Source of the DNA: Natronosalvus amylolyticus
GTDB lineage: Archaea; Halobacteriota; Halobacteria; Halobacteriales; Natrialbaceae
NCBI RefSeq assembly: GCF_024298845.1
Contig: NZ_CP101156.1
Location: forward strand, 3,348,001-3,412,000
Length of the DNA stretch: 64,000 bases
Reading direction: 5' to 3'
A model generated the notes under the pieces. It saw only the letters and a list, made by a program, of their open reading frames with translations. It searched no databases and was not told the DNA's origin. Each line of letters starts with the position of its first letter. The stretch's first letter is position 1. The translations under genes and the position numbers were made by a program. Shown in pieces: positions 1-64,000 of the stretch.

Positions 1-642
1 AAGCGAGACGGCGAGGACAATAGCTCCGGTTCCTCGATTGATGACCGTCGCGTGTCTGGTGAGAACGGTGACGATGCGACGCCCGGCCGTTTCGGACAGG
101 AGCGCGAACGCGAGCAGCGGTGCTCCCATCCCGAGACCGAACGCCAGGAAGCCGAGCATGCCGTGCGCCCAGGTGTCAAAGAGGATGGGGACGCGGGTGA
201 AAAAGAGGGCGATAAGCGCCGGATTACACGGAAGGACGATCGCCCCGAAGAAAAAGCCGTAACCGAAGGCGGTTAGCGAGGGGTAGCGCGTCTGTGGTGG
301 CTCGAGGGTCGGAATTCGGTTGAATAGTTTCAGGTCGGCGAGCAGGACGATACCGATTACGCCGAGAATGGCGAAGGCGACAGGCGAGACCGTTTCGATC
401 ACTCGAGTCAGGGACGTCTCGAGGACGGTGGTGAATACGAAGCCAACGAGTGCCATGCAGGCCAGTACGCCACCGACGACGAGCACGCCGAGGACTGCGG
501 GCGAGAGCGGTCGACCGTCGCGCCCTTCTGCGGAGGCGAGATACGAGATAAACGCCGGATACAGCGGCAGGACGCAGACGGTCGTCAGCGGCGTTCCAAC
601 GCCGATAACGAACAGTTCGAAGAGTCGTGCGGCGAGGGTCAT
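1..642 (-). CDS. CcdA/DsbD-type transmembrane electron carrier (partial)
   Basis: This membrane protein belongs to the CcdA family, which passes reducing power from cytoplasmic thioredoxin across the membrane to extracytoplasmic thioredoxin-like proteins. The first 214 residues are visible; the C-terminus lies beyond the window. Several hydrophobic segments can be read. The two family cysteines are in the usual context: C23 in TVCVLPLYP and C139 in VLPCNPALI. The gene starts 19 bp after the stop of the thioredoxin-like lipoprotein gene on the same strand, so the two probably form one transcript and one redox pair. No separate TATA box is seen in the short gap. A role in cytochrome c or surface disulfide maturation is inference. 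Confidence 0.85.
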   Translation of the reverse strand, partial: MTLAARLFELFVIGVGTPLTTVCVLPLYPAFISYLASAEGRDGRPLSPAVLGVLVVGGVLACMALVGFVFTTVLETSLTRVIETVSPVAFAILGVIGIVLLADLKLFNRIPTLEPPQTRYPSLTAFGYGFFFGAIVLPCNPALIALFFTRVPILFDTWAHGMLGFLAFGLGMGAPLLAFALLSETAGRRIVTVLTRHATVINRGTGAIVLAVSL

Positions 643-661
643 GGGTAGCTCCCAATTGCGG

Positions 662-1363
662 TCATAAGTAACAACCGTCCTCGAGTGCGGCCTCGAGGGT
701 GTCGGCGGATTTCACCCCATCCTCGAGTCGCTGTACGGTTCCGTCCGAACATCGCAAGACGACGGGAGCACTGGGCGGGTTCGCCATCGACTCGCCAAAC
801 TCGTCGACGAGGCTCCTGGTGACTTCGGGCGGCGCGACCGAAAAGTACCAGTCGAACCCGTGTTCGTTGGCGTGCTCGCGGACGGCGTCTGCGTCCTCGT
901 TCGGGTCTACGTTGAGGCCGACCGTGATGACCTCGTCGCCGACGCGTTCGTGTAACGTCGCCGACTCGTGTTGTTGTTGTCGACAGGTGGAACACCAGAC
1001 GGCGAAGGTTTCGAGAAAGACCGGCCGATCGAAATCTGCGACGGCAAACCAGTCGCCGGTCAAAACGTCCTCGAGTTCGGTCGTCTCCCAGACTGAACCA
1101 GTTTGCGTGTCGGCATCGTTCGACTGGTCGTCGCCGTCGGGCTGATTTTCGTCGTCGTTACCGTTTCCTGCGTCGGTCGATTGGGTTCCAGCACCCTCCG
1201 AGCCGTCTCCTTCGGTGTCGGCCTCTCCTTCGTGGTGACCGTTCTGATCGGTCGCCCCTTCACTCGGTTCGTCGCCATCCGTGTCGCCCTCTAGACAGCC
1301 GGCACCGGCGATTGTACCGCCCGCGAGGACACTGAGGAGGGCGCGTCGTGATGGTGTCGCCAT
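662..1363 (-). CDS. Thioredoxin-like (TlpA/redoxin) lipoprotein
   Basis: This 233-residue exported protein has a thioredoxin fold with the redox motif WCSTC (C124/C127) and a cis-proline region PPSAPVV. The N-terminus PSRRALLSVLAGGTIAGAGC combines a twin-arginine-like pair with a lipobox, so lipid anchoring at C23 is likely. Residues 24-90 form a very acidic, low-complexity linker that would hold the domain away from the membrane. An upstream in-frame codon at 1423 exists. I chose 1363 because a palindromic TATA box (GTATATATAC, 1386-1395) lies 27 bp upstream, giving a leaderless start. The downstream CcdA-type gene is the obvious electron donor. Confidence 0.85.
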   Translation of the reverse strand: MATPSRRALLSVLAGGTIAGAGCLEGDTDGDEPSEGATDQNGHHEGEADTEGDGSEGAGTQSTDAGNGNDDENQPDGDDQSNDADTQTGSVWETTELEDVLTGDWFAVADFDRPVFLETFAVWCSTCRQQQHESATLHERVGDEVITVGLNVDPNEDADAVREHANEHGFDWYFSVAPPEVTRSLVDEFGESMANPPSAPVVLRCSDGTVQRLEDGVKSADTLEAALEDGCYL

Positions 1364-1385
1364 AGGCGGCCGGAACAACGGACCC

Positions 1386-1395
1386 GTATATATAC
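1386..1395 (-). promoter_or_regulatory. TATA box of the thioredoxin-like gene
   Basis: GTATATATAC is centred 27 bp upstream of the ATG at 1363, the spacing expected for a leaderless haloarchaeal transcript. It supports the internal start over the one at 1423. Confidence 0.7.
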
Positions 1396-1629
1396 CGGCT
1401 GTGGTCGTGTGCTTCCCACACACCCGATTTCACCGTAGGCGGCCCGAAAAAGTCGGTATCGGGTCCCTACGGACTTACGGGCCAACGGGTGCTTCGATCC
1501 GGACCTCGGTGTGTCCGCCGATTTCGAACCCCCTGAACTCGAGTGCGTTGGCTTATTACCTTCGAGTTCACTCGACCAGTTGGCCTCGAGTACGTTGGCG
1601 CTTCACCCTCGACGGGGTTCGACCTCTTG

Positions 1630-1713
1630 TATAGTAGCCAGTGGAAGTCATTGTACACCCTCTCACAAGACGGCGTCGTGAGAGGTGTGTACATCGTTTC
1701 ACTGGCTACTATA
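1630..1713. repeat. Palindromic repeat family A, copy 1
   Basis: This 84-bp imperfect palindrome has perfect 14-bp ends, TATAGTAGCCAGTG and its complement. The inner arms GTACACCCTCTCAC and GTGAGAGGTGTGTAC also pair, with a short centre. A second copy lies at 19538-19623. It has no coding capacity. Size and symmetry resemble a MITE or a REP-like element; I see no clear target-site duplication. Confidence 0.75.
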
Positions 1714-1826
1714 GTATCGCTTGAAGGTCGCGATGGAACTGATCGCCGTCAGCGGGATTTGTCACTGTGTGCCGCTCAGCGACGAACCAATCCGTCGTTG
1801 CTCAGGAAGCGACGACAACGAACGTT

Positions 1827-1906
1827 CATACGGTTTCCGTCGTTTTACCGATGATTGCCCGTAGCGGGGCGACAATCACCGAAAAAGGGTACAGCATACC
1901 GTATCA
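1827..1906. repeat. Palindromic repeat family B, copy 1
   Basis: This 80-bp palindrome runs from CATACGGTTTCC to ACCGTATCA, with inner arms TGATTGCCC and CGACAATCACCG. It matches 10675-10758. Its right end contains the TGA stop (1904-1906) of the DUF420 gene, so the element begins exactly where that gene ends. It could act as a terminator or be an insertion that replaced the original stop. Confidence 0.75.
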
Positions 1907-2506
1907 CCCGACGACGAGCCAGGCGAACTCGTAGGCGTAAATGTGATCGAGCATGAGGTACGTGACGACGCCCAGAATCAGACTCAACAGCCAGGCGCCA
2001 GCGGCAAAGCGGCCGACTCGAGCGTGGGCAGTCTCGCGGAGTTCGGCGGGCGTGTGTGTTAGCCCGAGCAGGAGTGCGTACAGCACCAGCGGGACGGCCA
2101 GAATCGAGAGCAGAATGTGGATTGCGAGCATCGCCAGATACGCGGAGGTGACGAGGTCGGGGCCGACGAACTGTTTGGTTCCGCCCCCGCCGACGCGAAC
2201 CAGGTAGACGACCAGAAATAGCAGGATGAGGGCGAAGGCAGTTACCATCGAGTAGCGGTGTTTTTCGACGTCCCCGGCGCGGATGTAGTACCAACCGGCG
2301 GCCAGAAACATGGTCGTCGTCGCGTTGATAACCGCGATGACGCTCGAGAAGAGGTTCACCTGCTCGTTGCTCAACTCGGGATAGATGGGGAGGTCGAGAA
2401 CGAACGTTCCGATGACGAGACTGTAGCCGACGACTGTGAGGACGATGGCCGTCTCGAGCGTGTTGTTCCGCACTCGTTGTCGTGCGGTCGCGGTCGCAGG
2501 AGCCAT
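1904..2506 (-). CDS. DUF420 (YozB/CtaM-like) membrane protein
   Basis: This 200-residue integral membrane protein has about five hydrophobic helices and belongs to the DUF420 family. Its histidines lie in family-typical places (EKHRYS, LAIHILL, LDHIY). Bacterial relatives (CtaM/YozB) are needed for assembly of heme-copper oxidases, so an oxidase-assembly role is plausible but not shown here. ATG at 2506 has an AT-rich box (CAAATACC, 2531-2538) 27 bp upstream, supporting a leaderless start. The stop codon lies inside palindromic element B. The gene faces away from the tandem repeats at 2611-2803. Confidence 0.8.
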   Translation of the reverse strand: MAPATATARQRVRNNTLETAIVLTVVGYSLVIGTFVLDLPIYPELSNEQVNLFSSVIAVINATTTMFLAAGWYYIRAGDVEKHRYSMVTAFALILLFLVVYLVRVGGGGTKQFVGPDLVTSAYLAMLAIHILLSILAVPLVLYALLLGLTHTPAELRETAHARVGRFAAGAWLLSLILGVVTYLMLDHIYAYEFAWLVVG

Positions 2507-2610
2507 TACTCGAGGTTAGGGAAACGGGGGTATTTGTCTTGTCGTTCCGGAACGCCTGGGTGTCCACACGATGTTATGTATTGTCTGTGAAGTAATTCAT
2601 TCGCAAATTG

Positions 2611-2673
2611 CTACTTAACACTACTATACCACTATCCAACACTACTATACCACTACTTAACACTACTAATGGT
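2611..2673. repeat. 21-bp tandem repeat, three copies
   Basis: Three adjacent 21-bp units begin at 2611, 2632 and 2653. The core AACACTACTA is shared by all three. The third unit diverges at its end. There are no spacers, so this is not a CRISPR array. Function is unknown; it could be a cluster of protein sites or a slippage product. Confidence 0.85.
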
Positions 2674-2718
2674 GTAGTATATGTCAGCCCTGCGTAATCG
2701 ATGGATGTCACGGTAGGC

Positions 2719-2803
2719 GTGTAGATCGTTACATTGTGTACATCGTTACATTGTGCACCTCGTTTCACTGTGCACCCTGCTTCACTGTGTACCTCGTTTC
2801 CCT
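2719..2803. repeat. 17-bp tandem repeat, five copies
   Basis: Five head-to-tail 17-bp units begin at 2719, 2736, 2753, 2770 and 2787. The consensus is close to GTGYACMTCGTTWCAYT. The unit resembles one arm of palindromic family A (GTACATCGTTTCACTG at 1689-1704), which suggests a shared origin or shared binding protein. Confidence 0.85.
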
Positions 2804-2990
2804 TGCTTCACAATTGCGTCTGGCACCCAACGAGAAAGGTTGCGTCGAACGCCACCTTTTTGCCTGCTGGTCGCCCAGGGAAGTGTACATGGTCTCACAG
2901 ACGATGGATCGAGTTCCGAGTCGTTTCTAAATGCTTTTTCCTGTCCACACGCGCTCCACCCGTGAGCGTCAGCGAGGTCGGTGATCGTCG

Positions 2991-3785
2991 ATGTTGAAAA
3001 ACACCGCAACTCGAGCGACCGCTCTCGAGGCTGCGGGCCTCGACGCCGTAGCGATCAAACCGGCTGAGTGTACGGTCTCCGACGCCGTCGACCTGCCGGT
3101 CGAAACGGTCGCAATCGATTACGAAGGGCGAGCACACCTGCCCGATTTCGATACGCTCGAGGCACTGGCCGAATCCGGAGCGGTCCGTCTGACGACGCCG
3201 GTTCGCGCCGACGGATTCGACCCGCTCGGCGACGATTCGTTGGTGCCGACGATTCCCGACGGCGTCGACCGGGTGCTCGTGGCCGGTCACGCCGCGTACC
3301 TCACGGAAGCCGAGCAGACCCGGTCGGTCGCCCCGCGCCTCGGTGCTGCCCTCGAGCGGGCCCCCGACGCCTGGGTCGGCACCGAAAGCGTCGAACGGAT
3401 CGCGATGGCGACCGGTGCAACCCAGTACGACCTGCTGTCGCGCACGACCGAGCGGGAGGTGCGCGCGGTCCGGGCCGCCGGCTTCGACGGCGACATCGTC
3501 GTCTACGCGCCGACTGTCTTGACCGCAGACGAAGACGCCGTTCTCGATGCCGTCGGTGCGTACGTCTCGAGACGCCGACCGGTCGCTCGAGCCTTGCCCG
3601 ATGGTGCACCCACTGACGCCTCGGCGACGGGGCGCGCACGCGAGGTCTTGCTCGCAGCGGCCGAGGACTACGCGCTGGTCGGGACGGCCGATGCGGTCGG
3701 TACACAGACGGCGGCACTGCGGGAAGCAGGCGTGACGACCGTCGCTGGGTATCCAGCCCGGGGGCTCGAGTCGTTCCTCGAGTAG
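2991..3785 (+). CDS. Conserved haloarchaeal protein, possibly barrel-like
   Basis: I do not recognise a characterised family for this 264-residue soluble acidic protein; it resembles conserved haloarchaeal proteins given only DUF names. Alternating short hydrophobic strands and helices (ETVAIDYEG, RVLVAGHAAYL, GDIVVYAPTVL, ALVGTADAVG) suggest an alpha/beta barrel. No catalytic motif is obvious. The start follows a purine-rich GGTGATC about 7 bp upstream. A T-rich box at 2931-2940 predicts a transcript with a leader of roughly 30 nt. It is the first plus-strand gene after the tandem repeats. Confidence 0.7.
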   Translation: MLKNTATRATALEAAGLDAVAIKPAECTVSDAVDLPVETVAIDYEGRAHLPDFDTLEALAESGAVRLTTPVRADGFDPLGDDSLVPTIPDGVDRVLVAGHAAYLTEAEQTRSVAPRLGAALERAPDAWVGTESVERIAMATGATQYDLLSRTTEREVRAVRAAGFDGDIVVYAPTVLTADEDAVLDAVGAYVSRRRPVARALPDGAPTDASATGRAREVLLAAAEDYALVGTADAVGTQTAALREAGVTTVAGYPARGLESFLE

Positions 3786-3863
3786 GGCTGTACACGTTTC
3801 CTCGAATCGAGTTCGATAGTCACGTGAGATGCTATTAAGTCACTGCCCCACGACCCTCTCCGT

Positions 3864-4355
3864 ATGCCGTTCGATGTCAAAGAAACCGTGCTTCCGGGAG
3901 TTGGCAAACGCTACGAACTGTATCTCGATGCGAACCGTAGCATTGCCATCGTGGTTCGTTCATCGGGGGAACGACAGGTGTACTTTCGGGAGAATCCAAA
4001 CGACGATTACGAGGAACAGTACGCGCTGACGGACTCACAGGCGCGGACGCTAGGGCTCTTTCTGGTCGGGGCGTACTACCAGCCCATCGCAGGACAGCTT
4101 TCCGAGGAAACCAGCAGCGGAGAACACATCCAGTGGTATTCGGTCACTGAGGAGTCCGGTCTCGCCGGTGCTCGCGAAGACGAGGTCGTGATCGAATCGA
4201 AAACTGAGACGACGCTCCTCGGCCTCGAGCGCGACGGCGAGGTCAGGTCGGTGATCGAGAACGACGTCGTCTTCGAGGTCGGAGACCGACTCATCGTTAT
4301 CGGGACGGCGGATGCACATCAGGAACTCGAGCGATTGTTGGACAGGATTTCGTAG
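3864..4355 (+). CDS. KhtT-like RCK_C regulatory subunit of a cation/proton antiporter
   Basis: This 163-residue protein begins with the KhtT-type segment around LPGVGKRYEL. It ends with a TrkA-C (RCK_C) domain of about 70 residues from the GAREDEVVIES region, including VIENDVVFEVGDRLIVIGT. KhtT-type subunits gate potassium/proton antiporters in response to nucleotides or pH. No antiporter gene is nearby, so its partner must be elsewhere, or it acts alone. TATTAAGT (3833-3840) lies 27 bp before the ATG, consistent with a leaderless monocistronic transcript. Confidence 0.8.
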   Translation: MPFDVKETVLPGVGKRYELYLDANRSIAIVVRSSGERQVYFRENPNDDYEEQYALTDSQARTLGLFLVGAYYQPIAGQLSEETSSGEHIQWYSVTEESGLAGAREDEVVIESKTETTLLGLERDGEVRSVIENDVVFEVGDRLIVIGTADAHQELERLLDRIS

Positions 4356-4450
4356 CAACGTCGTATCCGTCCGCGTACTTCCTCCCGGCTTCCTTCTTTC
4401 GACGCCCAGTCACCGATACTATAAGTGGCCGGCCCGCCCACCGTCTGGCA

Positions 4451-5215
4451 ATGACTCTGCTCGCCGAACAGACGACGACAGAGGCGGCGACGACGCTCGA
4501 GGGTGCCGACGTCGCCGTCTTGCCCGTCGGAAGCACGGAGCAACACGGACCAGCGCTCCCGCTGGGAATGGACCACATGGCTGCCGAGGCGTTCGCGAAG
4601 ACCGCCCGGGAGCGCGATGACGCCGTCGTCTTGCCGACGATTCCGGTCGGCGTCAGCGTCCATCACCGTCAGTTCGACGGGACGCTGTACGTCTCCGAGG
4701 AGGCGTTCGAATCGTTCGTCAGAGAGACACTCGAGAGTCTGGCCGAACACGGGTGTCGGAAGGCCGTGGTTGTGAACGGTCACGGCGGGAATTCGAACGC
4801 GCTTCGCAGCGCGGCACGAACGCTTCGTGATGCGGAAACGATGTTCGCTCCACCGTGGAACTGGTGGGATAGCGTTGGGGACCTCGCCGACGAGTTATTC
4901 GAGGAGGCCGGCGGCCACGCAGACGCCATGGAATCGAGCGTCCTCTGGCACGTTCGCGAGGACCTGATTCGACCGGCCGAACTCGAGGCCGCCGAGGCGG
5001 GAGCCAGCGACGGCTGGGGCGAGTCCGTCCACGGAGCCAATCTGGGATTCGACACCATCGACTTCTCGGAGTCTGGTGCCGTCGGAAAGCCGACGCAGGC
5101 GAGCCCGGAGGCGGGCGCTCAGCTATTTGGGGCTGCTCGGGATGAACTGCACGCGCTGCTCGATTGGTTAGTCGAGCGTCCGCTCGAGTCGTGCTGGTCA
5201 CGGGGGCACGTATGA
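4451..5215 (+). CDS. Creatininase family protein, ArfB-like deformylase candidate
   Basis: This 254-residue metal-dependent amidohydrolase carries the family motifs LPVGSTEQHGPALPLGMDH near residues 25-45 and VVNGHGGN near 115, which bind two metals. In archaea the closest studied member is ArfB, the formamide hydrolase of riboflavin/F420 biosynthesis; creatininase itself is unlikely here. ACTATAAG at 4418-4425 predicts a leaderless start at 4451. The stop overlaps the start of the following FAD oxidoreductase by ATGA, so the two are co-translated. That pairing is not an obvious part of the riboflavin pathway and leaves the exact substrate open. Confidence 0.75.
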   Translation: MTLLAEQTTTEAATTLEGADVAVLPVGSTEQHGPALPLGMDHMAAEAFAKTARERDDAVVLPTIPVGVSVHHRQFDGTLYVSEEAFESFVRETLESLAEHGCRKAVVVNGHGGNSNALRSAARTLRDAETMFAPPWNWWDSVGDLADELFEEAGGHADAMESSVLWHVREDLIRPAELEAAEAGASDGWGESVHGANLGFDTIDFSESGAVGKPTQASPEAGAQLFGAARDELHALLDWLVERPLESCWSRGHV

Positions 5216-6441
5216 GCGACGGTCCGGTGGAGGCTCCTGGGCTTGACGGGTCTGATATCGCCGTCGGCGCGGACGCGTTCGTCGACCGTGGTGCCGGTCT
5301 CGAGGTCGCCGTCGTCGGAGCGGGTGCGGTCGGCGCGACGGCCGCCTACGACCTGGCGCGGGAGGGCGCGTCAGTCACCCTGTACGAGAAAGGCGGGATT
5401 GCGAGTGGCTCGAGCGGGCGGGCGGCAGGCGTCTGTTACAACGCGTTTGCCGACGAACTGGACGCCGAGATTGCGGCCGACGCCATCGAACGCTTTCGCA
5501 CGCTTTCGGGCGACGAGACGTTCCCGTTCACGGAGTGCCCGTACGTCTGGCTCGTGCGCGAGGGCGACGACCAACGAGTCGACCTGATCCGTGGGGGTAT
5601 TCGGGAGATGCAAGAAAACGGGGTGGTCGCCCTCGAGGTCGGTCCCGACGAACTGGCCGAGCGTTTCCCCGATCTGCGAACTGACGACGTAGCCGTTGGG
5701 GGTATCGCTGGGGCTGCCGGCTACACTGACCCTGCCAGATACACGGCCTGTCTGGCTGCGGCAGCAAGCGGGGCTGGTGCCACCATCGAGACGGAGACGC
5801 CCGTCGGGGTTCGAACCGACCCGCCACGAGTCGTACCGACGGCCGATTCGAACTCGGTCGACGACGAACGCGAGTACGACGCCGTCCTCGTCGCGGCAGG
5901 CGGCCACACGAAGGCTATTCTCGAGGCTGCGAGTGTCCCGATAGCCATGAAGCCCTATCGCGTCCAGGCGCTGACGGCAACCGAAACGATTACCGAACCG
6001 ATGTGTTACGACGCGACGGGCGGATTTTACGTCCGGCCGCACGAGATGGGCCTACTCGCCGGCAACGGGACGGAGACGGTCGAGATCGACCCGGATTCGT
6101 ACGATCGATCGGCCAACCCCGACTTTGCGGCGTCGCTGATCGACCGCGTCACCCACCGATTTCCCGACCTCGAGGTCGACGAAAACGCGGTCGCTCGAGC
6201 CTGGGCAGGCGTCTGTACGGCCACGCCAGATCAGGACCCGCTCGTGGGCGAGGTAGCGCAAGGCGTGTACGTCGCGACTGGATTCCAGGGGCACGGCTTC
6301 ATGCGTGCTCCGGCTATCGGTGCACAGGTCGCCGATCAGCTGCTCGGCGGCGACGGAATCGATCGATTCGACCCAACACGTTTCGACGGCGACGAATCGT
6401 TCGACATCGTGGAAGGAATGGATCTCGACGGCCTCGAGTGA
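5212..6441 (+). CDS. FAD-dependent D-amino-acid/glycine oxidase family enzyme
   Basis: This 409-residue flavoprotein of the DAO superfamily oxidises an amine or amino acid. The Rossmann dinucleotide motif is VAVVGAGAVGATAAYDLA near residues 28-45. A typical C-terminal FAD contact follows in VYVATGFQGHGFMRAP. The start was set at the ATG overlapping the upstream stop (ATGA, 5212-5215), which removes 16 residues from the longest frame. Coupling to the creatininase-family gene suggests a two-step route in which an amide is hydrolysed and the resulting amine oxidised, as in creatine/sarcosine degradation; that is inference. Confidence 0.8.
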   Translation: MSDGPVEAPGLDGSDIAVGADAFVDRGAGLEVAVVGAGAVGATAAYDLAREGASVTLYEKGGIASGSSGRAAGVCYNAFADELDAEIAADAIERFRTLSGDETFPFTECPYVWLVREGDDQRVDLIRGGIREMQENGVVALEVGPDELAERFPDLRTDDVAVGGIAGAAGYTDPARYTACLAAAASGAGATIETETPVGVRTDPPRVVPTADSNSVDDEREYDAVLVAAGGHTKAILEAASVPIAMKPYRVQALTATETITEPMCYDATGGFYVRPHEMGLLAGNGTETVEIDPDSYDRSANPDFAASLIDRVTHRFPDLEVDENAVARAWAGVCTATPDQDPLVGEVAQGVYVATGFQGHGFMRAPAIGAQVADQLLGGDGIDRFDPTRFDGDESFDIVEGMDLDGLE

Positions 6442-6465
6442 CCGGTCGTATTTCTGCGCTCCCCG

Positions 6466-6978
6466 TTAATCGTCGGAGTTGACGGTCGTTTCGGAATCCG
6501 TTTCGTCGCTGATACCGGATTCGGCCGTCGGCGTCTCGTCTTGGAACTCGTGGGGTTCCTCGTTCGATGGGACTGGCGAATCCTCCTCGCCGCCCTCGCT
6601 CGAACCCTCTTTTGGGATCGATATCTGGAGGGTGCCGCTGTCGGTCAACTTGGCGGTGCCGGCATCAGGGTCGACGACTGCGTCGTCTGGGAGGGCTGCG
6701 TCCCCATCGAGGGCCATCCCTCGGCCGGGGAATCGCATCTCGAAGCCGTCGTGATACGATCGAAACCGGTCGATTCGAATCTTTACGTCCCCGTCGAGAT
6801 ACCGAACTTGCAGGTCCTCGGGCTCCGTGCCCGGGGCGTCGAAAACGACCAGATAGGAGGACTCGTTCTCGAGGATGTCGACGGGAAGGGATCGATGCTC
6901 CTGGACGTGACTGCTGGCGCGACCGACCTGCCGGTAGAGCGCGCCACCGACGGTCTCTCGCCACGATTTGAAATTCAC
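6466..6978 (-). CDS. Hsp20/alpha-crystallin family small heat-shock protein
   Basis: This 170-residue chaperone has a central alpha-crystallin domain (LPVDILENESSYLVVFDAPG through GTLQISIPKE) and a very acidic C-terminal tail of about 45 residues. The tail resembles those of haloarchaeal GvpH-type members. Such proteins hold unfolding proteins in the cytoplasm. The start is a GTG preceded by a good ribosome-binding site (AGGTGA, 6985-6990, six bases before). An AT-rich TTTATTTAG at 7082-7090 implies a leader of about 80 nt, unlike the leaderless neighbours, which may matter for heat control. Confidence 0.85.
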   Translation of the reverse strand: MNFKSWRETVGGALYRQVGRASSHVQEHRSLPVDILENESSYLVVFDAPGTEPEDLQVRYLDGDVKIRIDRFRSYHDGFEMRFPGRGMALDGDAALPDDAVVDPDAGTAKLTDSGTLQISIPKEGSSEGGEEDSPVPSNEEPHEFQDETPTAESGISDETDSETTVNSDD

Positions 6979-7148
6979 TTACGTTCACCTCACGGGGACG
7001 GCCTTCAGGGAAGCCATCCGGGGCGTGTTCCCCACCTACATAGCTGTATGCTGTCCCAGTTGTTATTCTTTTTGGGTGTGCTAAATAAACGTCAGACAAT
7101 TCGGTCTGGATTCGCCCCAGGCGTGTTTCGAGTGGATTTTCCGTGGGA

Positions 7149-7307
7149 TTAAACGTTGATCGCGACGAGACAATCCGTCCCGCCACAGACGGGACACTGC
7201 AGTTCGGAGACGCCGTAGTCGTCCGGCACGTCGTAGGTGTAGTGGTTCTCGAACATATCGAGGAAGCACTCGTCGTTGGTACACTCGATTTCCTGGGTTG
7301 GTGGCAT
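7149..7307 (-). CDS. Small zinc-ribbon protein (52 aa)
   Basis: This 52-residue protein carries two cysteine pairs, ECTNDEC near the N-terminus and CPVCGGTDC near the C-terminus, the pattern of a zinc ribbon. An aromatic acidic stretch (MFENHYTYDVPDDY) lies between them. The start is the ATG at 7307, immediately before PPTQEIEC. Similar tiny proteins of unknown function are conserved in haloarchaea. It is divergent from the radical SAM gene downstream on the other strand. Confidence 0.7.
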   Translation of the reverse strand: MPPTQEIECTNDECFLDMFENHYTYDVPDDYGVSELQCPVCGGTDCLVAINV

Positions 7308-7508
7308 GGAAGGGGGTTGTGCGAGCAACGGTATCAAACCACGGTTCGCGGCACTCGCCGCGTGTCGTCTCGAGAGAGCCAGCGTGTACGTCTCGAGTGA
7401 CCTCTCTCGAGTGAGTAGCTCGGCTGGGCGGTGGATGTTCGATCCCCAGTGGGACCATGGAGACTCCAGACAGTCACGGTTTTACCGCTCGAGGGGCTAC
7501 CCAGAGCC

Positions 7509-9242
7509 ATGACTGACCCCGAAACGCTCTCGGTGACGATCGTCGACGGCTACGTCGACGAGCCCGCCCACTTCGGGGTGCCGCCGTACGTGTCGACCTA
7601 TCCGCGCTATACCGCGGGCGCGCTGGTCGATGCCGGCGTCCCACGCGAAGCGATTACCTATCACACCATCGACGGCCTCCGAGACGAGCCAAACCGGTGG
7701 CAGGACGTCGACGAGGCGGACCTGTTGCTCTATCTCGGCGGGATGACCGTCCCCGGAAAGTACGTCGGGGGCACGCCAGCGGAACCCGACGAAGTTCGAA
7801 AGCTCGCCTGGACGGCCAGTGGCACGAGTCTGATGGGGGGCCCCGTCAAGTTCGGCGTCGGTGACGCCAACGAGGGAGCGACCGAAACCGAACGCCAGGA
7901 CCTGGACTTCGATTTCGTCGCCAAAGGTGACGTCGAAGCAGCCGTCTACGATCTGGTTGAAAGCGGCCTCGAGGGGTTCAACAACCGAATGCGCGACGTC
8001 GAGGAAGCCAGCCGCTGGGCACGAGCGGGCGCGTTCGTCGTCGAGCAACACCCGAACCATCCGGAGTACCTGATCTGTGAACTCGAGACCGGTCGTGGCT
8101 GTGCCTACCGATGTTCGTTCTGTACGGAACCGCTCTACGGAAATCCCTCGTTTCGGCCGCCGTCGTCGGTTATCGAGGAGGTCGACGCGCTTTCAGCCCA
8201 CGGCGTCACCAACTTCCGCATCGGTCGACAGGCCGACATTCTGGCCTACGGCGGCGACGGGGAAGCGCCCAATCCCGATGCGCTCCGGGAACTGTACGAA
8301 GGAATCCGTGCTGTCGCACCGGACCTCGAGACCCTGCATCTCGACAATATGAACCCGATCACCATCGCGAAGTGGCCCGACCAATCTCGCGAGGGTATTC
8401 GGATCATCGCCGAACACAATACGCCGGGAGACACCGCCGCGTTCGGCCTCGAGTCGGCCGATCCGGTCGTTCAGGAGGCGAACAACCTCAACGTCTCCGC
8501 CGAGGAGTGTCTCGAGGCCGTTCGTATCGTCAACGAGGCTGGCGGCTGGCGTCCGGGTGAGAAACCGGGCACGGGGCCGTCGACGGGGCCGGACGCTGCG
8601 GGGCGATTGCCGAAGTTACTCCCCGGGATCAACCTCCTGCACGGGCTGATGGACGAACGCGAGGAAACCTACGACCACAACCTCGAGTTCCTCCAGCAGG
8701 TGTACGACGAGGGCCTGATGCTTCGTCGGGTCAACATCCGGCAGGTGATGGCCTTTTCGGGTACCGAGATGGCTGACACCGGCGCGAGTATCGCACATTC
8801 GCACAAGAAACTGTTCAAGAAATACAAACGCGAGGTGCGCGAGACGATAGATAATCCGATGTTACAGCGGCTCGCCCCGCCGGGAACCGTCCTGGAGGAC
8901 GTCTACCTCGAGTATCATCAGGACGGAAAGACGTTCGGTCGGCAGCTCGGGACGTATCCGCTGTTGGTCGGTATTCCGGGTGAACGGCCGCTCGGAACGA
9001 GTCTCGACGTTGCGATCGTCGATCACGGCTTCCGATCAGTGACTGCTGTCCCCTATCCGCTCGACCTCAACGTCGCGTCGATGGACGAACTCACGGCGAT
9101 TCCGGGTGTCGGAAAGCGACGGGCTGGCGACGTCGTCGTCAACCGGCCTCACGAAACGGTTCAGGGGGTGAACGCCGATCTCGAGACGTCGGTCGACCTC
9201 TCGTCGTTCACGACGGTTTCGCGGCCGACGACGCTCGAGTGA
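7509..9242 (+). CDS. Radical SAM protein with C-terminal helix-hairpin-helix
   Basis: This 577-residue protein has an N-terminal domain of about 190 residues before a radical SAM core. The iron-sulfur motif CAYRCSFC (CxxxCxxC) lies near residue 198. The C-terminus ends in a helix-hairpin-helix (NVASMDELTAIPGVGKRRAG), a DNA/RNA-contacting fold. The arrangement suggests a nucleic-acid- or ribosome-linked modification, but the substrate is unknown. GTTTTACC at 7479-7486 places a leaderless start at 7509, so the 26-residue in-frame extension upstream was left out. Confidence 0.8.
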   Translation: MTDPETLSVTIVDGYVDEPAHFGVPPYVSTYPRYTAGALVDAGVPREAITYHTIDGLRDEPNRWQDVDEADLLLYLGGMTVPGKYVGGTPAEPDEVRKLAWTASGTSLMGGPVKFGVGDANEGATETERQDLDFDFVAKGDVEAAVYDLVESGLEGFNNRMRDVEEASRWARAGAFVVEQHPNHPEYLICELETGRGCAYRCSFCTEPLYGNPSFRPPSSVIEEVDALSAHGVTNFRIGRQADILAYGGDGEAPNPDALRELYEGIRAVAPDLETLHLDNMNPITIAKWPDQSREGIRIIAEHNTPGDTAAFGLESADPVVQEANNLNVSAEECLEAVRIVNEAGGWRPGEKPGTGPSTGPDAAGRLPKLLPGINLLHGLMDEREETYDHNLEFLQQVYDEGLMLRRVNIRQVMAFSGTEMADTGASIAHSHKKLFKKYKREVRETIDNPMLQRLAPPGTVLEDVYLEYHQDGKTFGRQLGTYPLLVGIPGERPLGTSLDVAIVDHGFRSVTAVPYPLDLNVASMDELTAIPGVGKRRAGDVVVNRPHETVQGVNADLETSVDLSSFTTVSRPTTLE

Positions 9243-9400
9243 GCTGGCAAGGATGATTTCACTCGAGCAATGTCGGCTCGCGTCCGACCCACTGTGAACC
9301 GCAACACCGCCAAAACGGCGTTCCCGAACCCGGAAATCGAGGGCTGCGGTCGGTAGTTCTATTACGTGTGGGATTCTGACTGATAACTGAGGGTCTACCT

Positions 9401-9832
9401 GTGGAAATATCTGAAAAACTCCTGTGTCTTTTCAGCACAGATGTCGTAGAAGAAGACGACCGTTACGTTATCGAAATACCGCGTCAGGAAGTCGAAACTG
9501 GCGACGTCGAACCGGGTGACATCTACCGGGTTGCGCTGATATCTCGTGAGCGAGAGACCGAAGAGTCGACGACTGCAACGGATGCATCGTCGTCGGCGAC
9601 GGCACCGTCGCGGCCGGCCGCACCGTCTGAACCCCAGCCACCGGTCGACGTTGGGGAGACGCGCTACGTCGAAATCGAAGACATCGGGAAACAGGGTGAC
9701 GGCATCGCTCGCGTCGAACGCGGCTATGTAATCATCGTTCCCGGTGCCGAAGTCGGTGAACGCGTCAAAGTCGAAGTAAGCGAAGTCAAATCGAACTTCG
9801 CCGTCGGCGAGATAATCGAAGAAACCTTTTAA
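9401..9832 (+). CDS. TRAM-domain protein
   Basis: This 143-residue protein has a short N-terminal domain and a Ser/Ala/Pro-rich linker (residues 48-85). A C-terminal TRAM domain follows (ETRYVEIEDIGKQGDGIARVERGYVIIVPG, quoted loosely as residues 87-140). TRAM is a small RNA-binding beta-barrel; stand-alone members in haloarchaea are thought to act as RNA chaperones. The start is GTG at 9401. TATTAC near 9360 would give a leader of about 14 nt. The gene converges on the YkgJ gene, with palindromic element D between them. Confidence 0.8.
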   Translation: MEISEKLLCLFSTDVVEEDDRYVIEIPRQEVETGDVEPGDIYRVALISRERETEESTTATDASSSATAPSRPAAPSEPQPPVDVGETRYVEIEDIGKQGDGIARVERGYVIIVPGAEVGERVKVEVSEVKSNFAVGEIIEETF

Positions 9833-9840
9833 CTCGGTGG

Positions 9841-9916
9841 GGTCGAGCCCCTCCCAAACGCCGATCTCTGCGTGAAACCATCGGTTTCACGCCTGTTCGG
9901 GTTTGGGAAGCCACTA
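9841..9916. repeat. Palindromic repeat family D, copy 1
   Basis: The right half (ATCGGTTTC, then GGTTTGGGAAGCCACTA) closely matches 47521-47606. Arms CCCAAAC/GTTTGGG and GTGAAACC/GGTTTCAC pair here; the far left end is degraded. It lies between convergent genes, and its final CTA is the TAG stop of the minus-strand YkgJ gene. Confidence 0.7.
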
Positions 9917-10585
9917 TGGGTGCTCGAGCGGCGTTCCATCCGGCCGTTTTGGCCCTTCTGAGTCGTGGACAACGACCCCCTCCGCGTCGACTGGCTGATA
10001 TCGCTCCAGAACCGCTATTGCCTCTTCGAGTTCCCGTATCGCTCGGCGTTTTAACCCCGCTGCCAGCGTCTCTGCTTCTTTGCGGTCGATGTCCCGGCCC
10101 AACCCTTCACACTCGTGGGCGCGGACGATGCCGGCTTCGTCGACGGCTTCGCCCATCGGTTGACTCGTTCCCTCGAGGGCGACGCTGAACGGATAGGTCC
10201 GACAGATCAGCGGGCGGTTTTCGTGGACGGTGCATCCACCGCCGTCGGCGGTCGGGTCGTAAAACGTACAGTCACCACACCCGTCGGTTTGGAGCGCCCA
10301 CTCGAACGTTTCGCCCTCGGGGCCGTCCGTCCCGTCGCGGAGACCATACGGCATCGGTCTGGCGACGTCTCGCCAGTCGTACTCGGTGTCGGTATCAGCC
10401 CCCTGTGACTCTCCCAACGTCCGAACTTCGTCCGGAAACACCGTCGCCGTATGTTCGTCCGCTTCCGTCCCCCGGCAGCACGCGCCACAGTGGGTACACT
10501 CGAAACCGATCGATTCGATGGCGTCGGCGAGCGCATCCACCTCGAGGTCCCTGGCGGCCTCGAGTTCGTCAACGAGGCTGTTCAC
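9914..10585 (-). CDS. YkgJ family cysteine-cluster protein
   Basis: This 223-residue protein has the YkgJ pattern of cysteines: CTHCGACC near residue 32, DGCGDCTFYD near 100, then CTVHENRPLICRTYPF. These probably bind zinc or an iron-sulfur cluster; the molecular role of the family is not established. The GTG start at 10585 is supported by TCTATACG at 10606-10613, 27 bp upstream. The stop codon falls in the outer arm of palindromic element D. Confidence 0.8.
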   Translation of the reverse strand: MNSLVDELEAARDLEVDALADAIESIGFECTHCGACCRGTEADEHTATVFPDEVRTLGESQGADTDTEYDWRDVARPMPYGLRDGTDGPEGETFEWALQTDGCGDCTFYDPTADGGGCTVHENRPLICRTYPFSVALEGTSQPMGEAVDEAGIVRAHECEGLGRDIDRKEAETLAAGLKRRAIRELEEAIAVLERYQPVDAEGVVVHDSEGPKRPDGTPLEHP

Positions 10586-10674
10586 GTCTATTCACTGGGA
10601 CGCGACTCGTATAGACGTCCCGTTTTGGAGCGAAATGCAACGGGTACGCACACTGCTGTCCTGGTGGTGCTCTT

Positions 10675-10758
10675 CATACGGTTTCCTGTACCGTTTTATG
10701 AGTGATTGCCCATACCGAGTCGGCAATCACCGGGAAGAGATGACAGTAAACCGTATCA
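10675..10758. repeat. Palindromic repeat family B, copy 2
   Basis: This 84-bp palindrome spans CATACGGTTTCC to AACCGTATCA, with inner arms GTGATTGCC and GGCAATCAC. It matches copy 1 at 1827-1906 in both arms. As in copy 1, the terminal TCA is the stop codon of the adjacent minus-strand gene (10756-10758). Confidence 0.8.
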
Positions 10759-11568
10759 CACCGTCGCCCGGGTACCGTCCCACGTTAGCGCCCCTTCGAC
10801 GGCCAGTTTCTCGAGGTGGGCGACGACCGTCGCTCGAGCGAGGTCGAACACGTGCGAAACGTCCTTTTCGTATGCCACATCGACGATTGCCTCCGGGCTG
10901 GAAGCACCACCGGCGACCGCAACGAGTACCCGCCGTTCACGCTCGAGTCGGTGGGCGAGCAGTCGCTCGAGGACCTCTTGGGGCGCCTCTATTGTGGGCC
11001 CATGACCGGGATACAGGCGCTGGGCGTCGTGAGTACGGAGTCGTCGAAGCGTACTCAGGTAGGCGCGCATATCTCCTTCGGGGGCGGTCACGGCAACGCT
11101 TCCGTCGGCGATTGCACAATCTCCGACGAGAATAGCCGCCGGTGGCTCGTCCGAACTGTCCACCGATTCCCGGAGCCCAAACGCGACGTGTCCGGTCGTG
11201 TGTCCCGGCGCATCGATACACTCGAGCGTCCCGTTCTCGAGCGGTATCGTCTCTCCTGGAACGAATGTCTGGTCGGGTTCGACACCGGTCGCCTCGGTGA
11301 ACGATCGCTCCCGGCCAGCGCGAGCCCAGACCGTCGCGTCAAACCGCTCGGCGTACGTCGCCACACCACCCACGTGATCAGGATGACAGTGTGTCACGCA
11401 GATGTGCTCCACCGTTCGGTTGCTCAGTGCGTCTTCGAGGTCCTGGTCGGGGGTGGCGGGGTCGACGAGCACGACAGGATCGATCCCGATGATGTACGCG
11501 TTGGTTCGGCCGGTCGGGACAGCGGCGGGAACGGACAACGGCACTCGGGTAACCTCGGACAGCTTCAC
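10756..11568 (-). CDS. Metallo-beta-lactamase fold hydrolase
   Basis: This 270-residue hydrolase carries the binuclear zinc motif THCHPDHVGG near residue 59, further metal ligands in APGHTTGHVAFG and VGDCAIA, and YPGHGP. The C-terminal 70 residues form a winged-helix-like domain (SPEAIVDVAYEKD, VVAHLEKLAVEGAL), as in LACTB2-type enzymes, some of which cut RNA. The true substrate is unknown. The start is GTG at 11568. The stop lies inside palindromic element B. Confidence 0.8.
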   Translation of the reverse strand: MKLSEVTRVPLSVPAAVPTGRTNAYIIGIDPVVLVDPATPDQDLEDALSNRTVEHICVTHCHPDHVGGVATYAERFDATVWARAGRERSFTEATGVEPDQTFVPGETIPLENGTLECIDAPGHTTGHVAFGLRESVDSSDEPPAAILVGDCAIADGSVAVTAPEGDMRAYLSTLRRLRTHDAQRLYPGHGPTIEAPQEVLERLLAHRLERERRVLVAVAGGASSPEAIVDVAYEKDVSHVFDLARATVVAHLEKLAVEGALTWDGTRATV

Positions 11569-11782
11569 TGTTCGTCAGTCGCCCCAGCGAAGTGAAGAGT
11601 GTGGTGGTACGAATCGTGTATCCAACGCGGTTTCTGATCGCTCTCGGGCGTGATGAAAAGGGGTGTTGACGGTGGACACCGGAGTGTATGACAGTAACCC
11701 GGACGCCAGTCGGCGTCGTCCGGGCGTGGTTGGACGTCGAGACACGGTCGCAGCCGTCTTCTCGACTGGCGGTGCGGCTGGG

Positions 11783-12064
11783 TTAGTGTTTGAGGTAGTA
11801 GACCTGCTTTCGCGCGTCACGGAAACTGTAGCGCGAGTCGATGAGGCCAACGTCCTCGAGGCGGTTGAGCGCGTATCGGACGGTGCGATCCGGGAGGAGC
11901 GATTCCTCGGCGAGTTGTCCCTGCGAGAGCGGGGAGTCCGATTCGAGAACCTTGGCGACGAGTTTGGCACTCGGTGGCAGATCGCGAAGGCGGTCACGGT
12001 ATTCAGCCTCGGAGAGGATCTCCTCGGCGGCTACGGCATGGTCGTCAGCTGTACTCATGCTCAT
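11783..12064 (-). CDS. Winged helix-turn-helix regulator (MarR/TrmB-like)
   Basis: This 93-residue protein is essentially one winged helix: LPPSAKLVAKVLESDSPLS, recognition segment SLLPDRTVRYALNRLEDVG, then a wing IDSRYSFRDARKQVYYL. It probably binds DNA as a dimer. I start it at the ATG at 12064; an ATG two codons later (12058) and a GTG at 12073 are in frame. GTTTACG at 12090-12096 suits a leaderless start near 12064. Its target is not evident; the adjacent MBL and PPOX genes are possible. Confidence 0.75.
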   Translation of the reverse strand: MSMSTADDHAVAAEEILSEAEYRDRLRDLPPSAKLVAKVLESDSPLSQGQLAEESLLPDRTVRYALNRLEDVGLIDSRYSFRDARKQVYYLKH

Positions 12065-12199
12065 GCAACACACGATTGGGTAGGTGGTCGTAAACCTTCC
12101 CTATATGGGGATACGAACAATTGAGATTATAATAGGTGTATAAGGCACATACATATCCGAGTCCGCAGACACTTTTGTCGCCGCCCTCGAGGGTGGGGT

Positions 12200-12604
12200 A
12201 TGGAACCAATTCCCGACTCGTTTCTGGACCTCTTCGACCGTAAAACGGTTGCTCACTTCGCGACGATGATGCCCGATGGGACACCGCAAGTGACACCCGT
12301 CTGGATCGACGTCGACGAGGAGGGGTACGTGCTGGTGAACACGGCCCGAAATCGGCAGAAAGAGCAGAACGTCCAGCAAAACCCGAAGGTTGGCGTATCG
12401 ATTCCGGACCCCGAGGATCCGTACCGATATCTCTCCATCCGTGGTGAAGTCGAGGCGGTCACGACCGAGGGTGCAGTCGACCACATCGACTCGCTCACAC
12501 AGCGGTACTTCGAACGCGAGGAATACCCACATCATGGCGAGGAGGTGGGCGAGCGCGTGATTATCCGTATACGACCGGACCGTGTCGTCGCGAGCGGAGA
12601 CTGA
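12200..12604 (+). CDS. PPOX-class F420/FMN-binding oxidoreductase
   Basis: This 134-residue split-barrel flavin/F420-binding protein has the usual opening KTVAHFATMMPDGTPQVTPVW. VLVNTARNRQKEQN and the central strand YRYLSIRGEVEAV follow. Members reduce small molecules with F420H2 or bind FMN. The length matches the short single-domain members. An ACTTTTGT box about 26 bp before the ATG supports a leaderless start. It runs divergently from the winged-helix regulator. Confidence 0.85.
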   Translation: MEPIPDSFLDLFDRKTVAHFATMMPDGTPQVTPVWIDVDEEGYVLVNTARNRQKEQNVQQNPKVGVSIPDPEDPYRYLSIRGEVEAVTTEGAVDHIDSLTQRYFEREEYPHHGEEVGERVIIRIRPDRVVASGD

Positions 12605-12673
12605 TAGGAGCGCAAATTCTGGCACGCTCGAGTGCGTTCATCCGGCTGCTGTGCCGAGTAACAGCAGTCCCTG

Positions 12674-13066
12674 TCAGTCGATGCTAGCGTTCAACACCGG
12701 ACGGTCAGCCTCGAGTAACACGGACTGAGTGACGCTGCCGAAGAGGGCTTTGCCCGTTGGTGTTCGCTGGCGGCCGGAAACGCAAATCGCGTCGGCAGCC
12801 ACCGACTCGGCGGCCTGGAGGATTTCGGTGGCCGGTTCGCCGCTGGCCTCTCGGAGTTCATACTCGACATCGGCATCCTCGAGGACGCCGATGGCTCGGC
12901 GAACCGATGAGAGGCGATTGACGGACGCGCCTTCGGGATTATCGTCGAACACGTGAAGCAATACGGCCTTAACGTTGCTTGCAGCTTCGGGGAGTGATGC
13001 GACGGCGGTTGCCTGAGCGATAGCCCGATCGTTGGACGTGTCGATAGCGAGTAAGACAGTGTACAT
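12674..13066 (-). CDS. Universal stress protein (UspA family)
   Basis: This 130-residue single Usp domain starts with the typical MYTVLLAIDTS. It ends with an ATP-binding-like loop, SGRQRTPTGKALFGSVTQSV, then the strand RPVLNA. The glycine spacing is a variant of the G-2x-G-9x-G(S/T) pattern, so nucleotide binding is likely but unproven. TATTTTTAC (13088-13096) precedes the ATG by about 27 bp. The divergent neighbour is the ABC substrate-binding protein. Confidence 0.85.
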   Translation of the reverse strand: MYTVLLAIDTSNDRAIAQATAVASLPEAASNVKAVLLHVFDDNPEGASVNRLSSVRRAIGVLEDADVEYELREASGEPATEILQAAESVAADAICVSGRQRTPTGKALFGSVTQSVLLEADRPVLNASID

Positions 13067-13198
13067 ACTGATACATTCGGCTCGGCGGTAAAAATAACTC
13101 CGGCGCGTGGAGTGATCACCCGATCGTGTTCGCCCTCTGTTATAAATGCCGTCTATACGCGGCTAAACGTTTATTCACTGCAATAAAGATCATGAACT

Positions 13199-14473
13199 AT
13201 GCCTACAGATAACACATCGCGTGGTAGTCGCCGTCGGTTCTTGCAGGCCGCTGGGGCGACGGGTGCCGTGACGTTTGCCGGGTGCGTCGGGGAACTGGAC
13301 GATGACGATGATACCGTAGCCGACGACGGTAACGGTGAAGAGCCGGCGTTTGATACGGTACAACTCGCCGTCATCGAACCGTATACCGGGCCCTTCAGCG
13401 ATCTCGGGGAAGAGCGAACACAAGGGACCGAACTGGCGATCGAACAGGTCAACGATAGCGACGAGTTCGATTTCGAAATCGAATACGAAACGTACGATTC
13501 ACAGTCCGACCCGGAAGACGCACTGACGGAAGCGAGGGACGCCGTCGAAGCAGACGGGGCCCAGTTCATCACCGGCTGTATCTCCAGTGACGTTGCCCTG
13601 GCGATGAACGACTTCGCTCTCGAGAACGAGGTCGTCTACACCCCGGGCGCTGCAGACATCGCGATCACCGGTGAGCGCTGTAACGAGTACGTGTTCCGAT
13701 TCGAGACGAGCACTGCTCAGATCGCCGAGGTCATGGCCCAGTGGACGTACGAAGAGCTCGGTGATCGGATCTTCTATCACATTGCCGATTACGCCTACGG
13801 CCAATCAGTGATGAACGAGTTCGAATCCCGAATGCAGGCTCTCAGTGATTCCTACGAGAAGGTAGGAGAAACCCGGGCGGAGTTCGGGGCGACGGACTTC
13901 GAGGCCTACATCACCCAGATCGAGGGCGAAGCAGCAAACGCAGACGCGGTCATTATCGGGAGCACGGGCGGTGATCTGGTGGGTTTCCTCGCGCAGGCTT
14001 CGGACCGTGGACTGTACGACGAGATTCCGGTCGTCTCGACGACGGCGTCGTTCACCCCGGTCCGAGCGGGTGCTGGCGAAGCCGCCGTCGGCGTCTACAG
14101 CGGGGTTCGATACACGCCGGAGGCCGATACCGGTGACAATCAGGCGTTCGTCGAGGCGTATCAGGATGCCTACGATGCGGTCCCGGATAACTTCTCTCGA
14201 GTTGGCTACGAATCGGTTCGGATGGTTGCTACCGGCATCCAGGAGGCGGGTTCGAACGATCCGACCGTGGTTAAAGACGTGTTACCGGGTCTCGAGCAGG
14301 ATACCATCTTCGGTCCGAACGAATTCCGCGAGTGTGACGGACAGGCCGTCAACCCGGTCTGGATGAGTCAGTTAGTCGAAGGAGACGGCGACATGGCGGA
14401 CGTCGACATTCTTTTCGACCTGGATGGGGAGGACGCGATACCGGACTGTGAAGAGACCGGGTGCGAGCGATAA
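13199..14473 (+). CDS. Branched-chain-type ABC transporter substrate-binding lipoprotein
   Basis: This 424-residue periplasmic-binding-type protein (LivJ/LivK, peripla_BP_6) begins with a Tat leader (SRRRFLQAAG) ending in the lipobox TFAGC, then an acidic tether. The binding fold opens with LAVIEPYTGPFSDLG. Members bind branched amino acids, amides, urea or aromatic acids. The following CoA ligase and thioesterase make an aromatic or other organic acid a reasonable guess. GTTTATTC near 13168 serves as promoter for the four-gene operon. The permease gene starts 18 bp downstream. Confidence 0.9.
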   Translation: MPTDNTSRGSRRRFLQAAGATGAVTFAGCVGELDDDDDTVADDGNGEEPAFDTVQLAVIEPYTGPFSDLGEERTQGTELAIEQVNDSDEFDFEIEYETYDSQSDPEDALTEARDAVEADGAQFITGCISSDVALAMNDFALENEVVYTPGAADIAITGERCNEYVFRFETSTAQIAEVMAQWTYEELGDRIFYHIADYAYGQSVMNEFESRMQALSDSYEKVGETRAEFGATDFEAYITQIEGEAANADAVIIGSTGGDLVGFLAQASDRGLYDEIPVVSTTASFTPVRAGAGEAAVGVYSGVRYTPEADTGDNQAFVEAYQDAYDAVPDNFSRVGYESVRMVATGIQEAGSNDPTVVKDVLPGLEQDTIFGPNEFRECDGQAVNPVWMSQLVEGDGDMADVDILFDLDGEDAIPDCEETGCER

Positions 14474-14491
14474 CTACAATTTTTATCTAAC

Positions 14492-16480
14492 ATGGTTGGC
14501 CTGCTTATTCAACATCTGGTCGACGGTCTGACCGTCGGTCTCGTGTACGTCCTGTTAGCCGCCGGGTTGTCGATTATCTTCGGCGTCATGAACGTCATCA
14601 ATTTCGCCCACGGGGAACTATTCGCGCTCGGAGCGTACTTCGCGGTTGCGCTGTTAGTCCAGGCGGGGTTGGGTGCTGGCGGCTTCGTCGTCGCGCTCGT
14701 TATCGCACCGCTTCTCGTCGGCGTTATCGGGGTCGCAATCGAGCGATTCACCGTCCGTCCGCTGTACGGACGCAATCCGCTGTATCACATCCTGTTGACG
14801 TTCGGACTGGTACTCGTCATCAACGACAGTATCTACCTCGTCTGGGGGACTGGCTCGTTCCGGCTCCCTCGACCGGAGATCATCACCGGCACCGTTGGCC
14901 TCGCTGGTATCTCAGTCAGTGCGTACAATCTGTTTATGATCGTCATCGGGTCGGCGATGGCGATGTCGGTCTGGGCCGGTCTGAAATACACGAAATACGG
15001 TCTGATAATCCGCGCCGGTGCTCAGGACCGCCAGATGGTGCGAAACCTCGGGATCGACATCGACCGGTACTACTCGCTGGTGTTCGGCTTCGGGGCTGCT
15101 CTGGCAGCGTTCGCCGGCATCGTTCTCGCCGGACGCCAGCAAGTGACGCCCGAACTCGGCATGTCGTACATAATCCCGGCGTTCGTCATCGTCGTCCTCG
15201 GCGGCCTCGGTAGCTTCAGAGGTGCCGTCGCTGGCGGCCTCCTCGTCGGTATCCTGCAGGAATCTATTCTGCGACCGTACTTTCCGGCACTCGAGGGGAT
15301 GATCATCTTCCTGCTGATGATCGGTATCCTCATTCTGCGTCCGCAGGGCCTCTTCGGAACCGAGTTTGCCGAAGACGAGAGCCACGAACTCCTGACGAGT
15401 TCCGGAGGGGGACTGATAGATCACCAGACCCGGCTTCGACTCGGGGGGTTACTGATCGGGCTATTGGTACTGTTACCGGTTTTGGCGAACGTCCTCGGCA
15501 ATCCACAGTGGGTCACGCTCGGGACGCGGGTCCTGATCTGGGGGTTATTCGCGCTCTCCCTGGATTTCGTGATGGGATATACGGGACTGGTTTCGCTCGG
15601 TCACGCGCTCTTCCTCGGACTGGGGGCGTACGTCGCTGCCCTCACGCTGGTCCACATGACCGGTTCGGTGTTCGTCGCCCTCGTACTCGCGATTGCCGTT
15701 TCGGCAGCCATCGCCTGGGTCGTGGGCTATCTCTCGATACGGGTCCACGGGGTGTATTTCGCGATGATCACGCTCGCGTTCGCCGAACTCTACTACAACT
15801 TCCTGTACCGTGTCGAATTTACTGGCGGCTCCGAGGGACTCGGTCTGCTCGGTATCGACCGCTACTACGGCGTTGCAGGCGCGGGAATCGACGTCGGGAC
15901 GAGCGGCATCTTCGTCGGGCCCGTTGTCATCACCGGGCGTGCGCTCTTTTTCTATCTCGTACTCGGTTCGCTCATCTTTGCATATCTAGTGACCCGTCAA
16001 ATGCTTCGTTCTCCGTTCGGTTCAGTGCTGAAATCCATCCGTGAAAACGAAGAACGAGCGACGTTTATCGGGTACGACACCGTCGTCTACAAACGACGTG
16101 CGTTCGTCGTCAGCGGTGCGTTCGCCGGGCTTGCTGGTGGGTTGTTCGCGCTCAACAACGCCTTCGTCTCGCCCTCTGTCGCCGAGTGGTTGAAATCCGG
16201 AGAAGTGATCGTCATGGTTATTCTCGGTGGTATGGGGACGCTTTACGGCCCCATCATCGGAGCTGGTGCCTACTTCGGCCTCGAATCAGTCATCAGTGAC
16301 TTCACTACCCGATGGCGGCTGGTACTCGGTGTGATCTTCGTTCTATTCGTCATCTTCCTCCCTCGAGGCCTCGTCTCGCTTCCGGCACTGCTCGACCGTC
16401 ATCTCTCGGGAGCGGGTCCGGGGCCAGGACCAGAACCCGACGTGGCGACTGAGGACTCGAGCCATGGGGGTGATGACTGA
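14492..16480 (+). CDS. Fused LivH-LivM permease of a branched-chain-type ABC transporter
   Basis: This 662-residue membrane protein joins two permeases that are usually separate. Residues 1 to about 290 are LivH-like (GLTVGLVYVLLAAGLSIIFG, NVINFAHGELFALGAY). From about 305 the LivM-like half follows (LDFVMGYTGLVSLGHALFLG, ESVISDFTTRWRLVLG). About 16-18 hydrophobic helices can be read. A soluble linker around residues 290-310 (FAEDESHELLTSSGGG) joins the halves without any frame disruption. The next gene begins on the last base of the stop codon. Confidence 0.9.
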   Translation: MVGLLIQHLVDGLTVGLVYVLLAAGLSIIFGVMNVINFAHGELFALGAYFAVALLVQAGLGAGGFVVALVIAPLLVGVIGVAIERFTVRPLYGRNPLYHILLTFGLVLVINDSIYLVWGTGSFRLPRPEIITGTVGLAGISVSAYNLFMIVIGSAMAMSVWAGLKYTKYGLIIRAGAQDRQMVRNLGIDIDRYYSLVFGFGAALAAFAGIVLAGRQQVTPELGMSYIIPAFVIVVLGGLGSFRGAVAGGLLVGILQESILRPYFPALEGMIIFLLMIGILILRPQGLFGTEFAEDESHELLTSSGGGLIDHQTRLRLGGLLIGLLVLLPVLANVLGNPQWVTLGTRVLIWGLFALSLDFVMGYTGLVSLGHALFLGLGAYVAALTLVHMTGSVFVALVLAIAVSAAIAWVVGYLSIRVHGVYFAMITLAFAELYYNFLYRVEFTGGSEGLGLLGIDRYYGVAGAGIDVGTSGIFVGPVVITGRALFFYLVLGSLIFAYLVTRQMLRSPFGSVLKSIRENEERATFIGYDTVVYKRRAFVVSGAFAGLAGGLFALNNAFVSPSVAEWLKSGEVIVMVILGGMGTLYGPIIGAGAYFGLESVISDFTTRWRLVLGVIFVLFVIFLPRGLVSLPALLDRHLSGAGPGPGPEPDVATEDSSHGGDD

Positions 16481-17289
16481 TGGCGGCCGAGACGACCGGC
16501 GACCGGGCGAACGTCACGGCACAACGAGGGGAGACGATTCTCGAACTCGAGGGGCTGGTCAAACGCTTCGGCGAGTTCGCGGCTATCGACGGCGTCGACA
16601 TGATGGTCGAACGCGGGGAGTTCCGGAGCGTCATCGGCCCGAACGGAGCTGGGAAGACCACGCTGTTCAATCTCATCTCCGGGGCGCTCCCGGTGACCAG
16701 CGGAACCGTCCGATTCGACGGCGACGACATCACGTCACTGTCGCCGGAAGCCCGGGTTCGCGCCGGCATCGGCCGTTCGTTCCAGATCTCGAACGTCTTT
16801 GGCGGGTTGTCCGTCCGGGAAAACGTCAGATTGGCCGCCCAGGCCAATCGGCAAGCTGAGTACGGCATCGTCGAATCGCTGTTCAAAACGACCGACCGGT
16901 ACGCCGACATCAACGAGGCCACCGACCGAACGCTCGAGCGGGTCGACCTCACCAACCTGGCCGACGTCGAAGCGAACGCACTCGCCTACGGTGATCGACG
17001 ACGACTCGAGATCGGTGTGGTTCTGGCTGCTGATCCGGCACTCGTATTACTCGACGAGCCGACGGCCGGGATGAGCGTCGAAGAGACCCGCGAAACGATC
17101 GATCTGATAGAGGAGGTGCTGGTCGACCAGACGTTACTGTTGATCGAACACGACATCGAACTCGTTATGGAACTCTCAGATCACATTACGGTGTTGAATC
17201 GCGGTGAGGTCATCGCCGACGGGTCGCCCGAACGGATCGCTGCCGATCAGGCCGTCCAGGACGCCTACCTCGGCGGGGTGGTCGAGTAA
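16480..17289 (+). CDS. livG: LivG-type ABC transporter ATP-binding protein
   Basis: This 269-residue ATPase has Walker A GPNGAGKTT, the LivG-type signature LAYGDRRRLEIG instead of LSGGQ, Walker B LVLLDEPTAGM and switch histidine LLIEHDIE. It overlaps the permease stop by one base and its own stop overlaps the next gene's ATG. Translational coupling is therefore likely. It would pair with the LivF-type ATPase to drive the fused permease. Confidence 0.92.
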   Translation: MAAETTGDRANVTAQRGETILELEGLVKRFGEFAAIDGVDMMVERGEFRSVIGPNGAGKTTLFNLISGALPVTSGTVRFDGDDITSLSPEARVRAGIGRSFQISNVFGGLSVRENVRLAAQANRQAEYGIVESLFKTTDRYADINEATDRTLERVDLTNLADVEANALAYGDRRRLEIGVVLAADPALVLLDEPTAGMSVEETRETIDLIEEVLVDQTLLLIEHDIELVMELSDHITVLNRGEVIADGSPERIAADQAVQDAYLGGVVE

Positions 17290-18008
17290 TGACCAACCCC
17301 GTGTTGTCACTCGAGAACGTCAACGCCGGCTACGGTGAGACACAGGTCCTCAGAAACCTCTCGCTGGAGGTCGGTGCGGGTGAAGTCGTCTCTCTCGTCG
17401 GACGAAACGGGGCCGGCAAGACGACGACGTTGCGAACCATACTGGGGATCATCACGCCGATGTCCGGAACCGTTGCCTATCGAGGTGAAGACATCAGCGC
17501 CATCGAGGCTACCGAGACTGTCAGACGGGGGATCGCACTGGTCCCGGAAGAGCGACGGATCTTTCCCGAACTCACCGTACGCGAAAACCTCGAGCTGGCG
17601 GCGCTCGGCGGTGCCGATAGCGAAAACGCGTTATCACTCGATGAGGTACTGGGGATGTTCGAGAACCTCGCCGAGCGAACCGAGAACATCGGATCGTCAC
17701 TGTCCGGCGGTGAACAACAGATGTTGGCCATCGCCCGAGCGCTCGTGGGCGGGGCGGAACTGATCTTGCTCGACGAACCGACCGAAGGGTTGGCCCCGTT
17801 CATCGTGCAGGACGTGATGGATATCGTGCGACAGCTCAACGACCGGGGGATTACCGTGTTACTGGTCGAACAGAACGTCCACGTTGGCCTCGAACTGGCC
17901 GATCGAAACTACGTCATCAACCAGGGCGAAATCGTCTACGAGGGGACCTCGGCCGAACTCGAGGCTGACGAGGATATCCTCGAGCAGTACCTCGGCGTGA
18001 CGAACTGA
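17289..18008 (+). CDS. livF: LivF-type ABC transporter ATP-binding protein
   Basis: This 239-residue ATPase has Walker A GRNGAGKTT, a canonical signature LSGGEQQML, Walker B LILLDEPTEGLAP and switch region LVEQNVH. It is the last gene of the uptake operon, starting within the stop of livG (TAATG). Its length and motifs match LivF. A convergent gap of 168 bp separates it from the MFS gene. Confidence 0.92.
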   Translation: MTNPVLSLENVNAGYGETQVLRNLSLEVGAGEVVSLVGRNGAGKTTTLRTILGIITPMSGTVAYRGEDISAIEATETVRRGIALVPEERRIFPELTVRENLELAALGGADSENALSLDEVLGMFENLAERTENIGSSLSGGEQQMLAIARALVGGAELILLDEPTEGLAPFIVQDVMDIVRQLNDRGITVLLVEQNVHVGLELADRNYVINQGEIVYEGTSAELEADEDILEQYLGVTN

Positions 18009-18176
18009 CGAGGTTTCCGTTCGTGGCAGGACGTGGCCCGTTTTCTCATCGTGTTCCGTTCGGTACCAGCGTGGGCCAACGTTCGGCGGAACGACAACCG
18101 GCGGCCTCACAGGGTTCTTGTCGCCCCATCGGGGATCGGTTCGTCGCTGACCGGGACACGGTTACAACAATCCCTA

Positions 18177-19454
18177 TCAACCGTCAGGGAGCTTCCAGTG
18201 TAACCACAGCCCACAGCAGAGTGCGACGACGATAGCGGCTGTCGCGATACCGAACGCGACCTGGTATCCGAATTCAGTGTACACGCGGGACCCGGCGACA
18301 GTTTCTCCGGTCCAGTACGTGTCGAGGGCGTATCCCATGGCAGTCGGAAAGACGGCTGCCCCGAGAAATGCCGCCCCGTTGACCGTGGCAGTCGAGACAC
18401 CACTTGCTGCAGTCGCGTGGCGATCTTTGATAACGGCGTAACTGAGCGTGAACGCTCCGAGGGTGGCTCCCGAAGTAAAGTAAATCAGTGCGACGATGCC
18501 CTGGTGGGGTGAGGGGACGAGGGTGAGGACGCCGAAACCGGCGACGTAGACGATTCCGCCACCGACGATCAAACCGGTTCGGGTCTCGAAGCGATCGGCA
18601 ACCCAGCCGAACGTCGGTGGGCCGACGAGCAGTCCGAAGCTCCCGAGGAGCGTGTAGTACGACGCCGTCGTCACCGAAACGCCCTGGGTCTGGACGACGT
18701 AAGGAACGCCCCACAGGCCGAGGAGTGTGATCAACACCCCCGTCGAGCAAAACAGCATCAGACTTATGACCCACGTCTCGCGCTCGGCCAGTACCGCTCG
18801 AAGGTTTTGCAGCACTTCCTCGAGCGTCAACGTCGTGCCCGTTTCGACGTCTTCGATCGGCTCGAGGCCGGCCGACTCGGGCGAGTCTCGCGCGAGCAGC
18901 CAGACGACGCCCGCAAACAGTAGCCCAACGACGCCGAGGGCGAACATCGTCGGTCGCCAGCCGAACGCGTTGGCAGCGAGGGCGAGCGGGGTCGTCGCCA
19001 TAATGCCGCCGAGCCCGGCGATCGCGATCGTGAGTCCGTTCATCGTCGCAAACTCGTCGGCGCGAAACCAGTTCGCGCAAAACCGTAGGGTCGAAATGAA
19101 GATGACGGCACCGCCGAGACCGATCAGCGCCCGGCTGAGAAACGCGACATGGTAGGTCTGTGCAAGGGCGAAACCGATCGCGCCCACGTTGAAGACGATG
19201 GCCCCGGCGGTAGCTGTCTTGCGTGGCCCGGCCCGGTCTGCGAGGATGCCGGTCGGGAGTTGCATGAGTGCATAGATGTAAAAGAAGGAGGCATGGAGCG
19301 TTCCGAGGCCTGCGCCGGTCGTATTGAAGCCGGCCATCAATCGATCTGCGAGAACGGCCGACGACAGCCGGTAGAGGTTCACGAGCAAGAAGACGATTGC
19401 CAGCACCGTCCAGACGAGCCAGCGTCGACGCAGGGGGTCGGTACGCAATGACAC
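18177..19454 (-). CDS. MFS transporter
   Basis: This 425-residue major facilitator has 12 predicted helices. The loop 2-3 motif is GILADRAGPRKTATAG and the mirrored motif GWVADRFETRTG lies in the second half. It is close to organic-anion/nitrate-type members; the substrate is unknown. The frame is open further upstream. I place the start at a GTG (19454) because TATTTTCATA at about 19477-19486 lies 27 bp before it, giving the normal N-terminus VSLRTDPLRRRW. It diverges from the CoA ligase, with palindrome A between them. Confidence 0.85.
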   Translation of the reverse strand: MSLRTDPLRRRWLVWTVLAIVFLLVNLYRLSSAVLADRLMAGFNTTGAGLGTLHASFFYIYALMQLPTGILADRAGPRKTATAGAIVFNVGAIGFALAQTYHVAFLSRALIGLGGAVIFISTLRFCANWFRADEFATMNGLTIAIAGLGGIMATTPLALAANAFGWRPTMFALGVVGLLFAGVVWLLARDSPESAGLEPIEDVETGTTLTLEEVLQNLRAVLAERETWVISLMLFCSTGVLITLLGLWGVPYVVQTQGVSVTTASYYTLLGSFGLLVGPPTFGWVADRFETRTGLIVGGGIVYVAGFGVLTLVPSPHQGIVALIYFTSGATLGAFTLSYAVIKDRHATAASGVSTATVNGAAFLGAAVFPTAMGYALDTYWTGETVAGSRVYTEFGYQVAFGIATAAIVVALCCGLWLHWKLPDG

Positions 19455-19476
19455 GACGTGGCATACGCGTACCGGT

Positions 19477-19486
19477 ATGAAAATAC
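19477..19486 (-). promoter_or_regulatory. TATA box of the MFS gene
   Basis: TATTTTCATA on the minus strand is about 27 bp upstream of the GTG at 19454. It decides this start over the longer frame, whose extra residues do not resemble an MFS N-terminus. Confidence 0.6.
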
Positions 19487-19537
19487 TTCCCCGCCAAACG
19501 GTCATGCTGGGTGGGAGGTTCTGGCTCGAGCGAGAGA

Positions 19538-19623
19538 CCACAGTAGCCAGTAAACGTCATTGCACACCCTCTCGCAATACAGCGTCGCGAGAGGTGTGTC
19601 AATCGTTTCACTGACTACTATGG
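19538..19623. repeat. Palindromic repeat family A, copy 2
   Basis: This 86-bp imperfect palindrome has ends CCACAGTAGCCAGT and ACTGACTACTATGG. The inner arms CACACCCTCTCGC and GCGAGAGGTGTGT flank a short centre. It matches 1630-1713 across both arms. Compensating differences in the inner stem (CTCAC/GTGAG in copy 1, CTCGC/GCGAG here) suggest pairing is kept. It sits between the promoters of two divergent genes. Confidence 0.8.
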
Positions 19624-19700
19624 CACGTGAGCAAAAGAGTCGAATCCCACATCATCAACCGATATGATTTTTATGTGGCGTGTTAGTGCATAACGTGGGG

Positions 19701-20987
19701 ATGACCTACAACGATATCGAGACGGCCGATCGGGATGACCTCAGACAGCTGCAAAGCGAACGCCTTCGAAAAATCGTCAAACAGGCGTACGAGAACGTCG
19801 ACTATTATCGCGACCAGCTCGACGCGCAAGGTGTCTCTCCCGCGGACATCGATTCGATCGACGATATCTCGAGGTTGCCGTTCACGACGAAAGAGGTGTT
19901 CCGAGACGAGTATCCCGACGGGCTGTTCGCCGTTCCCGACGAGGAGATCCGCCGGATCCACGCCTCTTCGGGAACGACCGGTAAGCCAAAGATCGTTTCC
20001 TACACGCAATCCGACCTCGAGGTCTGGTACGAGGCGATGGCTCGATCGCTGTATGCGGCGGGCGTCGACCCCGGCCAGACGTTTCAGAACGCCTACGGCT
20101 ACGGGCTGTTCACCGGCGGTCTCGGTTTCCACGATGGTATCGAAGAACTCGGTGCGACGGTCGTTCCGACCGGTGGTGGCGATACGGCCAAACAGATCGA
20201 GATGCTCGAGGACCTGGGGAGTGACGCACTCGGCTGTACGCCGTCGTACTGTCTGTACCTGGCGGAGCGAGCGGCCGAGCGCGGGGTTGACATCCGTGAT
20301 CTCCCGCTTTCGACGGTCGTTATCGGGGCTGAACCGTTCACCGACCCCATGCGCGATGAGATTGAAGAGCAACTCGACGTCACCGCCATCGATATCTACG
20401 GTCTCTCAGAGATCGTCGGCCCGGGGGTCTCCGTCGAGTGCGCACACGCCCAGGACGGACTGCACATCTGGGAGGACCACTTCTATCCGGAAATCGTCGA
20501 CCCGGATACGGGGGAACCGCTCGAGGAGGGCGAACGCGGCGAACTCGTTTTGACGACGTTGTCGAAAGAAGCGCTCCCAGTCTTGCGCTATCGGACCGGT
20601 GATATCACGCGACTGTACTATGACGAGTGTGAATGCGGACGGACGATGGTGCGGATGGATAACGTTCGCGGGCGCGTCGACGACTTGCTCATCGTCCGTG
20701 GGATCAACGTGTACGCGAGTTCCATTGAGGAGGTCATGCTCGAGTTCGAGGCCGTCGCGCCCCACTATCGTATCGATCTGTATCGGGAGGATCAACTCGA
20801 CACGATGGAGATCACCGTCGAGCACCACGAGGAGTTCGAGGGCGACCCTGCGGAACTACGTGAGCGGATTCAAAACCGACTCGACGACGTACTCGGTATC
20901 AGCGTGGATAAAATAGACGTCGTTCCCTACGGCGACATCGAACGAACCGAAGTGGGCAAGGTACGGCGCGTGTTCGACCATCGCTGA
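19701..20987 (+). CDS. paaK: Phenylacetate-CoA ligase-like AMP-forming enzyme
   Basis: This 428-residue adenylate-forming ligase has the PaaK pattern: opening LQSERLRKIVKQAYENVDYYR, phosphate loop SSGTTGKPK near residue 93, IDIYGLSEIVGPG, and the C-terminal hinge YRTGDITRL and GRVDDLLIVRGINVYAS. PaaK activates phenylacetate or a related aromatic acid to its CoA thioester. The start was set at ATG 19701 because TTTTTATG (19667-19674) lies 27 bp upstream. The ABC uptake operon and a PaaI-like thioesterase are neighbours. No ring-oxidising genes are in the window, so the substrate is open. Confidence 0.82.
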   Translation: MTYNDIETADRDDLRQLQSERLRKIVKQAYENVDYYRDQLDAQGVSPADIDSIDDISRLPFTTKEVFRDEYPDGLFAVPDEEIRRIHASSGTTGKPKIVSYTQSDLEVWYEAMARSLYAAGVDPGQTFQNAYGYGLFTGGLGFHDGIEELGATVVPTGGGDTAKQIEMLEDLGSDALGCTPSYCLYLAERAAERGVDIRDLPLSTVVIGAEPFTDPMRDEIEEQLDVTAIDIYGLSEIVGPGVSVECAHAQDGLHIWEDHFYPEIVDPDTGEPLEEGERGELVLTTLSKEALPVLRYRTGDITRLYYDECECGRTMVRMDNVRGRVDDLLIVRGINVYASSIEEVMLEFEAVAPHYRIDLYREDQLDTMEITVEHHEEFEGDPAELRERIQNRLDDVLGISVDKIDVVPYGDIERTEVGKVRRVFDHR

Positions 20988-21231
20988 GAATCGCCAGTTC
21001 AGCGGTTCGGTGGCGTTTTTGTGGACGTCTGCAGTCAGTGTTTACAGCCAGCCGAGGCAAATACCGGTTTCTCGAGGCCGAGATTTGAGGACCATCGCAC
21101 ACCCTTCGTCGAGCAGCCCCGTTCCGACCTCGAGCGATAACGCCGTTGTCCACTCGAGTAGCCGAGGCCCTACGCTGAGGGCAATAGCCCACTTCGACGC
21201 ACGAGGCCGATAGCCGGTCTCAAACGGCGTT

Positions 21232-21630
21232 TCACGCGCCGGGACGATACACGCGCCCTCTGAACGTCGCTATTCGGTCCTCGCCGTCGGTGACGACAAC
21301 CTCGTACTCGGCCGTTCGACCGCCGACGTGCGTCTCGGTCGCCGTCGCCGTCACCGTCGTTCCGACGTCGACCGCCTCGAGGTAGGAGATGTTCGTCTCG
21401 AGAGCGAACGCGGTCTCGCCGGCCGCATTTGAAGCGGCGGCGAACGCGGCGTCAGCGACGGAGTAAATCGCGCCGCCATGTGGGGTCCCGTGGAAGTTCA
21501 CCAGGTCGTCAGTAATGGACAACCGTGTTCGAGCACGGCCGGCCTCGGCCTGGACGAGTTCGATACCCAGCGTCTGGCAGTAGGCGTCGTCTTCGATACG
21601 TGCCCGGAGTGAGTCCTCGACGTCCGTCAT
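21232..21630 (-). CDS. PaaI-like hotdog-fold thioesterase
   Basis: This 132-residue hotdog thioesterase has the PaaI motif NFHGTPHGGAIYSVADAAFA. Such enzymes release CoA from stalled aryl- or acyl-CoA and protect the CoA pool. The start at 21630 follows TTACATAC (21651-21658) by 27 bp. The longer in-frame extension would run through the palindrome at 21665-21733 and is rejected. It converges on the CoA ligase and fits the same pathway. Confidence 0.85.
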   Translation of the reverse strand: MTDVEDSLRARIEDDAYCQTLGIELVQAEAGRARTRLSITDDLVNFHGTPHGGAIYSVADAAFAAASNAAGETAFALETNISYLEAVDVGTTVTATATETHVGGRTAEYEVVVTDGEDRIATFRGRVYRPGA

Positions 21631-21664
21631 AGCATGGCCAACGGTCTCATTGTATGTAATAGTA

Positions 21665-21733
21665 ATTCGTGGAACTAATCGAGACACTCGAGCGGTATCG
21701 TCTCCACTCGAGTGTCCCAGGACTTCCACGAAT
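21665..21733. repeat. 69-bp inverted repeat C between divergent promoters
   Basis: Outer arms ATTCGTGGAA/TTCCACGAAT and inner arms GACACTCGAG/CTCGAGTGTC are perfect. It lies just upstream of the thioesterase promoter. The last 17 bases of its right arm and flank (CTTCCACGAATCGCTAT, 21723-21739) recur exactly at 40616-40632, so it may be a repeat family or a shared operator. Confidence 0.75.
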
Positions 21734-21843
21734 CGCTATATGTCTCCACGACAGCTCATCTCTGGAGGAATTCGCTCGCCGTTCGGATGCCAACAATTAC
21801 CACATTGGTGGCCGTTTTACCGTCTATGCCCGAGCCACCACGC

Positions 21844-22293
21844 ATGCGTCTCGACCACGTCGGCATCGCTGTCGAGTCGATTCCCGACGCCGAGGGACTG
21901 CTCTTTGCCCTTGGTGCGAAGAAGGTTCACGAAGAGGTCACCGACGACACCTTCACCTGGGCGACGTACCGACTCGGCGATGCGTCCCGATTCGAACTCA
22001 TTGCTCCGCTCGAGGGTACCGACTCGTTTCTCACGGCCTACCTCGAGCGACACGGCCCCGGACTGCACCACGTGACGCTCGAAGTGGCGGACATCGATAC
22101 GGCGGTAGACGTGATCGAGACCGCGGGATACCGGGTTATCGATTACGACGACAGGAACGACTGGGCGGAGGCATTTATTTCGCCTCGCAATCCCACTGGT
22201 GCACTCATCCAACTGATGGAGTATCACGATTCGTACGCCCAGAATCGAGAGACCGACGAGAAGGGACTTTTCGTCCGCGGCGACCCAATATGA
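21844..22293 (+). CDS. VOC family protein (methylmalonyl-CoA epimerase/glyoxalase-like)
   Basis: This 149-residue vicinal-oxygen-chelate protein has two beta-alpha repeats. Metal ligands are visible as LDHVGIAV at the start, LHHVTLEV in the middle and IQLMEYHD at the end, the pattern of methylmalonyl-CoA epimerase. The exact substrate is not certain. CGTTTTACC around 21814-21822 places a leaderless start at 21844, although an in-frame ATG at 21826 exists. A convergent inverted repeat at 22351-22386 probably ends its transcript. Confidence 0.75.
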   Translation: MRLDHVGIAVESIPDAEGLLFALGAKKVHEEVTDDTFTWATYRLGDASRFELIAPLEGTDSFLTAYLERHGPGLHHVTLEVADIDTAVDVIETAGYRVIDYDDRNDWAEAFISPRNPTGALIQLMEYHDSYAQNRETDEKGLFVRGDPI

Positions 22294-22350
22294 CCATATT
22301 TCTCTGGGGTCGACGCAAAATGCGTTCAAAGGGAATTTCGCACTAGTGTA

Positions 22351-22386
22351 CCGTCAATTCCCGACCTCGTTGCGGGCGTTTGACGG
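22351..22386. terminator. Inverted repeat between convergent genes, likely bidirectional terminator
   Basis: CCGTCAA and TTGACGG form the outer stem and CCCG/CGGG the inner stem. It lies in the middle of the gap between the VOC gene and the small zinc-protein gene, which end toward each other. Termination is inferred from position; archaeal terminators often need only a T-tract, which is short here. Confidence 0.45.
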
Positions 22387-22407
22387 CACGTGAGGACAAC
22401 GATCCCA

Positions 22408-22545
22408 TCAGAACCGTCCCGGTTCACGGTACGTGCCGATCACACCGTGACAGTCCGGACAGTGGACGCGTAGCAAATCCCCCGATTCGTGGCGAACGAG
22501 GTCGGCGGCCTCGAGCGAGCGCTCGCAGTAGGTGCAGGTCGGCAT
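22408..22545 (-). CDS. Very small double-CxxC zinc-finger protein (45 aa)
   Basis: This 45-residue protein begins MPTCTYCERSLEAADLV, carries a second pair in VHCPDCHGVIG, and ends in GRF. Two CxxC pairs about 25 residues apart are typical of the tiny zinc-finger proteins abundant in haloarchaea. TTTTATTT (22567-22574) lies 27 bp upstream of the ATG, so it has its own leaderless promoter, divergent from the methyltransferase gene. Target and function are unknown. Confidence 0.75.
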   Translation of the reverse strand: MPTCTYCERSLEAADLVRHESGDLLRVHCPDCHGVIGTYREPGRF

Positions 22546-22636
22546 ACTGTGTCATACGTTAGCAGGAAATAAAACGTGTTCCCTCGACCCGAGTCCAGTA
22601 TCGTTTTATCCTCCGGGGAAAGTAGATTCCATCAGT

Positions 22637-23341
22637 GTGAAAGGACAGGAGTGGTACCAGGCCGACGACATCGCCGAGGAGTACGACGATAAGCGGTTCT
22701 CTCGGGGCGGTCAGCTTATCGACCGGCGGGAGAAAACCGCCGTTCTCGACGCGCTTGGACCGCTCGAGGGCCGGGACGTACTCGAAATTGCCTGTGGTAC
22801 CGGGCGATTTACCGTCATGCTCGCCGAGCAGGGCGCGAACGTCGTTGGACTCGATATTTCAGCAGCAATGTTACAGCAGGGACGCAAGAAAGCGCACGCG
22901 AGCGGTGTCGACGATTCGCTCGAGTTCCTTCGCGGGGACGCGGGACGGCTGCCGTTTCCGGACGACCACTTCGATACGGTCGTCGCCATGCGTTTTTTCC
23001 ACCTTGCCGACGATCCGGCAGCGTTCCTGAGTGAGATGAAACGCGTTGCACGCGAACAGATCGTGTTCGATACGTTCAACCGGTTCAGTTCCCGCAGCGT
23101 CTACAACTGGGCGCTACCGATGGGGTCGCGTCTGTATTCGACGAAGGAAGTGAGTGTGTTGCTCGCGAAAAACGGCCTCGAACTGGTCGACGCCGAACAC
23201 GATTTCCTCGTACCGTACGGTCTCTACAGAGCGATTCCGAACGTTCTCGCATCCCCCATTCGAGCCCTCGATTCGGCAGTGGGTCGACTGCCGTTAACTG
23301 ACCACCTCATGTCTGTCTCCTACTGGAACGTCAGGGTTTGA
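22637..23341 (+). CDS. Class I SAM-dependent methyltransferase
   Basis: This 234-residue methyltransferase of the UbiE/type-11 group has motif I VLEIACGTGRFT near residue 48 and the acidic loop VVGLDIS. FLRGDAGRLPFPDDHFDTVVAMRF follows as motifs II-III. The substrate is not indicated. The GTG at 22637 is preceded by TTTTATC (22604-22610) at 27 bp; the longer frame would overlap the divergent zinc-protein gene and is rejected. The next gene is a glycosyltransferase with its own promoter. Confidence 0.8.
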   Translation: MKGQEWYQADDIAEEYDDKRFSRGGQLIDRREKTAVLDALGPLEGRDVLEIACGTGRFTVMLAEQGANVVGLDISAAMLQQGRKKAHASGVDDSLEFLRGDAGRLPFPDDHFDTVVAMRFFHLADDPAAFLSEMKRVAREQIVFDTFNRFSSRSVYNWALPMGSRLYSTKEVSVLLAKNGLELVDAEHDFLVPYGLYRAIPNVLASPIRALDSAVGRLPLTDHLMSVSYWNVRV

Positions 23342-23422
23342 CACCCCGACGTATCAGCGAATAATCGTATTTTGCGGCAAAACCCAGCCTATTTTTACTC
23401 TCGGACGAATTTATCCGTCAAC

Positions 23423-24352
23423 ATGAGTTCGTCGCTCTCGGTAGTCGTTTCGACGTTGAACGGCCGAGAGCAGTTGCTTTCGTGTCTCGACGCCCTTCAT
23501 CGGGAACTCCCCACCTCGAGTGAACTGATCGTCGTGAACGGGCCGTCTTCTGATGGCACGTCCGGTGCGGTCCGGGACCGTGACGACGTCGACGTGCTCG
23601 TCGAAATATCCGAACGGACGCCGAACGTCTCCCGGAACGCCGGCATCGAGCAGGCGACGGGTGATGCCGTTGCGTTCCTCGGTGATGCCTACGCAGTCGA
23701 ATCGGGCTGGTACGATGCGATCTGTGGCACGATAGACCATGGAGCAGACGTCGTGACTGGGCCAATCCGTGGTCAACGAGTGGCTGAGGAACCACGGCGT
23801 GATTCGAGCCAGCCGCCGGAACAACGGACGATACGCCGACGCACAGTGACGCCGTTTGCCCCCGAAAACGTCGTCATTGATCGAACGGTTCTGGAGGCAC
23901 TCGATGGTTTCGACGAGTACCCACAAACCGCTGACGGCGTCGAGTGTGCCCATCGGGTCGCCGGCCTGGGTTTCGACGTCACCTGGAGCGACGAGATGGC
24001 CGTTCGAAACGAAGTCGGTACCGACGGCGGCAGGCCCGACGCTGCATGGGGCGACCGGTATCGTTCGCGGTCGTACCGTCTCGTGAAAAACTACGGCCTC
24101 TGGCCGTCGGTCGTCGGCCGACTCGTCTGTCGCGCACTTGCCGACGGTGCGAGTGGCGCTCGAGGCATTCTTTCGGGTGAGGGAACGCCAACCGGCTGGC
24201 TCGGCAACGGTGTCAGCGTGCTCAAAGGCTCTGCCCGAGGGTTACTCGATGGCCTCCGTTCACGCTATGCCGACCGTAGCACGCGTCGGAATCCACACGG
24301 ACTCTCCTCACGACACGACCGGGCGGTGCAAGTGTACGACCGCCGTTCCTGA
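23423..24352 (+). CDS. GT2 family glycosyltransferase
   Basis: This 309-residue glycosyltransferase opens with SVVVSTLNGREQLLSCLDAL and LIVVNGPSSDGT, the nucleotide-sugar-binding half of a GT-A fold. TPNVSRNAGIEQATGDAVAFLGD gives the likely acidic metal site. It has no predicted membrane helix, so it should act at the cytoplasmic membrane face or in the cytosol. TATTTTTA at 23390-23397 supports the ATG at 23423. No other glycan genes flank it; the flippase at 55-57 kb is distant. Confidence 0.8.
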   Translation: MSSSLSVVVSTLNGREQLLSCLDALHRELPTSSELIVVNGPSSDGTSGAVRDRDDVDVLVEISERTPNVSRNAGIEQATGDAVAFLGDAYAVESGWYDAICGTIDHGADVVTGPIRGQRVAEEPRRDSSQPPEQRTIRRRTVTPFAPENVVIDRTVLEALDGFDEYPQTADGVECAHRVAGLGFDVTWSDEMAVRNEVGTDGGRPDAAWGDRYRSRSYRLVKNYGLWPSVVGRLVCRALADGASGARGILSGEGTPTGWLGNGVSVLKGSARGLLDGLRSRYADRSTRRNPHGLSSRHDRAVQVYDRRS

Positions 24353-24589
24353 TACTCTTGGACCCCTTGTGTGAAGTTTCTCGCAACCTCGTGCTGGCGA
24401 GCGCCTTTCACGACTTAGTACTCCGTCGAGCGTTGATCTGTAAACCGAACCCGACAACCGCTATCGGGTCGGCTTACATACTCAGGCGTGACGAACCACT
24501 TAGGGCAGCCAGTATGGGTACCGACGTAGCCGATACACTCGAGGGTCCGTATACAAATCCTTAAGCGAGGTCCCCGACAATCGCCGCGC

Positions 24590-25789
24590 ATGACGACGCT
24601 TTCATCTCCGGGACCGACCATCGGTGTGGTCGGTGGGGGCCAACTCGGTCGGATGCTCGCTGAGGCGGCATCACCACTCGGCGCGGACGTCATCGTCCTC
24701 GATCCGACACCGGATTGTCCCGCTGCCGGCGTTAGCCGAGACCAACTCGTCGGCGGATTCGGCGACGAAGACAAAATCCGTGAACTCGCCGAACGCGCAG
24801 ACGTGTTAACGTTCGAAATCGAACTCGCCGACCAGGACGTCCTCGAGCGCGTCCGCGAGGACACGGGTGTGCCGGTTCACCCCGATCCCGCGACCTTACG
24901 GACCATCCACGACAAGCTCGTCCAAAAGCGCGCACTCGAGGACGCCGGCGTACCGGTTCCACCGTTCCGCGGGGTCGACTCCGTCACGGACGTCCACGAC
25001 GCTATCGACGAGTATGGTGCGCCAGTCATGCTCAAAGCCCGCACCGGTGGGTACGACGGCCGCGGCAACGTCCCAGTCGAGTCGAAAGGCGAGGCAGAAG
25101 CTGCTCTCGAGGCCGTTGCAGGGCCAGCCATGGTCGAATCGTTCGTCGATTTCACGCGCGAGATCTCGGTCATCGCGGTCGAAGGCTACGGTGAAACCGC
25201 GACGTTCCCCGTCGGGGAGAACATTCACGAGGCAGAAATCCTTCGAGAGACCGTGGTGCCCGCCCGTTCGAGTGACGCCGTCCTCGAACGAGCGAACGCC
25301 GTCGCCCAGGACGTGCTCGAAGTAATGGATGGGCGGGGCGTCTACGGCATCGAACTGTTCGAGACGGTCGACGGTGACGTGTTGCTCAACGAAATCGCAC
25401 CGCGACCCCACAACTCGGGCCACTGGACTATCGAGGGGGCCCAGACCTCACAGTTCGAACAACACGCCAGAGCCGTCCTCGGGTGGCCACTCGGTTCGAC
25501 GGAGCTGCGTGCCAGCACCGTCTCGACGAATCTACTCGCTGACGTCGAGGAACCTCGCGAGGCACAGCTGCGAAACGTCGAACGGATCCTCGAGACGCCG
25601 CGTGCACACCTCCACTGGTACGGCAAACGCGAGGCCCGACCCATCCGAAAGATGGGACACGTCACGCTGACGGCCGCCGCTGGTGACGAGACTGCCGACA
25701 GAGCGGTGCTCCTCGCGAAGGCCCGGTCGTTGCGCGACGCCGTGACCTTCCGTGAGAAGAGCGATGGTGCCGAGAACAACCAGCAGTAA
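24590..25789 (+). CDS. purK: 5-(carboxyamino)imidazole ribonucleotide synthase
   Basis: This 399-residue ATP-grasp enzyme carboxylates aminoimidazole ribonucleotide with ATP and bicarbonate in purine synthesis. The N-terminal motif is IGVVGGGQLGRMLAEAA. The ATP-grasp core shows VMLKARTGGYDGRGN and the C-terminal metal site NEIAPRPHNSGHWT. Length is normal. CCTTAAGC (24560-24567) lies 27 bp before the ATG. purE follows after 13 bp, so the two steps share a transcript. Confidence 0.95.
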   Translation: MTTLSSPGPTIGVVGGGQLGRMLAEAASPLGADVIVLDPTPDCPAAGVSRDQLVGGFGDEDKIRELAERADVLTFEIELADQDVLERVREDTGVPVHPDPATLRTIHDKLVQKRALEDAGVPVPPFRGVDSVTDVHDAIDEYGAPVMLKARTGGYDGRGNVPVESKGEAEAALEAVAGPAMVESFVDFTREISVIAVEGYGETATFPVGENIHEAEILRETVVPARSSDAVLERANAVAQDVLEVMDGRGVYGIELFETVDGDVLLNEIAPRPHNSGHWTIEGAQTSQFEQHARAVLGWPLGSTELRASTVSTNLLADVEEPREAQLRNVERILETPRAHLHWYGKREARPIRKMGHVTLTAAAGDETADRAVLLAKARSLRDAVTFREKSDGAENNQQ

Positions 25790-25802
25790 CGACAGGACAC
25801 AC

Positions 25803-26453
25803 ATGACAGATAGCGTCTCCACCCTGATCGATCGATTGCACGACGAAGCGAACCAGGACCGGTCCACCGAGGAAACGCCCGATATCGGCATCGTCATGGG
25901 GAGTGACTCGGACCTCGAGGTGATGCTCACCGGCGGCCGTCGACGCGGTGCCTACGACGCACTGGTCGACGAACTCGGCTTCGGCGAGCAGACAGACTTC
26001 GAGAACCCACCCGACGAACGGTTTACGTTCGAAACCTACGTGACCTCCGCTCATCGCACGCCACACCTGATGAGCGCCTACGCCGAGACAGCCGAAGACC
26101 GTGGTCTCGAGGTTATCATCGCAGGAGCTGGTGGGAAGTCAGCCGACTTGCCGAATATGACGGCCTCTATCGCGTATCCACTACCGGTGATCGGGGTTCC
26201 CGTACAGGAAAAATCGGTCGACAGCGTCATCGGCATGCCCACGGGCGCACCGATGACCGCCGTCGATGCGGGCAAATCCTTCAACGCGGCACTTTCGGCA
26301 GCCCAGATTCTCGCGAGGAAGCACGAACCTGTTCGCGATCGACTCGTCGCCTACCACGATGCGCTCGAGGAAGACGTTGGAGCGGTCTCGAGACGGCTCC
26401 ACGACGAGGGTGTCGACCGGTTCCGGGAGACTCGAGAGGAGAGCGGGAACTGA
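25803..26453 (+). CDS. purE: N5-carboxyaminoimidazole ribonucleotide mutase
   Basis: This 216-residue PurE converts the product of PurK to 4-carboxy-AIR. Class motifs are GIVMGSDSDLEVM, VTSAHRTPHLM and IAGAGGKSADLPNMTA. It is longer than bacterial PurE (about 160). A segment of roughly 35 extra residues lies between the GSDSDL and SAHRTP motifs, and the C-terminus is extended. The enzyme is probably active because all active-site motifs are intact. A stem-loop follows the stop. Confidence 0.92.
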   Translation: MTDSVSTLIDRLHDEANQDRSTEETPDIGIVMGSDSDLEVMLTGGRRRGAYDALVDELGFGEQTDFENPPDERFTFETYVTSAHRTPHLMSAYAETAEDRGLEVIIAGAGGKSADLPNMTASIAYPLPVIGVPVQEKSVDSVIGMPTGAPMTAVDAGKSFNAALSAAQILARKHEPVRDRLVAYHDALEEDVGAVSRRLHDEGVDRFRETREESGN

Positions 26454-26461
26454 CTTTCGCA

Positions 26462-26489
26462 GATGGCTGTTCACCAACGAGCAGCCATC
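26462..26489 (+). terminator. Stem-loop after purKE
   Basis: Perfect 8-bp arms GATGGCTG and CAGCCATC enclose a 12-base loop, starting 8 bp after the purE stop. Position suggests transcript end or 3' protection. Confidence 0.4.
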
Positions 26490-26532
26490 GTACCCCCAAA
26501 AGGGTATACTGATTCAGTGAGACGTGTAGCCA

Positions 26533-28347
26533 ATGGCCTGGCAGCATACGATATACGCGTATCCGATGCTGTTTGCGATGGCGCTCTCGCTGATCTTTGC
26601 CTGGTATGCGCTTTCGATACGCCACCGACACAGTCAGCGGCCGACCCTGTTGATTTTCGCGGCCATGAACGTGGCTATTGCGATCTGGACCGGCTTTTCG
26701 GCAGTCAAGCTACTCAGCACGGATCCGACGATACAGTTTCACACCTACCGACTCCTCTATCTCGGGAGTTCCTCGGTTGGGCCGTTGTTGTTACTGTTCG
26801 TTCTCGCGTACACCGACCGGGTTCAGTGGGTTCGTCGAGACGTTCTCGCCGGGTTGTTCGTCGTCCCGGTCGTCTTCTGGGTATTGTTGTTCACGAACCC
26901 TCACGACGTCGTCATCGTCGACACGCGTATCCTCGAAGTCGACGGACTGCTCGTCATGCGGGCAACGACTGGCCCGGCCCACGTTGCACTGAGTTTCACG
27001 TACGCGTCCTTGATGGCCGTCCTGACGCTCGCGGTTATCGTCTCGGAAGCCGTTCGTCGCGGGCGGGCGTATCTGCCCCAGGGTGGACTGCTCGCCCTCG
27101 CGATTGTCACGCCGATTACGGTGAGCTTGCTGACGTCGGCAAACGTTCCGCCCTTTACCGTCGACAGCGTCAACTACGTTCCCGCCTCGACTGCCATCTC
27201 GTCGGTGGCAATCGGGGTCGCGATGCATCGATACCGATTGCTCGACTTACAGCCGATTGCAGACCGGATCGTTATCGAACAGTCACCCGATGCCGTGTTG
27301 GTACTCGATGCGTTGCGCCGTGTCGTCCACGCCAACGGGACGGCGACTGAAGCACTCGGAAACGACGGGACGTCGCTCCTCGAGCGGTCACTCGGCTCGT
27401 TGCTGCCCGGCCTCGAGCTATCGACGTCCGAAAGTGTCGAAACGACTTTCGAGACGACTACTGCGGCTGAGGGTTCCGTCGTTTACGATGCCCGTGCCCA
27501 GCCTCTCGAGCGTCGGGGAACGCACGTGGGCTGGGTACTGGTCTGTCGAGATGTCACAGAAATTCATCGTCGCCAACAGGAACTCGAGGCGTTCACGGGC
27601 GTGATCTCACACGACCTGCGACAACCCCTCCGAACGACTGAACAGTATCTTGGGTTGATCGAACAGCGGGTCGGACCATCCCTCGACGTCGAAGACCGGG
27701 AACTGCTGTCGGTCGCGCTGAGAAATACCGACCGACTGCAAGTGATGATCGACGATTTGTTACAGTACTCGAAGATCGGAGCCAGCGACGTGACGCTCGA
27801 ACCCGTTGACTGTACCACAGCCGTCAATAGCGTGCTCGATGGGCTCCGGTTCGAACTCGAGGACAGAAATGCGACCGTCACCGTCGGCGACCTTCCAACG
27901 GTTTCCGGCGTCGACCACCTGCTTCGCCGGTTGTTCCAGAACCTGCTCGATAACGCGCTAAAGTACGGCCATCCCCAACACCCCGAAATCGAAATATCGG
28001 CGGCCCCGCAGGGAGATGAATGGCTGTTTCGAGTTCGTGACAATGGCCCCGGGATCGACCCGGCGGACCAGCAACGGGTATTCGATTTGTTCACTCGAGG
28101 TCTGGAGCCCCGCGATACCGCGAACGATTCTCTCGACTCGAGTGAATCGAACGATACCAACCGCGGGAAATCCGATCGAGGGGCAACTGGGTCGGGCATG
28201 GGGCTCGCTATCTGTAAACGCATCGTCGAAACCCACGACGGGACGATCGACCTCGAGTCCTCGCCACGTTCGGGAACGACGGTAGCGTTTACCTTACCAG
28301 CCGCCTCAGGGGCGGAAACGTCGGCTTCGACATCGCGATACGAGTAA
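26533..28347 (+). CDS. Membrane sensor histidine kinase with 7TM-type N-terminus and PAS domain
   Basis: This 604-residue kinase has about seven hydrophobic helices in residues 1-235 (HisK_N 7TM type), then a PAS-like domain (EQSPDAVLVLDALRRVVHAN). HisKA follows with H360 in ISHDLRQPLR, then HATPase_c with QNLLDNALKYG, RDNGPGIDPADQ and GSGMGLAICKRIVE. No response regulator is adjacent, which is common in haloarchaea, so its output partner is unknown. GTATACTG near 26508 supports the start at 26533. It lies between purE and the complex I operon without sharing either transcript. Confidence 0.88.
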   Translation: MAWQHTIYAYPMLFAMALSLIFAWYALSIRHRHSQRPTLLIFAAMNVAIAIWTGFSAVKLLSTDPTIQFHTYRLLYLGSSSVGPLLLLFVLAYTDRVQWVRRDVLAGLFVVPVVFWVLLFTNPHDVVIVDTRILEVDGLLVMRATTGPAHVALSFTYASLMAVLTLAVIVSEAVRRGRAYLPQGGLLALAIVTPITVSLLTSANVPPFTVDSVNYVPASTAISSVAIGVAMHRYRLLDLQPIADRIVIEQSPDAVLVLDALRRVVHANGTATEALGNDGTSLLERSLGSLLPGLELSTSESVETTFETTTAAEGSVVYDARAQPLERRGTHVGWVLVCRDVTEIHRRQQELEAFTGVISHDLRQPLRTTEQYLGLIEQRVGPSLDVEDRELLSVALRNTDRLQVMIDDLLQYSKIGASDVTLEPVDCTTAVNSVLDGLRFELEDRNATVTVGDLPTVSGVDHLLRRLFQNLLDNALKYGHPQHPEIEISAAPQGDEWLFRVRDNGPGIDPADQQRVFDLFTRGLEPRDTANDSLDSSESNDTNRGKSDRGATGSGMGLAICKRIVETHDGTIDLESSPRSGTTVAFTLPAASGAETSASTSRYE

Positions 28348-28416
28348 TCTGTTGACCCAATCTCGAGAGAGATTACTCGAGTCGGTCGAAATCGGCCGAA
28401 AAACAAACAATCAACC

Positions 28417-28426
28417 CTTATATGGG
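28417..28426 (+). promoter_or_regulatory. Promoter of the complex I operon
   Basis: CCTTATATGG is a strong TATA box about 34 bp before the nuoA ATG at 28456. It is the only clear promoter until a weaker candidate in front of nuoJ1. Confidence 0.65.
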
Positions 28427-28455
28427 TGCGTTTCCAACGGCCGAACGTTACGGAG

Positions 28456-28863
28456 ATGAATGATTGGATAGCCATCGGGGCACTGGCGCTCGTGGGTTTA
28501 CTGATTCCGCTCGCCATGATGGCGGTGTCGTATCTCCTACGACCGAGTGTACCCGAAACGAGCAAACGTGCCACCTATGAGAGTGGTGAGGTGCCGACGG
28601 GCGGGACGCGCATCCGATTTAATATTCAGTATTACATGGTTGCGCTGCTTTTCCTCGTCTTCGACATCGAGACCGTCTTGCTGTTCCCGTGGGCGGTCAT
28701 CTACACCGATGCGCTGGCAGAGTACGGACTGTTCTACGCGCTCGGTCCGATGCTACTGTTCGTCGCCATCCTCGTCGTCGGACTCGCGTGGGCCTGGCGC
28801 AATGGCGCAGTACAGTGGGCCAAATCGCCCCAGCAGGTCGGCACAGAGGGTAATCGACCATGA
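28456..28863 (+). CDS. nuoA: Complex I subunit A
   Basis: This 135-residue subunit has three helices and the conserved loop TYESGEVPTGGTRIRFNIQYY plus FLVFDIETVLLFPWA, both diagnostic of NuoA. It opens the complex I operon and overlaps nuoB by ATGA. I chose ATG 28456 rather than the GTG at 28426, because the latter lies inside the TATA region (CCTTATATGG, 28417-28426). The predicted leader is only a few bases. Confidence 0.93.
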   Translation: MNDWIAIGALALVGLLIPLAMMAVSYLLRPSVPETSKRATYESGEVPTGGTRIRFNIQYYMVALLFLVFDIETVLLFPWAVIYTDALAEYGLFYALGPMLLFVAILVVGLAWAWRNGAVQWAKSPQQVGTEGNRP

Positions 28864-29564
28864 GTAACGAACCAACCCAACAGATATACGACAGTACCGC
28901 CCCCTCGACGGACACCCAGGAGGACCGGATGGGGCCCGGCGTCGACGCCCGGATGAACTCGAAGCTTCGTGAGGCGTTCGGCTCGTCCCCCTTCATCCTC
29001 ACCAAGTTCGACCAGTTCATGAACTGGGTCCGGGGGTCGTCGATGTTCATGTTGCAGTTCGGGATCGCCTGCTGCAGCATCGAAATGATCCACACCTACG
29101 CGATCAAACACGACCTGGACCGGTTCGGTGCCGGTGTGCCACGGGCGTCACCGCGACAGGCAGACGTCATCATCGTGCCCGGAACCATCGTCTCGAAGTT
29201 CGGGCCGCGAATGAAACGCGTTTACGACCAGATGCCCGAACCCAAGTTCGTCATCGGCATGGGGTCGTGTACGATCTCCGGTGGCCCGTTCCAGGAAGGC
29301 TACAACGTCGTCAAAGGTGCTGAGGAGATCATTCCGGTGGATATCCACGTTCCAGGTTGTCCACCGCGTCCAGAGGCGCTCATCTACGGCGTTGCCAAAC
29401 TCCAGGAGCGAGTCGCTAACGGCGAATCTTCCCCGGTGGTCGTCAAACCGTACGAACTCGAGCAGTTTGGCGACCTGCCACAGGACGAACTGGTGCAGAA
29501 ACTCGCCGATCAGATCGACGAGGAGGACCTCGTCATGCGATACAACTGGGCTGATTCACCATGA
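28860..29564 (+). CDS. nuoB: Complex I subunit B
   Basis: This 234-residue iron-sulfur subunit carries cluster N2. The ligand cysteines are in [20 protein letters not shown] and [10 protein letters not shown]. It has an acidic N-terminal extension of about 35 residues typical of halophiles. It sits at the junction of the peripheral arm and membrane arm, where quinone is reduced. It overlaps nuoA and nuoCD by four bases each. Confidence 0.95.
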
Positions 29565-31228
29565 GCACGGAACCGCATCTCGACACTGACGCTGACATCG
29601 CCGAGATGAGTTTCGAGGACAGACTCGAAGCACTCGTCGGTGACCGAGCCCTCGAGCGCGATGACCACAAAAACGCGCCCGGGTTCGTTATTCGACCCGA
29701 CGACGTTCAGGACGTGCTGTTCGATCTTCGCGACGAGGCAGGTTTCGACCACCTCTCGTGTGTCACGGCACAACAGTACGACGACCGGTACGAGTCGATT
29801 TATCACCTGAAACAGTACGACGACCCAACACAGGAAGTGAGTGTCGTCGTGCCAACGTCGACCGATAACCCGGTCAGCCAGACTGCCGAACCGGTGTTCC
29901 GGTCGGCTGACTGGGCCGAACGCGAGAACTTCGATCTGGTCGGAATCGACTACGAAGGCCATCCCGACCCGCGGCGGATTCTGCTGCCAGAGACGTGGCA
30001 AGGACATCCGCTCTCGCAGGATTACAATCAGGAGAAACCCCAGGTTGTCACCCTGGCCGAACACGCCAACCCACTACAGGCCGACCATAAGGATACCGAG
30101 ACGGATACGATGTTCCTCAACATCGGCCCGCACCATCCGGCCACTCACGGCGTGTTGCACGTGAAGGCCGTACTTGACGGTGAAACTGTCGTCGACGTCG
30201 ACCCGGACATCGGTTACCTCCACCGCTGTGAGGAACAGATGTGCGAGCAGGGCACCTACCGTCATCAGATCATGCCCTACCCGGACCGCTGGGACTACGT
30301 CTCGGCTGGCCTGCTCAACGAGTGGGCCTACGCGCGTGCGGTCGAGGACCTTGCGGACATCGAAGTCCCCGAATACGCGCAGGTCATTCGAACGCTGGGC
30401 GCAGAACTGTGTCGGATCGCTGCCCACATGCTGGCGCTCGGGACGTTCGCACTGGACGTTTTCGGCGATTTCACTGCCGTCTTCCAGTATGCGTTCCGCG
30501 ACCGCGAGGTCGTTCAGGACATTCTGGAGGACCTCACTGGTCAGCGCCTGATGTTCAACTACTTCCGACTCGGCGGCGTCGCCTGGGATCTCCCAGAGCC
30601 CCGAGAGGAGTTCTTCGAGAAAACGCGTGACTTCCTCGATGACCTTCCACACAAGGTCTCGGAGTACGAGGACCTGATCGTCACGAACGAAATCTTCCAG
30701 ATCCGGTGTGTCGACACCGGCATTCTCGAGCCCGAAGTTGCCAAATCTTACGGGGCGACCGGGCCGACGGCCCGCGGTTCGGGTATCGATATGGACCTCC
30801 GCCGTGACGACCCCTACGGCTACTACGAGAACCTCGAGTGGGACGTCATCACCGAGGACGGCATGGACAACTACTCGCGCGTGCTCGTACGCATGGGCGA
30901 GGTCGAAGAGAGTGCCAAAATCATCGAGCAGTGTATCGACTTGCTCGAGGACTGGCCGGAAGACGACCGGGAGATTCAGAGCAACGTTCCCCGAACGCTC
31001 AAACCGGAAGCGGACACCGAGACGTACCGCGCCGTCGAAGCGGCGAAAGGCGAACTCGGAATCTACCTCCGTTCGGATGGCACCGACAAGCCCGGTCGCT
31101 TCAAGATTCGCAGTCCGTGTTTCCACAACCTCTCGACGCTCGGAGAAATGACCGAAGGTGAATACATCCCTGACCTGATCGCTTCCCTCGGGAGCCTGGA
31201 CATCGTACTTGGTGAGGTGGATCGATGA
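29561..31228 (+). CDS. nuoCD: Complex I fused subunits C and D
   Basis: This 555-residue protein fuses NuoC (about residues 20-165, [20 protein letters not shown]) to NuoD (from [16 protein letters not shown], near residue 186, to LGEVDR at the end). NuoD lines the quinone site with NuoB. The fusion is known from several bacteria and archaea. A linker around residues 165-183 is polar. It overlaps the nuoH start by ATGA. Confidence 0.95.
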
Positions 31229-32343
31229 TCGGCGGGAGCAAGACTCCGTTGCAAGATACGATCTTGCTGCCCGAACGGATCGGTGACCTGACCGGACTCG
31301 GCGAGTTCGGGATGGCCGGCGAACTGCTCGCGACGTTTATCGCGGCGTTTATCGTCGGTAACCTGATGCTCGCGATGACCGGCGTTGCCGGACCGTGGGC
31401 GAAACGAAAGATTACGGCGGCGTTCACCGACCGATACGCGGTCAACCGTGTTGGTCCCTTCGGCCTGTTGATTATCGTCGCTGACGCGGTGCGTTTGCTC
31501 GCCAAAGAGCTAATCATACCGGAAAACGCGGACCGCCCAGCATACGACCTCGCACCGATCGTCGTCGCTGGGTCTGCAATGCTCGGCTTCGCGGTTATTC
31601 CAATGGGGTCCGGCATCCACCTCGCTGATCCCGAGGTCGGGCTTGCGTACGTGTTTGCGGTCGCTGGCATCGCGAGCGTCGGACTGGTCATGGCCGGTTA
31701 CTCCTCGGCAAACAAGTACTCGATGATCGGGGGGCTTCGCGCTGTCGCCCAGAACGTCGCGTACGAGATTCCGCTCGTCGTCACGGGGATGTCCGTCGTT
31801 ATCTTCGCGGGTACCTTACAGATGAGCGAGATCGCTGCCGCACAGGCCGAGACGCTCATCACGGTTGGTGGACTCGACATCCCGATGTGGTATGCGTTCG
31901 TCAATCCGTTCGCGTTCGTCCTGTTCGTCGCGGCGAACATGGCCGAGATCGGTCGTAACCCGTTCGACATCCCTGAGGCGCCGACTGAGATTGTCGCCGG
32001 ATACCAGACGGAGTACTCGAGCGTCTACTTCGTCTTGATCTACCTCGGGGAGTTTCTGCACATCTTCCTGGGTGGCGCTATTATCGCGACGATCTTCCTC
32101 GGTGGCCCTGCTGGACCCGGCCCCGCCGAATTGGGAATCGTCTGGTTTATCGTGAAGATCTGGGCGGTCTTCTTGTTCACCCAGTGGCTGCGCTCGGCGC
32201 TACCGCGTGTCAGAATTGACCAACTTATCGAGATTGGCTGGAAAGGCATGCTCGTGCTTGCTTTCGCCAACCTCGTGCTCACGGCGATTATCGTGGGCTT
32301 GCTCGAGGCTGACCTCGCACTTAGCATGGTGATCTTCGCATGA
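31225..32343 (+). CDS. nuoH: Complex I subunit H
   Basis: This 372-residue membrane subunit has about eight to nine helices and links the quinone site to the proton-pumping arm. Conserved NuoH segments are visible: [36 protein letters not shown] and [17 protein letters not shown]. The start overlaps the stop of nuoCD and the stop overlaps nuoI, both ATGA. Confidence 0.95.
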
Positions 32344-32801
32344 TTGGACTACTCAAATCGATGGCGGTAACGATGAAACACGCACTGGACGGCAACAAGT
32401 TCACGGTGCAGTATCCGGAGGAAACACCTGACGTTTCCCCGCGGTTCCGTGGCGTCCACAAGTTCAGCCAGGAACGTTGTATCTGGTGTCGCCAGTGTGA
32501 GAACGTCTGTCCGAACGACACGATTCAGATCGTGACGGACGACCAGCGAAACGGCGAACAGTACAACCTCCACATCGGCCAGTGTATCTACTGCCGACTG
32601 TGTGAGGAGGTCTGTCCCGTCGACGCCATCTTGCTCACCCAGAACTTCGAGTTTACGGGCGATACGAAACACGATCTCGTCTACAACAAAGAGCAGTTGA
32701 TGTCGGTACCGTGGTACAAAGACATCGATCCACTCGAGTCCCGCGAACCGGATCGCGGGGCGTGGATCGGTGAAGGAGACGGCGAGGTCGACTATCAGTA
32801 A
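32340..32801 (+). CDS. nuoI: Complex I subunit I (8Fe-8S ferredoxin type)
   Basis: This 153-residue protein carries two four-cysteine motifs, CIWCRQCENVCP and CIYCRLCEEVCP, for clusters N6a and N6b. These conduct electrons toward N2. Because NuoE, NuoF and NuoG are absent from the operon, this subunit is the likely docking point for the unknown electron donor. A 54-bp gap, unusual in this otherwise overlapping operon, follows. Confidence 0.95.
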   Translation: MIGLLKSMAVTMKHALDGNKFTVQYPEETPDVSPRFRGVHKFSQERCIWCRQCENVCPNDTIQIVTDDQRNGEQYNLHIGQCIYCRLCEEVCPVDAILLTQNFEFTGDTKHDLVYNKEQLMSVPWYKDIDPLESREPDRGAWIGEGDGEVDYQ

Positions 32802-32824
32802 CGAGACCAGCCCATCTCGAAATC

Positions 32825-32832
32825 TACAAAGG
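32825..32832 (+). promoter_or_regulatory. Possible internal promoter before nuoJ1
   Basis: TACAAAGG is centred 27 bp before the nuoJ1 ATG in the only real gap of the operon. It might allow separate expression of the J-N membrane module. Weak match. Confidence 0.3.
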
Positions 32833-32855
32833 GCATACCCAACCAGATAACACCA

Positions 32856-33125
32856 ATGACATACGAGCTGATCGCGTTCGCGCTGTTCGCCTTCGTTACG
32901 CTGGGCAGTGCGGTCGGCGTCGTGCTCTTGCAGGATCCGTGGCACTCCGCGCTCCTGCTGGGCGTGTCGCTGACGAGCGTGGCGGTGTTTTATGTGATGC
33001 TAGCGGCGGAGTTCGTCGCAATGATGCAGATTCTCGTCTACGTAGGCGGGGTTCTCATCCTCATCACGTTCGCCGTCATGCTCACGCAAACGGAGGAACC
33101 GGACGAGGAGGTGCCGCGGGCATGA
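32856..33125 (+). CDS. nuoJ1: Complex I subunit J, N-terminal part
   Basis: This 89-residue protein has three helices and matches the first half of NuoJ, including LAAEFVAMMQILVYVGGVLIL. The remainder of NuoJ is encoded by the next gene, which starts within this stop codon (ATGA). The split is known from haloarchaeal complex I operons and is not a recent frameshift: each part has its own start and the overlap matches other junctions here. Confidence 0.9.
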   Translation: MTYELIAFALFAFVTLGSAVGVVLLQDPWHSALLLGVSLTSVAVFYVMLAAEFVAMMQILVYVGGVLILITFAVMLTQTEEPDEEVPRA

Positions 33126-33511
33126 CGACAGGTCCAAAGCTCCGACTCGGAAAGACGTTGGTACCGGGCGTTCTCGCCGTGGTACTGTTTGCACTGATGG
33201 GCGTGATTACGCTGAACACCGGGTTCGGCACGATGACTGGCTATCCAGAGGGGATTTCGATCACCTCCGAGATAGGCTACGCCATGTTCGATATGACGGC
33301 GTTGCAGTCGGGAGCGATGAACATCGGTGACACCGAGCCGTTCCTGGTTTCGTTCCTGCTCATCGCCGTCGTTCTCGACGCCGCACTCGACGCGTCACTC
33401 GTGCTCGCCAAACGTGAAGATGCAGGCGAGCCAGTTACGGCGCTCTCGACGACGCCGACGGACGCTGACTCGAGCGGAACGGCAGCGGCTGACGGAGGTG
33501 TCGACCAGTGA
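33122..33511 (+). CDS. nuoJ2: Complex I subunit J, C-terminal part
   Basis: This 129-residue protein has two helices (PGVLAVVLFALMGVITL and FLVSFLLIAVVLDAALDAS). Between them is a loop that ends in SEIGYAMFD, as in the C-terminal half of NuoJ. It ends in a polar acidic tail of about 35 residues. It overlaps nuoJ1 and nuoK by four bases. Confidence 0.85.
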   Translation: MTTGPKLRLGKTLVPGVLAVVLFALMGVITLNTGFGTMTGYPEGISITSEIGYAMFDMTALQSGAMNIGDTEPFLVSFLLIAVVLDAALDASLVLAKREDAGEPVTALSTTPTDADSSGTAAADGGVDQ

Positions 33512-33813
33512 CGGTCGGCATCGAGTACTACGTGTTGTTGTCCCTGGCCCTGTTCTGTATCGGACTCTTCGGGGTCTTGACGCGTCGGAACGCACTGATG
33601 TTCCTGATGTCCGTCGAGTTGATGCTGAACGCGGCCAACATCAACCTGATCGCGTTCGCGTTCTATCACGGTAACCTCACCGGACAGGTGTTCGCGCTGT
33701 TCACGATGGCGCTCGCTGCGGCGGAAGTCGCCGTCGGACTCGGGATCATCCTGGTGCTGTACCGTAACTTCCGTGACGTGGACGTGACTGTTCCGTCGGA
33801 GATGAGGTGGTAA
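33508..33813 (+). CDS. nuoK: Complex I subunit K
   Basis: This 101-residue subunit has three helices with NuoK hallmarks: FLMSVELMLNAANINLIAFA contains the conserved membrane glutamate, and AAAEVAVGLGIILVLYR contains the second. The start is GTG, overlapping the nuoJ2 stop (GTGA). It is part of the proton-transfer path between NuoH and NuoN. Confidence 0.94.
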   Translation: MTVGIEYYVLLSLALFCIGLFGVLTRRNALMFLMSVELMLNAANINLIAFAFYHGNLTGQVFALFTMALAAAEVAVGLGIILVLYRNFRDVDVTVPSEMRW

Positions 33814-33817
33814 CACT

Positions 33818-35854
33818 ATGGAAACTGCATTCGAATTAGCGCCGGCGATTGTACTGCTCCCGCTTGCGGCGTTCGTCGTCGCCTTGCTCTTTGGGAACTA
33901 TATGCCGAAAAAGGGAGCGCTTGCGGGTATCGTCGCCACCGCGGGTTCCTTGCTCCTGTCGCTGTACGTCATGGCGGCTGTCGCGACCGGTGGCCAACAT
34001 CAGGAGACGTACTTTACCTGGGCTGCCGGCGATGCCGTGAGCGAAACCGGTGTTCCGACGATCGAATTTACGTTCGGCACGCTGCTCGACCCGCTCTCGG
34101 CACTGATGCTCGTCATCGTATCGCTGATTGCGTTCCTCGTTCACGTCTTCAGCCTCGGCTACATGAACGACGAGGGTGAAACGGGGCTTCCCCGGTACTA
34201 CGCCGAACTCGGGCTCTTTACGTTCAGCATGCTCGCGTTCGTCGTCGCCGATAACTTGCTGATGGCGTTCATGTTCTTCGAGCTGGTCGGACTCTGTTCG
34301 TACCTGCTCATCGGCTTCTGGTTCCGCACAGAATCTGCGCCATCGGCAGCGAAGAAAGCGTTCCTGGTCACCCGCTTCGGTGACTACTTCTTCTTGCTCG
34401 GTGTCGTCGCCATCGGTGCAACGTTCGGGACGCTCGCCTTCCAGGGCGACGGCTCGTTCGTCGCCGCTGCTGGCGAGGCAATCGACAACGGCGAGACGCT
34501 GTTCGGCTTCGGTGCCGAAACCTGGGTCACCATCACCGGTCTGCTAGTGCTGGGTGGTGTGATCGGAAAGTCCGCTCAGTTCCCACTCCACACGTGGCTG
34601 CCCGATGCGATGGAAGGTCCGACTACGGTGTCGGCGCTGATCCACGCGGCGACGATGGTTGCTGCCGGTGTCTACCTCGTTGCCCGGATGTTCGGCTACT
34701 ACGCGCTGAGCCCGACCGCTCTCGGGATCATTGCGTTCGTCGGTGGCTTCACCGCACTGTTCGCCGCCACGATGGGTGTCGTCAAAGACGACATCAAACA
34801 GGTGCTGGCGTACTCGACGATCAGCCAGTACGGATACATGATGCTCGGCCTGGGCGTTGGCGGCTACGTCGCTGGCGTCTTCCACCTGATGAATCACGCC
34901 TTCTTCAAGGCGCTCCTGTTCCTCGGGGCCGGTGCCGTCATCGTCCTCATGCACCACGAACAGGACATGTGGAAGATGGGTGGCCTCAAAGACAAGGCAC
35001 CCGTCGTGTATTACACGTTCCTCGCGGGCGCACTCGCACTCGCGGGCATCGTTCCCTTCTCTGGGTTCTGGTCGAAAGACGAGATTCTCTTTGACGCCAT
35101 CATCGTCGGCCTGAACGAGCCGATCTTCCTGGCTGCGTACGCAATGGGACTGCTCGCCGTATTCTTCACCGGCTTCTACACGTTCCGGATGGTCTTCTTG
35201 ACTTTCCACGGCGAACCCCGGTCTGACGCCGCGCGAGACCCACACCCCGTCAGCTGGAACATCAAGTTCCCGCTGCTCACACTGGGTGTACTGGCGCTTG
35301 TCGCCGGTATCGCCAACCTCGCGCCGGTGTACAAACTCACCGGCCTCGAGATTACGTACCTCGAGTTCTGGCTCGACGGTCAGTACGGTGGCTACGCCGA
35401 CCTGACTTACAGTGCCTACGGCGAAACCGTCCCATTCGGCACTGAATACATCGGTTCCGAGACGATCACCCTGCTGATCGCGGCCGGTCTCGGCCTGGGC
35501 CTTGCCGTTGGTGGTGCCGTCTTTGCGATGGTGCTTTACAACGTGCCCGAGCCGGAACCACACACGGAAAACCTCGGCAGCGCCCGGACCGTTCTGCGCA
35601 GCAACTACTACCAGGACGAGTACCAGGTCTGGCTCGCCGAGAACCTCACGCTGCCGCTGGCTCGAGCCGCAGATCGGTTCGACCAGACGGTTATCGACGG
35701 CGTCGTCAACGGCGTCTCGAGCGTGAGTCTGTTCGGTAGCGGACGGATGAAGCGATTACAAACCGGTGTCGTCACGAACTACGCGGCACTGCTTATCGTC
35801 GGGTTCATCGTCTTACTTGTCGTGCTCGGCGTTCTCGGAGGGTGGTTCGTATGA
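33818..35854 (+). CDS. nuoL: Complex I antiporter-like subunit L
   Basis: This 678-residue subunit has about 16 helices and the Mrp-type antiporter core: FFELVGLCSYLLIGFW, KSAQFPLHTWLPDAMEGPT and VKDDIKQVLAYSTISQYGYM. The long C-terminal part should form the lateral helix and final anchor (GVVTNYAALLIVGFIVLL). It starts 4 bp after nuoK, the only junction in this stretch without overlap besides nuoI-nuoJ1. Confidence 0.95.
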   Translation: METAFELAPAIVLLPLAAFVVALLFGNYMPKKGALAGIVATAGSLLLSLYVMAAVATGGQHQETYFTWAAGDAVSETGVPTIEFTFGTLLDPLSALMLVIVSLIAFLVHVFSLGYMNDEGETGLPRYYAELGLFTFSMLAFVVADNLLMAFMFFELVGLCSYLLIGFWFRTESAPSAAKKAFLVTRFGDYFFLLGVVAIGATFGTLAFQGDGSFVAAAGEAIDNGETLFGFGAETWVTITGLLVLGGVIGKSAQFPLHTWLPDAMEGPTTVSALIHAATMVAAGVYLVARMFGYYALSPTALGIIAFVGGFTALFAATMGVVKDDIKQVLAYSTISQYGYMMLGLGVGGYVAGVFHLMNHAFFKALLFLGAGAVIVLMHHEQDMWKMGGLKDKAPVVYYTFLAGALALAGIVPFSGFWSKDEILFDAIIVGLNEPIFLAAYAMGLLAVFFTGFYTFRMVFLTFHGEPRSDAARDPHPVSWNIKFPLLTLGVLALVAGIANLAPVYKLTGLEITYLEFWLDGQYGGYADLTYSAYGETVPFGTEYIGSETITLLIAAGLGLGLAVGGAVFAMVLYNVPEPEPHTENLGSARTVLRSNYYQDEYQVWLAENLTLPLARAADRFDQTVIDGVVNGVSSVSLFGSGRMKRLQTGVVTNYAALLIVGFIVLLVVLGVLGGWFV

Positions 35855-37377
35855 TGATTGAGACGCTCCTCGCTGTCACGTTTGCGGGCGCGCTGTTGAC
35901 GTTCCTCGCGCCCAATCGTATCGCCGGAAAGCTGGCCTTCGCGATCAGTCTGATCCCGGCCGGGCTTTCACTGTGGCTGTTCACCGCCTTCGACGGAAGC
36001 GGGAACGCCTTACTCGAAGGTGGCGAACTCGCCTTCGAGAACCGGGCAACCTGGATCGAACTCGGCGCCTACGAAATCTCGTGGTACGTGGGGTTAGATG
36101 GTATTAGCCTGCCGCTCGTGGTCCTGACGACGATTTTGACCACGCTCGCGATCATGAGTTCGTGGACGCCGATCGACGTCCGCGAGTCCCAGTTTTACGG
36201 TCTCGTGTTGTTCATCGAGGCGAACCTGATCGGTGTCTTCGTGGCGCTCGATTTCTTCATGTGGTTCATCTTCTGGGAGGCCGTCCTCATCCCGATGTAC
36301 CTGCTGATCGGTGTCTGGGGCGGTCCGCGACGCAAGTACGCCGCGATCAAGTTCTTCATCTACACGAACGTCGCCTCGCTGGTGATGTTTGCGGCGTTCA
36401 TCGCGCTCGTGTTCAGCCTGGACGTATCGTCGTTCGGCCTGCCCGAGGTCACGCAGGCGATGCTCAACGGCGGACCGGACGCCTTCGCGGGTGTCGCCGG
36501 GAGTACGGTCGCCTCACTGGTGTTCATCGCCATGTTCCTCGGCTTCGCTGTCAAGGTTCCAGTGGTCCCATTCCACACCTGGCTGCCGGACGCCCACGTT
36601 GAAGCACCGACACCGGCGTCGGTACTCCTGGCCGGTGTCCTCTTGAAGATGGGTACCTACGCCCTGCTCCGGTTCAATTTCACGATGTTCCCGGACCAGG
36701 TCGAAACCTATGCGGTTCCGATTGCGGCTATCGCCGTCATCAGCGTCATCTACGGCGCGATGTTGGCGCTGGCACAGACCGACCTCAAACGGATCGTCGC
36801 TTACTCGTCGGTCTCGTCGATGGGATACGTCATCCTCGGTCTGATCGCGTACACGCACTTCGGTGTCGGTGGCGCGACGTTCCAGATGGTCTCTCACGGC
36901 CTCATCTCCGGGCTGATGTTCATGGCCGTCGGCGTCATCTACAACGCGACCCACACGCGGATGGTCACCGACATGTCCGGGATGGCCGATAAGATGCCCA
37001 TTGCGGTCGGCATCCTCATTGCCGGTGCGTTCGGTTACATGGGGCTGCCGCTTATGTCCGGGTTCGCCGCAGAGTACTTCATCTTCTTCGGGGCCTTCGG
37101 CTCTGAGGTCCTGTCGTACGCTCCGGTGTTCACGGCGCTCGCGATGTTCGGCATCGTGATCGTTGCCGGCTACCTGCTGTTTGCGATGCAGCGCACGCTG
37201 TTTGGCCCCTACCGCCTCGAGACTGACTACGAGGTCGGTCGAGCACCACTGCACGACATCGCGCCGATGTTCGTGTTGCTGGGGCTCATCATCGCACTGG
37301 GTGTCGCACCCGAGTTGATCTTCGACATGATCCTAGATGCCGTTGACCCGATTCTCGAGTTCGGAGGTGAGGCCTGA
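35851..37377 (+). CDS. nuoM: Complex I antiporter-like subunit M
   Basis: This 508-residue subunit has about 14 helices with NuoM motifs: FFMWFIFWEAVLIPMYLLIG, VPVVPFHTWLPDAHVEAPT and DLKRIVAYSSVSSMGYVILG. The start is the ATG overlapping the nuoL stop (35851); a second ATG follows directly. It pumps protons in the distal membrane arm. Confidence 0.95.
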   Translation: MMIETLLAVTFAGALLTFLAPNRIAGKLAFAISLIPAGLSLWLFTAFDGSGNALLEGGELAFENRATWIELGAYEISWYVGLDGISLPLVVLTTILTTLAIMSSWTPIDVRESQFYGLVLFIEANLIGVFVALDFFMWFIFWEAVLIPMYLLIGVWGGPRRKYAAIKFFIYTNVASLVMFAAFIALVFSLDVSSFGLPEVTQAMLNGGPDAFAGVAGSTVASLVFIAMFLGFAVKVPVVPFHTWLPDAHVEAPTPASVLLAGVLLKMGTYALLRFNFTMFPDQVETYAVPIAAIAVISVIYGAMLALAQTDLKRIVAYSSVSSMGYVILGLIAYTHFGVGGATFQMVSHGLISGLMFMAVGVIYNATHTRMVTDMSGMADKMPIAVGILIAGAFGYMGLPLMSGFAAEYFIFFGAFGSEVLSYAPVFTALAMFGIVIVAGYLLFAMQRTLFGPYRLETDYEVGRAPLHDIAPMFVLLGLIIALGVAPELIFDMILDAVDPILEFGGEA

Positions 37378-38963
37378 TGACTGATGCGTTCGCTCTCCCC
37401 GAGTGGGCCGCGCTCGCACCGCCACTCCTGTTGGCGCTTACCGCCCTGGCGTTGTTCGCCTACGACAGCATCAACCCGCGGTCGACGAACCGACCGGTAC
37501 TGGCCGGTATCGCCGTCGTTGGTGCGCTGGCCTCACTCGTAACTGCCGTCTGGTTTACGCTGGCAGGAACCGGGGCTGACGGGCATGATGCAGGTTACGA
37601 CCTCTGGTTCGTCGTCGGTGATTCGGTCACTGGGACCGGCGCAATCGATCTGTTCGGCGGCCAGTTGGTCGTCGATCAGATGGCGCTGTTCTTCATGATC
37701 GTCGTCGCCGTCGTCACAGCGCTGGTGGCGGTGGCCAGCTACGACTACATGGCCGGTCACGCCTATCAGGCCGAGTACTACTCGCTGTTGTTGCTCGCCG
37801 CGACGGGGATGTCGACGATGGCTGCCGCAAACAGTCTCGTCACGATCTTCATCGCCCTCGAGCTTGCAAGCCTGCCATCGTACGCACTCGTCGCGATCCT
37901 CAAGGACAACCGTGGCAGCGTCGAGGCTGGGCTGAAGTACTTCTTGATCGGTGCGCTCTCCTCGGCCATCTTCGTCTACGGTATCAGCCTCGTTTACGGT
38001 GCTACCGGGCACCTGCAACTCGAGGCAATCGCAGACACGCTGGCGGCCGGTGAGGCAGACGCCTACAGCGGCTTGCTCGGACTCGGTATCGTGATGTTGA
38101 TCGGTGGCTTCGCGTTCAAGACGGCGAGCGTCCCGTTCCACTTCTGGGCACCCGAAGCCTACGAGGGTGCGCCCGCACCGATTGCGGCGTTCCTCTCCTC
38201 GGCGTCGAAAGCAGCCGGGTTCGTGATCCTCTTCCGTGTGTTCACGACGGCGTTCCCGCTCGAGACGACGACTGCGGTCATCGGGCTCGACTGGACGGTT
38301 GCGTTCATCATCCTCGCCATCGTCACGATGACGGTCGGGAACTTTGCGGCCGCGACCCAGCAGAACGTCAAGCGGATGCTTGCGTACTCCTCGGTGGGTC
38401 ACGCTGGCTATGCGCTGATCGGACTGGCTGCGCTCACCGTCGACGGCGGCGAACTCGTCCTCGGTGCGGCGATGATGCACCTGCTCGTCTACGGCTTCAT
38501 GAACACGGGTGCGTTCCTGTTCGTTGGTCTCGGTGAGTACTGGGGCGTCGGTCGTACCTTCGAGGATTACAACGGACTTGCTGCACGCGCTCCGATTGCC
38601 TGTGCGGCACTGGCCGTGTTCATGTTCAGCCTCGCAGGGATCCCGCCGTTCGGCGGCTTCTGGAGCAAGTACTTCCTGTTCACGGGGGCGCTCGAGGCGG
38701 CGTCGGCCAACAGCGCGCTGTTGCTCGTCGCCGCGGCACTCGTGGTCAACAGCGCACTGTCGCTGTATTACTACTCGCGACTGGTCAAAGCGGTCTGGAT
38801 CAACGATGCCGACCCCACGGCCGAGCGAGACTTCGGCGGGACGCCGACAGGACTGTACGCAGCGATTCTGTTCGCTGCCGTGATGACTGTCGTCTTGCTG
38901 CCTGCGTTCGGCCCGGTCGCTGACGTGGCAGTCGACGCGGCGAGTGCAGTGCTCGTCACCTGA
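37377..38963 (+). CDS. nuoN: Complex I antiporter-like subunit N
   Basis: This 528-residue subunit has about 14 helices and closes the operon. NuoN motifs include LELASLPSYALVAILKDN, KTASVPFHFWAPEAYEGAP and NVKRMLAYSSVGHAGYALIG. It begins on the last base of the nuoM stop. No NADH-oxidising subunit gene follows. Confidence 0.95.
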   Translation: MTDAFALPEWAALAPPLLLALTALALFAYDSINPRSTNRPVLAGIAVVGALASLVTAVWFTLAGTGADGHDAGYDLWFVVGDSVTGTGAIDLFGGQLVVDQMALFFMIVVAVVTALVAVASYDYMAGHAYQAEYYSLLLLAATGMSTMAAANSLVTIFIALELASLPSYALVAILKDNRGSVEAGLKYFLIGALSSAIFVYGISLVYGATGHLQLEAIADTLAAGEADAYSGLLGLGIVMLIGGFAFKTASVPFHFWAPEAYEGAPAPIAAFLSSASKAAGFVILFRVFTTAFPLETTTAVIGLDWTVAFIILAIVTMTVGNFAAATQQNVKRMLAYSSVGHAGYALIGLAALTVDGGELVLGAAMMHLLVYGFMNTGAFLFVGLGEYWGVGRTFEDYNGLAARAPIACAALAVFMFSLAGIPPFGGFWSKYFLFTGALEAASANSALLLVAAALVVNSALSLYYYSRLVKAVWINDADPTAERDFGGTPTGLYAAILFAAVMTVVLLPAFGPVADVAVDAASAVLVT

Positions 38964-39049
38964 TCACGACGCACGACGTTTCGGAATTTCCTTCGAGATC
39001 TGTACTGAAAACCCGGTAACTTTTAGCGCCTCCAGTCGGAAGCGGCCGT

Positions 39050-40564
39050 ATGGTTTTCCGGCTGGTCCTCGGCTGTGGGGGCGTTGGACAGCGCGTCGTC
39101 GAGGGGCTGCCGGCACTGGCGGCGACGGCTGGTGAGTTACTCGTCCTCGCTGACGATGCGGATCTCGTAGAAACGCTCCGTGAAGAGAGCGTGCCCGCCC
39201 GCTGTGTCGATCCGTGTGATCGGACGCTCCTCGAGTCACTCGAGGAGCCTGACGTGGTTTTCATCGCTGGTGATGAACTGGATCGCAATCGTGAGATGGC
39301 CGAGACGATCACGACCATTGCACCAGATGCAACTGTTATCGGGTACGCACCTGAGCCGAGCAGCGGTGGTGGCGAACGCGAGACGGTTGCGTCCCGGGCG
39401 GCGGACCTGGCTGGTCTCGAGCGAGCGACGACGACGGTTATCGATTCGACCGACCTGCTGGCGAAGTGGATTCTCGAACGTTCGGCGACGCCAGCGGCCC
39501 GCAGAGCAATCACGTTACGGAAGAAACTGAGTAGCATTGAGGGGACGCTCGCGGTTGTCGCACACGACAATCCGGATCCTGACGCTATCGCCAGTGCGGT
39601 TGCCCTCGCCGAACTCGCTGAATCGGTCGGCGTCGATGCGGAGGCCTGTTACTACGGAGACATTTCCCATCAGGAAAATCGGGCGATGGTCAACTTGCTC
39701 GATCTCGATCTTCGCGCGCTCGATATCGATGACCCGCTCGAGTACGGCGCGTTCGCACTCGTCGATCACTCCCGACCGGGTGTCAACGATCAGTTGCCGG
39801 CGGAACTGGCGATAGACATCGTCATCGATCACCACCCGCCTCGAGGGCCGGTCGCGGCCGGGTTTTACGACCTTCGTGAACGGATCGGAGCGACCAGCAC
39901 CATGTTGACTGGGTATATAGACTGGTTCGATATCGATCTCTCGCAAGCGACGGCAACAGCGTTGTTGTACGGTATCCGTGTCGATACCAACGATTTTACG
40001 AGGGAGGTTTCAGCCGAGGACTTCGAGGCGGCTGCGACGCTCTGGCCGGACGCCGATCTCGACGTATTGTTACGAATCGAACAACCGACGGTCGATCCCG
40101 ACATACTGGATACGGTCGCTCGAGCGATTAAAAACCGTACCCGACGGGATTCTGTACTCGTCGCTAGCGCTGGCGAGATTCCAACCCGGGATGCGTTGCC
40201 ACAGGCGGCCGATCAGTTACTCTCGATGGAGGGGATCGATACGACGCTCGTATTCGGGTTCGACGACGAGATGGTGTTCATTTCGGCTCGTTCACGCGGC
40301 TCCGATATCGATCTCGGAGAGGTGCTTCGGGATGCCTACGACCAGATCGGGAGTGCTGGTGGACACGCGAATATGGCCGGCGCGCAACTCGAGATTGGCG
40401 TACTGGGCGGGACGGAAACGGCGGCCGAACTCGAGTCGATTCTCAGCGTCGTCGAAGAGGTGATTACGGATCGGTTTTTCGAAGCGATCGAGACACGTCC
40501 TGGAACAGCTGTCGGGCTGTACAGCCAGACGAGTCAGGTGCTGTTTGGCACGGACGAATCGTGA
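39050..40564 (+). CDS. DHH-DHHA1 phosphoesterase with N-terminal RCK_N (TrkA-N) domain
   Basis: This 504-residue protein has an N-terminal Rossmann domain of the RCK_N type (LVLGCGGVGQRVVEGL, residues 1-130). A DHH hydrolase follows with AHDNPDPDAI at about 171-180, VDHSRP and DHHPP (D260-H262). A DHHA1 domain ends it, with GSAGGHANMAGAQL. DHH enzymes of this kind cut c-di-AMP, nanoRNA or similar phosphodiesters. The RCK_N part suggests nucleotide control. ACTTTTAG (39018-39026) supports the start. The CBS-ParB/Srx gene follows after 110 bp. Confidence 0.85.
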   Translation: MVFRLVLGCGGVGQRVVEGLPALAATAGELLVLADDADLVETLREESVPARCVDPCDRTLLESLEEPDVVFIAGDELDRNREMAETITTIAPDATVIGYAPEPSSGGGERETVASRAADLAGLERATTTVIDSTDLLAKWILERSATPAARRAITLRKKLSSIEGTLAVVAHDNPDPDAIASAVALAELAESVGVDAEACYYGDISHQENRAMVNLLDLDLRALDIDDPLEYGAFALVDHSRPGVNDQLPAELAIDIVIDHHPPRGPVAAGFYDLRERIGATSTMLTGYIDWFDIDLSQATATALLYGIRVDTNDFTREVSAEDFEAAATLWPDADLDVLLRIEQPTVDPDILDTVARAIKNRTRRDSVLVASAGEIPTRDALPQAADQLLSMEGIDTTLVFGFDDEMVFISARSRGSDIDLGEVLRDAYDQIGSAGGHANMAGAQLEIGVLGGTETAAELESILSVVEEVITDRFFEAIETRPGTAVGLYSQTSQVLFGTDES

Positions 40565-40615
40565 TGGTGTCTGGATAGGTCGATCGGACTGTTGTATCGT
40601 TCGAATATCGATGGC

Positions 40616-40632
40616 CTTCCACGAATCGCTAT
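40616..40632 (+). repeat. 17-base exact match to inverted repeat C
   Basis: CTTCCACGAATCGCTAT recurs from 21723-21739. It lies upstream of the promoter of the CBS-ParB/Srx gene. A degraded matching left arm might exist near the end of the DHH gene, but I could not establish it. Confidence 0.5.
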
Positions 40633-40674
40633 TACTCGGAGTGTTTTTCACCGCTCCCCTCGAGAGATGCGTTC

Positions 40675-41490
40675 ATGCACGGTTCTACGGAGGCAGACGG
40701 CTACACCAAACCCCGGGTCAAAGATTACATGACTCGAGACGTGGCAACGGTGTCACCCGACGATACGGTCGAAGAAGTGAGTGTACGAATCGCCGAAAGC
40801 GAAGATCACAGCGGCTTTCCCGTCTGTGAACGCCGACGCGTCGATGGCTTCGTGACTGCTCGAGATCTGCTACTCGCCGACGATTCGACGCCGATTTTTC
40901 GAGTGATGACGACGGACCTGATCGTTGCCCACCCGGATATGAAAGTGACCGATGCCGCACGCGTTATTCTTCGATCTGGGATTCAGAAACTGCCCGTTGT
41001 GGACGATGCCGGAAATCTGGTCGGCATTATTTCCAATGCGGACGTCATCAGGAGTCAGATCGAGCGTGCAACTCCGGAAAAAGTTGGGAAGTTGATTCGA
41101 ACCCTCGAGAACATCCACTCAATTGAGTTACGGGAGGAACGACGCGACATCCAACTGGACGAACTGACCCCGACGCAGGGTCGGGTCTACGCGGACGAAC
41201 TGGAGGGTCGACGCTACGAACTCGAACACGGGTTGGCGGAACCGCTGGTCGTCATCGACAACGGGGGCACGTTGTTGCTCGCCGATGGGCATCATCGGGT
41301 GCTTGCAGCTGACCGACTCGAGCTCAATGAGATGGACGCGTACGTGATCGTCATCGATCACCCGATCGATCTCGGGATGGCGAAAACGGCAAAAAAGGAA
41401 GGGCTGGAGAGTATCGCGGATATCGAAGTCGTCGATTACGCGAAGCATCCGCTGGTCGAGACGACGAAACGGTTTCAGTCGGATGAATAA
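40675..41490 (+). CDS. CBS-pair protein with ParB/Srx-like C-terminal domain
   Basis: This 271-residue protein has two CBS motifs in residues 12-135 (VKDYMTRDVATVSPDDTVEE, then VMTTDLIVAHPDMKVTDAAR and KLPVVDDAGNLVGIISNADV). The C-terminal domain of the ParB/sulfiredoxin superfamily shows the signature LADGHHRVLAADRL near residue 200. Archaeal proteins of the same general make-up include the ADP-dependent free-serine kinase SerK of Thermococcus. A small-molecule kinase regulated by nucleotides is therefore more likely than a chromosome-partition role; this is inference. GTTTTTC (40643-40649) lies 27 bp upstream of the ATG. Confidence 0.78.
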   Translation: MHGSTEADGYTKPRVKDYMTRDVATVSPDDTVEEVSVRIAESEDHSGFPVCERRRVDGFVTARDLLLADDSTPIFRVMTTDLIVAHPDMKVTDAARVILRSGIQKLPVVDDAGNLVGIISNADVIRSQIERATPEKVGKLIRTLENIHSIELREERRDIQLDELTPTQGRVYADELEGRRYELEHGLAEPLVVIDNGGTLLLADGHHRVLAADRLELNEMDAYVIVIDHPIDLGMAKTAKKEGLESIADIEVVDYAKHPLVETTKRFQSDE

Positions 41491-41529
41491 CGAAACGAGT
41501 CCGTGGTAACCTGGATCCCGATTTCGACG

Positions 41530-43503
41530 TTATTTGCCTTCGAACTCGGGGTCGTCACCGCTCATGAAGGCGGTGATTCCCGTCATCAGGTCGTCGGTCG
41601 CCATCAGGTGACCGAACGCGGCGGCCTCGAGTTCGAGACCGGCTTCGGTGTCGTCGCGGCCGGCGAGCATGGCACGTTTGGTAAAGCGCTGGGCGATGGG
41701 TGGGCCGCCGGCGAGCTTTTCGGTCATCTCGAGGGCGGCTTCGAGCAGTTCGTCGTTGTCGACGACGTCGTTGACGAAGCCGTACTCCTCGAGCGTTTCA
41801 GCCTCGTAGCGGTCGGCCGTGAGGATGATCTCTTTGGCCCGTCCTTCACCGACGATGTTCGAGAGGCGCTGGGTGCCGCCCCAGCCGGGAATCAGGCCGA
41901 GGTTGAGTTCCGGTTGGCCGAGTTTGGAACGCTCGGAGGCGATACGGATGTCGGCGCAGGTGGCCAGTTCCATCCCGCCGCCGAGACAGTAGCCGTCGAT
42001 CCCGGCGACGACCGGCATCTCACAGCGCTCGAGTTTGCCGAAGGTGGATTGGCCCTGCTCTGAGAGGTCGACCGCGCCGATCGGGTCGGCACCGCCGGCG
42101 GCCATGCTCTGGACGTCCGCGCCCGCGGAGAAGGCTTTCTCGCCTTCGCCGGTGAGCAAAATCGCGCGTACCTCGTCGTCGTCCTCGAGCAGGTCGATGG
42201 CCGTCGAGAGTTCATCGAGCAGTTCGGAACTGATAGTGTTCATCCGGTGTGGGCGGTCCAGAACGATGTGGCCGACGTACTCGGCGGGATACTCGAGGCG
42301 GATCGTTTCGAAGTCGACCCCGTCGTCGTCTTCCGCGGCGTCGTAGAAGCTGCCGACGTCGGAACGCTCCTGGAGGTATGCATCCGGTGCGTAGCGTTCG
42401 TGGCCGGTTGCCTCGTAGGCGTCTTCGAGTTCCTCGAGGAGTGGCTCGAGGCCGAATTCGTCGACGACCTTGACGGGGCCGTCGGGGAAACCGGCACCGA
42501 GTTTGACGGCTTCGTCGATGGATTCTGGCGGGGCGACGTCGCCACCGATCAGCTTCGCGATTTCGTTTGCCATCGAGCCGAGCAGTCGCCGCTTCACCAG
42601 TTCGGACTGCTGATCGGTCGGCACGTCTGCACCGGGACCATCGTCGTAGTCGTAGAAGCCTTTGCCCGTCTTCTTCCCGAGTTCTTCGTTTTCGACCTTT
42701 TCGGCGAGCAGCGGTGCGGGCTCGTAGGCATCACCCAGCACCTCGTGCATATACTCGAGGACGTGGAGACTAACGTCGTTACCGACCTGGTCACCCAGTT
42801 CGAACGCGCCCATCGGCATGCCCATGTCGAACTTCGTGGTCGAGTCGACCTCGGCGATGGTGGCTTCGTCCTCGCTGACGAGCCAGGCGGCTTCGTTCAT
42901 CAGGGGGACGAGAATCCGGTTCACGATGAAGCCGGGGGCGTCTTTGTGCACGCGGACGGGTGATTTGTCGAAGTCGTCGGCCAGGGCTTCGATCACGTCG
43001 AGCGTCTCCTCGCTCGTGTGCTCGCCCGAAATGACTTCCACCAGTGGCATCCGGATCGGTGGGTTGAAAAAGTGCATTCCACAGAACTGTTCGGGGCGCT
43101 CGGTCACCTCCGAAAGGTCCGTGATCGACAGGCTCGAGGTGTTCGTCGCGAAGATGGTGTGGTCTGGGGCGTAGGTTTCGACCTCACCGTAGACGTCCTG
43201 TTTAATTTCCATCTTCTCGGGAACAGCCTCGATGACGACGTCGACGTCGCCGACGGCTTCCTCGACGTCGACCAGCGGCGTGATACGCTCGAGGGTGGCG
43301 TCGGCCTCCGCTTCGGTTATCTGGTCGTTTTCGGCGAGTTTGCCGAGCGACCACTCGATCTGGTCGTAGCCGTTCTGGACGAACTCCTCGTTGATGTCGC
43401 GCAGGTTCACGTCGTAGCCGGCGAGTGCCGCCACTTCGGCGATGCCGTGGCCCATGTTCCCCGCGCCGAGAACTGCGATGGTGTTGATATCCTCAAGCTC
43501 CAT
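41530..43503 (-). CDS. Bifunctional 3-hydroxyacyl-CoA dehydrogenase/enoyl-CoA hydratase
   Basis: This 657-residue enzyme carries the dehydrogenase first (NAD motif [17 protein letters not shown], residues 9-25; [15 protein letters not shown]) and the hydratase last, the reverse of bacterial FadB. Both hydratase glutamates are present, in [12 protein letters not shown] and [15 protein letters not shown]. It would catalyse two consecutive steps of beta-oxidation, or act in reverse as in archaeal C4 cycles. The start was set at ATG 43503, ten codons inside the open frame. It diverges from an acyl-CoA dehydrogenase gene that supplies its substrate. Confidence 0.9.
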
Positions 43504-43527
43504 GGACACATATGCGTCTGGCACCGG

Positions 43528-43565
43528 TTTCAACGTTTCCCTCTTTTCGGCTTCAAACGTTTCTC
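43528..43565. promoter_or_regulatory. Repeated motif in the divergent beta-oxidation promoter region
   Basis: Two similar motifs, TTCAACGTTTCC (43529-43540) and TTCAAACGTTTCTC (43552-43565), lie in tandem. They sit between the hydratase/dehydrogenase start and the acyl-CoA dehydrogenase TATA box (TTCTTTATCG near 43588). They could be a shared operator for both genes. Confidence 0.4.
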
Positions 43566-43618
43566 GAGTTTACTGCCGGTTACAAAGTTCTTTATCGTTC
43601 AGGACAGAATACCCCTGT

Positions 43619-44770
43619 ATGGACTTTGCACTCTCCGACGAGCAACAACAGATCCGCGAAGAAGTGAAACGCTTCGCCGAAAACGAGGTCGAACCCGTCG
43701 CAACCGAGTACGACGTCGCCGAGGAGTACCCACACGAGGTCGTCCAGAAGGCCGCCGAGATGGGGCTGACCGGGCCATACATCCCGATGGAGTACGGTGG
43801 CGCTGGCTACTCGATTCTCGACACCGCGATCATCACCGAGGAGCTGTTCGCGGTCGACCCCGGTATCGCACTCTCGATCGTCGCCACTTCCTTTGGCTGT
43901 GAGGCGATCATGAACTTCGGGACCGAAGAACAGAAAGAGCAGTACCTCGAGCCAGTCGCCCTCGGTGAGGCGATTTCGGGTGCCGCAATTTCGGAACCGG
44001 ACACCGGTTCTGACGTCTCCTCGGTGTCGACCCACGCCGAAAAAGACGGCGACGAGTGGATCCTCAACGGCAACAAGATGTGGATCACCAACGGCACCGT
44101 CGCCGACTTCCTCGTCGTCCTCACGAAAACCAACCCGGACGCCGAGGGTCGCTACAACGGCTTCAGCCAGTTCATCGTCGAGACCGACTGGGACGGCGTT
44201 TCCACCGAGAAGATCACGGGCAAACTCGGCATCCGAGCGTCGGACACCGCCGAAGTCATCTTCGACGACGTACGCGTGCCCGAGGAGAACCTCGTCGGGA
44301 CGCGTGACGCCGCGTTCCTCCAGCAGATGCAGTTCTTCGACGAGACTCGTACGGCCGTCGCCGCTCAGGGCGTCGGTATCGCGAAAGGGGCCACCGAGGC
44401 CGCACTCGAGTACGCGCAGGACCGCGAGCAGTTCGGCAAGCCGATCAGCGAGTTCCAGGCCATCCAGCACAAACTCGCCGACATGGCGACCAAGACCGAG
44501 GCCGCCCGCAACCTGACGTACAAGGCTGCCTGGAAGGTCGATCAGGGCGAGGACATCACCCAACTCGCCTCGATGGCCAAGGAGTACGCCTCCCGCATCG
44601 CCGTCGATGTCGCCGACGAGGCCGTCCAGATCCACGGCGGCGCTGGCTACGTCAACGACTTCCCCGTCGAGCGGTTCTATCGCGACGCCAAGATCACCCA
44701 GATCTACGAGGGGACGACCGAGATTCAGAAGAACATCATCGCTCGCGAGATGCTCGGAAAAGGGTTCTAA
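43619..44770 (+). CDS. Acyl-CoA dehydrogenase
   Basis: This 383-residue flavoenzyme performs the first oxidation of beta-oxidation. Family motifs are intact: [28 protein letters not shown], the FAD/ETF region [15 protein letters not shown] and the catalytic glutamate in [17 protein letters not shown]. The start at 43619 follows TTTATCG by 27 bp, so most of the long open frame upstream is discarded. Electrons would pass to ETF, which is not in the window. An inverted repeat follows the stop. Confidence 0.93.
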
Positions 44771-45168
44771 AACCCACCTTTTATCTTGCGGTCTGCTGCG
44801 CTGACGGCTTCGCCGCACAGCACAGCGTCCCTCGATAAAACCTGTCTGGCAAGCACACGTGCTCGCTGACCATTGGCTCGCGACGCTCGCCAAGAGCCCA
44901 AAAGCACTCCTCTCCGTTCCGGACGTGCCGCGTCCTCCACGTCGGTCGCCAGTTCGCGAGCGTCGCTCGGGGTGGGTGGCTGGTCAACAGCCTCTTCCCC
45001 CGTGAATGTGCGCCTCTCGCTGTCGCTCGAGACGCACGCTCGGCCATCCGTGGACGAGTTCGTTTCTCGTTAGTTCTCGTTGATTCTCGTGGCTCGAGTC
45101 CGGTCGATGCGGCGCGGTTTCGCGAACGAGCCACCGTTCAACGAGCGGGACCTGAATCGGTGTCGTAA
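44771..45168. other. Non-coding region with inverted repeats
   Basis: This 398-bp gap between convergent genes has no believable gene. TTTTATC (44779) and GATAAAA (44834) bound a structured 62-bp stretch just after the acyl-CoA dehydrogenase stop. A larger inverted repeat runs from TGACCA (44867) to TGGTCA (44981), with inner CGACGCTCGC and GCGAGCGTCG. The remainder shows nothing I can name. Confidence 0.55.
44779..44840. terminator. Inverted repeat after acyl-CoA dehydrogenase gene
   Basis: Arms TTTTATC and GATAAAA flank a GC-rich core containing GGCTTCGCC. It starts 9 bp after the stop codon, and its T-rich left arm suits termination. Inference from position only. Confidence 0.4.
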
Positions 45169-46605
45169 CTACTCGGCCTGTAACGTCTCCCCATCGACGA
45201 CCCGGCCGGCGAACAGCACCGTCTCCGTCGGGCGATCGCGGATGTAAAACAGGAACGGGCGGTCGACAGTCAGTTCGACGTGGTCCATCGGACCGCTTTC
45301 GTCCATGACGACGGCCGTCGCTGCGGCGGCTTCAGTTCCCAGTTCGTCGACGGCCACGAAACTCTGGTGGACGATTTCGCTGATGAACAGACTGCTATCA
45401 CCATCGACCATTCCGGAGAAATCCGCGCCGCCGCCGAACGCACGCTCCATCCCCAGGTTCTCCATGATCTCGACAAGGCTGAACTTCGACTCGAGTTCGA
45501 ATTTTGGCATCGTGAGTTCGACCTCCGGCGTAGTCGTTTCCCCGAGCATGATTGCCAGTCGGTCGACGCTGAACGCGTCCTCGAAGGAGGCGAACTCGCC
45601 GGCCGCGGGAACGATGACGACCATGCTGGTGTCGTCGTTCGCGTAGGGAAGTTCGACGAGCTGGTGGCCGTCGATTTCGGCGTAGGGGACCTCGATCGAC
45701 TGGTGCATCATGTCGACGGTCGTCTCCTGGCCCTCGAGGCCGGTGAACGTCCCCGGCGACGTCTGGCTTTCGTCGAAGGGATACTTCCACATCGCGACGA
45801 AGTAGATAGCGTTGGTCAACACGAGTCGCGTCGTCGACCTGATCGAGTTTTCGGGGAGCAGGTCTTCGATGCGGTCTTCGGTCTGGGCTTCGACCCACTC
45901 GTTGATCTGCTGGCGAGCGTCCTCCGGTGACCCGACGAAATCTACGAGTTGCATCCCGGCCCCGTAATAGGCCTCGAGCAGGTCGAGGAAGTCCTGGTCG
46001 AAGCCGTAACCTTGCTGGCCCCAGGTCGTGTTGGCCGTCGATAGCTGGAAGGCGGGGCCGTCGTGGTCTTCACCGGTCGGGTCGTCCACTTCCTGTCCGT
46101 CCTCGTTTCGGCGGGCAAACTCGGCCTCGAGCGCGCCGAAGGCGGGGTGCAGGTCGTCTTGCCCGAGTTCGTACCGGAGCGCGGACGCCATCTCGTTCGC
46201 GGTTTCCCCCCGGGCACCGGCGTAGGTCATCGCCAGCGCCACGGAAACGCTGTACGGCGAACAAAAGATGTTTTGCTCGGGTGATTCCGCCCGAAGTTGC
46301 TCGAGCAGGTCGATCGAGAAGGCGACGTTCCCTCGGATCTGTTCGGCCAGTTTCGCTTCGTCGAGTTCGGGAGCAGTGACGAACTCGAGTTCCGGAAACA
46401 CCGGCGTCGGGTACGCCCCGAAGCCATCGGTGTCGTTGCCGTTGACGTCGCCGTTTCCATTCCCGTTCGTGTCACTATTACTGTCGTCCCCGCCAGCGCC
46501 GGTATCGTCGCCGTTTGCTGGTGAATCATCACTCTCGAGACAGCCGGCCATCCCGGCAAGGAGGGCACCGGTGCATGCGAGGAGTGTTCGTCGGTCGGCG
46601 GGCAT
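45169..46605 (-). CDS. Serpin-family lipoprotein (protease inhibitor)
   Basis: This 478-residue protein is a surface-anchored serpin. The leader RRTLLACTGALLAGMAGC ends in a lipobox, followed by an acidic Asp/Gly/Asn tether to about residue 65, then a complete serpin fold. Diagnostic segments are NIFCSPYSVSVALAMTYAGA, LVLTNAIYFVAMWKYPFD and RPFLFYIRDRPTETVLFAGRV. The reactive-loop hinge is DELGTEAAAATA, the small-residue pattern of inhibitory serpins; the scissile bond cannot be placed with certainty. It probably protects the surface against serine or cysteine proteases. The open frame extends 468 bp upstream but the signal peptide fixes the start. Confidence 0.9.
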   Translation of the reverse strand: MPADRRTLLACTGALLAGMAGCLESDDSPANGDDTGAGGDDSNSDTNGNGNGDVNGNDTDGFGAYPTPVFPELEFVTAPELDEAKLAEQIRGNVAFSIDLLEQLRAESPEQNIFCSPYSVSVALAMTYAGARGETANEMASALRYELGQDDLHPAFGALEAEFARRNEDGQEVDDPTGEDHDGPAFQLSTANTTWGQQGYGFDQDFLDLLEAYYGAGMQLVDFVGSPEDARQQINEWVEAQTEDRIEDLLPENSIRSTTRLVLTNAIYFVAMWKYPFDESQTSPGTFTGLEGQETTVDMMHQSIEVPYAEIDGHQLVELPYANDDTSMVVIVPAAGEFASFEDAFSVDRLAIMLGETTTPEVELTMPKFELESKFSLVEIMENLGMERAFGGGADFSGMVDGDSSLFISEIVHQSFVAVDELGTEAAAATAVVMDESGPMDHVELTVDRPFLFYIRDRPTETVLFAGRVVDGETLQAE

Positions 46606-46739
46606 AGTCCGACCAACTGCGCCGCGGTGTAAGTGTTTTCCCCAGCGTGAAAGAACCGTTTGACCTTGGCGGTGACCGTTCGCGAACTGGTGTCGCTCGA
46701 GCGAGAGTCCTTTTTGGCTGGACGACGTACGGCATACTA

Positions 46740-47486
46740 ATGCGAGAGTTCGTCTTCGCCCTCGAGTACGAACCCGGCACGAATCCGGTTGCCGACGTCC
46801 TCGAGGCACACGCAGGCACGCGGATTCGCTCGCTGTCCTATCACGTGACCCCCGACAGCCTGTGGCGGGTAGACCACGCAACCGGTTCGGCTGAGGCGCT
46901 CGAAGCGCTCGAGGCGGCCTACGCGGAACCCGCTTATTTTGCGGACTGTCTGGTCCGCGACGACTGTGGCGCGACCTGTGAGACGCAGGTGCTCGACCGC
47001 TCGAACGAGGAACTCGTGGTCTACACCTACTGGGATCGAACCGACGACTGTACGTCCGTTCCGCACCTGGCACTCGAGTATCTCGGGACGGGCTTGCTCT
47101 TCGAAACGTACCGCGAGGGTCGTCGGCATCGCTGGCGTATCATCCTCGACGACGATGCACCAGTGCGAGAATTTTTCGACGCGCTCGGGACCGAAGTCGG
47201 GGAGTGTACCGGTATCGAGATGTTGCGACTCGCCGATGTCGACCCCGAGCGGTCGCTCGAGCGCGCGAGCGTCGAACCGGATATCCCTCCCGAACAGCGC
47301 GATGCAGTGCGTGCGGCGGTCGAACACGGCTACTACGAGACGCCACGCGCCATCGAATTAGACGAACTGGCGGCCCGACTCGACATTCCTCGCTCCACGC
47401 TTTCCTATCGGCTGCGACGTGCGGAGGCCGCGATGGCGTCCTCGCTCGTGGCGGGTGACCGCGCTCGAGTCGAGCCGGAAATGTGA
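46740..47486 (+). CDS. Bat-type HTH regulator with a cysteine cluster
   Basis: This 248-residue regulator has the HTH_10 (bat) domain at its C-terminus (PPEQRDAVRAAVEHGYYETPRA, IPRSTLSYRLRRAEAAMA). The N-terminal sensor domain has cysteines C70, C76, C80 and C104 (ADCLVRDDCGATC; TDDCTSV). Such a cluster could bind metal. The next gene is a zinc-type P1B ATPase, so it is a candidate metal-responsive regulator. TTTTTGG (46711-46717) gives a leaderless start at 46740. The upstream serpin gene is divergent. Confidence 0.82.
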   Translation: MREFVFALEYEPGTNPVADVLEAHAGTRIRSLSYHVTPDSLWRVDHATGSAEALEALEAAYAEPAYFADCLVRDDCGATCETQVLDRSNEELVVYTYWDRTDDCTSVPHLALEYLGTGLLFETYREGRRHRWRIILDDDAPVREFFDALGTEVGECTGIEMLRLADVDPERSLERASVEPDIPPEQRDAVRAAVEHGYYETPRAIELDELAARLDIPRSTLSYRLRRAEAAMASSLVAGDRARVEPEM

Positions 47487-47520
47487 CTCGGGACGGATCC
47501 ACTTCGTCTTTCCCCAGCCT

Positions 47521-47606
47521 TAGTGGCTTGCCAAACGTCGACCGATGCCTGAAACCGGACGACTGTAATCGGTTTCTCGAATCTGTTCAGGTTTGGGAAG
47601 CCACTA
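47521..47606. repeat. Palindromic repeat family D, copy 2
   Basis: This 86-bp inverted repeat has ends TAGTGGCTT and AAGCCACTA and second arms GCCAAAC/GTTTGGG. It matches the element ending at 9916. It lies between the regulator stop and the ATPase promoter, and its right end is one base from the palindromic operator candidate. Confidence 0.75.
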
Positions 47607-47607
47607 G

Positions 47608-47627
47608 TTGGCGTGCGCCAAATAAGG
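47608..47627 (+). promoter_or_regulatory. Palindromic operator candidate overlapping TATA box of the metal ATPase
   Basis: TTGGCGTGCGCCAA is a perfect 14-bp palindrome (47608-47621). It runs directly into the TATA-like AAATAAGG (47620-47627), about 35 bp before the ATG at 47659. A protein bound here would block or recruit the basal factors. The bat-type regulator upstream is the natural candidate. Confidence 0.55.
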
Positions 47628-47658
47628 CGTATGCCGGTCGCGAGGCTAGACGAAACTG

Positions 47659-50301
47659 ATGACTGAGAGGAGACGGAGCGACGGGGACGCGACGGTCGAG
47701 TTTCGCGTTCCGGAGATGGACTGTTCCTCGTGTGCGACGAAAATCGAACGTGGTCTCGAGGGCGTTGACGGCATCTACACTATCGATCCGGCCGTCGCAT
47801 CGGGCCGGTTACACATCGAGTACGACCCGACGCGAACGGACGCAGAGACCTTGCGCGAACGGGTGACGGAAACCGGCTACACGGTTACCGGCCTCGAAGG
47901 TGCCGGCGGTGACACCGAACGGACGAGAGCGTTTTCGGTTCCTGGGATGGACTGTTCGTCCTGTGCCAGCAAGGTCGAGGGGGCGCTCGAGGGACTCGAG
48001 GAACCCACACTCGAGTCGATCGAAACGCTGCCGGCGACCGGGCGGGTGACGGTCACGGTTGCACCGACCGACGCCCCGGCCGGTGACGCTACTGGCGGCG
48101 ATTCGGTGGACGGTGCCTGGGATCGGGTCGACGAACGGATCGTCTCGGCTATCGAGGGCGCTGGCTACGAGGCGCGGACGCTCTCGAGTACCGGAGATGA
48201 ATCGGGGCTCGAGCCCGCGGACCCGATCTGGCGCACCCAACGGGCTATCGGCACCGTGATAGGCGGCGCGCTGGTGGTCGTCGGGATGGTACTGGCGTTC
48301 GTCGCCACCGACGCGAACACCCAGTTGTTTACCCTGGTCGGTCGCGAGTACGCCCTCTCACACGTCCTGTTTATTATCGCGGCAGCGGTTGCCGGGGTGC
48401 CGATACTCCGGAATGGCTACTACTCGCTGCGGGCACACAGCCTCGATATCGACTTTCTGATGAGCGTCGGGATTCTCGCGAGCGTGGCCGCCCACCACCC
48501 CTTCGAGGGCGCGATGTTGGCCGTGTTGTTCAGCGTCGCCGAACTCCTCGAGCGCTTTTCGATGGACCGGGCGCGAAACTCTCTGCGGGAACTCATGGAG
48601 CTCTCGCCGGATACCGCGACGATCAAAGCCGAGGACGGGGCCGAGACGACGATTCCAGCGTCGGCGCTCGAGCCGGGTGACCTCGTCGTCGTTCGCCCGG
48701 GCGAGAAGATTCCGGCCGACGGCGTGGTTCAGACCGGGGCCAGCGCCGTCGACCAGTCGCCGATCACGGGCGAAAGCGTTCCCGTCGACCGAGCCGCCGG
48801 TGACGAGGTCTTCGCCGGAACTATCGCCGAGTCGGGCTACCTCGAGATCGAAGTGACGAGCGAAGCCGGTGAGTCGACGCTCGCTCGAATCGTGGACTTG
48901 GTGGCCGACGCCGAACGCGAACGGACGAAACGCGAGCAGTTCGTCGACCGCTTTGCGAGTATCTACACGCCTATCGTCGTCGTGCTCGCCGTAGCGCTCG
49001 CCATTGGCCCGCCGCTACTTGTCGGTGCGAACTGGAACACCTGGTTCCTCCGCGGATTGACGCTGCTGGTAATCGCCTGTCCCTGTGCGTTCGTCATCTC
49101 GACGCCCGTGAGCGTCGTCTCGGGGATCACGAGTGCGGCGAAAAACGGCGTTCTGATCAAAGGAGGCCGCCACCTCGAGGCGGTCGGCGAGAGCGACGTG
49201 CTCGCGGTGGACAAGACGGGGACGCTGACGACGGGCGACCTCGCGGTGACCGACATCGTGGCCCTCGAGGGGACCAGCGAGGAGGCCGTGCTGGCAACAG
49301 CCGGCGTGCTCGAGAAACGGAGCGAACATCCGATCGGTGCGGCGATTGCCGAGCACGCAGATGAGGCGATAGAAGACGTAGCGAATCCGGAGATACGGAA
49401 CTTCGAAGCCCTCGCCGGACGTGGCGTGCGCGGCGAAATCGGCGGCCAGACTCACTACGTGGGGAAACCCGACCTCTTCGACGACCTGGGGCTCGACCTC
49501 GAGCATACGCACGTCAGGACCGATGGCGGGGTCGATTCCGTCGAGTCGAGGCCGGACTGTTCGCGGCAGGATTGCCTCGATCTTCTCCAACAGGTCGTTC
49601 CGACACTCGAGGCGGAGGGCAAGACGGTCGTTCTCGTCGGCACGGACGACACCCTCCTCGGCGTCATCGCCGTGGCCGACCGCGTTCGGCCCAACGCCGC
49701 GTGGGCCGTCTCCCAGCTACAGGCCCAGGGAGTGCGCGTCGTCATGCTCACCGGCGACAACGAGGGAACTGCCCGGGCTATCGCCGAAGAGGTCGGCATC
49801 GAGGAGTACCACGCCGAGTTGCTCCCCGAGGAGAAACTCGAGGCAATTCGCGACCTCGAGGGGCGAGCCGATACGGAAGCGGACACGGGCCGAAAGGTGG
49901 GTGAACGGGCTGATAGCGAGGGTTCGAGACGACACACCGTCGCCATGGTTGGGGACGGTATCAACGACGCGCCGGCGCTGGCGACGGCCTCCGTCGGCAT
50001 CGCGATGGGGGCCGCCGGAACGGACACGGCACTCGAGACGGCTGACGTCGCGCTTATGGGGGACGATCTGACCCGTCTTCCCTACCTGTACCGACTTTCG
50101 GGGACGGCAAACGGCGTCATCCGCCAGAATATCGGCTCGAGTCTCGCCGTCAAGGCACTGCTCGCAGCGGGTGCGCCCTTCGGGGTCGTCACCGTCATCC
50201 ACGCGGTGGTCATCGGCGACATGGGGATGAGCCTCGCGGTCACCGGCAACGCGATGCGGTTGTCGGGTATCGAACCGGAGACGCCCGAAGACGAGGCGTG
50301 A
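47659..50301 (+). CDS. Zinc/cadmium-type P1B ATPase with two heavy-metal domains
   Basis: This 880-residue exporter has two N-terminal metal-binding domains, each with MDCSSC (near residues 19-24 and 98-103). About eight helices follow, with the ion-site motif CPC (C474-C476), the phosphorylation site DKTGT (D518), HP motif EHPIG and GDGINDAP. K832 in the seventh helix and D854 in GDMGMSL of the eighth match ZntA rather than CopA, so Zn2+, Cd2+ or Pb2+ export is expected. A local insert with CSRQDC sits in the nucleotide domain. Confidence 0.9.
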   Translation: MTERRRSDGDATVEFRVPEMDCSSCATKIERGLEGVDGIYTIDPAVASGRLHIEYDPTRTDAETLRERVTETGYTVTGLEGAGGDTERTRAFSVPGMDCSSCASKVEGALEGLEEPTLESIETLPATGRVTVTVAPTDAPAGDATGGDSVDGAWDRVDERIVSAIEGAGYEARTLSSTGDESGLEPADPIWRTQRAIGTVIGGALVVVGMVLAFVATDANTQLFTLVGREYALSHVLFIIAAAVAGVPILRNGYYSLRAHSLDIDFLMSVGILASVAAHHPFEGAMLAVLFSVAELLERFSMDRARNSLRELMELSPDTATIKAEDGAETTIPASALEPGDLVVVRPGEKIPADGVVQTGASAVDQSPITGESVPVDRAAGDEVFAGTIAESGYLEIEVTSEAGESTLARIVDLVADAERERTKREQFVDRFASIYTPIVVVLAVALAIGPPLLVGANWNTWFLRGLTLLVIACPCAFVISTPVSVVSGITSAAKNGVLIKGGRHLEAVGESDVLAVDKTGTLTTGDLAVTDIVALEGTSEEAVLATAGVLEKRSEHPIGAAIAEHADEAIEDVANPEIRNFEALAGRGVRGEIGGQTHYVGKPDLFDDLGLDLEHTHVRTDGGVDSVESRPDCSRQDCLDLLQQVVPTLEAEGKTVVLVGTDDTLLGVIAVADRVRPNAAWAVSQLQAQGVRVVMLTGDNEGTARAIAEEVGIEEYHAELLPEEKLEAIRDLEGRADTEADTGRKVGERADSEGSRRHTVAMVGDGINDAPALATASVGIAMGAAGTDTALETADVALMGDDLTRLPYLYRLSGTANGVIRQNIGSSLAVKALLAAGAPFGVVTVIHAVVIGDMGMSLAVTGNAMRLSGIEPETPEDEA

Positions 50302-50307
50302 TCCGGA

Positions 50308-50835
50308 CTAGTCAACGACCGCGTTTTTCAGCGTCTCGAGTCCCGGTTTCCCGTCGCGCCACCACAGGCCGATGCCGGCCACGAAAATCACCGCCTCGAG
50401 CCAGAGCGTCGTGACCTCGACACCGCCGACGGTTCCGAGTGGTTTCACGCCAGTGTATGCTGGCATCTCAGTGACTGGCCAGAGGAGAAATCCCAGTTCG
50501 TCGATATCACCGGAGAGGACGTGCCACGGCACGTCGGCCGCGATGTGAGAAGTGTAGCCGATGACGAACGCCATCGCCAGTGGGCGGCGATCACATCGTG
50601 TGGCGATCAGCCAGACGATAGTCATCACGATAGCGGCGGTGAACAGCGAGTGGCCGACGGTCCGTCCGACGTCGACGATTCCCGCTGCGGCGAGGGGTTT
50701 GTCCAGCAGATCCGGCAGGCCTGCACCGACGAGGACGACGAGGACTGGAACGCCACTGGGCCGCTCACCACGACGCCAACGAGTGTAGGCCGCATAACAG
50801 AGGTAGCCAACCGAGAGGTGAACGATCGGTTGCAC
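50308..50835 (-). CDS. DUF457/YdjM-like membrane-bound hydrolase
   Basis: This integral membrane protein of about 175 residues has four to five helices and histidine-rich motifs HLSVGY, GHSLFTAA and SHIAADVPWH. These are typical of the YdjM/LexA-binding membrane-hydrolase family with predicted metal-dependent activity. Function is unknown. A GTG at 50847 is also in frame. I prefer the GTG at 50835 because TTTTTA (50861-50866) lies 27 bp before it. It converges closely on the metal ATPase, with only 6 bp between stops. Confidence 0.75.
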   Translation of the reverse strand: MQPIVHLSVGYLCYAAYTRWRRGERPSGVPVLVVLVGAGLPDLLDKPLAAAGIVDVGRTVGHSLFTAAIVMTIVWLIATRCDRRPLAMAFVIGYTSHIAADVPWHVLSGDIDELGFLLWPVTEMPAYTGVKPLGTVGGVEVTTLWLEAVIFVAGIGLWWRDGKPGLETLKNAVVD

Positions 50836-51028
50836 GCACGGGTACACTCGACCGTCGAGTAAAAATGTGGTGGGCTGTGACGTGCCTCGGGTTCAAGCCC
50901 CGTGGCATTCGGCTTGTAATTCTGTAAACGTGACTCAGCGATCGTTTGATGGGTTTTCGGCCGTTTTGCCGACAGCCCTTCCTCGTTTGGCGTCTACGGT
51001 AAATAGCTACGGAGCCTTTCTCAATTTG

Positions 51029-52960
51029 ATGACAGAAACCTCCTCCAGTGGCGACCGACCGGCGGGTTCGACGCTCGGCGACGGCGATCCGATACTCGAT
51101 TCGCTGGTGCCCGATTTCAACGACGAGCGACCGCTCGAGTTGCCCTACGACGTGGTTTCGACGCCCGTGTTAGTCATCGGAGCGGGGGCCGCCGGCGCTC
51201 GCGTGGCCATCGCCATCGCGGAGGCAGGACACACGCCGCTCGTGATCGGTAAGCGTGGGCACGGAGACGCACACACGACGTGGGCGGCCGGTGGCATCAA
51301 CGCCTCGCTCGGCTCGCTCGACTCCGAGGACGACTGGTCGATCCACGCCGCCGACACGCTGAACGAGGGGCACTTCCTGAACGACCCGGAAGCCGTCGAA
51401 CTGGTCGCCCAGGAGATGCCCGACCGGATCCGAGAACTCGAGCGGTGGGGGACACCGTTCGACCGGACGGACGACGGCAAAATCAACCAGCGGTACTTCG
51501 GTGCACAGTCGTACCGCCGAACCTGTTTCGTCGGCGACCGCACCGGCGAGGCGATGCTCTCGACGCTCATCGACAGAGCCCAGGCGCTCGATATTCCCTA
51601 TCGAGAGAACGTGATGATAACGCGATTGCTCTCGGATGGCGAACGGGTGTACGGCGCGGCCGGATTCGACATGGAAACGGGCCGAGGGCTACTGTTTCGG
51701 AGTAACCACGTCGTCCTCGCCGCGGGTGGCTTCTCGGCGCTCTACCATCGCCACTCATCGCGCGACGACGAGAACAACGGTGACGGACAGGCACTCGCCC
51801 TCGAGGCGGGTGCCCGACTGTTAGATCTGGAGTTCGTGCAGTTTCATCCCACCGGAATGGTCGGCGAGCGCTACGGCGAGGAGTGGGACGGGCGACTCGT
51901 GACGGAGGCAGTTCGGGGCGAAGGGGGTCGACTCTACAACGCGGACTGCTCCGTGAGGGATACGAACGAGGCGGGCGACGCGAACGGCGGTTCCCAGGCG
52001 TCGCAGTCGTCCGTCTGCGAGCGGTTCATGGAACGGTACTCACCGGATCAGATGGAACTCGACGCTCGAGACGTCGTCGCCAGAGCGATTGCCGAGGAGG
52101 TTCGCGACGGCCGAGGGACCGAACACGGCGGCGTCTACCTCGATATCTCCCACCGGGATCCGAACTACGTTCGGGACCGACTGCCGACGATGGTCGAACG
52201 GTTCGCGACCCTCGGCGTCGACATCACGAGTGAACCGATGGTGGTCGGTCCGACGGCTCACTACACCATGGGCGGCGTCGATATCGACTTCAAGACGGGT
52301 GAAACCGGCGTCGATGGGCTGTACGCCGTCGGAGAGACTGTCGCGGGCGTCCACGGCGCAAACCGTCTCGGGGGTAACTCGCTCGCGGAGACAGTCGCCA
52401 TCGCCAAACCCGTCGGCGAACGCATCGCTTTGCACCTCTCGAGCGCCGACGAGGATCCGGTGGTGACTCCCGGTCAACGGGCGCTTGCCGAACGGGAATT
52501 CCTCGCCCTCGAGACGCTCGCGGAAGCGGACGGCGAAGTCACGCCGAGAGCGCTACTCGAGGACATCGGCGACCTGCTCTGGAAACACGCCGGCATCATC
52601 CGCGATGGCGAGGGGATCCGGGAGGGGTTGGCGAAACTCGAGACGATCCGGGCACAAACGGCCAACCTCCTGGTCGATGGCGACCTGACCTCACGGTCGT
52701 TCGAGTACGCCGTCGACCTCTCGTTCAGCCTGACCGTTGCCGAAGCCCTGCTCCGGACGGCTCTCGAGCGAACCGAGTCCCGCGGCGCTCACTACCGGCG
52801 CGATCATCCCGAGACGCACTCGGACTGGCGCGTGAATCTCGTGGTGTCGGCGGACGAGTCCGGTCTTTCGATCCACAAACGAGGGATCGGAGAGCCGAGT
52901 GAACCGGTTCAGGCAGCCATCGACGAGGAGTACGAACTGGACTATCACCACCTCGAGTGA
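51029..52960 (+). CDS. SdhA/NadB-like FAD flavoprotein (fumarate reductase family)
   Basis: This 643-residue flavoprotein of the succinate dehydrogenase/fumarate reductase/L-aspartate oxidase family has the FAD motif VLVIGAGAAGARVAIAIAEAG. It also has the covalent-flavin-type segment HTTWAAGGINASLG, FVQFHPTGMVGERY, EAVRGEGGRLYN and HGANRLGGNSLAET. The C-terminal helical domain (LWKHAGIIRDGEGIREGL) is like SdhA. It has no iron-sulfur or anchor partner nearby, unlike the sdhCDBA set at 61 kb, so it may act with a distant partner or as a soluble oxidase. GGTAAATAGC supports the start at 51029. Confidence 0.82.
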   Translation: MTETSSSGDRPAGSTLGDGDPILDSLVPDFNDERPLELPYDVVSTPVLVIGAGAAGARVAIAIAEAGHTPLVIGKRGHGDAHTTWAAGGINASLGSLDSEDDWSIHAADTLNEGHFLNDPEAVELVAQEMPDRIRELERWGTPFDRTDDGKINQRYFGAQSYRRTCFVGDRTGEAMLSTLIDRAQALDIPYRENVMITRLLSDGERVYGAAGFDMETGRGLLFRSNHVVLAAGGFSALYHRHSSRDDENNGDGQALALEAGARLLDLEFVQFHPTGMVGERYGEEWDGRLVTEAVRGEGGRLYNADCSVRDTNEAGDANGGSQASQSSVCERFMERYSPDQMELDARDVVARAIAEEVRDGRGTEHGGVYLDISHRDPNYVRDRLPTMVERFATLGVDITSEPMVVGPTAHYTMGGVDIDFKTGETGVDGLYAVGETVAGVHGANRLGGNSLAETVAIAKPVGERIALHLSSADEDPVVTPGQRALAEREFLALETLAEADGEVTPRALLEDIGDLLWKHAGIIRDGEGIREGLAKLETIRAQTANLLVDGDLTSRSFEYAVDLSFSLTVAEALLRTALERTESRGAHYRRDHPETHSDWRVNLVVSADESGLSIHKRGIGEPSEPVQAAIDEEYELDYHHLE

Positions 52961-53040
52961 GGGCGTCCGTCTGAACTACTTCGACTTTCAAACCGAGCTT
53001 ATTTGATTATGAGAGCAAGTAACTCTGGAAAGTGAATTAA

Positions 53041-53092
53041 TTTGTACGAAACGTCGATGAGAAAGCCCGCCTCTAGGGCGGAGATGAATCCT
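53041..53092 (+). mobile_element. Possible relic of an IS200/IS605 (TnpB-type) right end
   Basis: The stretch around GAAAGCCCGCCTCTAGGGC and GGAGATGAATC resembles the conserved hairpin and 3' end seen after tnpB in haloarchaeal IS605-group elements. That comparison is from memory. About 110 bp upstream is markedly AT-rich, but no tnpB frame remains. The TAG stop of the DNA glycosylase gene (53073-53075) lies inside the hairpin. Confidence 0.35.
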
Positions 53093-53678
53093 CGTCCTCG
53101 TAATGCGCCCAGATGTACCGCGTCGCCAGACTTCGATGTGGCCGCCAGGGTTCGGCGATCTCGCGTATTTTGGCTCTCGAGAGGTCGTCGCCACCGTTAT
53201 AGAGGTCCTCGATGCCACGACGGACGGCAAGGTCACCGAGCGGGAGCACGTCGGGTCGGCCGAGGACGAAAATGAGGTACATCCGGGCGGTCCAGTCGCC
53301 GATGCCACGGATCGCCGTGAGTCTCTCCCGAACCTCGGCGTTGGAGTGGTCGGCAAGCCCCTCGCGTGTGAGGTCGCGCTCGCGAAACGCCGCCGCGGCG
53401 TTTCGTAGATACGTCAGTTTCTGCCCGCTCAGCCCTGCCTCGAGCAAGCGGTCATCGTCGGCTTCGAGCACTCGCCCGGGTGTGACCTCGCCCTCGAGCA
53501 CGTCGAATACACGCCCGCGAACGGCGTTGGCAGAGGCCGTCGAGAGCTGCTGGTTGATGATCGAGACGGCCAGCCGTTCGTACTCGTCGACGTTCGTGTC
53601 GACGCTCTCGAGGTCGTAGCGCTCGAGCAGGCTAGCCATCACGGGATCGCAACGGAGGACGTCCTCAGGGGTTGGCAT
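53073..53678 (-). CDS. HhH-GPD DNA-3-methyladenine glycosylase (AlkA-like)
   Basis: This 201-residue base-excision enzyme has the helix-hairpin-helix LTAIRGIGDWTARMYLIF, and the catalytic aspartate follows in DVLPLGDLAVRRG. It lacks the iron-sulfur cysteines of endonuclease III, so alkylated purines are the likely target. It is shorter than E. coli AlkA, lacking the N-terminal domain. The start at 53678 follows CGTTTTGCTC by 27 bp. The last codons overlap a hairpin that may come from a mobile element. Confidence 0.85.
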   Translation of the reverse strand: MPTPEDVLRCDPVMASLLERYDLESVDTNVDEYERLAVSIINQQLSTASANAVRGRVFDVLEGEVTPGRVLEADDDRLLEAGLSGQKLTYLRNAAAAFRERDLTREGLADHSNAEVRERLTAIRGIGDWTARMYLIFVLGRPDVLPLGDLAVRRGIEDLYNGGDDLSRAKIREIAEPWRPHRSLATRYIWAHYEDEDSSPP

Positions 53679-53750
53679 CGTGGAGTGGTTGGCTCGAACG
53701 AGCAAAACGGCGTCGGTTGCGGGTGGGGGTGGCGCGAGAGGAACGAAGTG

Positions 53751-55106
53751 TTACTCGAGGAGCTCTTCTTCCTCTTCGGGGCTGTCGGGTTTGTCGCCGT
53801 CGACGCGGCGGCTGACGTCGACCTGGTAACTGCCGAGGATGTCGCGACCGAGGATGACGGGGTAGTCCATGTGGCTGCGGTCTTCGACGCTCGCGGTCAC
53901 GGTGTGCTGGTTGCCGCCGACGCCGACGACGACGTCGACGACGGGTCGGCTTTTCGAGGTTTTCCGGCTGCCGGATTTCACGCGGGTGATCGACTTGATC
54001 GGGCCAGCACCGATGTCTGCGGCCAGTCGGGTGTCGATACTCGTTCGCGTTGCGCCGGTGTCGGATTTCGCGTAGACGGTTTTCGAGCCCGCGGTTCCGG
54101 AGAGGACGATCTCTTCGGTGTAGCCGATAATCGCGGGTTCGCCGTCGCCGGGCCGGACGATGTCGGGCATTGCCGAAGGCGTCGAATCGTCCAGGTTCGC
54201 CGAGAGCTCCCAGACCCGGCCGTCGTCGACTTCGCCGCCCGCGCGTTCGATAGCGAGTTTCGCGATGTAGGGGGCCGGACTGACGCTGGTGGCCTGATAC
54301 AGTCCTTTGAAGCCAGCGGTGGGGTTGACCTCGAGGACGAGCGCCCCGTCTTCGCTTTCGACGAGGTCGACGCCGGCGTAATCGAGGCCGACGATCTGGG
54401 ACGCGCTGACGGCCATGTCGACGACTTCGTCGGACAGGGAGTCCGTCGCGTCCTCGACGCTGCCGCCGACGGCGACGTTGGTTCGCCAGTCGTTGTCGGG
54501 TGCATAGCGGTACATCGCGCCGACGACCTCGTCGCCCACGACGTAGACGCGGATATCGCGGTGGCGCTGGTCGTCCATGTCGATGAGTTCTTGGAGGAAG
54601 GCGTATCGGTTCCCGACTTTCGCGTTGATCGGGTCGTCCGGACCGATCTTCCAGGTTCCGCCGCCGTGGGTGCCGATGGCCGTCTTGTAGACGGCTTCCT
54701 CGCCGAATCGGTCTCGACCGTCGTTGAGGTTGTTCGTGCTCAAGGCCATGTACACGTCCGGAACGCGCACGTCTTCGGACGCGAGTGCCGCCGCGGTGGC
54801 GAGTTTGTGTGAGGCGGTCATCGTCGCTTCCGGTTCGTTGAGCATCGGCACGAGTTTGTTGAGCGTGCCCGCCAGCCCCAGTTCCTCGCAGGGTTGCTCG
54901 GTGTTCGAGAGCAACATCCGGTTGGCGATGACGTCCACTTCCGGGTCGAGGACGACTTCGCCGTCCTCGACGCTGATCGTCGTATTCTCCTCGCGCAACC
55001 AGGCGGTATCGTGACCTAACTCCTCGACAGCGTTGAGGATCGCTTTGGATTCCTTGCTCGTGTGTAAACTGAGTACCCCAACAGTAATCGGATCGGCAGC
55101 TGTCAT
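53751..55106 (-). CDS. RimK-family ATP-grasp ligase fused to a retropepsin-like (RimB/DTGA) domain
   Basis: This 451-residue two-domain protein begins with an ATP-grasp ligase of the RimK type (VYKTAIGTHGGGTWKIG, VGLDYAGVDLVESEDGALVLEVNPTAGFKGL). That family adds glutamate to proteins or small molecules. From about residue 335 a second domain carries an aspartic-protease-type SDTGATRTSI (D349) and YPVILGRDILGSY, like the ATP-dependent zinc protease (RimB) family. The fusion suggests that addition and removal of residues are linked. A CGTTTTTCC box supports the ATG at 55106. The C-terminus ends in a run of glutamates. Confidence 0.87.
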   Translation of the reverse strand: MTAADPITVGVLSLHTSKESKAILNAVEELGHDTAWLREENTTISVEDGEVVLDPEVDVIANRMLLSNTEQPCEELGLAGTLNKLVPMLNEPEATMTASHKLATAAALASEDVRVPDVYMALSTNNLNDGRDRFGEEAVYKTAIGTHGGGTWKIGPDDPINAKVGNRYAFLQELIDMDDQRHRDIRVYVVGDEVVGAMYRYAPDNDWRTNVAVGGSVEDATDSLSDEVVDMAVSASQIVGLDYAGVDLVESEDGALVLEVNPTAGFKGLYQATSVSPAPYIAKLAIERAGGEVDDGRVWELSANLDDSTPSAMPDIVRPGDGEPAIIGYTEEIVLSGTAGSKTVYAKSDTGATRTSIDTRLAADIGAGPIKSITRVKSGSRKTSKSRPVVDVVVGVGGNQHTVTASVEDRSHMDYPVILGRDILGSYQVDVSRRVDGDKPDSPEEEEELLE

Positions 55107-55320
55107 AACTCGATACACTCTTTGCCACCGGAAAAACGTTGTTAGTTACTACGAGCGTGATACCCGTTTTCAGACGTGTCACGCTCTCACACAGTGTTCT
55201 TTGCCGACCAGGGATTTTTTCAGGCCGATGTTCGGGTTCGCCAAGACCTCCGATCGAAGGACTGCACATCGACTCGAGGCCAGCACACCTCGAGTGTGTC
55301 GATCGTTCCAGGAATCGCTC

Positions 55321-56874
55321 TCAGTCGGCTATTACTGACGTGACCGTCGAGTCATCGTCGTTGGGAATCCAGCGGCGAATCAGCGGGATACTCACGCCAA
55401 GCGTGTCCTCGAGAAGGTCGACGACGACGATGTCACTGGGTTCGAGGCCGCCGACGAGACCGACAATCAGTAGGGAACTCACGCCGAGGAAGACCAGGGC
55501 GGGAAAGATGGTCACAGCTGAGATCGAGACCCAGGGCGTGAGCAAAAATGCCCATGGCAGACACACCAGTGGAAGTCCGACGTACGTTCGGGTCGATTCT
55601 CTCGAGAGCGGCGTAATATCGTACTGGACGGCGAGAACGCCACAGATGACGGTGTGTACGGCCACCAGGGAAGTAACGGAGGCGATTCCGGCACCCACGA
55701 AACCGTACCGCGGTATGAGTAGAATGTTGACCACGACGTTGAGCGTCAGTCCGAACACGTTGCCGATCGCGATCCACGAGGTCGAGCCAAGCGCGGACAG
55801 CGTCTCTCGGTCGCGACCCGCCGCCGCGCTGAGGAAAAACCCGACAGCCAGTATCGGGAGGACACTTGCGGCAGGGGTGTAGTCGACGCCGAAGACTATC
55901 CTGAGTACGTCGGCAGGAAACGCGAACAACAGTAAAAAAGCCGGGAACGTGACCACGTAGACCCACTTCGTCGTGGTGGCGTAGATATCGTCGACGGCAG
56001 CTCGGTCGCCATCGGAGTCCAGTCGCGAGGCGATCGGCAGATAGAGGAAACCGAAGGCACCGAGGACGACGAGCAGTCCGCTCGCGAGAGGATAGGCGGC
56101 ACTGTAGAGGCCGACCTCGGCGGAACTTCTGAAGTAGCCGAGCATCAGGGTGTCGGTCTGCGTGAGGAGGACGCCGACGACGGTCGAAACGACCAGCGGG
56201 GCCGAAAACCGGACAAGCTCTCGAGTGTGGGTACGGTAGGCACCTCGAAGCGGCATGAGTCGATTGAGAAAGAGCGTCGCGACCACGAACGTGGCGATCG
56301 CGGCGAGAAGGTAGCCGACACCGGCCGCAACGATGCCCATCCCCGCGAGAATAAAGAGAACGATGAGGGCGATCCTGAGGAAGGGATCGATGAAATCCTG
56401 TGCGACGGTTCGAAACACGGTGTTCTCGTAGCCCCGAATTCCCGAAATGGCTACTCGGAACCCGACGATGAACGGAATCGCGACCGCTAGCACGCGAATG
56501 AACGTCACGGCGACGTCGCTCTCGAAGAGGAGGGATGCGATCCAGTTGGCCCCCACGATCAAGAGTGCGGCAAATCCGATCGCGAGGGTCATCGTGACCG
56601 CGACGCCACTGACCCAGACACCCCGTCGATCTTCGATATCGTCGTATCGCGGAATAAACCGTGAGACGCCCTGGCTGCATCCCGCCATGGCGAAGGTCGT
56701 CAGGAACATGAGCAACGCCAGCCCGATACTCACCTCGCCGTAGGCATCGGGGGAGAGCAGTCTACCGATGACGACGCGTTCGCCCAGTTTTGCCGCCGAC
56801 CCGATCATCCCGCCGACCATGACGAGGACGGCACTCGAGAGGAGTGCAGACAGTTCCTGGTGACGGTCACCCAT
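55321..56874 (-). CDS. Flippase / polysaccharide biosynthesis membrane protein (MOP family)
   Basis: This 517-residue membrane protein has about 14 helices and the arrangement of Wzx-type lipid-linked oligosaccharide flippases (SAAKLGERVVIGRLLSPDAYGEV, then GVSRFIPRYDD). It would move a lipid-bound glycan to the outer face for S-layer glycosylation or exopolysaccharide. It starts on the last base of the stop region of the phosphodiesterase gene, so the two are translationally coupled. Confidence 0.87.
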   Translation of the reverse strand: MGDRHQELSALLSSAVLVMVGGMIGSAAKLGERVVIGRLLSPDAYGEVSIGLALLMFLTTFAMAGCSQGVSRFIPRYDDIEDRRGVWVSGVAVTMTLAIGFAALLIVGANWIASLLFESDVAVTFIRVLAVAIPFIVGFRVAISGIRGYENTVFRTVAQDFIDPFLRIALIVLFILAGMGIVAAGVGYLLAAIATFVVATLFLNRLMPLRGAYRTHTRELVRFSAPLVVSTVVGVLLTQTDTLMLGYFRSSAEVGLYSAAYPLASGLLVVLGAFGFLYLPIASRLDSDGDRAAVDDIYATTTKWVYVVTFPAFLLLFAFPADVLRIVFGVDYTPAASVLPILAVGFFLSAAAGRDRETLSALGSTSWIAIGNVFGLTLNVVVNILLIPRYGFVGAGIASVTSLVAVHTVICGVLAVQYDITPLSRESTRTYVGLPLVCLPWAFLLTPWVSISAVTIFPALVFLGVSSLLIVGLVGGLEPSDIVVVDLLEDTLGVSIPLIRRWIPNDDDSTVTSVIAD

Positions 56875-58544
56875 CAGAGATAGCCGAGATCCTCGAGCCG
56901 ATTAGTTACGCCCTCGGTATCGACGTTCGGCACGGCCGTCGTTCCGTAGTCGATCGGGTCGTACCGCTCGCTGCGGACTGGTACGGTGAGCAACGACGAT
57001 GGGGCAGTTCCGGTCATCGAGTCCGGGACCGGGTAGCCCAGTAGGGACATCGTAATCGGTGCAACGTCGGTGAGTGACAGTCGGTCACCGCTCCAGGTTC
57101 CGTCGATACCTGGACCCGCGGCGAGGAACACGCCGTCGAGTTTGTGGTCGTACACGTCGATGGGGACGGTCGTTCGCCCGTACAGTTCCACCTTGATGTT
57201 GTTGTTCATGTCGGTCGGCCGAAAGAGAATATCGGGGGCACGGTCGGCGTGTGGCCCGTCGTATAGCGCTTCACGACGACAGACCATGTCGAACGCGGGT
57301 TTTCCGTCCGGCGTCTCGAACGAGGAGAGAATCGAGATGAGGTCATCGCGGACCGTCTCGTACTCCTCCGGCGAAACGATGCCGTTTGGCTCTCGCCCCT
57401 CGAGATTGATTCTAATGCCCAGGCGAGTGCCCTCCGTGCAGTACGCTTTGGATTCTCGCCAGTCGACGGTCTCGCTAACGGAAGCTACCAACGAGTCGGG
57501 CGTCAGTCGGAGCAGGGTTGACTCGAGTCCGATTCGCTCGGCAGCACCGTACACACTTCCGGGACGGATGCCGAGGCGGTCGACGAGCCATTTGGCGGCC
57601 CGCGACGAGATGCTCGGTTGCTCGCCGATGGAATTTGCAGTACCGGATCCCGCGGGCTGATTCGTGTCGGGGTCGGTCAGTGAGGTCTTGACCGAGGACA
57701 GATTCGTTCGTCCCCCCTCACCGTCGGCGGCGACGACGTAATCGTGCTGGCGGAGGATCTCGTTGACGTAGATCGAGTAGCCGGTGACCGGGCCGATACC
57801 GTGGTCCGAGCAAACGATTACGTTGACCGTCTCGTCGACCGCCTCGAGGATGTCGCCGACCAGCCGATCGGCGGCTTCGTATATCGATCGGAAGGCCTCG
57901 TCGTCGTCGAAGTTGTGGAAAACGGCGTCGGTCTTTTGTACCTGGACGAACGCAAACTCCCAGTCCTCACGTTCCACCAGGGAACAGGCCGCTCGCCGCC
58001 GCTGATCGATCAACTCGAGGTAGCCTGCCAGTTTCTTTTCGGAATCGTCGCTCACTTCGTGGCTCGAATAAATCCGGTAGGGCTCGCCCAGTTCGTCGTC
58101 GAGCGCCTCGCGAACGCCTTTGGGGTGGCCGTCGGCATCTTCGCCCGCCAGATAGCCGGGTATCAGCACGCCAGCTATCCGATCAGCCGGATGGGTAACC
58201 GGCACGTTCAGGACGACCGAGGGCGTTCCCTCGTCGGACAGATAATCCCAGATCGCCGGTCGGTCGACGTCGCCTCGAGACACCAGTTCGCCCTCGTCCG
58301 GATACGTGTCGTATCGAAAAAAGCCGTAGACACCGTGGTGGCTCGGATCGCAGCCAGTGTACATCGACGGCCAGGCACTTCCCGTCCACGGTGGGTGCGT
58401 CGACTCGAGTGCCGCTTCGATGCCGCGATCTCGAAGCGAGGAGATGTTTGGCATCGACGCTTCGAAGCGCTCGAGGTATCGACTGTCGAGCGCGTCCAGT
58501 CCGATGACGACCGTCTTCGTCGTGGTGTTCTCGGTCGTTACCAT
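56874..58544 (-). CDS. Alkaline-phosphatase-superfamily phosphodiesterase (type I)
   Basis: This 556-residue hydrolase of the phosphodiesterase/nucleotide pyrophosphatase branch has the metal and nucleophile segments VVIGLDALDSRYL and HPPWTGSAWPSMYTG. KTDAVFHNFDDDE and VIVCSDHGIGPV follow. No signal peptide is seen, so it is probably cytoplasmic despite its link to a membrane flippase. Family members release polyprenyl- or sugar-linked phosphates or act as phosphonate or nucleotide phosphodiesterases; the substrate is unknown. It overlaps the flippase gene by one base. Confidence 0.85.
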   Translation of the reverse strand: MVTTENTTTKTVVIGLDALDSRYLERFEASMPNISSLRDRGIEAALESTHPPWTGSAWPSMYTGCDPSHHGVYGFFRYDTYPDEGELVSRGDVDRPAIWDYLSDEGTPSVVLNVPVTHPADRIAGVLIPGYLAGEDADGHPKGVREALDDELGEPYRIYSSHEVSDDSEKKLAGYLELIDQRRRAACSLVEREDWEFAFVQVQKTDAVFHNFDDDEAFRSIYEAADRLVGDILEAVDETVNVIVCSDHGIGPVTGYSIYVNEILRQHDYVVAADGEGGRTNLSSVKTSLTDPDTNQPAGSGTANSIGEQPSISSRAAKWLVDRLGIRPGSVYGAAERIGLESTLLRLTPDSLVASVSETVDWRESKAYCTEGTRLGIRINLEGREPNGIVSPEEYETVRDDLISILSSFETPDGKPAFDMVCRREALYDGPHADRAPDILFRPTDMNNNIKVELYGRTTVPIDVYDHKLDGVFLAAGPGIDGTWSGDRLSLTDVAPITMSLLGYPVPDSMTGTAPSSLLTVPVRSERYDPIDYGTTAVPNVDTEGVTNRLEDLGYL

Positions 58545-58889
58545 GCGTGGGTTGTGTCCTCGTCTTCGGTTGCCTCTCGGTCACGTGTCCAGTGTGGATA
58601 CTCGAGGGAGGAAACGTTGCATCTGACTCCGTTCATCGATCCTCACTTGGGGAACCGTCGTCTTTGTTAGCGTGTGGGTTCGACCGGTCAGCAGGCAGAC
58701 GAGCGGGTGTTTTCACCGAGTGGAGCACTCGCTTGGTCACTCCTTATAATCCGGGCAATAACCACGATTACGCGTCCCGATTAACGAGGCGCTCACCCTC
58801 GCTAAGCATCACATACACCTACTAGTGACACGCTCGTCACGTTGTGACAAGGAATCTGATGACGGAGGGATCGAGAGCGTTGGGAATAC
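58545..58889. other. Intergenic region upstream of the phosphodiesterase gene
   Basis: This 345-bp region has no convincing gene. It presumably contains the promoter of the phosphodiesterase-flippase operon, although no strong TATA box is visible at the usual distance. The right part (58740-58880) is AT-richer, with a small inverted repeat GTGAC/GTCAC at 58825-58840. Confidence 0.5.
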
Positions 58890-59642
58890 TTACAGGTAGG
58901 CGGCATCCCACCGCGTCGCCTTTCGTTTGTTGTCACACTCGTTACAGACGATGCGGCCCATGGCATCCATCGCGTTGTCGAGGGAGTTGCAGTTTCCACA
59001 GAACCAGCCGTAGCGTCGACTCGCGTCGGCGTTCAGGTACGTCGTGTAAAACGGGGCGACGGAGCCACGGACGGGCTCACCGTAGCTGACGTACAGCGTG
59101 TCGCCGTTTTCCATGACTTCCTCGAGGGCGCGCCAGTCGTCGCCCGTCTCGCGTTCGCTTTCGACGTACACGTGTTCGGTCAGCGTGTCGTCACCGATGT
59201 CGATCTCGCGTTCAGCGGCGCGGGTGAACCCGTGGCCGGCGTAAAACTCGCTTCCGACCTCGTTACCGGCGAGGACGGCCGCCTGTATCTGGTCACAGCC
59301 TGCCTCGAGTAAGCCCTTGCGGGTTCGAACGAGCAGGCGGGTGCCAATACCCGAGCCACGCTGAGAGGGTTCGACGTGTAACCAGAGTATTCGACCGACA
59401 CCTTCGGTGTCGCCAACGAGTTCGCTCTGGGAGAACGCAACGATTTCGTCGTCGTCTTCGACGACCAGAAACAGCGCGTTCTCGTCGGTGAGTCGCTCGT
59501 CGATATCTTCGCCGTACCACTGCTCGAGTGCCGTCTCGATGGCTTTCTCGTTCAAAAAGTGGCTGTAAGAGTCGGTTACGGAGTCCCGTGCAACCGAGCG
59601 GATTTGCTGGCTGTCGTCGGCCGTCGCCTCGCGAACGTTCAT
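58890..59642 (-). CDS. GNAT acetyltransferase fused to a zinc-binding C-terminal domain
   Basis: This 250-residue protein has a GNAT domain (residues 1-165) with the acetyl-CoA loop VEPSQRGSGIGTRLL and EFYAGHGFTRAAE. A C-terminal domain carries four cysteines, CGNCNS and CNECDNKRKATRWDAAYL, resembling a small haloarchaeal zinc domain also found alone. The substrate is unknown; the zinc domain may select a protein or RNA target. GTTTTCTAAC (59663-59672) supports the ATG at 59642. Confidence 0.83.
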   Translation of the reverse strand: MNVREATADDSQQIRSVARDSVTDSYSHFLNEKAIETALEQWYGEDIDERLTDENALFLVVEDDDEIVAFSQSELVGDTEGVGRILWLHVEPSQRGSGIGTRLLVRTRKGLLEAGCDQIQAAVLAGNEVGSEFYAGHGFTRAAEREIDIGDDTLTEHVYVESERETGDDWRALEEVMENGDTLYVSYGEPVRGSVAPFYTTYLNADASRRYGWFCGNCNSLDNAMDAMGRIVCNECDNKRKATRWDAAYL

Positions 59643-59772
59643 GTGAGCAACTACGACGACCAGTTAGAAAACATCTTCCTCGAGTTCCGAATCTCGCAAC
59701 TCGGATTCGTAGCTATCAATTGCTCGAACTCGAGGGGACACCAGTTATAGGCATGCCCGCGTATGGGGGAGC

Positions 59773-60849
59773 ATGAGCGACGAGACGATGAGCGAACCCC
59801 CCGATAGCGATCTCGGCTCTGACGTGTTCACGTATAACGGGGGTCGTGTCGACCCCGGCGAATCGGCCAACATCCGCTACGGTATCAGCGAAACCTATCT
59901 CGGCGACCCCGTCCGGATCCCGGTGACGGTGATCAACGGCGAATATTCCGGACCGACGGTGTTCCTGTCGGCTGCTGCTCACGGTGACGAACTCAACGGA
60001 ATCGAGGTCGTCCGGGAGGTAGCACACGACTGGGACCACTCGAACCTCCACGGGACGTTGATCTGTCTGCCCGTGATGAACGTACCGGGCTTTCTCGCCC
60101 AGGAGCGCTACCTGCCGATTTACGACCGGGACCTGAACCGGTCGTTCCCGGGACGGGAGGACAGCACCAGCGCGAGACGGATGGCCCACCAGATCTATAC
60201 GAACTTTATCGAACCCTGTGACCTTGGAATCGACTTTCACACCTCGACGCGCGGGCGAACGAATATGCTCCACGTTCGGGCCGATACCAGTGATGAAAAG
60301 GTCGAACGCCTGGCGCGCGCGTTCAGTTCGAACGTCATTATCGCTGGCGAAGGGCCCTCGGGCACGCTTCGGGGTGAAGCCACTGACGCGGGCATTCCGA
60401 CGATTACCGTCGAGATGGGCGAAGCACACCGGTTTCAGCGACAACTCATCGACCGGGCACTGACCGGCGTTGCGAGCGTCCTCGCGGAGTTCGGCCTCCA
60501 CCCCCACTCGTCGGTTCACTGGCCCGGGTGGCGCGTCATCATCGACGACGCTGGCGAAAAGACCTGGCTCAGGGCCGACGCCGGCGGTATCGTCGACATG
60601 AAACACTCGAGTGGCGACCTCGTCCGCGAGGGGGAGACGATCTGTGCGATCACCAATCCGTTCAAAGAGGAAGACGACATCGTGACGGTCGAAGCACCCT
60701 TTACGGGCCTCCTCGTGGGTGTTCTCGAGAATCCGGTGGTGTACCCCGGAAATCCGTTGTGTCACCTGGTCGGGCTCAGTGACACCATCCTGAACGCCCT
60801 CGAGCGCGAACTCGAACGGCAGGACCCGTTTCTGGAGACACTCGAGTAA
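59773..60849 (+). CDS. Succinylglutamate desuccinylase/aspartoacylase family zinc hydrolase
   Basis: This 358-residue zinc carboxypeptidase-like enzyme has the metal ligands in AAHGDELNGIEVV and GIDFHTSTRGRTN, with RDLNRSFPG and the catalytic-glutamate region TVEMGEAH. The C-terminal 90 residues form a beta-rich, biotinyl-lipoyl-like domain (GIVDMKHSSGDLVREGETI). Such enzymes remove acyl groups from amino acids, and haloarchaeal relatives are often encoded near RimK-type ligases, one of which lies 5 kb away. GTTATAGG (59743-59750) lies 27 bp before the ATG. Confidence 0.87.
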   Translation: MSDETMSEPPDSDLGSDVFTYNGGRVDPGESANIRYGISETYLGDPVRIPVTVINGEYSGPTVFLSAAAHGDELNGIEVVREVAHDWDHSNLHGTLICLPVMNVPGFLAQERYLPIYDRDLNRSFPGREDSTSARRMAHQIYTNFIEPCDLGIDFHTSTRGRTNMLHVRADTSDEKVERLARAFSSNVIIAGEGPSGTLRGEATDAGIPTITVEMGEAHRFQRQLIDRALTGVASVLAEFGLHPHSSVHWPGWRVIIDDAGEKTWLRADAGGIVDMKHSSGDLVREGETICAITNPFKEEDDIVTVEAPFTGLLVGVLENPVVYPGNPLCHLVGLSDTILNALERELERQDPFLETLE

Positions 60850-60973
60850 CGAATCGAGGAGACCTCTCTCCTGACTTTCCGCCTCACAGATGATTGACGT
60901 GGTTTGGAAGGAACGACCGGGCACGATAAAAGTAACTTCTATACCCCCACAGTCCAACCCACGACATGAGCGC

Positions 60974-61369
60974 ATGAGTCAGTCTTACAATCGTGGCCTT
61001 ATCGAGGACTTCGGGCGATGGAAGGAGTTCTCGGCTGGGATGTGGGCATGGATCTTCCACAAGTTCACCGGGTGGATGTTGATCGGCTACCTGTTCACCC
61101 ACATCGCAGTGTTGAGCACCGCCATCGCGGGCGAGCAAGCGTACACCGACACGTTGCAGGGGCTCGAAGCCCTGTTCGTCGTTCGGCTCCTGGAAGTCGG
61201 CCTGCTGGCAGTCGCCGTCTTCCACATCCTCAACGGGATTCGGCTTCTGATGGTCGATCTGGGTATCGGTCTCGAGGCACAGGATAAAACGTTCTACGTC
61301 TCGTTGATCATCACAGCCGCTATCACCGTTGCAAGCGTTCCGACGTTCATGACGGAGGTTGGATTCTAG
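60974..61369 (+). CDS. sdhC: Succinate dehydrogenase cytochrome b subunit
   Basis: This 131-residue subunit has three helices, with histidines in [16 protein letters not shown] and [11 protein letters not shown], typical of the heme b anchor of complex II. The start is ATG 60974, because MSQSYNRG is the normal N-terminus; an ATG at 60966 is out of frame. CTATACCC near 60940-60947 is the likely promoter. The stop is followed directly by the sdhD start. Confidence 0.88.
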
Positions 61370-61735
61370 ATGGCTGAACGCTACTCTTCGTTTACCCCCG
61401 GAGGCACCGCGTGGCTCCTCCAGCGGGTGACGGCCGCGTTCCTGGTCGTGGTACTGGCGTACCACTTCTTCCTCCTGCACTTCGTCAACCACGCCTGGGA
61501 GATCACGTTCGCCGGAACCGCAGCACGCATGGAGAATATCGGCTACTTCGTCACGATGATCCTGTTTTTGATCACTGCGACGTTCCACGGTGTCAACGGA
61601 GTCTACAACGCACTGGTCAATCAGGGACTCAGTGGCACGCCGAAAAAGGTCGTCCTCGGCGTGCTGACGATTGCGAGTCTCGCACTCATCGTCCAGGGCA
61701 TCTGGGTCGCACTGGTCTGGAGAGGGATGATGTAA
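61370..61735 (+). CDS. sdhD: Succinate dehydrogenase membrane anchor subunit
   Basis: This 121-residue subunit has three helices, with histidines in LAYHFFLLHFVNHAW and TATFHGVNGVYNAL for heme or quinone binding. It begins on the base after the sdhC stop and ends on the base before the sdhB start, a head-to-tail arrangement with no spacer. It anchors SdhAB to the membrane. Confidence 0.88.
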   Translation: MAERYSSFTPGGTAWLLQRVTAAFLVVVLAYHFFLLHFVNHAWEITFAGTAARMENIGYFVTMILFLITATFHGVNGVYNALVNQGLSGTPKKVVLGVLTIASLALIVQGIWVALVWRGMM

Positions 61736-62629
61736 ATGAGTACACAGCAACAACAACCCGAAGAACCCGAAACGCAAGAATCGCCCGTCGAAGGGGAGCC
61801 AGAAACCGAATCGGCTCCCGAACCACAGCAGCGACGCCTCGAGCGAAAACGACTGGGACAGGCCCAGCGCGAGCAGGCGGAAGCCGAGGCCGAACCGGAA
61901 GAGACGAAGGTTCATCTCAAGGTGTTCCGGTACGATCCGGAGGTCGAGGCAAAACAGGAGCCACGATTCGACGATTACTACGTTCCGTACGAACGCGGAA
62001 TGACCGTCCTCGACGCCCTGATCTACGCACGTGACGAGTTCGATTCCTCGCTAACGTTCCGACACTCCTGTCGACAGGCGATCTGTGGCTCGGACGCCTT
62101 CTTCGTCAACGGCTCACAGCATCTGGGCTGTAAGACCCAGCTCTCCGAACTCGAGCAACCGGTTCGTATCGAGCCCCTGCCACACCAGGAGGTCGTCAAG
62201 GACCTGGTCGTGGACATGGATCACTTCTACGACCAGATGCACAGCGTCGAACCTTACATGCAACAGGAAGACCTTCCCGATGGCGACCTCGAGGAGTTCC
62301 GCCAGTCACGGGAAAACCGCGAGAAAATCAAGATGTCGACGCGGTGTATCTGGTGCGGTGCGTGTATGTCCTCGTGTAACATCGCGGCGGGAGACAACCA
62401 GTATCTCGGGCCGGCAGCGATCAACAAGGCCTACCGGTTCGCGATGGACGAGCGCGAGGACGAAGAGATCAAAGAGCATCGGCTCCGTATTATCGAGCAG
62501 GAACACGGCGTCTGGCGGTGTCAGACCCAGTTCTCCTGTACGGAGGTCTGTCCGAAAGACATCCCACTCACCGAGCACATTCAGGAGCTCAAGCGTGAGG
62601 CAGTCAAGAAGAACCTGAAGTTCTGGTAA
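61736..62629 (+). CDS. sdhB: Succinate dehydrogenase iron-sulfur subunit
   Basis: This 297-residue subunit passes electrons from SdhA to quinone. The plant-type 2Fe-2S site is SCRQAICGSD...LGC (C112, C117, D120, C132). The aspartate replaces a cysteine as in E. coli SdhB and is not a defect. The other clusters use CIWCGACMSSC, then a second group ending in CTEVCPKDIP. The first 55 residues are a highly charged Gln/Glu-rich extension with no counterpart in bacterial SdhB. Confidence 0.94.
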   Translation: MSTQQQQPEEPETQESPVEGEPETESAPEPQQRRLERKRLGQAQREQAEAEAEPEETKVHLKVFRYDPEVEAKQEPRFDDYYVPYERGMTVLDALIYARDEFDSSLTFRHSCRQAICGSDAFFVNGSQHLGCKTQLSELEQPVRIEPLPHQEVVKDLVVDMDHFYDQMHSVEPYMQQEDLPDGDLEEFRQSRENREKIKMSTRCIWCGACMSSCNIAAGDNQYLGPAAINKAYRFAMDEREDEEIKEHRLRIIEQEHGVWRCQTQFSCTEVCPKDIPLTEHIQELKREAVKKNLKFW

Positions 62630-62631
62630 TC

Positions 62632-64000
62632 ATGTACGAACACGACGTCATCGTGGTCGGCGCCGGCGGCGCTGGCCTCAGAGCGGCAATCGCAGCACAC
62701 GAAGCGGGAGCGGACGTGGCAATGGTCACGAAACTCCACCCGGTCCGCAGTCACACGGGCGCGGCGGAAGGAGGCATCAACGCCGCCCTCCGCGAGGGTG
62801 ACGACTGGGAACTCCACGCCTACGACACGATGAAGGGCTCGGACTATCTGGGTGACGCCCCGGCCATCGAAACCCTGGCCAAGGACGCCCCGGAGGATAC
62901 GATCACCCTCGAACACTGGGGGATGCCCTTCTCTCGTGAGGACGACGGGACGGTCTCACAGCGACCGTTCGGCGGCCTCTCGTTCCCGCGAACCACGTAC
63001 GCGGGGGCCGAAACCGGCCATCACCTGCTACACGTCCTGTACGAACAGGTCGTCAAACGTGGTATTCAGGTGTACGACGAGTGGTTCGTGATGAACCTCG
63101 CGGTGACCGACGAACCCGACCCGAACGACCGAACCTGTCACGGCGTCGTCGCCTACGACGTGCAGTCGGGCAAGGTCGAGGGCTTCAAAGCGAACAACGG
63201 CGTCATCATCGCGACCGGTGGCCCTGGACAGGCCTTCGATCACACCACCAACGCGGTCTCCTGTACCGGCGATGGTCAGGCGATGGCTTACCGCGCGGGT
63301 GTCCCGCTCGAGGACATGGAGTTCGTACAGTTCCACCCGACGACCTTGCCGAGCACGGGCGTCCTCATCTCCGAGGGTGTCCGTGGAGAGGGTGGCATTC
63401 TCTACAACGAGGACGGCGAGCGATTCATGTTCGAACACGGCTACGCCAACAACGCGGGCGAACTCGCCAGCCGTGACGTCGTCTCGCGCGCCGAGTTGAC
63501 CGAGGTCAACGAGGGCCGCGGTGTCAACGACGAGTACGTCCACCTCGACATGCGACATCTCGGTTCCGAGCGGATTCTCGACCGCCTCGAGAACATACTC
63601 CACCTCGCCGAGGACTTCGAGGGCGTCGACGGGCTGATCGAACCGATGCCCGTCAAACCCGGCCAGCACTACGAGATGGGCGGCATCGAAACCGACGAAA
63701 ACGGTAAGACGTGTGTGGATGGCCTCTACGCCGCCGGCGAGTGTGCGTGTGTCTCCGTCCACGGCGCAAACCGCCTCGGCGGAAACGCCCTCCCCGAGCT
63801 CGTCGTCTTCGGCAAGCGTGCGGGCTATCACGCTGCCGGAAAAGACCTCGGCGAGGCCGAAATCGAGACCGGCTACACAGACGACGTCGAAGACGAAACC
63901 GAGGCTGACTTGCCGATCACGCCGGGTGAAGCCGGCATCGAGCCAGTCTCGGCCAGTGAAAGCGTCGCCACCGACGGCTCCGGCCAGGTCGCCGGCGGGG
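62632..64000 (+). CDS. sdhA: Succinate dehydrogenase flavoprotein subunit (partial)
   Basis: The 456 visible residues start 2 bp after sdhB; the C-terminus is beyond the window. The FAD motif is VIVVGAGGAGLRAAIAAHEAG, and the flavin-linking histidine lies in VRSHTGAAEGGINAAL. Catalytic segments FVQFHPTTLP, EGVRGEGG and SVHGANRLGGNALPEL are intact. It oxidises succinate to fumarate. The gene order sdhCDBA makes a complete complex II apart from this truncation. Confidence 0.95.
   Translation, partial: MYEHDVIVVGAGGAGLRAAIAAHEAGADVAMVTKLHPVRSHTGAAEGGINAALREGDDWELHAYDTMKGSDYLGDAPAIETLAKDAPEDTITLEHWGMPFSREDDGTVSQRPFGGLSFPRTTYAGAETGHHLLHVLYEQVVKRGIQVYDEWFVMNLAVTDEPDPNDRTCHGVVAYDVQSGKVEGFKANNGVIIATGGPGQAFDHTTNAVSCTGDGQAMAYRAGVPLEDMEFVQFHPTTLPSTGVLISEGVRGEGGILYNEDGERFMFEHGYANNAGELASRDVVSRAELTEVNEGRGVNDEYVHLDMRHLGSERILDRLENILHLAEDFEGVDGLIEPMPVKPGQHYEMGGIETDENGKTCVDGLYAAGECACVSVHGANRLGGNALPELVVFGKRAGYHAAGKDLGEAEIETGYTDDVEDETEADLPITPGEAGIEPVSASESVATDGSGQVAGG

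Follow-up and report, generated by a model that had tools for sequence, protein, structure and literature searches.

A MITE-like palindromic element of Natronosalvus amylolyticus, its target duplication and its place at TGA stop codons

How do two unrelated genes come to end at the same kind of repeat? The question is raised by a window of 64,000 nucleotides, the whole stretch of Natronosalvus amylolyticus DNA that was analysed (NZ_CP101156.1, positions 3,348,001 to 3,412,000). The original prediction was that copies of a palindromic element adjoin two minus-strand genes with TGA stops, one of the DUF420 family and one for a metallo-beta-lactamase-fold (MBL) hydrolase, and that the element either inserts into stop codons or supplies them as part of a terminator. 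Both copies and both genes were found in place: the two ORFs lie on the minus strand, where TGA corresponds to TCA on the plus strand, and end at 1904 (DUF420) and 10756 (MBL). The repeat is, with high probability, a non-autonomous MITE-like transposon that duplicates a TSA target and has about a third of its copies in TGA stops.

The element and its two copies in the window

The features discussed below are the following.

1826-1828, no strand: left target-site duplication TCA of copy 1
1829-1903, plus strand: copy 1 of the palindromic MITE-like element, 75 bp, TACGG...CCGTA
1904-1906, minus strand: right target-site duplication TCA, the TGA stop of the DUF420 gene
1904-2506, minus strand: DUF420 gene (Pfam DUF420, 1e-37), whose native stop codon is the insertion site
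10674-10676, no strand: left target-site duplication TCA of copy 2
10677-10755, minus strand: copy 2 of the element, 79 bp, in the orientation opposite to copy 1
10756-10758, minus strand: right target-site duplication TCA, the TGA stop of the MBL-fold gene
10756-11568, minus strand: MBL-fold hydrolase gene (Pfam Lactamase_B, 4e-17); the insertion is common to the relative Natronosalvus hydrolyticus (G004)

The termini (TACGG...CCGTA) were fixed by alignment of 12 copies from the window's own genome (G000). They delimit an inverted repeat of ~79 bp, transposase-less and MITE-like, that is nearly palindromic over its whole length; two halves, A (TACGGTTTACTGTCGTCTC) and B (TACGGTCTGCTGTAACTG), can be told apart around a central stem. 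The TCA had been read as an internal base of the element. It lies outside, as the right-hand 3-bp target duplication, and the same TCA stands on the left side. Nor do the two copies end alike, as had been thought: by the element's own asymmetry they are opposite, so that different ends face the two genes.

An 11-nt central loop was seen in both orientations (CATACCGGGTC / GACCCGGTATG) in copies of G003, G004, and G000 whose arms are identical; the loop therefore inverts between the stem arms. The palindromic centre is kept with quite different stem sequences across subfamilies (GGTGATTGCC, GGTCAGCGACC, and CCGATCGCC; copies from G000, G004, and G019), which suggests that it is the hairpin form that is preserved.

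A search with a covariance model built from own-genome copies revealed about 67 distinct copies in G000. The family was present in 18 of the 41 genomes searched, own included, which belong to several genera of the same family and, in two cases, to other families of the order. At the threshold of this search, no copies were found in the same-genus genomes G001, G006, and G007. A second subfamily, with the same ends and another centre, occurs in another genus (G019), and further copies lie on plasmids of Natronorubrum, Natrinema, and Halomicrobium. No viral contig matched either of the two end patterns exactly, and no match was found in phages.

Target duplication and mobility

The three flanking bases were identical on both sides in 119 of the 174 copies of four genomes (61 TCA, 54 TGA, and 4 TTA), against 60 expected from independent flanks. 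Identical duplications flanked 38 of the 42 younger copies of G003 and 22 of the 28 copies of G019, and TCA or TGA was found with either orientation of the element. An empty site was recovered for the G000 copy at C1:3422298: G004 matches both flanks of the insertion but carries one TCA in place of TCA-element-TCA. When joined flanks were compared between genomes by blast, over few orthologous regions, few further empty sites were added. A TA duplication of the IS630-like kind was considered and rejected in favour of 3 bp, since all of T-S-A is matched between the two sides and the empty site holds one TCA.

Two G000 copies (C1:780479 and 1741907) are interrupted by the other palindrome family of the window, and in G003 the element is inserted into that family. 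These insertions in both directions and the empty sites show that the element is or was mobile.

The second family (TATAGTAGCCAGTG...CACTGGCTACTATA) occurs in the window at 1630-1713 and about 19539-19622. Where it lies inside the element at G000 C1:780479 (L076), its flanks look like a TA duplication of the kind made by IS630/Tc1-type elements. The mutual insertions of the two families are found in L210 and L212 (G003) and in L076 and L099 (G000). At another place in G000 (L039, 1497-1520) where G004 carries the element, there is a remnant of 13-17 nt (TCATACGGTCTACTGTATCA), apparently left by internal deletion.

Copies at stop codons

In 22 of the 67 copies in G000, the duplicated bases coincided exactly with a gene's stop codon, which was nearly always TGA. 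The same-genus genomes G002, G003, and G004 together had 41 of 107 copies at stops (4/7, 16/42, and 21/58, respectively), and the four genomes pooled had 63 of 174 (36%); some G000 and G004 copies are shared by descent, so that the pooled counts are not all independent and pooled P values are overstated, while single-genome values stand alone. In G019, six of 28 copies were at stops. The gene calls came from a home-made codon model, trained for G000 on that genome's own long ORFs, and not from standard annotation. A glycoside hydrolase on the Halomicrobium plasmid pHmuk01 provides a case from public annotation: its annotated end falls exactly on the duplicated TGA.

As a null, a sample of 364 kb was used, made up of the window and 20 stretches, 18 of them random. 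About 8.5-8.6% of its non-coding TSA (TGA/TCA) sites are TGA stops (11.3% in YTSAR context). The original prediction that two genes ending at one repeat is more than chance was borne out by the count in G000, which departs from the 8.6% expected with P about 2e-8. A coincidence could appeal to the mere two copies in the window and to the 8.6% share of stops among non-coding TSA sites, but the pattern recurs genome-wide and also in two relatives, G003 and G004 (plain null, P 2e-7 to 6e-9); the genome-wide count refutes it, and we allow it next to no probability.

Two further copies in G003 were seen near an apparent threonyl-tRNA synthetase gene (L279). An old decayed one (5260-5345) is at the stop of that gene, and a young one (7569-7650), 2.3 kb from the first, is at the stop of another gene.

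Whether stop or element came first was examined in relatives. In G001, G004, G006, and G007, which lack the element at this position, the DUF420 orthologues end at the corresponding TGA. Element-free versions with the TGA in place were also found in G007 for the gene at 3417848 and in G004 for the gene at 3422298. Judged from these alignments, the stop is older than the insertion at the three loci tested. That the element supplies the stop is thus rejected at DUF420 and the two other loci, whose element-free relatives already have TGA. At the MBL gene, G004 has the same insertion, and in the other relatives the gene end differs too much for a comparison. In the preferred explanation, which we hold with confidence for the family as a whole, the element does not provide the stop. 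The original prediction was to fall if other copies had no bias to stop codons or if element-free relatives had the same stop; the bias is present, which speaks for it, and the same stop is found in element-free relatives, which speaks against it. Of its two readings, insertion into stop codons is the one supported, the TGA being the duplicated target.

The reason for the preference was sought in the target motif. A position matrix made from only the 101 copies outside stops gave a palindromic preference, roughly A.CGAC|TSA|GTCG.T with the core CGAC|TSA|GTCG; base -1 of the target is mostly C and base +1 mostly G or A, and identical duplications are TCA, TGA, or TTA only. Native haloarchaeal stops in the null sample resemble the left half of the motif, with GAC-like codons before TGA. 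When the null was weighted by the motif, 21-24% of copies were expected at stops, against the 36% observed. The same weighting placed ~75% of targets in coding sequence, and only 2 of the 174 copies overlap a called gene end; with so many coding targets and practically no copies there, we infer strong selection against coding insertions.

We propose that a transposase supplied in trans, presumably of the DDE type, would cut the palindromic target CGAC|TSA|GTCG with a 3-nt stagger, and that repair of the staggered cut would duplicate TSA (TCA or TGA) on both sides; the duplication is read from the sequence, whereas the enzymatic steps are our proposal. Insertions within coding sequence would be lost. 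An insertion at a TGA stop would be harmless, with one intact in-frame TGA left next to the gene, and neutral for the protein because the duplication restores that TGA. Haloarchaeal genes often end in GAC-TGA (an acidic codon with a GC-rich third position), a sequence that looks like half a target. Motif, coding loss, and harmless stop sites together would put about one third of the copies exactly in stop codons.

The motif and the loss of coding insertions explain most of the enrichment. An excess at stops of ~1.5-fold (1.3-1.7-fold) over the motif-weighted null is left, also among sites 0-120 nt from a 3' end, with P about 1e-4 pooled and 0.02-0.06 per genome (G000, G003, and G004); G019 has none. 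It may stem from misfit of the motif, from selection acting against intergenic sites close by, or from genuine targeting. Targeting would mean that the transposition machinery responds to gene ends by more than the DNA motif, perhaps through transcription or translation termination or the DNA topology of 3' ends. The excess is small, marginal in single genomes, and absent in G019, and either an imperfect motif model or selection against insertions in neighbouring intergenic DNA could account for it; we consider such sensing unlikely. We are equally doubtful of a stop-codon-targeting transposon in the strict sense, whose putative transposase would actively recognise gene ends and whose 3-bp duplication would regenerate the cut stop.

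The residual excess, together with the ~36% of copies at stops, could also be taken in favour of the original prediction that the end reading TGATACGG is a combined stop and transcription-terminator module, which would be under selection at gene 3' ends. Copy 2 does fold well as RNA (z -4.5 and -3.1), but copy 1 is no better folded than shuffles (z -0.6 and -1.1), and no Rfam family matches within the window. Moreover, the TGA is outside the element and is ancestral at the three tested sites, about two thirds of the copies are away from stops, and either half faces the gene equally (31 A and 32 B), which makes orientation immaterial. We consider such a module very improbable, less so only than coincidence.

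The insertion model describes an ordinary kind of element and a pattern that is real, somewhat surprising, and well explained. It accounts for an unrelated repeat that seems to end many Natrialbaceae genes, and it warns against taking such repeats for terminators. It is also a clean quantitative case in which a target duplication regenerates the codon of insertion, and because of this regeneration, compact genomes with acidic proteomes offer a safe harbour at GAC-TGA gene ends. The defined target motif and ends are now at hand for hunting the missing transposase.

Transposase and known relatives

The search by end patterns or at PF01609 loci revealed no full-length transposon or cognate transposase with TACGG ends. 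PF13359 had no match in six genomes. PF01609 matches exist; at the 30 loci examined by their flanks, which are not all of the matches, TACGG ends on both sides were absent, and clear inverted-repeat pairs mostly had 8-10-bp duplications. Unpaired end sequences in G000 and G003 were considered as transposon ends and rejected as decayed copies or remnants.

The element has the features of a MITE: it is short, without coding capacity, and has terminal inverted repeats, 67 copies, a target duplication, and a matching empty site. IS605-derived PATEs have neither terminal inverted repeats nor target duplication, and identity with them was rejected, as the element has both. ERIC/REP-type bacterial repeats are likewise small, palindromic, and intergenic; the element here shows a 3-bp target duplication and empty sites. 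A phrase search of the literature for stop-codon insertion by MITEs found nothing, which is weak evidence of absence.

A report on Haloquadratum walsbyi (PMC3119063) describes MITEs whose ends are in common with a known transposon, and SMRs of ~80-110 bp whose ends are unrelated to known transposons. The SMRs insert without target duplication, and most of their targets are other mobile elements. Like the element here, both are short, transposase-free, haloarchaeal inverted repeats with many copies, and the passages on them mention no stop-codon bias (PMC3119063). Identity with the SMRs was rejected, since the element has a target duplication.

The closest behaviour is that of IS1031-group elements and of NuwaII. 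The 3-bp TNA duplication in a C|TNA|G target is that of IS5/IS1031 or PHIS (NuwaII-like) elements. In bacteria, the IS1031 subgroup of the IS5 insertion sequences makes a 3-bp duplication of 5'-TNA-3', and an IS1031-group element has been reported inserting at TGA (PMC12016507). The subgroup carries its own transposase, to which no homologue was found here, and the ISLrh ends (GAACCTGTCT...) are unlike TACGG. In eukaryotes, NuwaII of the PHIS superfamily prefers C|TNA|G (PMC4482050). NuwaII and PIF/Harbinger share with our element a 3-bp duplication in a small palindromic target, and the NuwaII core is the same as C|TSA|G here; they are eukaryotic, and the duplication here is TCA or TGA, rarely TTA. 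The element behaves like the TNA-duplicating IS5/IS1031 and the C|TNA|G (NuwaII) elements, and is at most a candidate member of either group.
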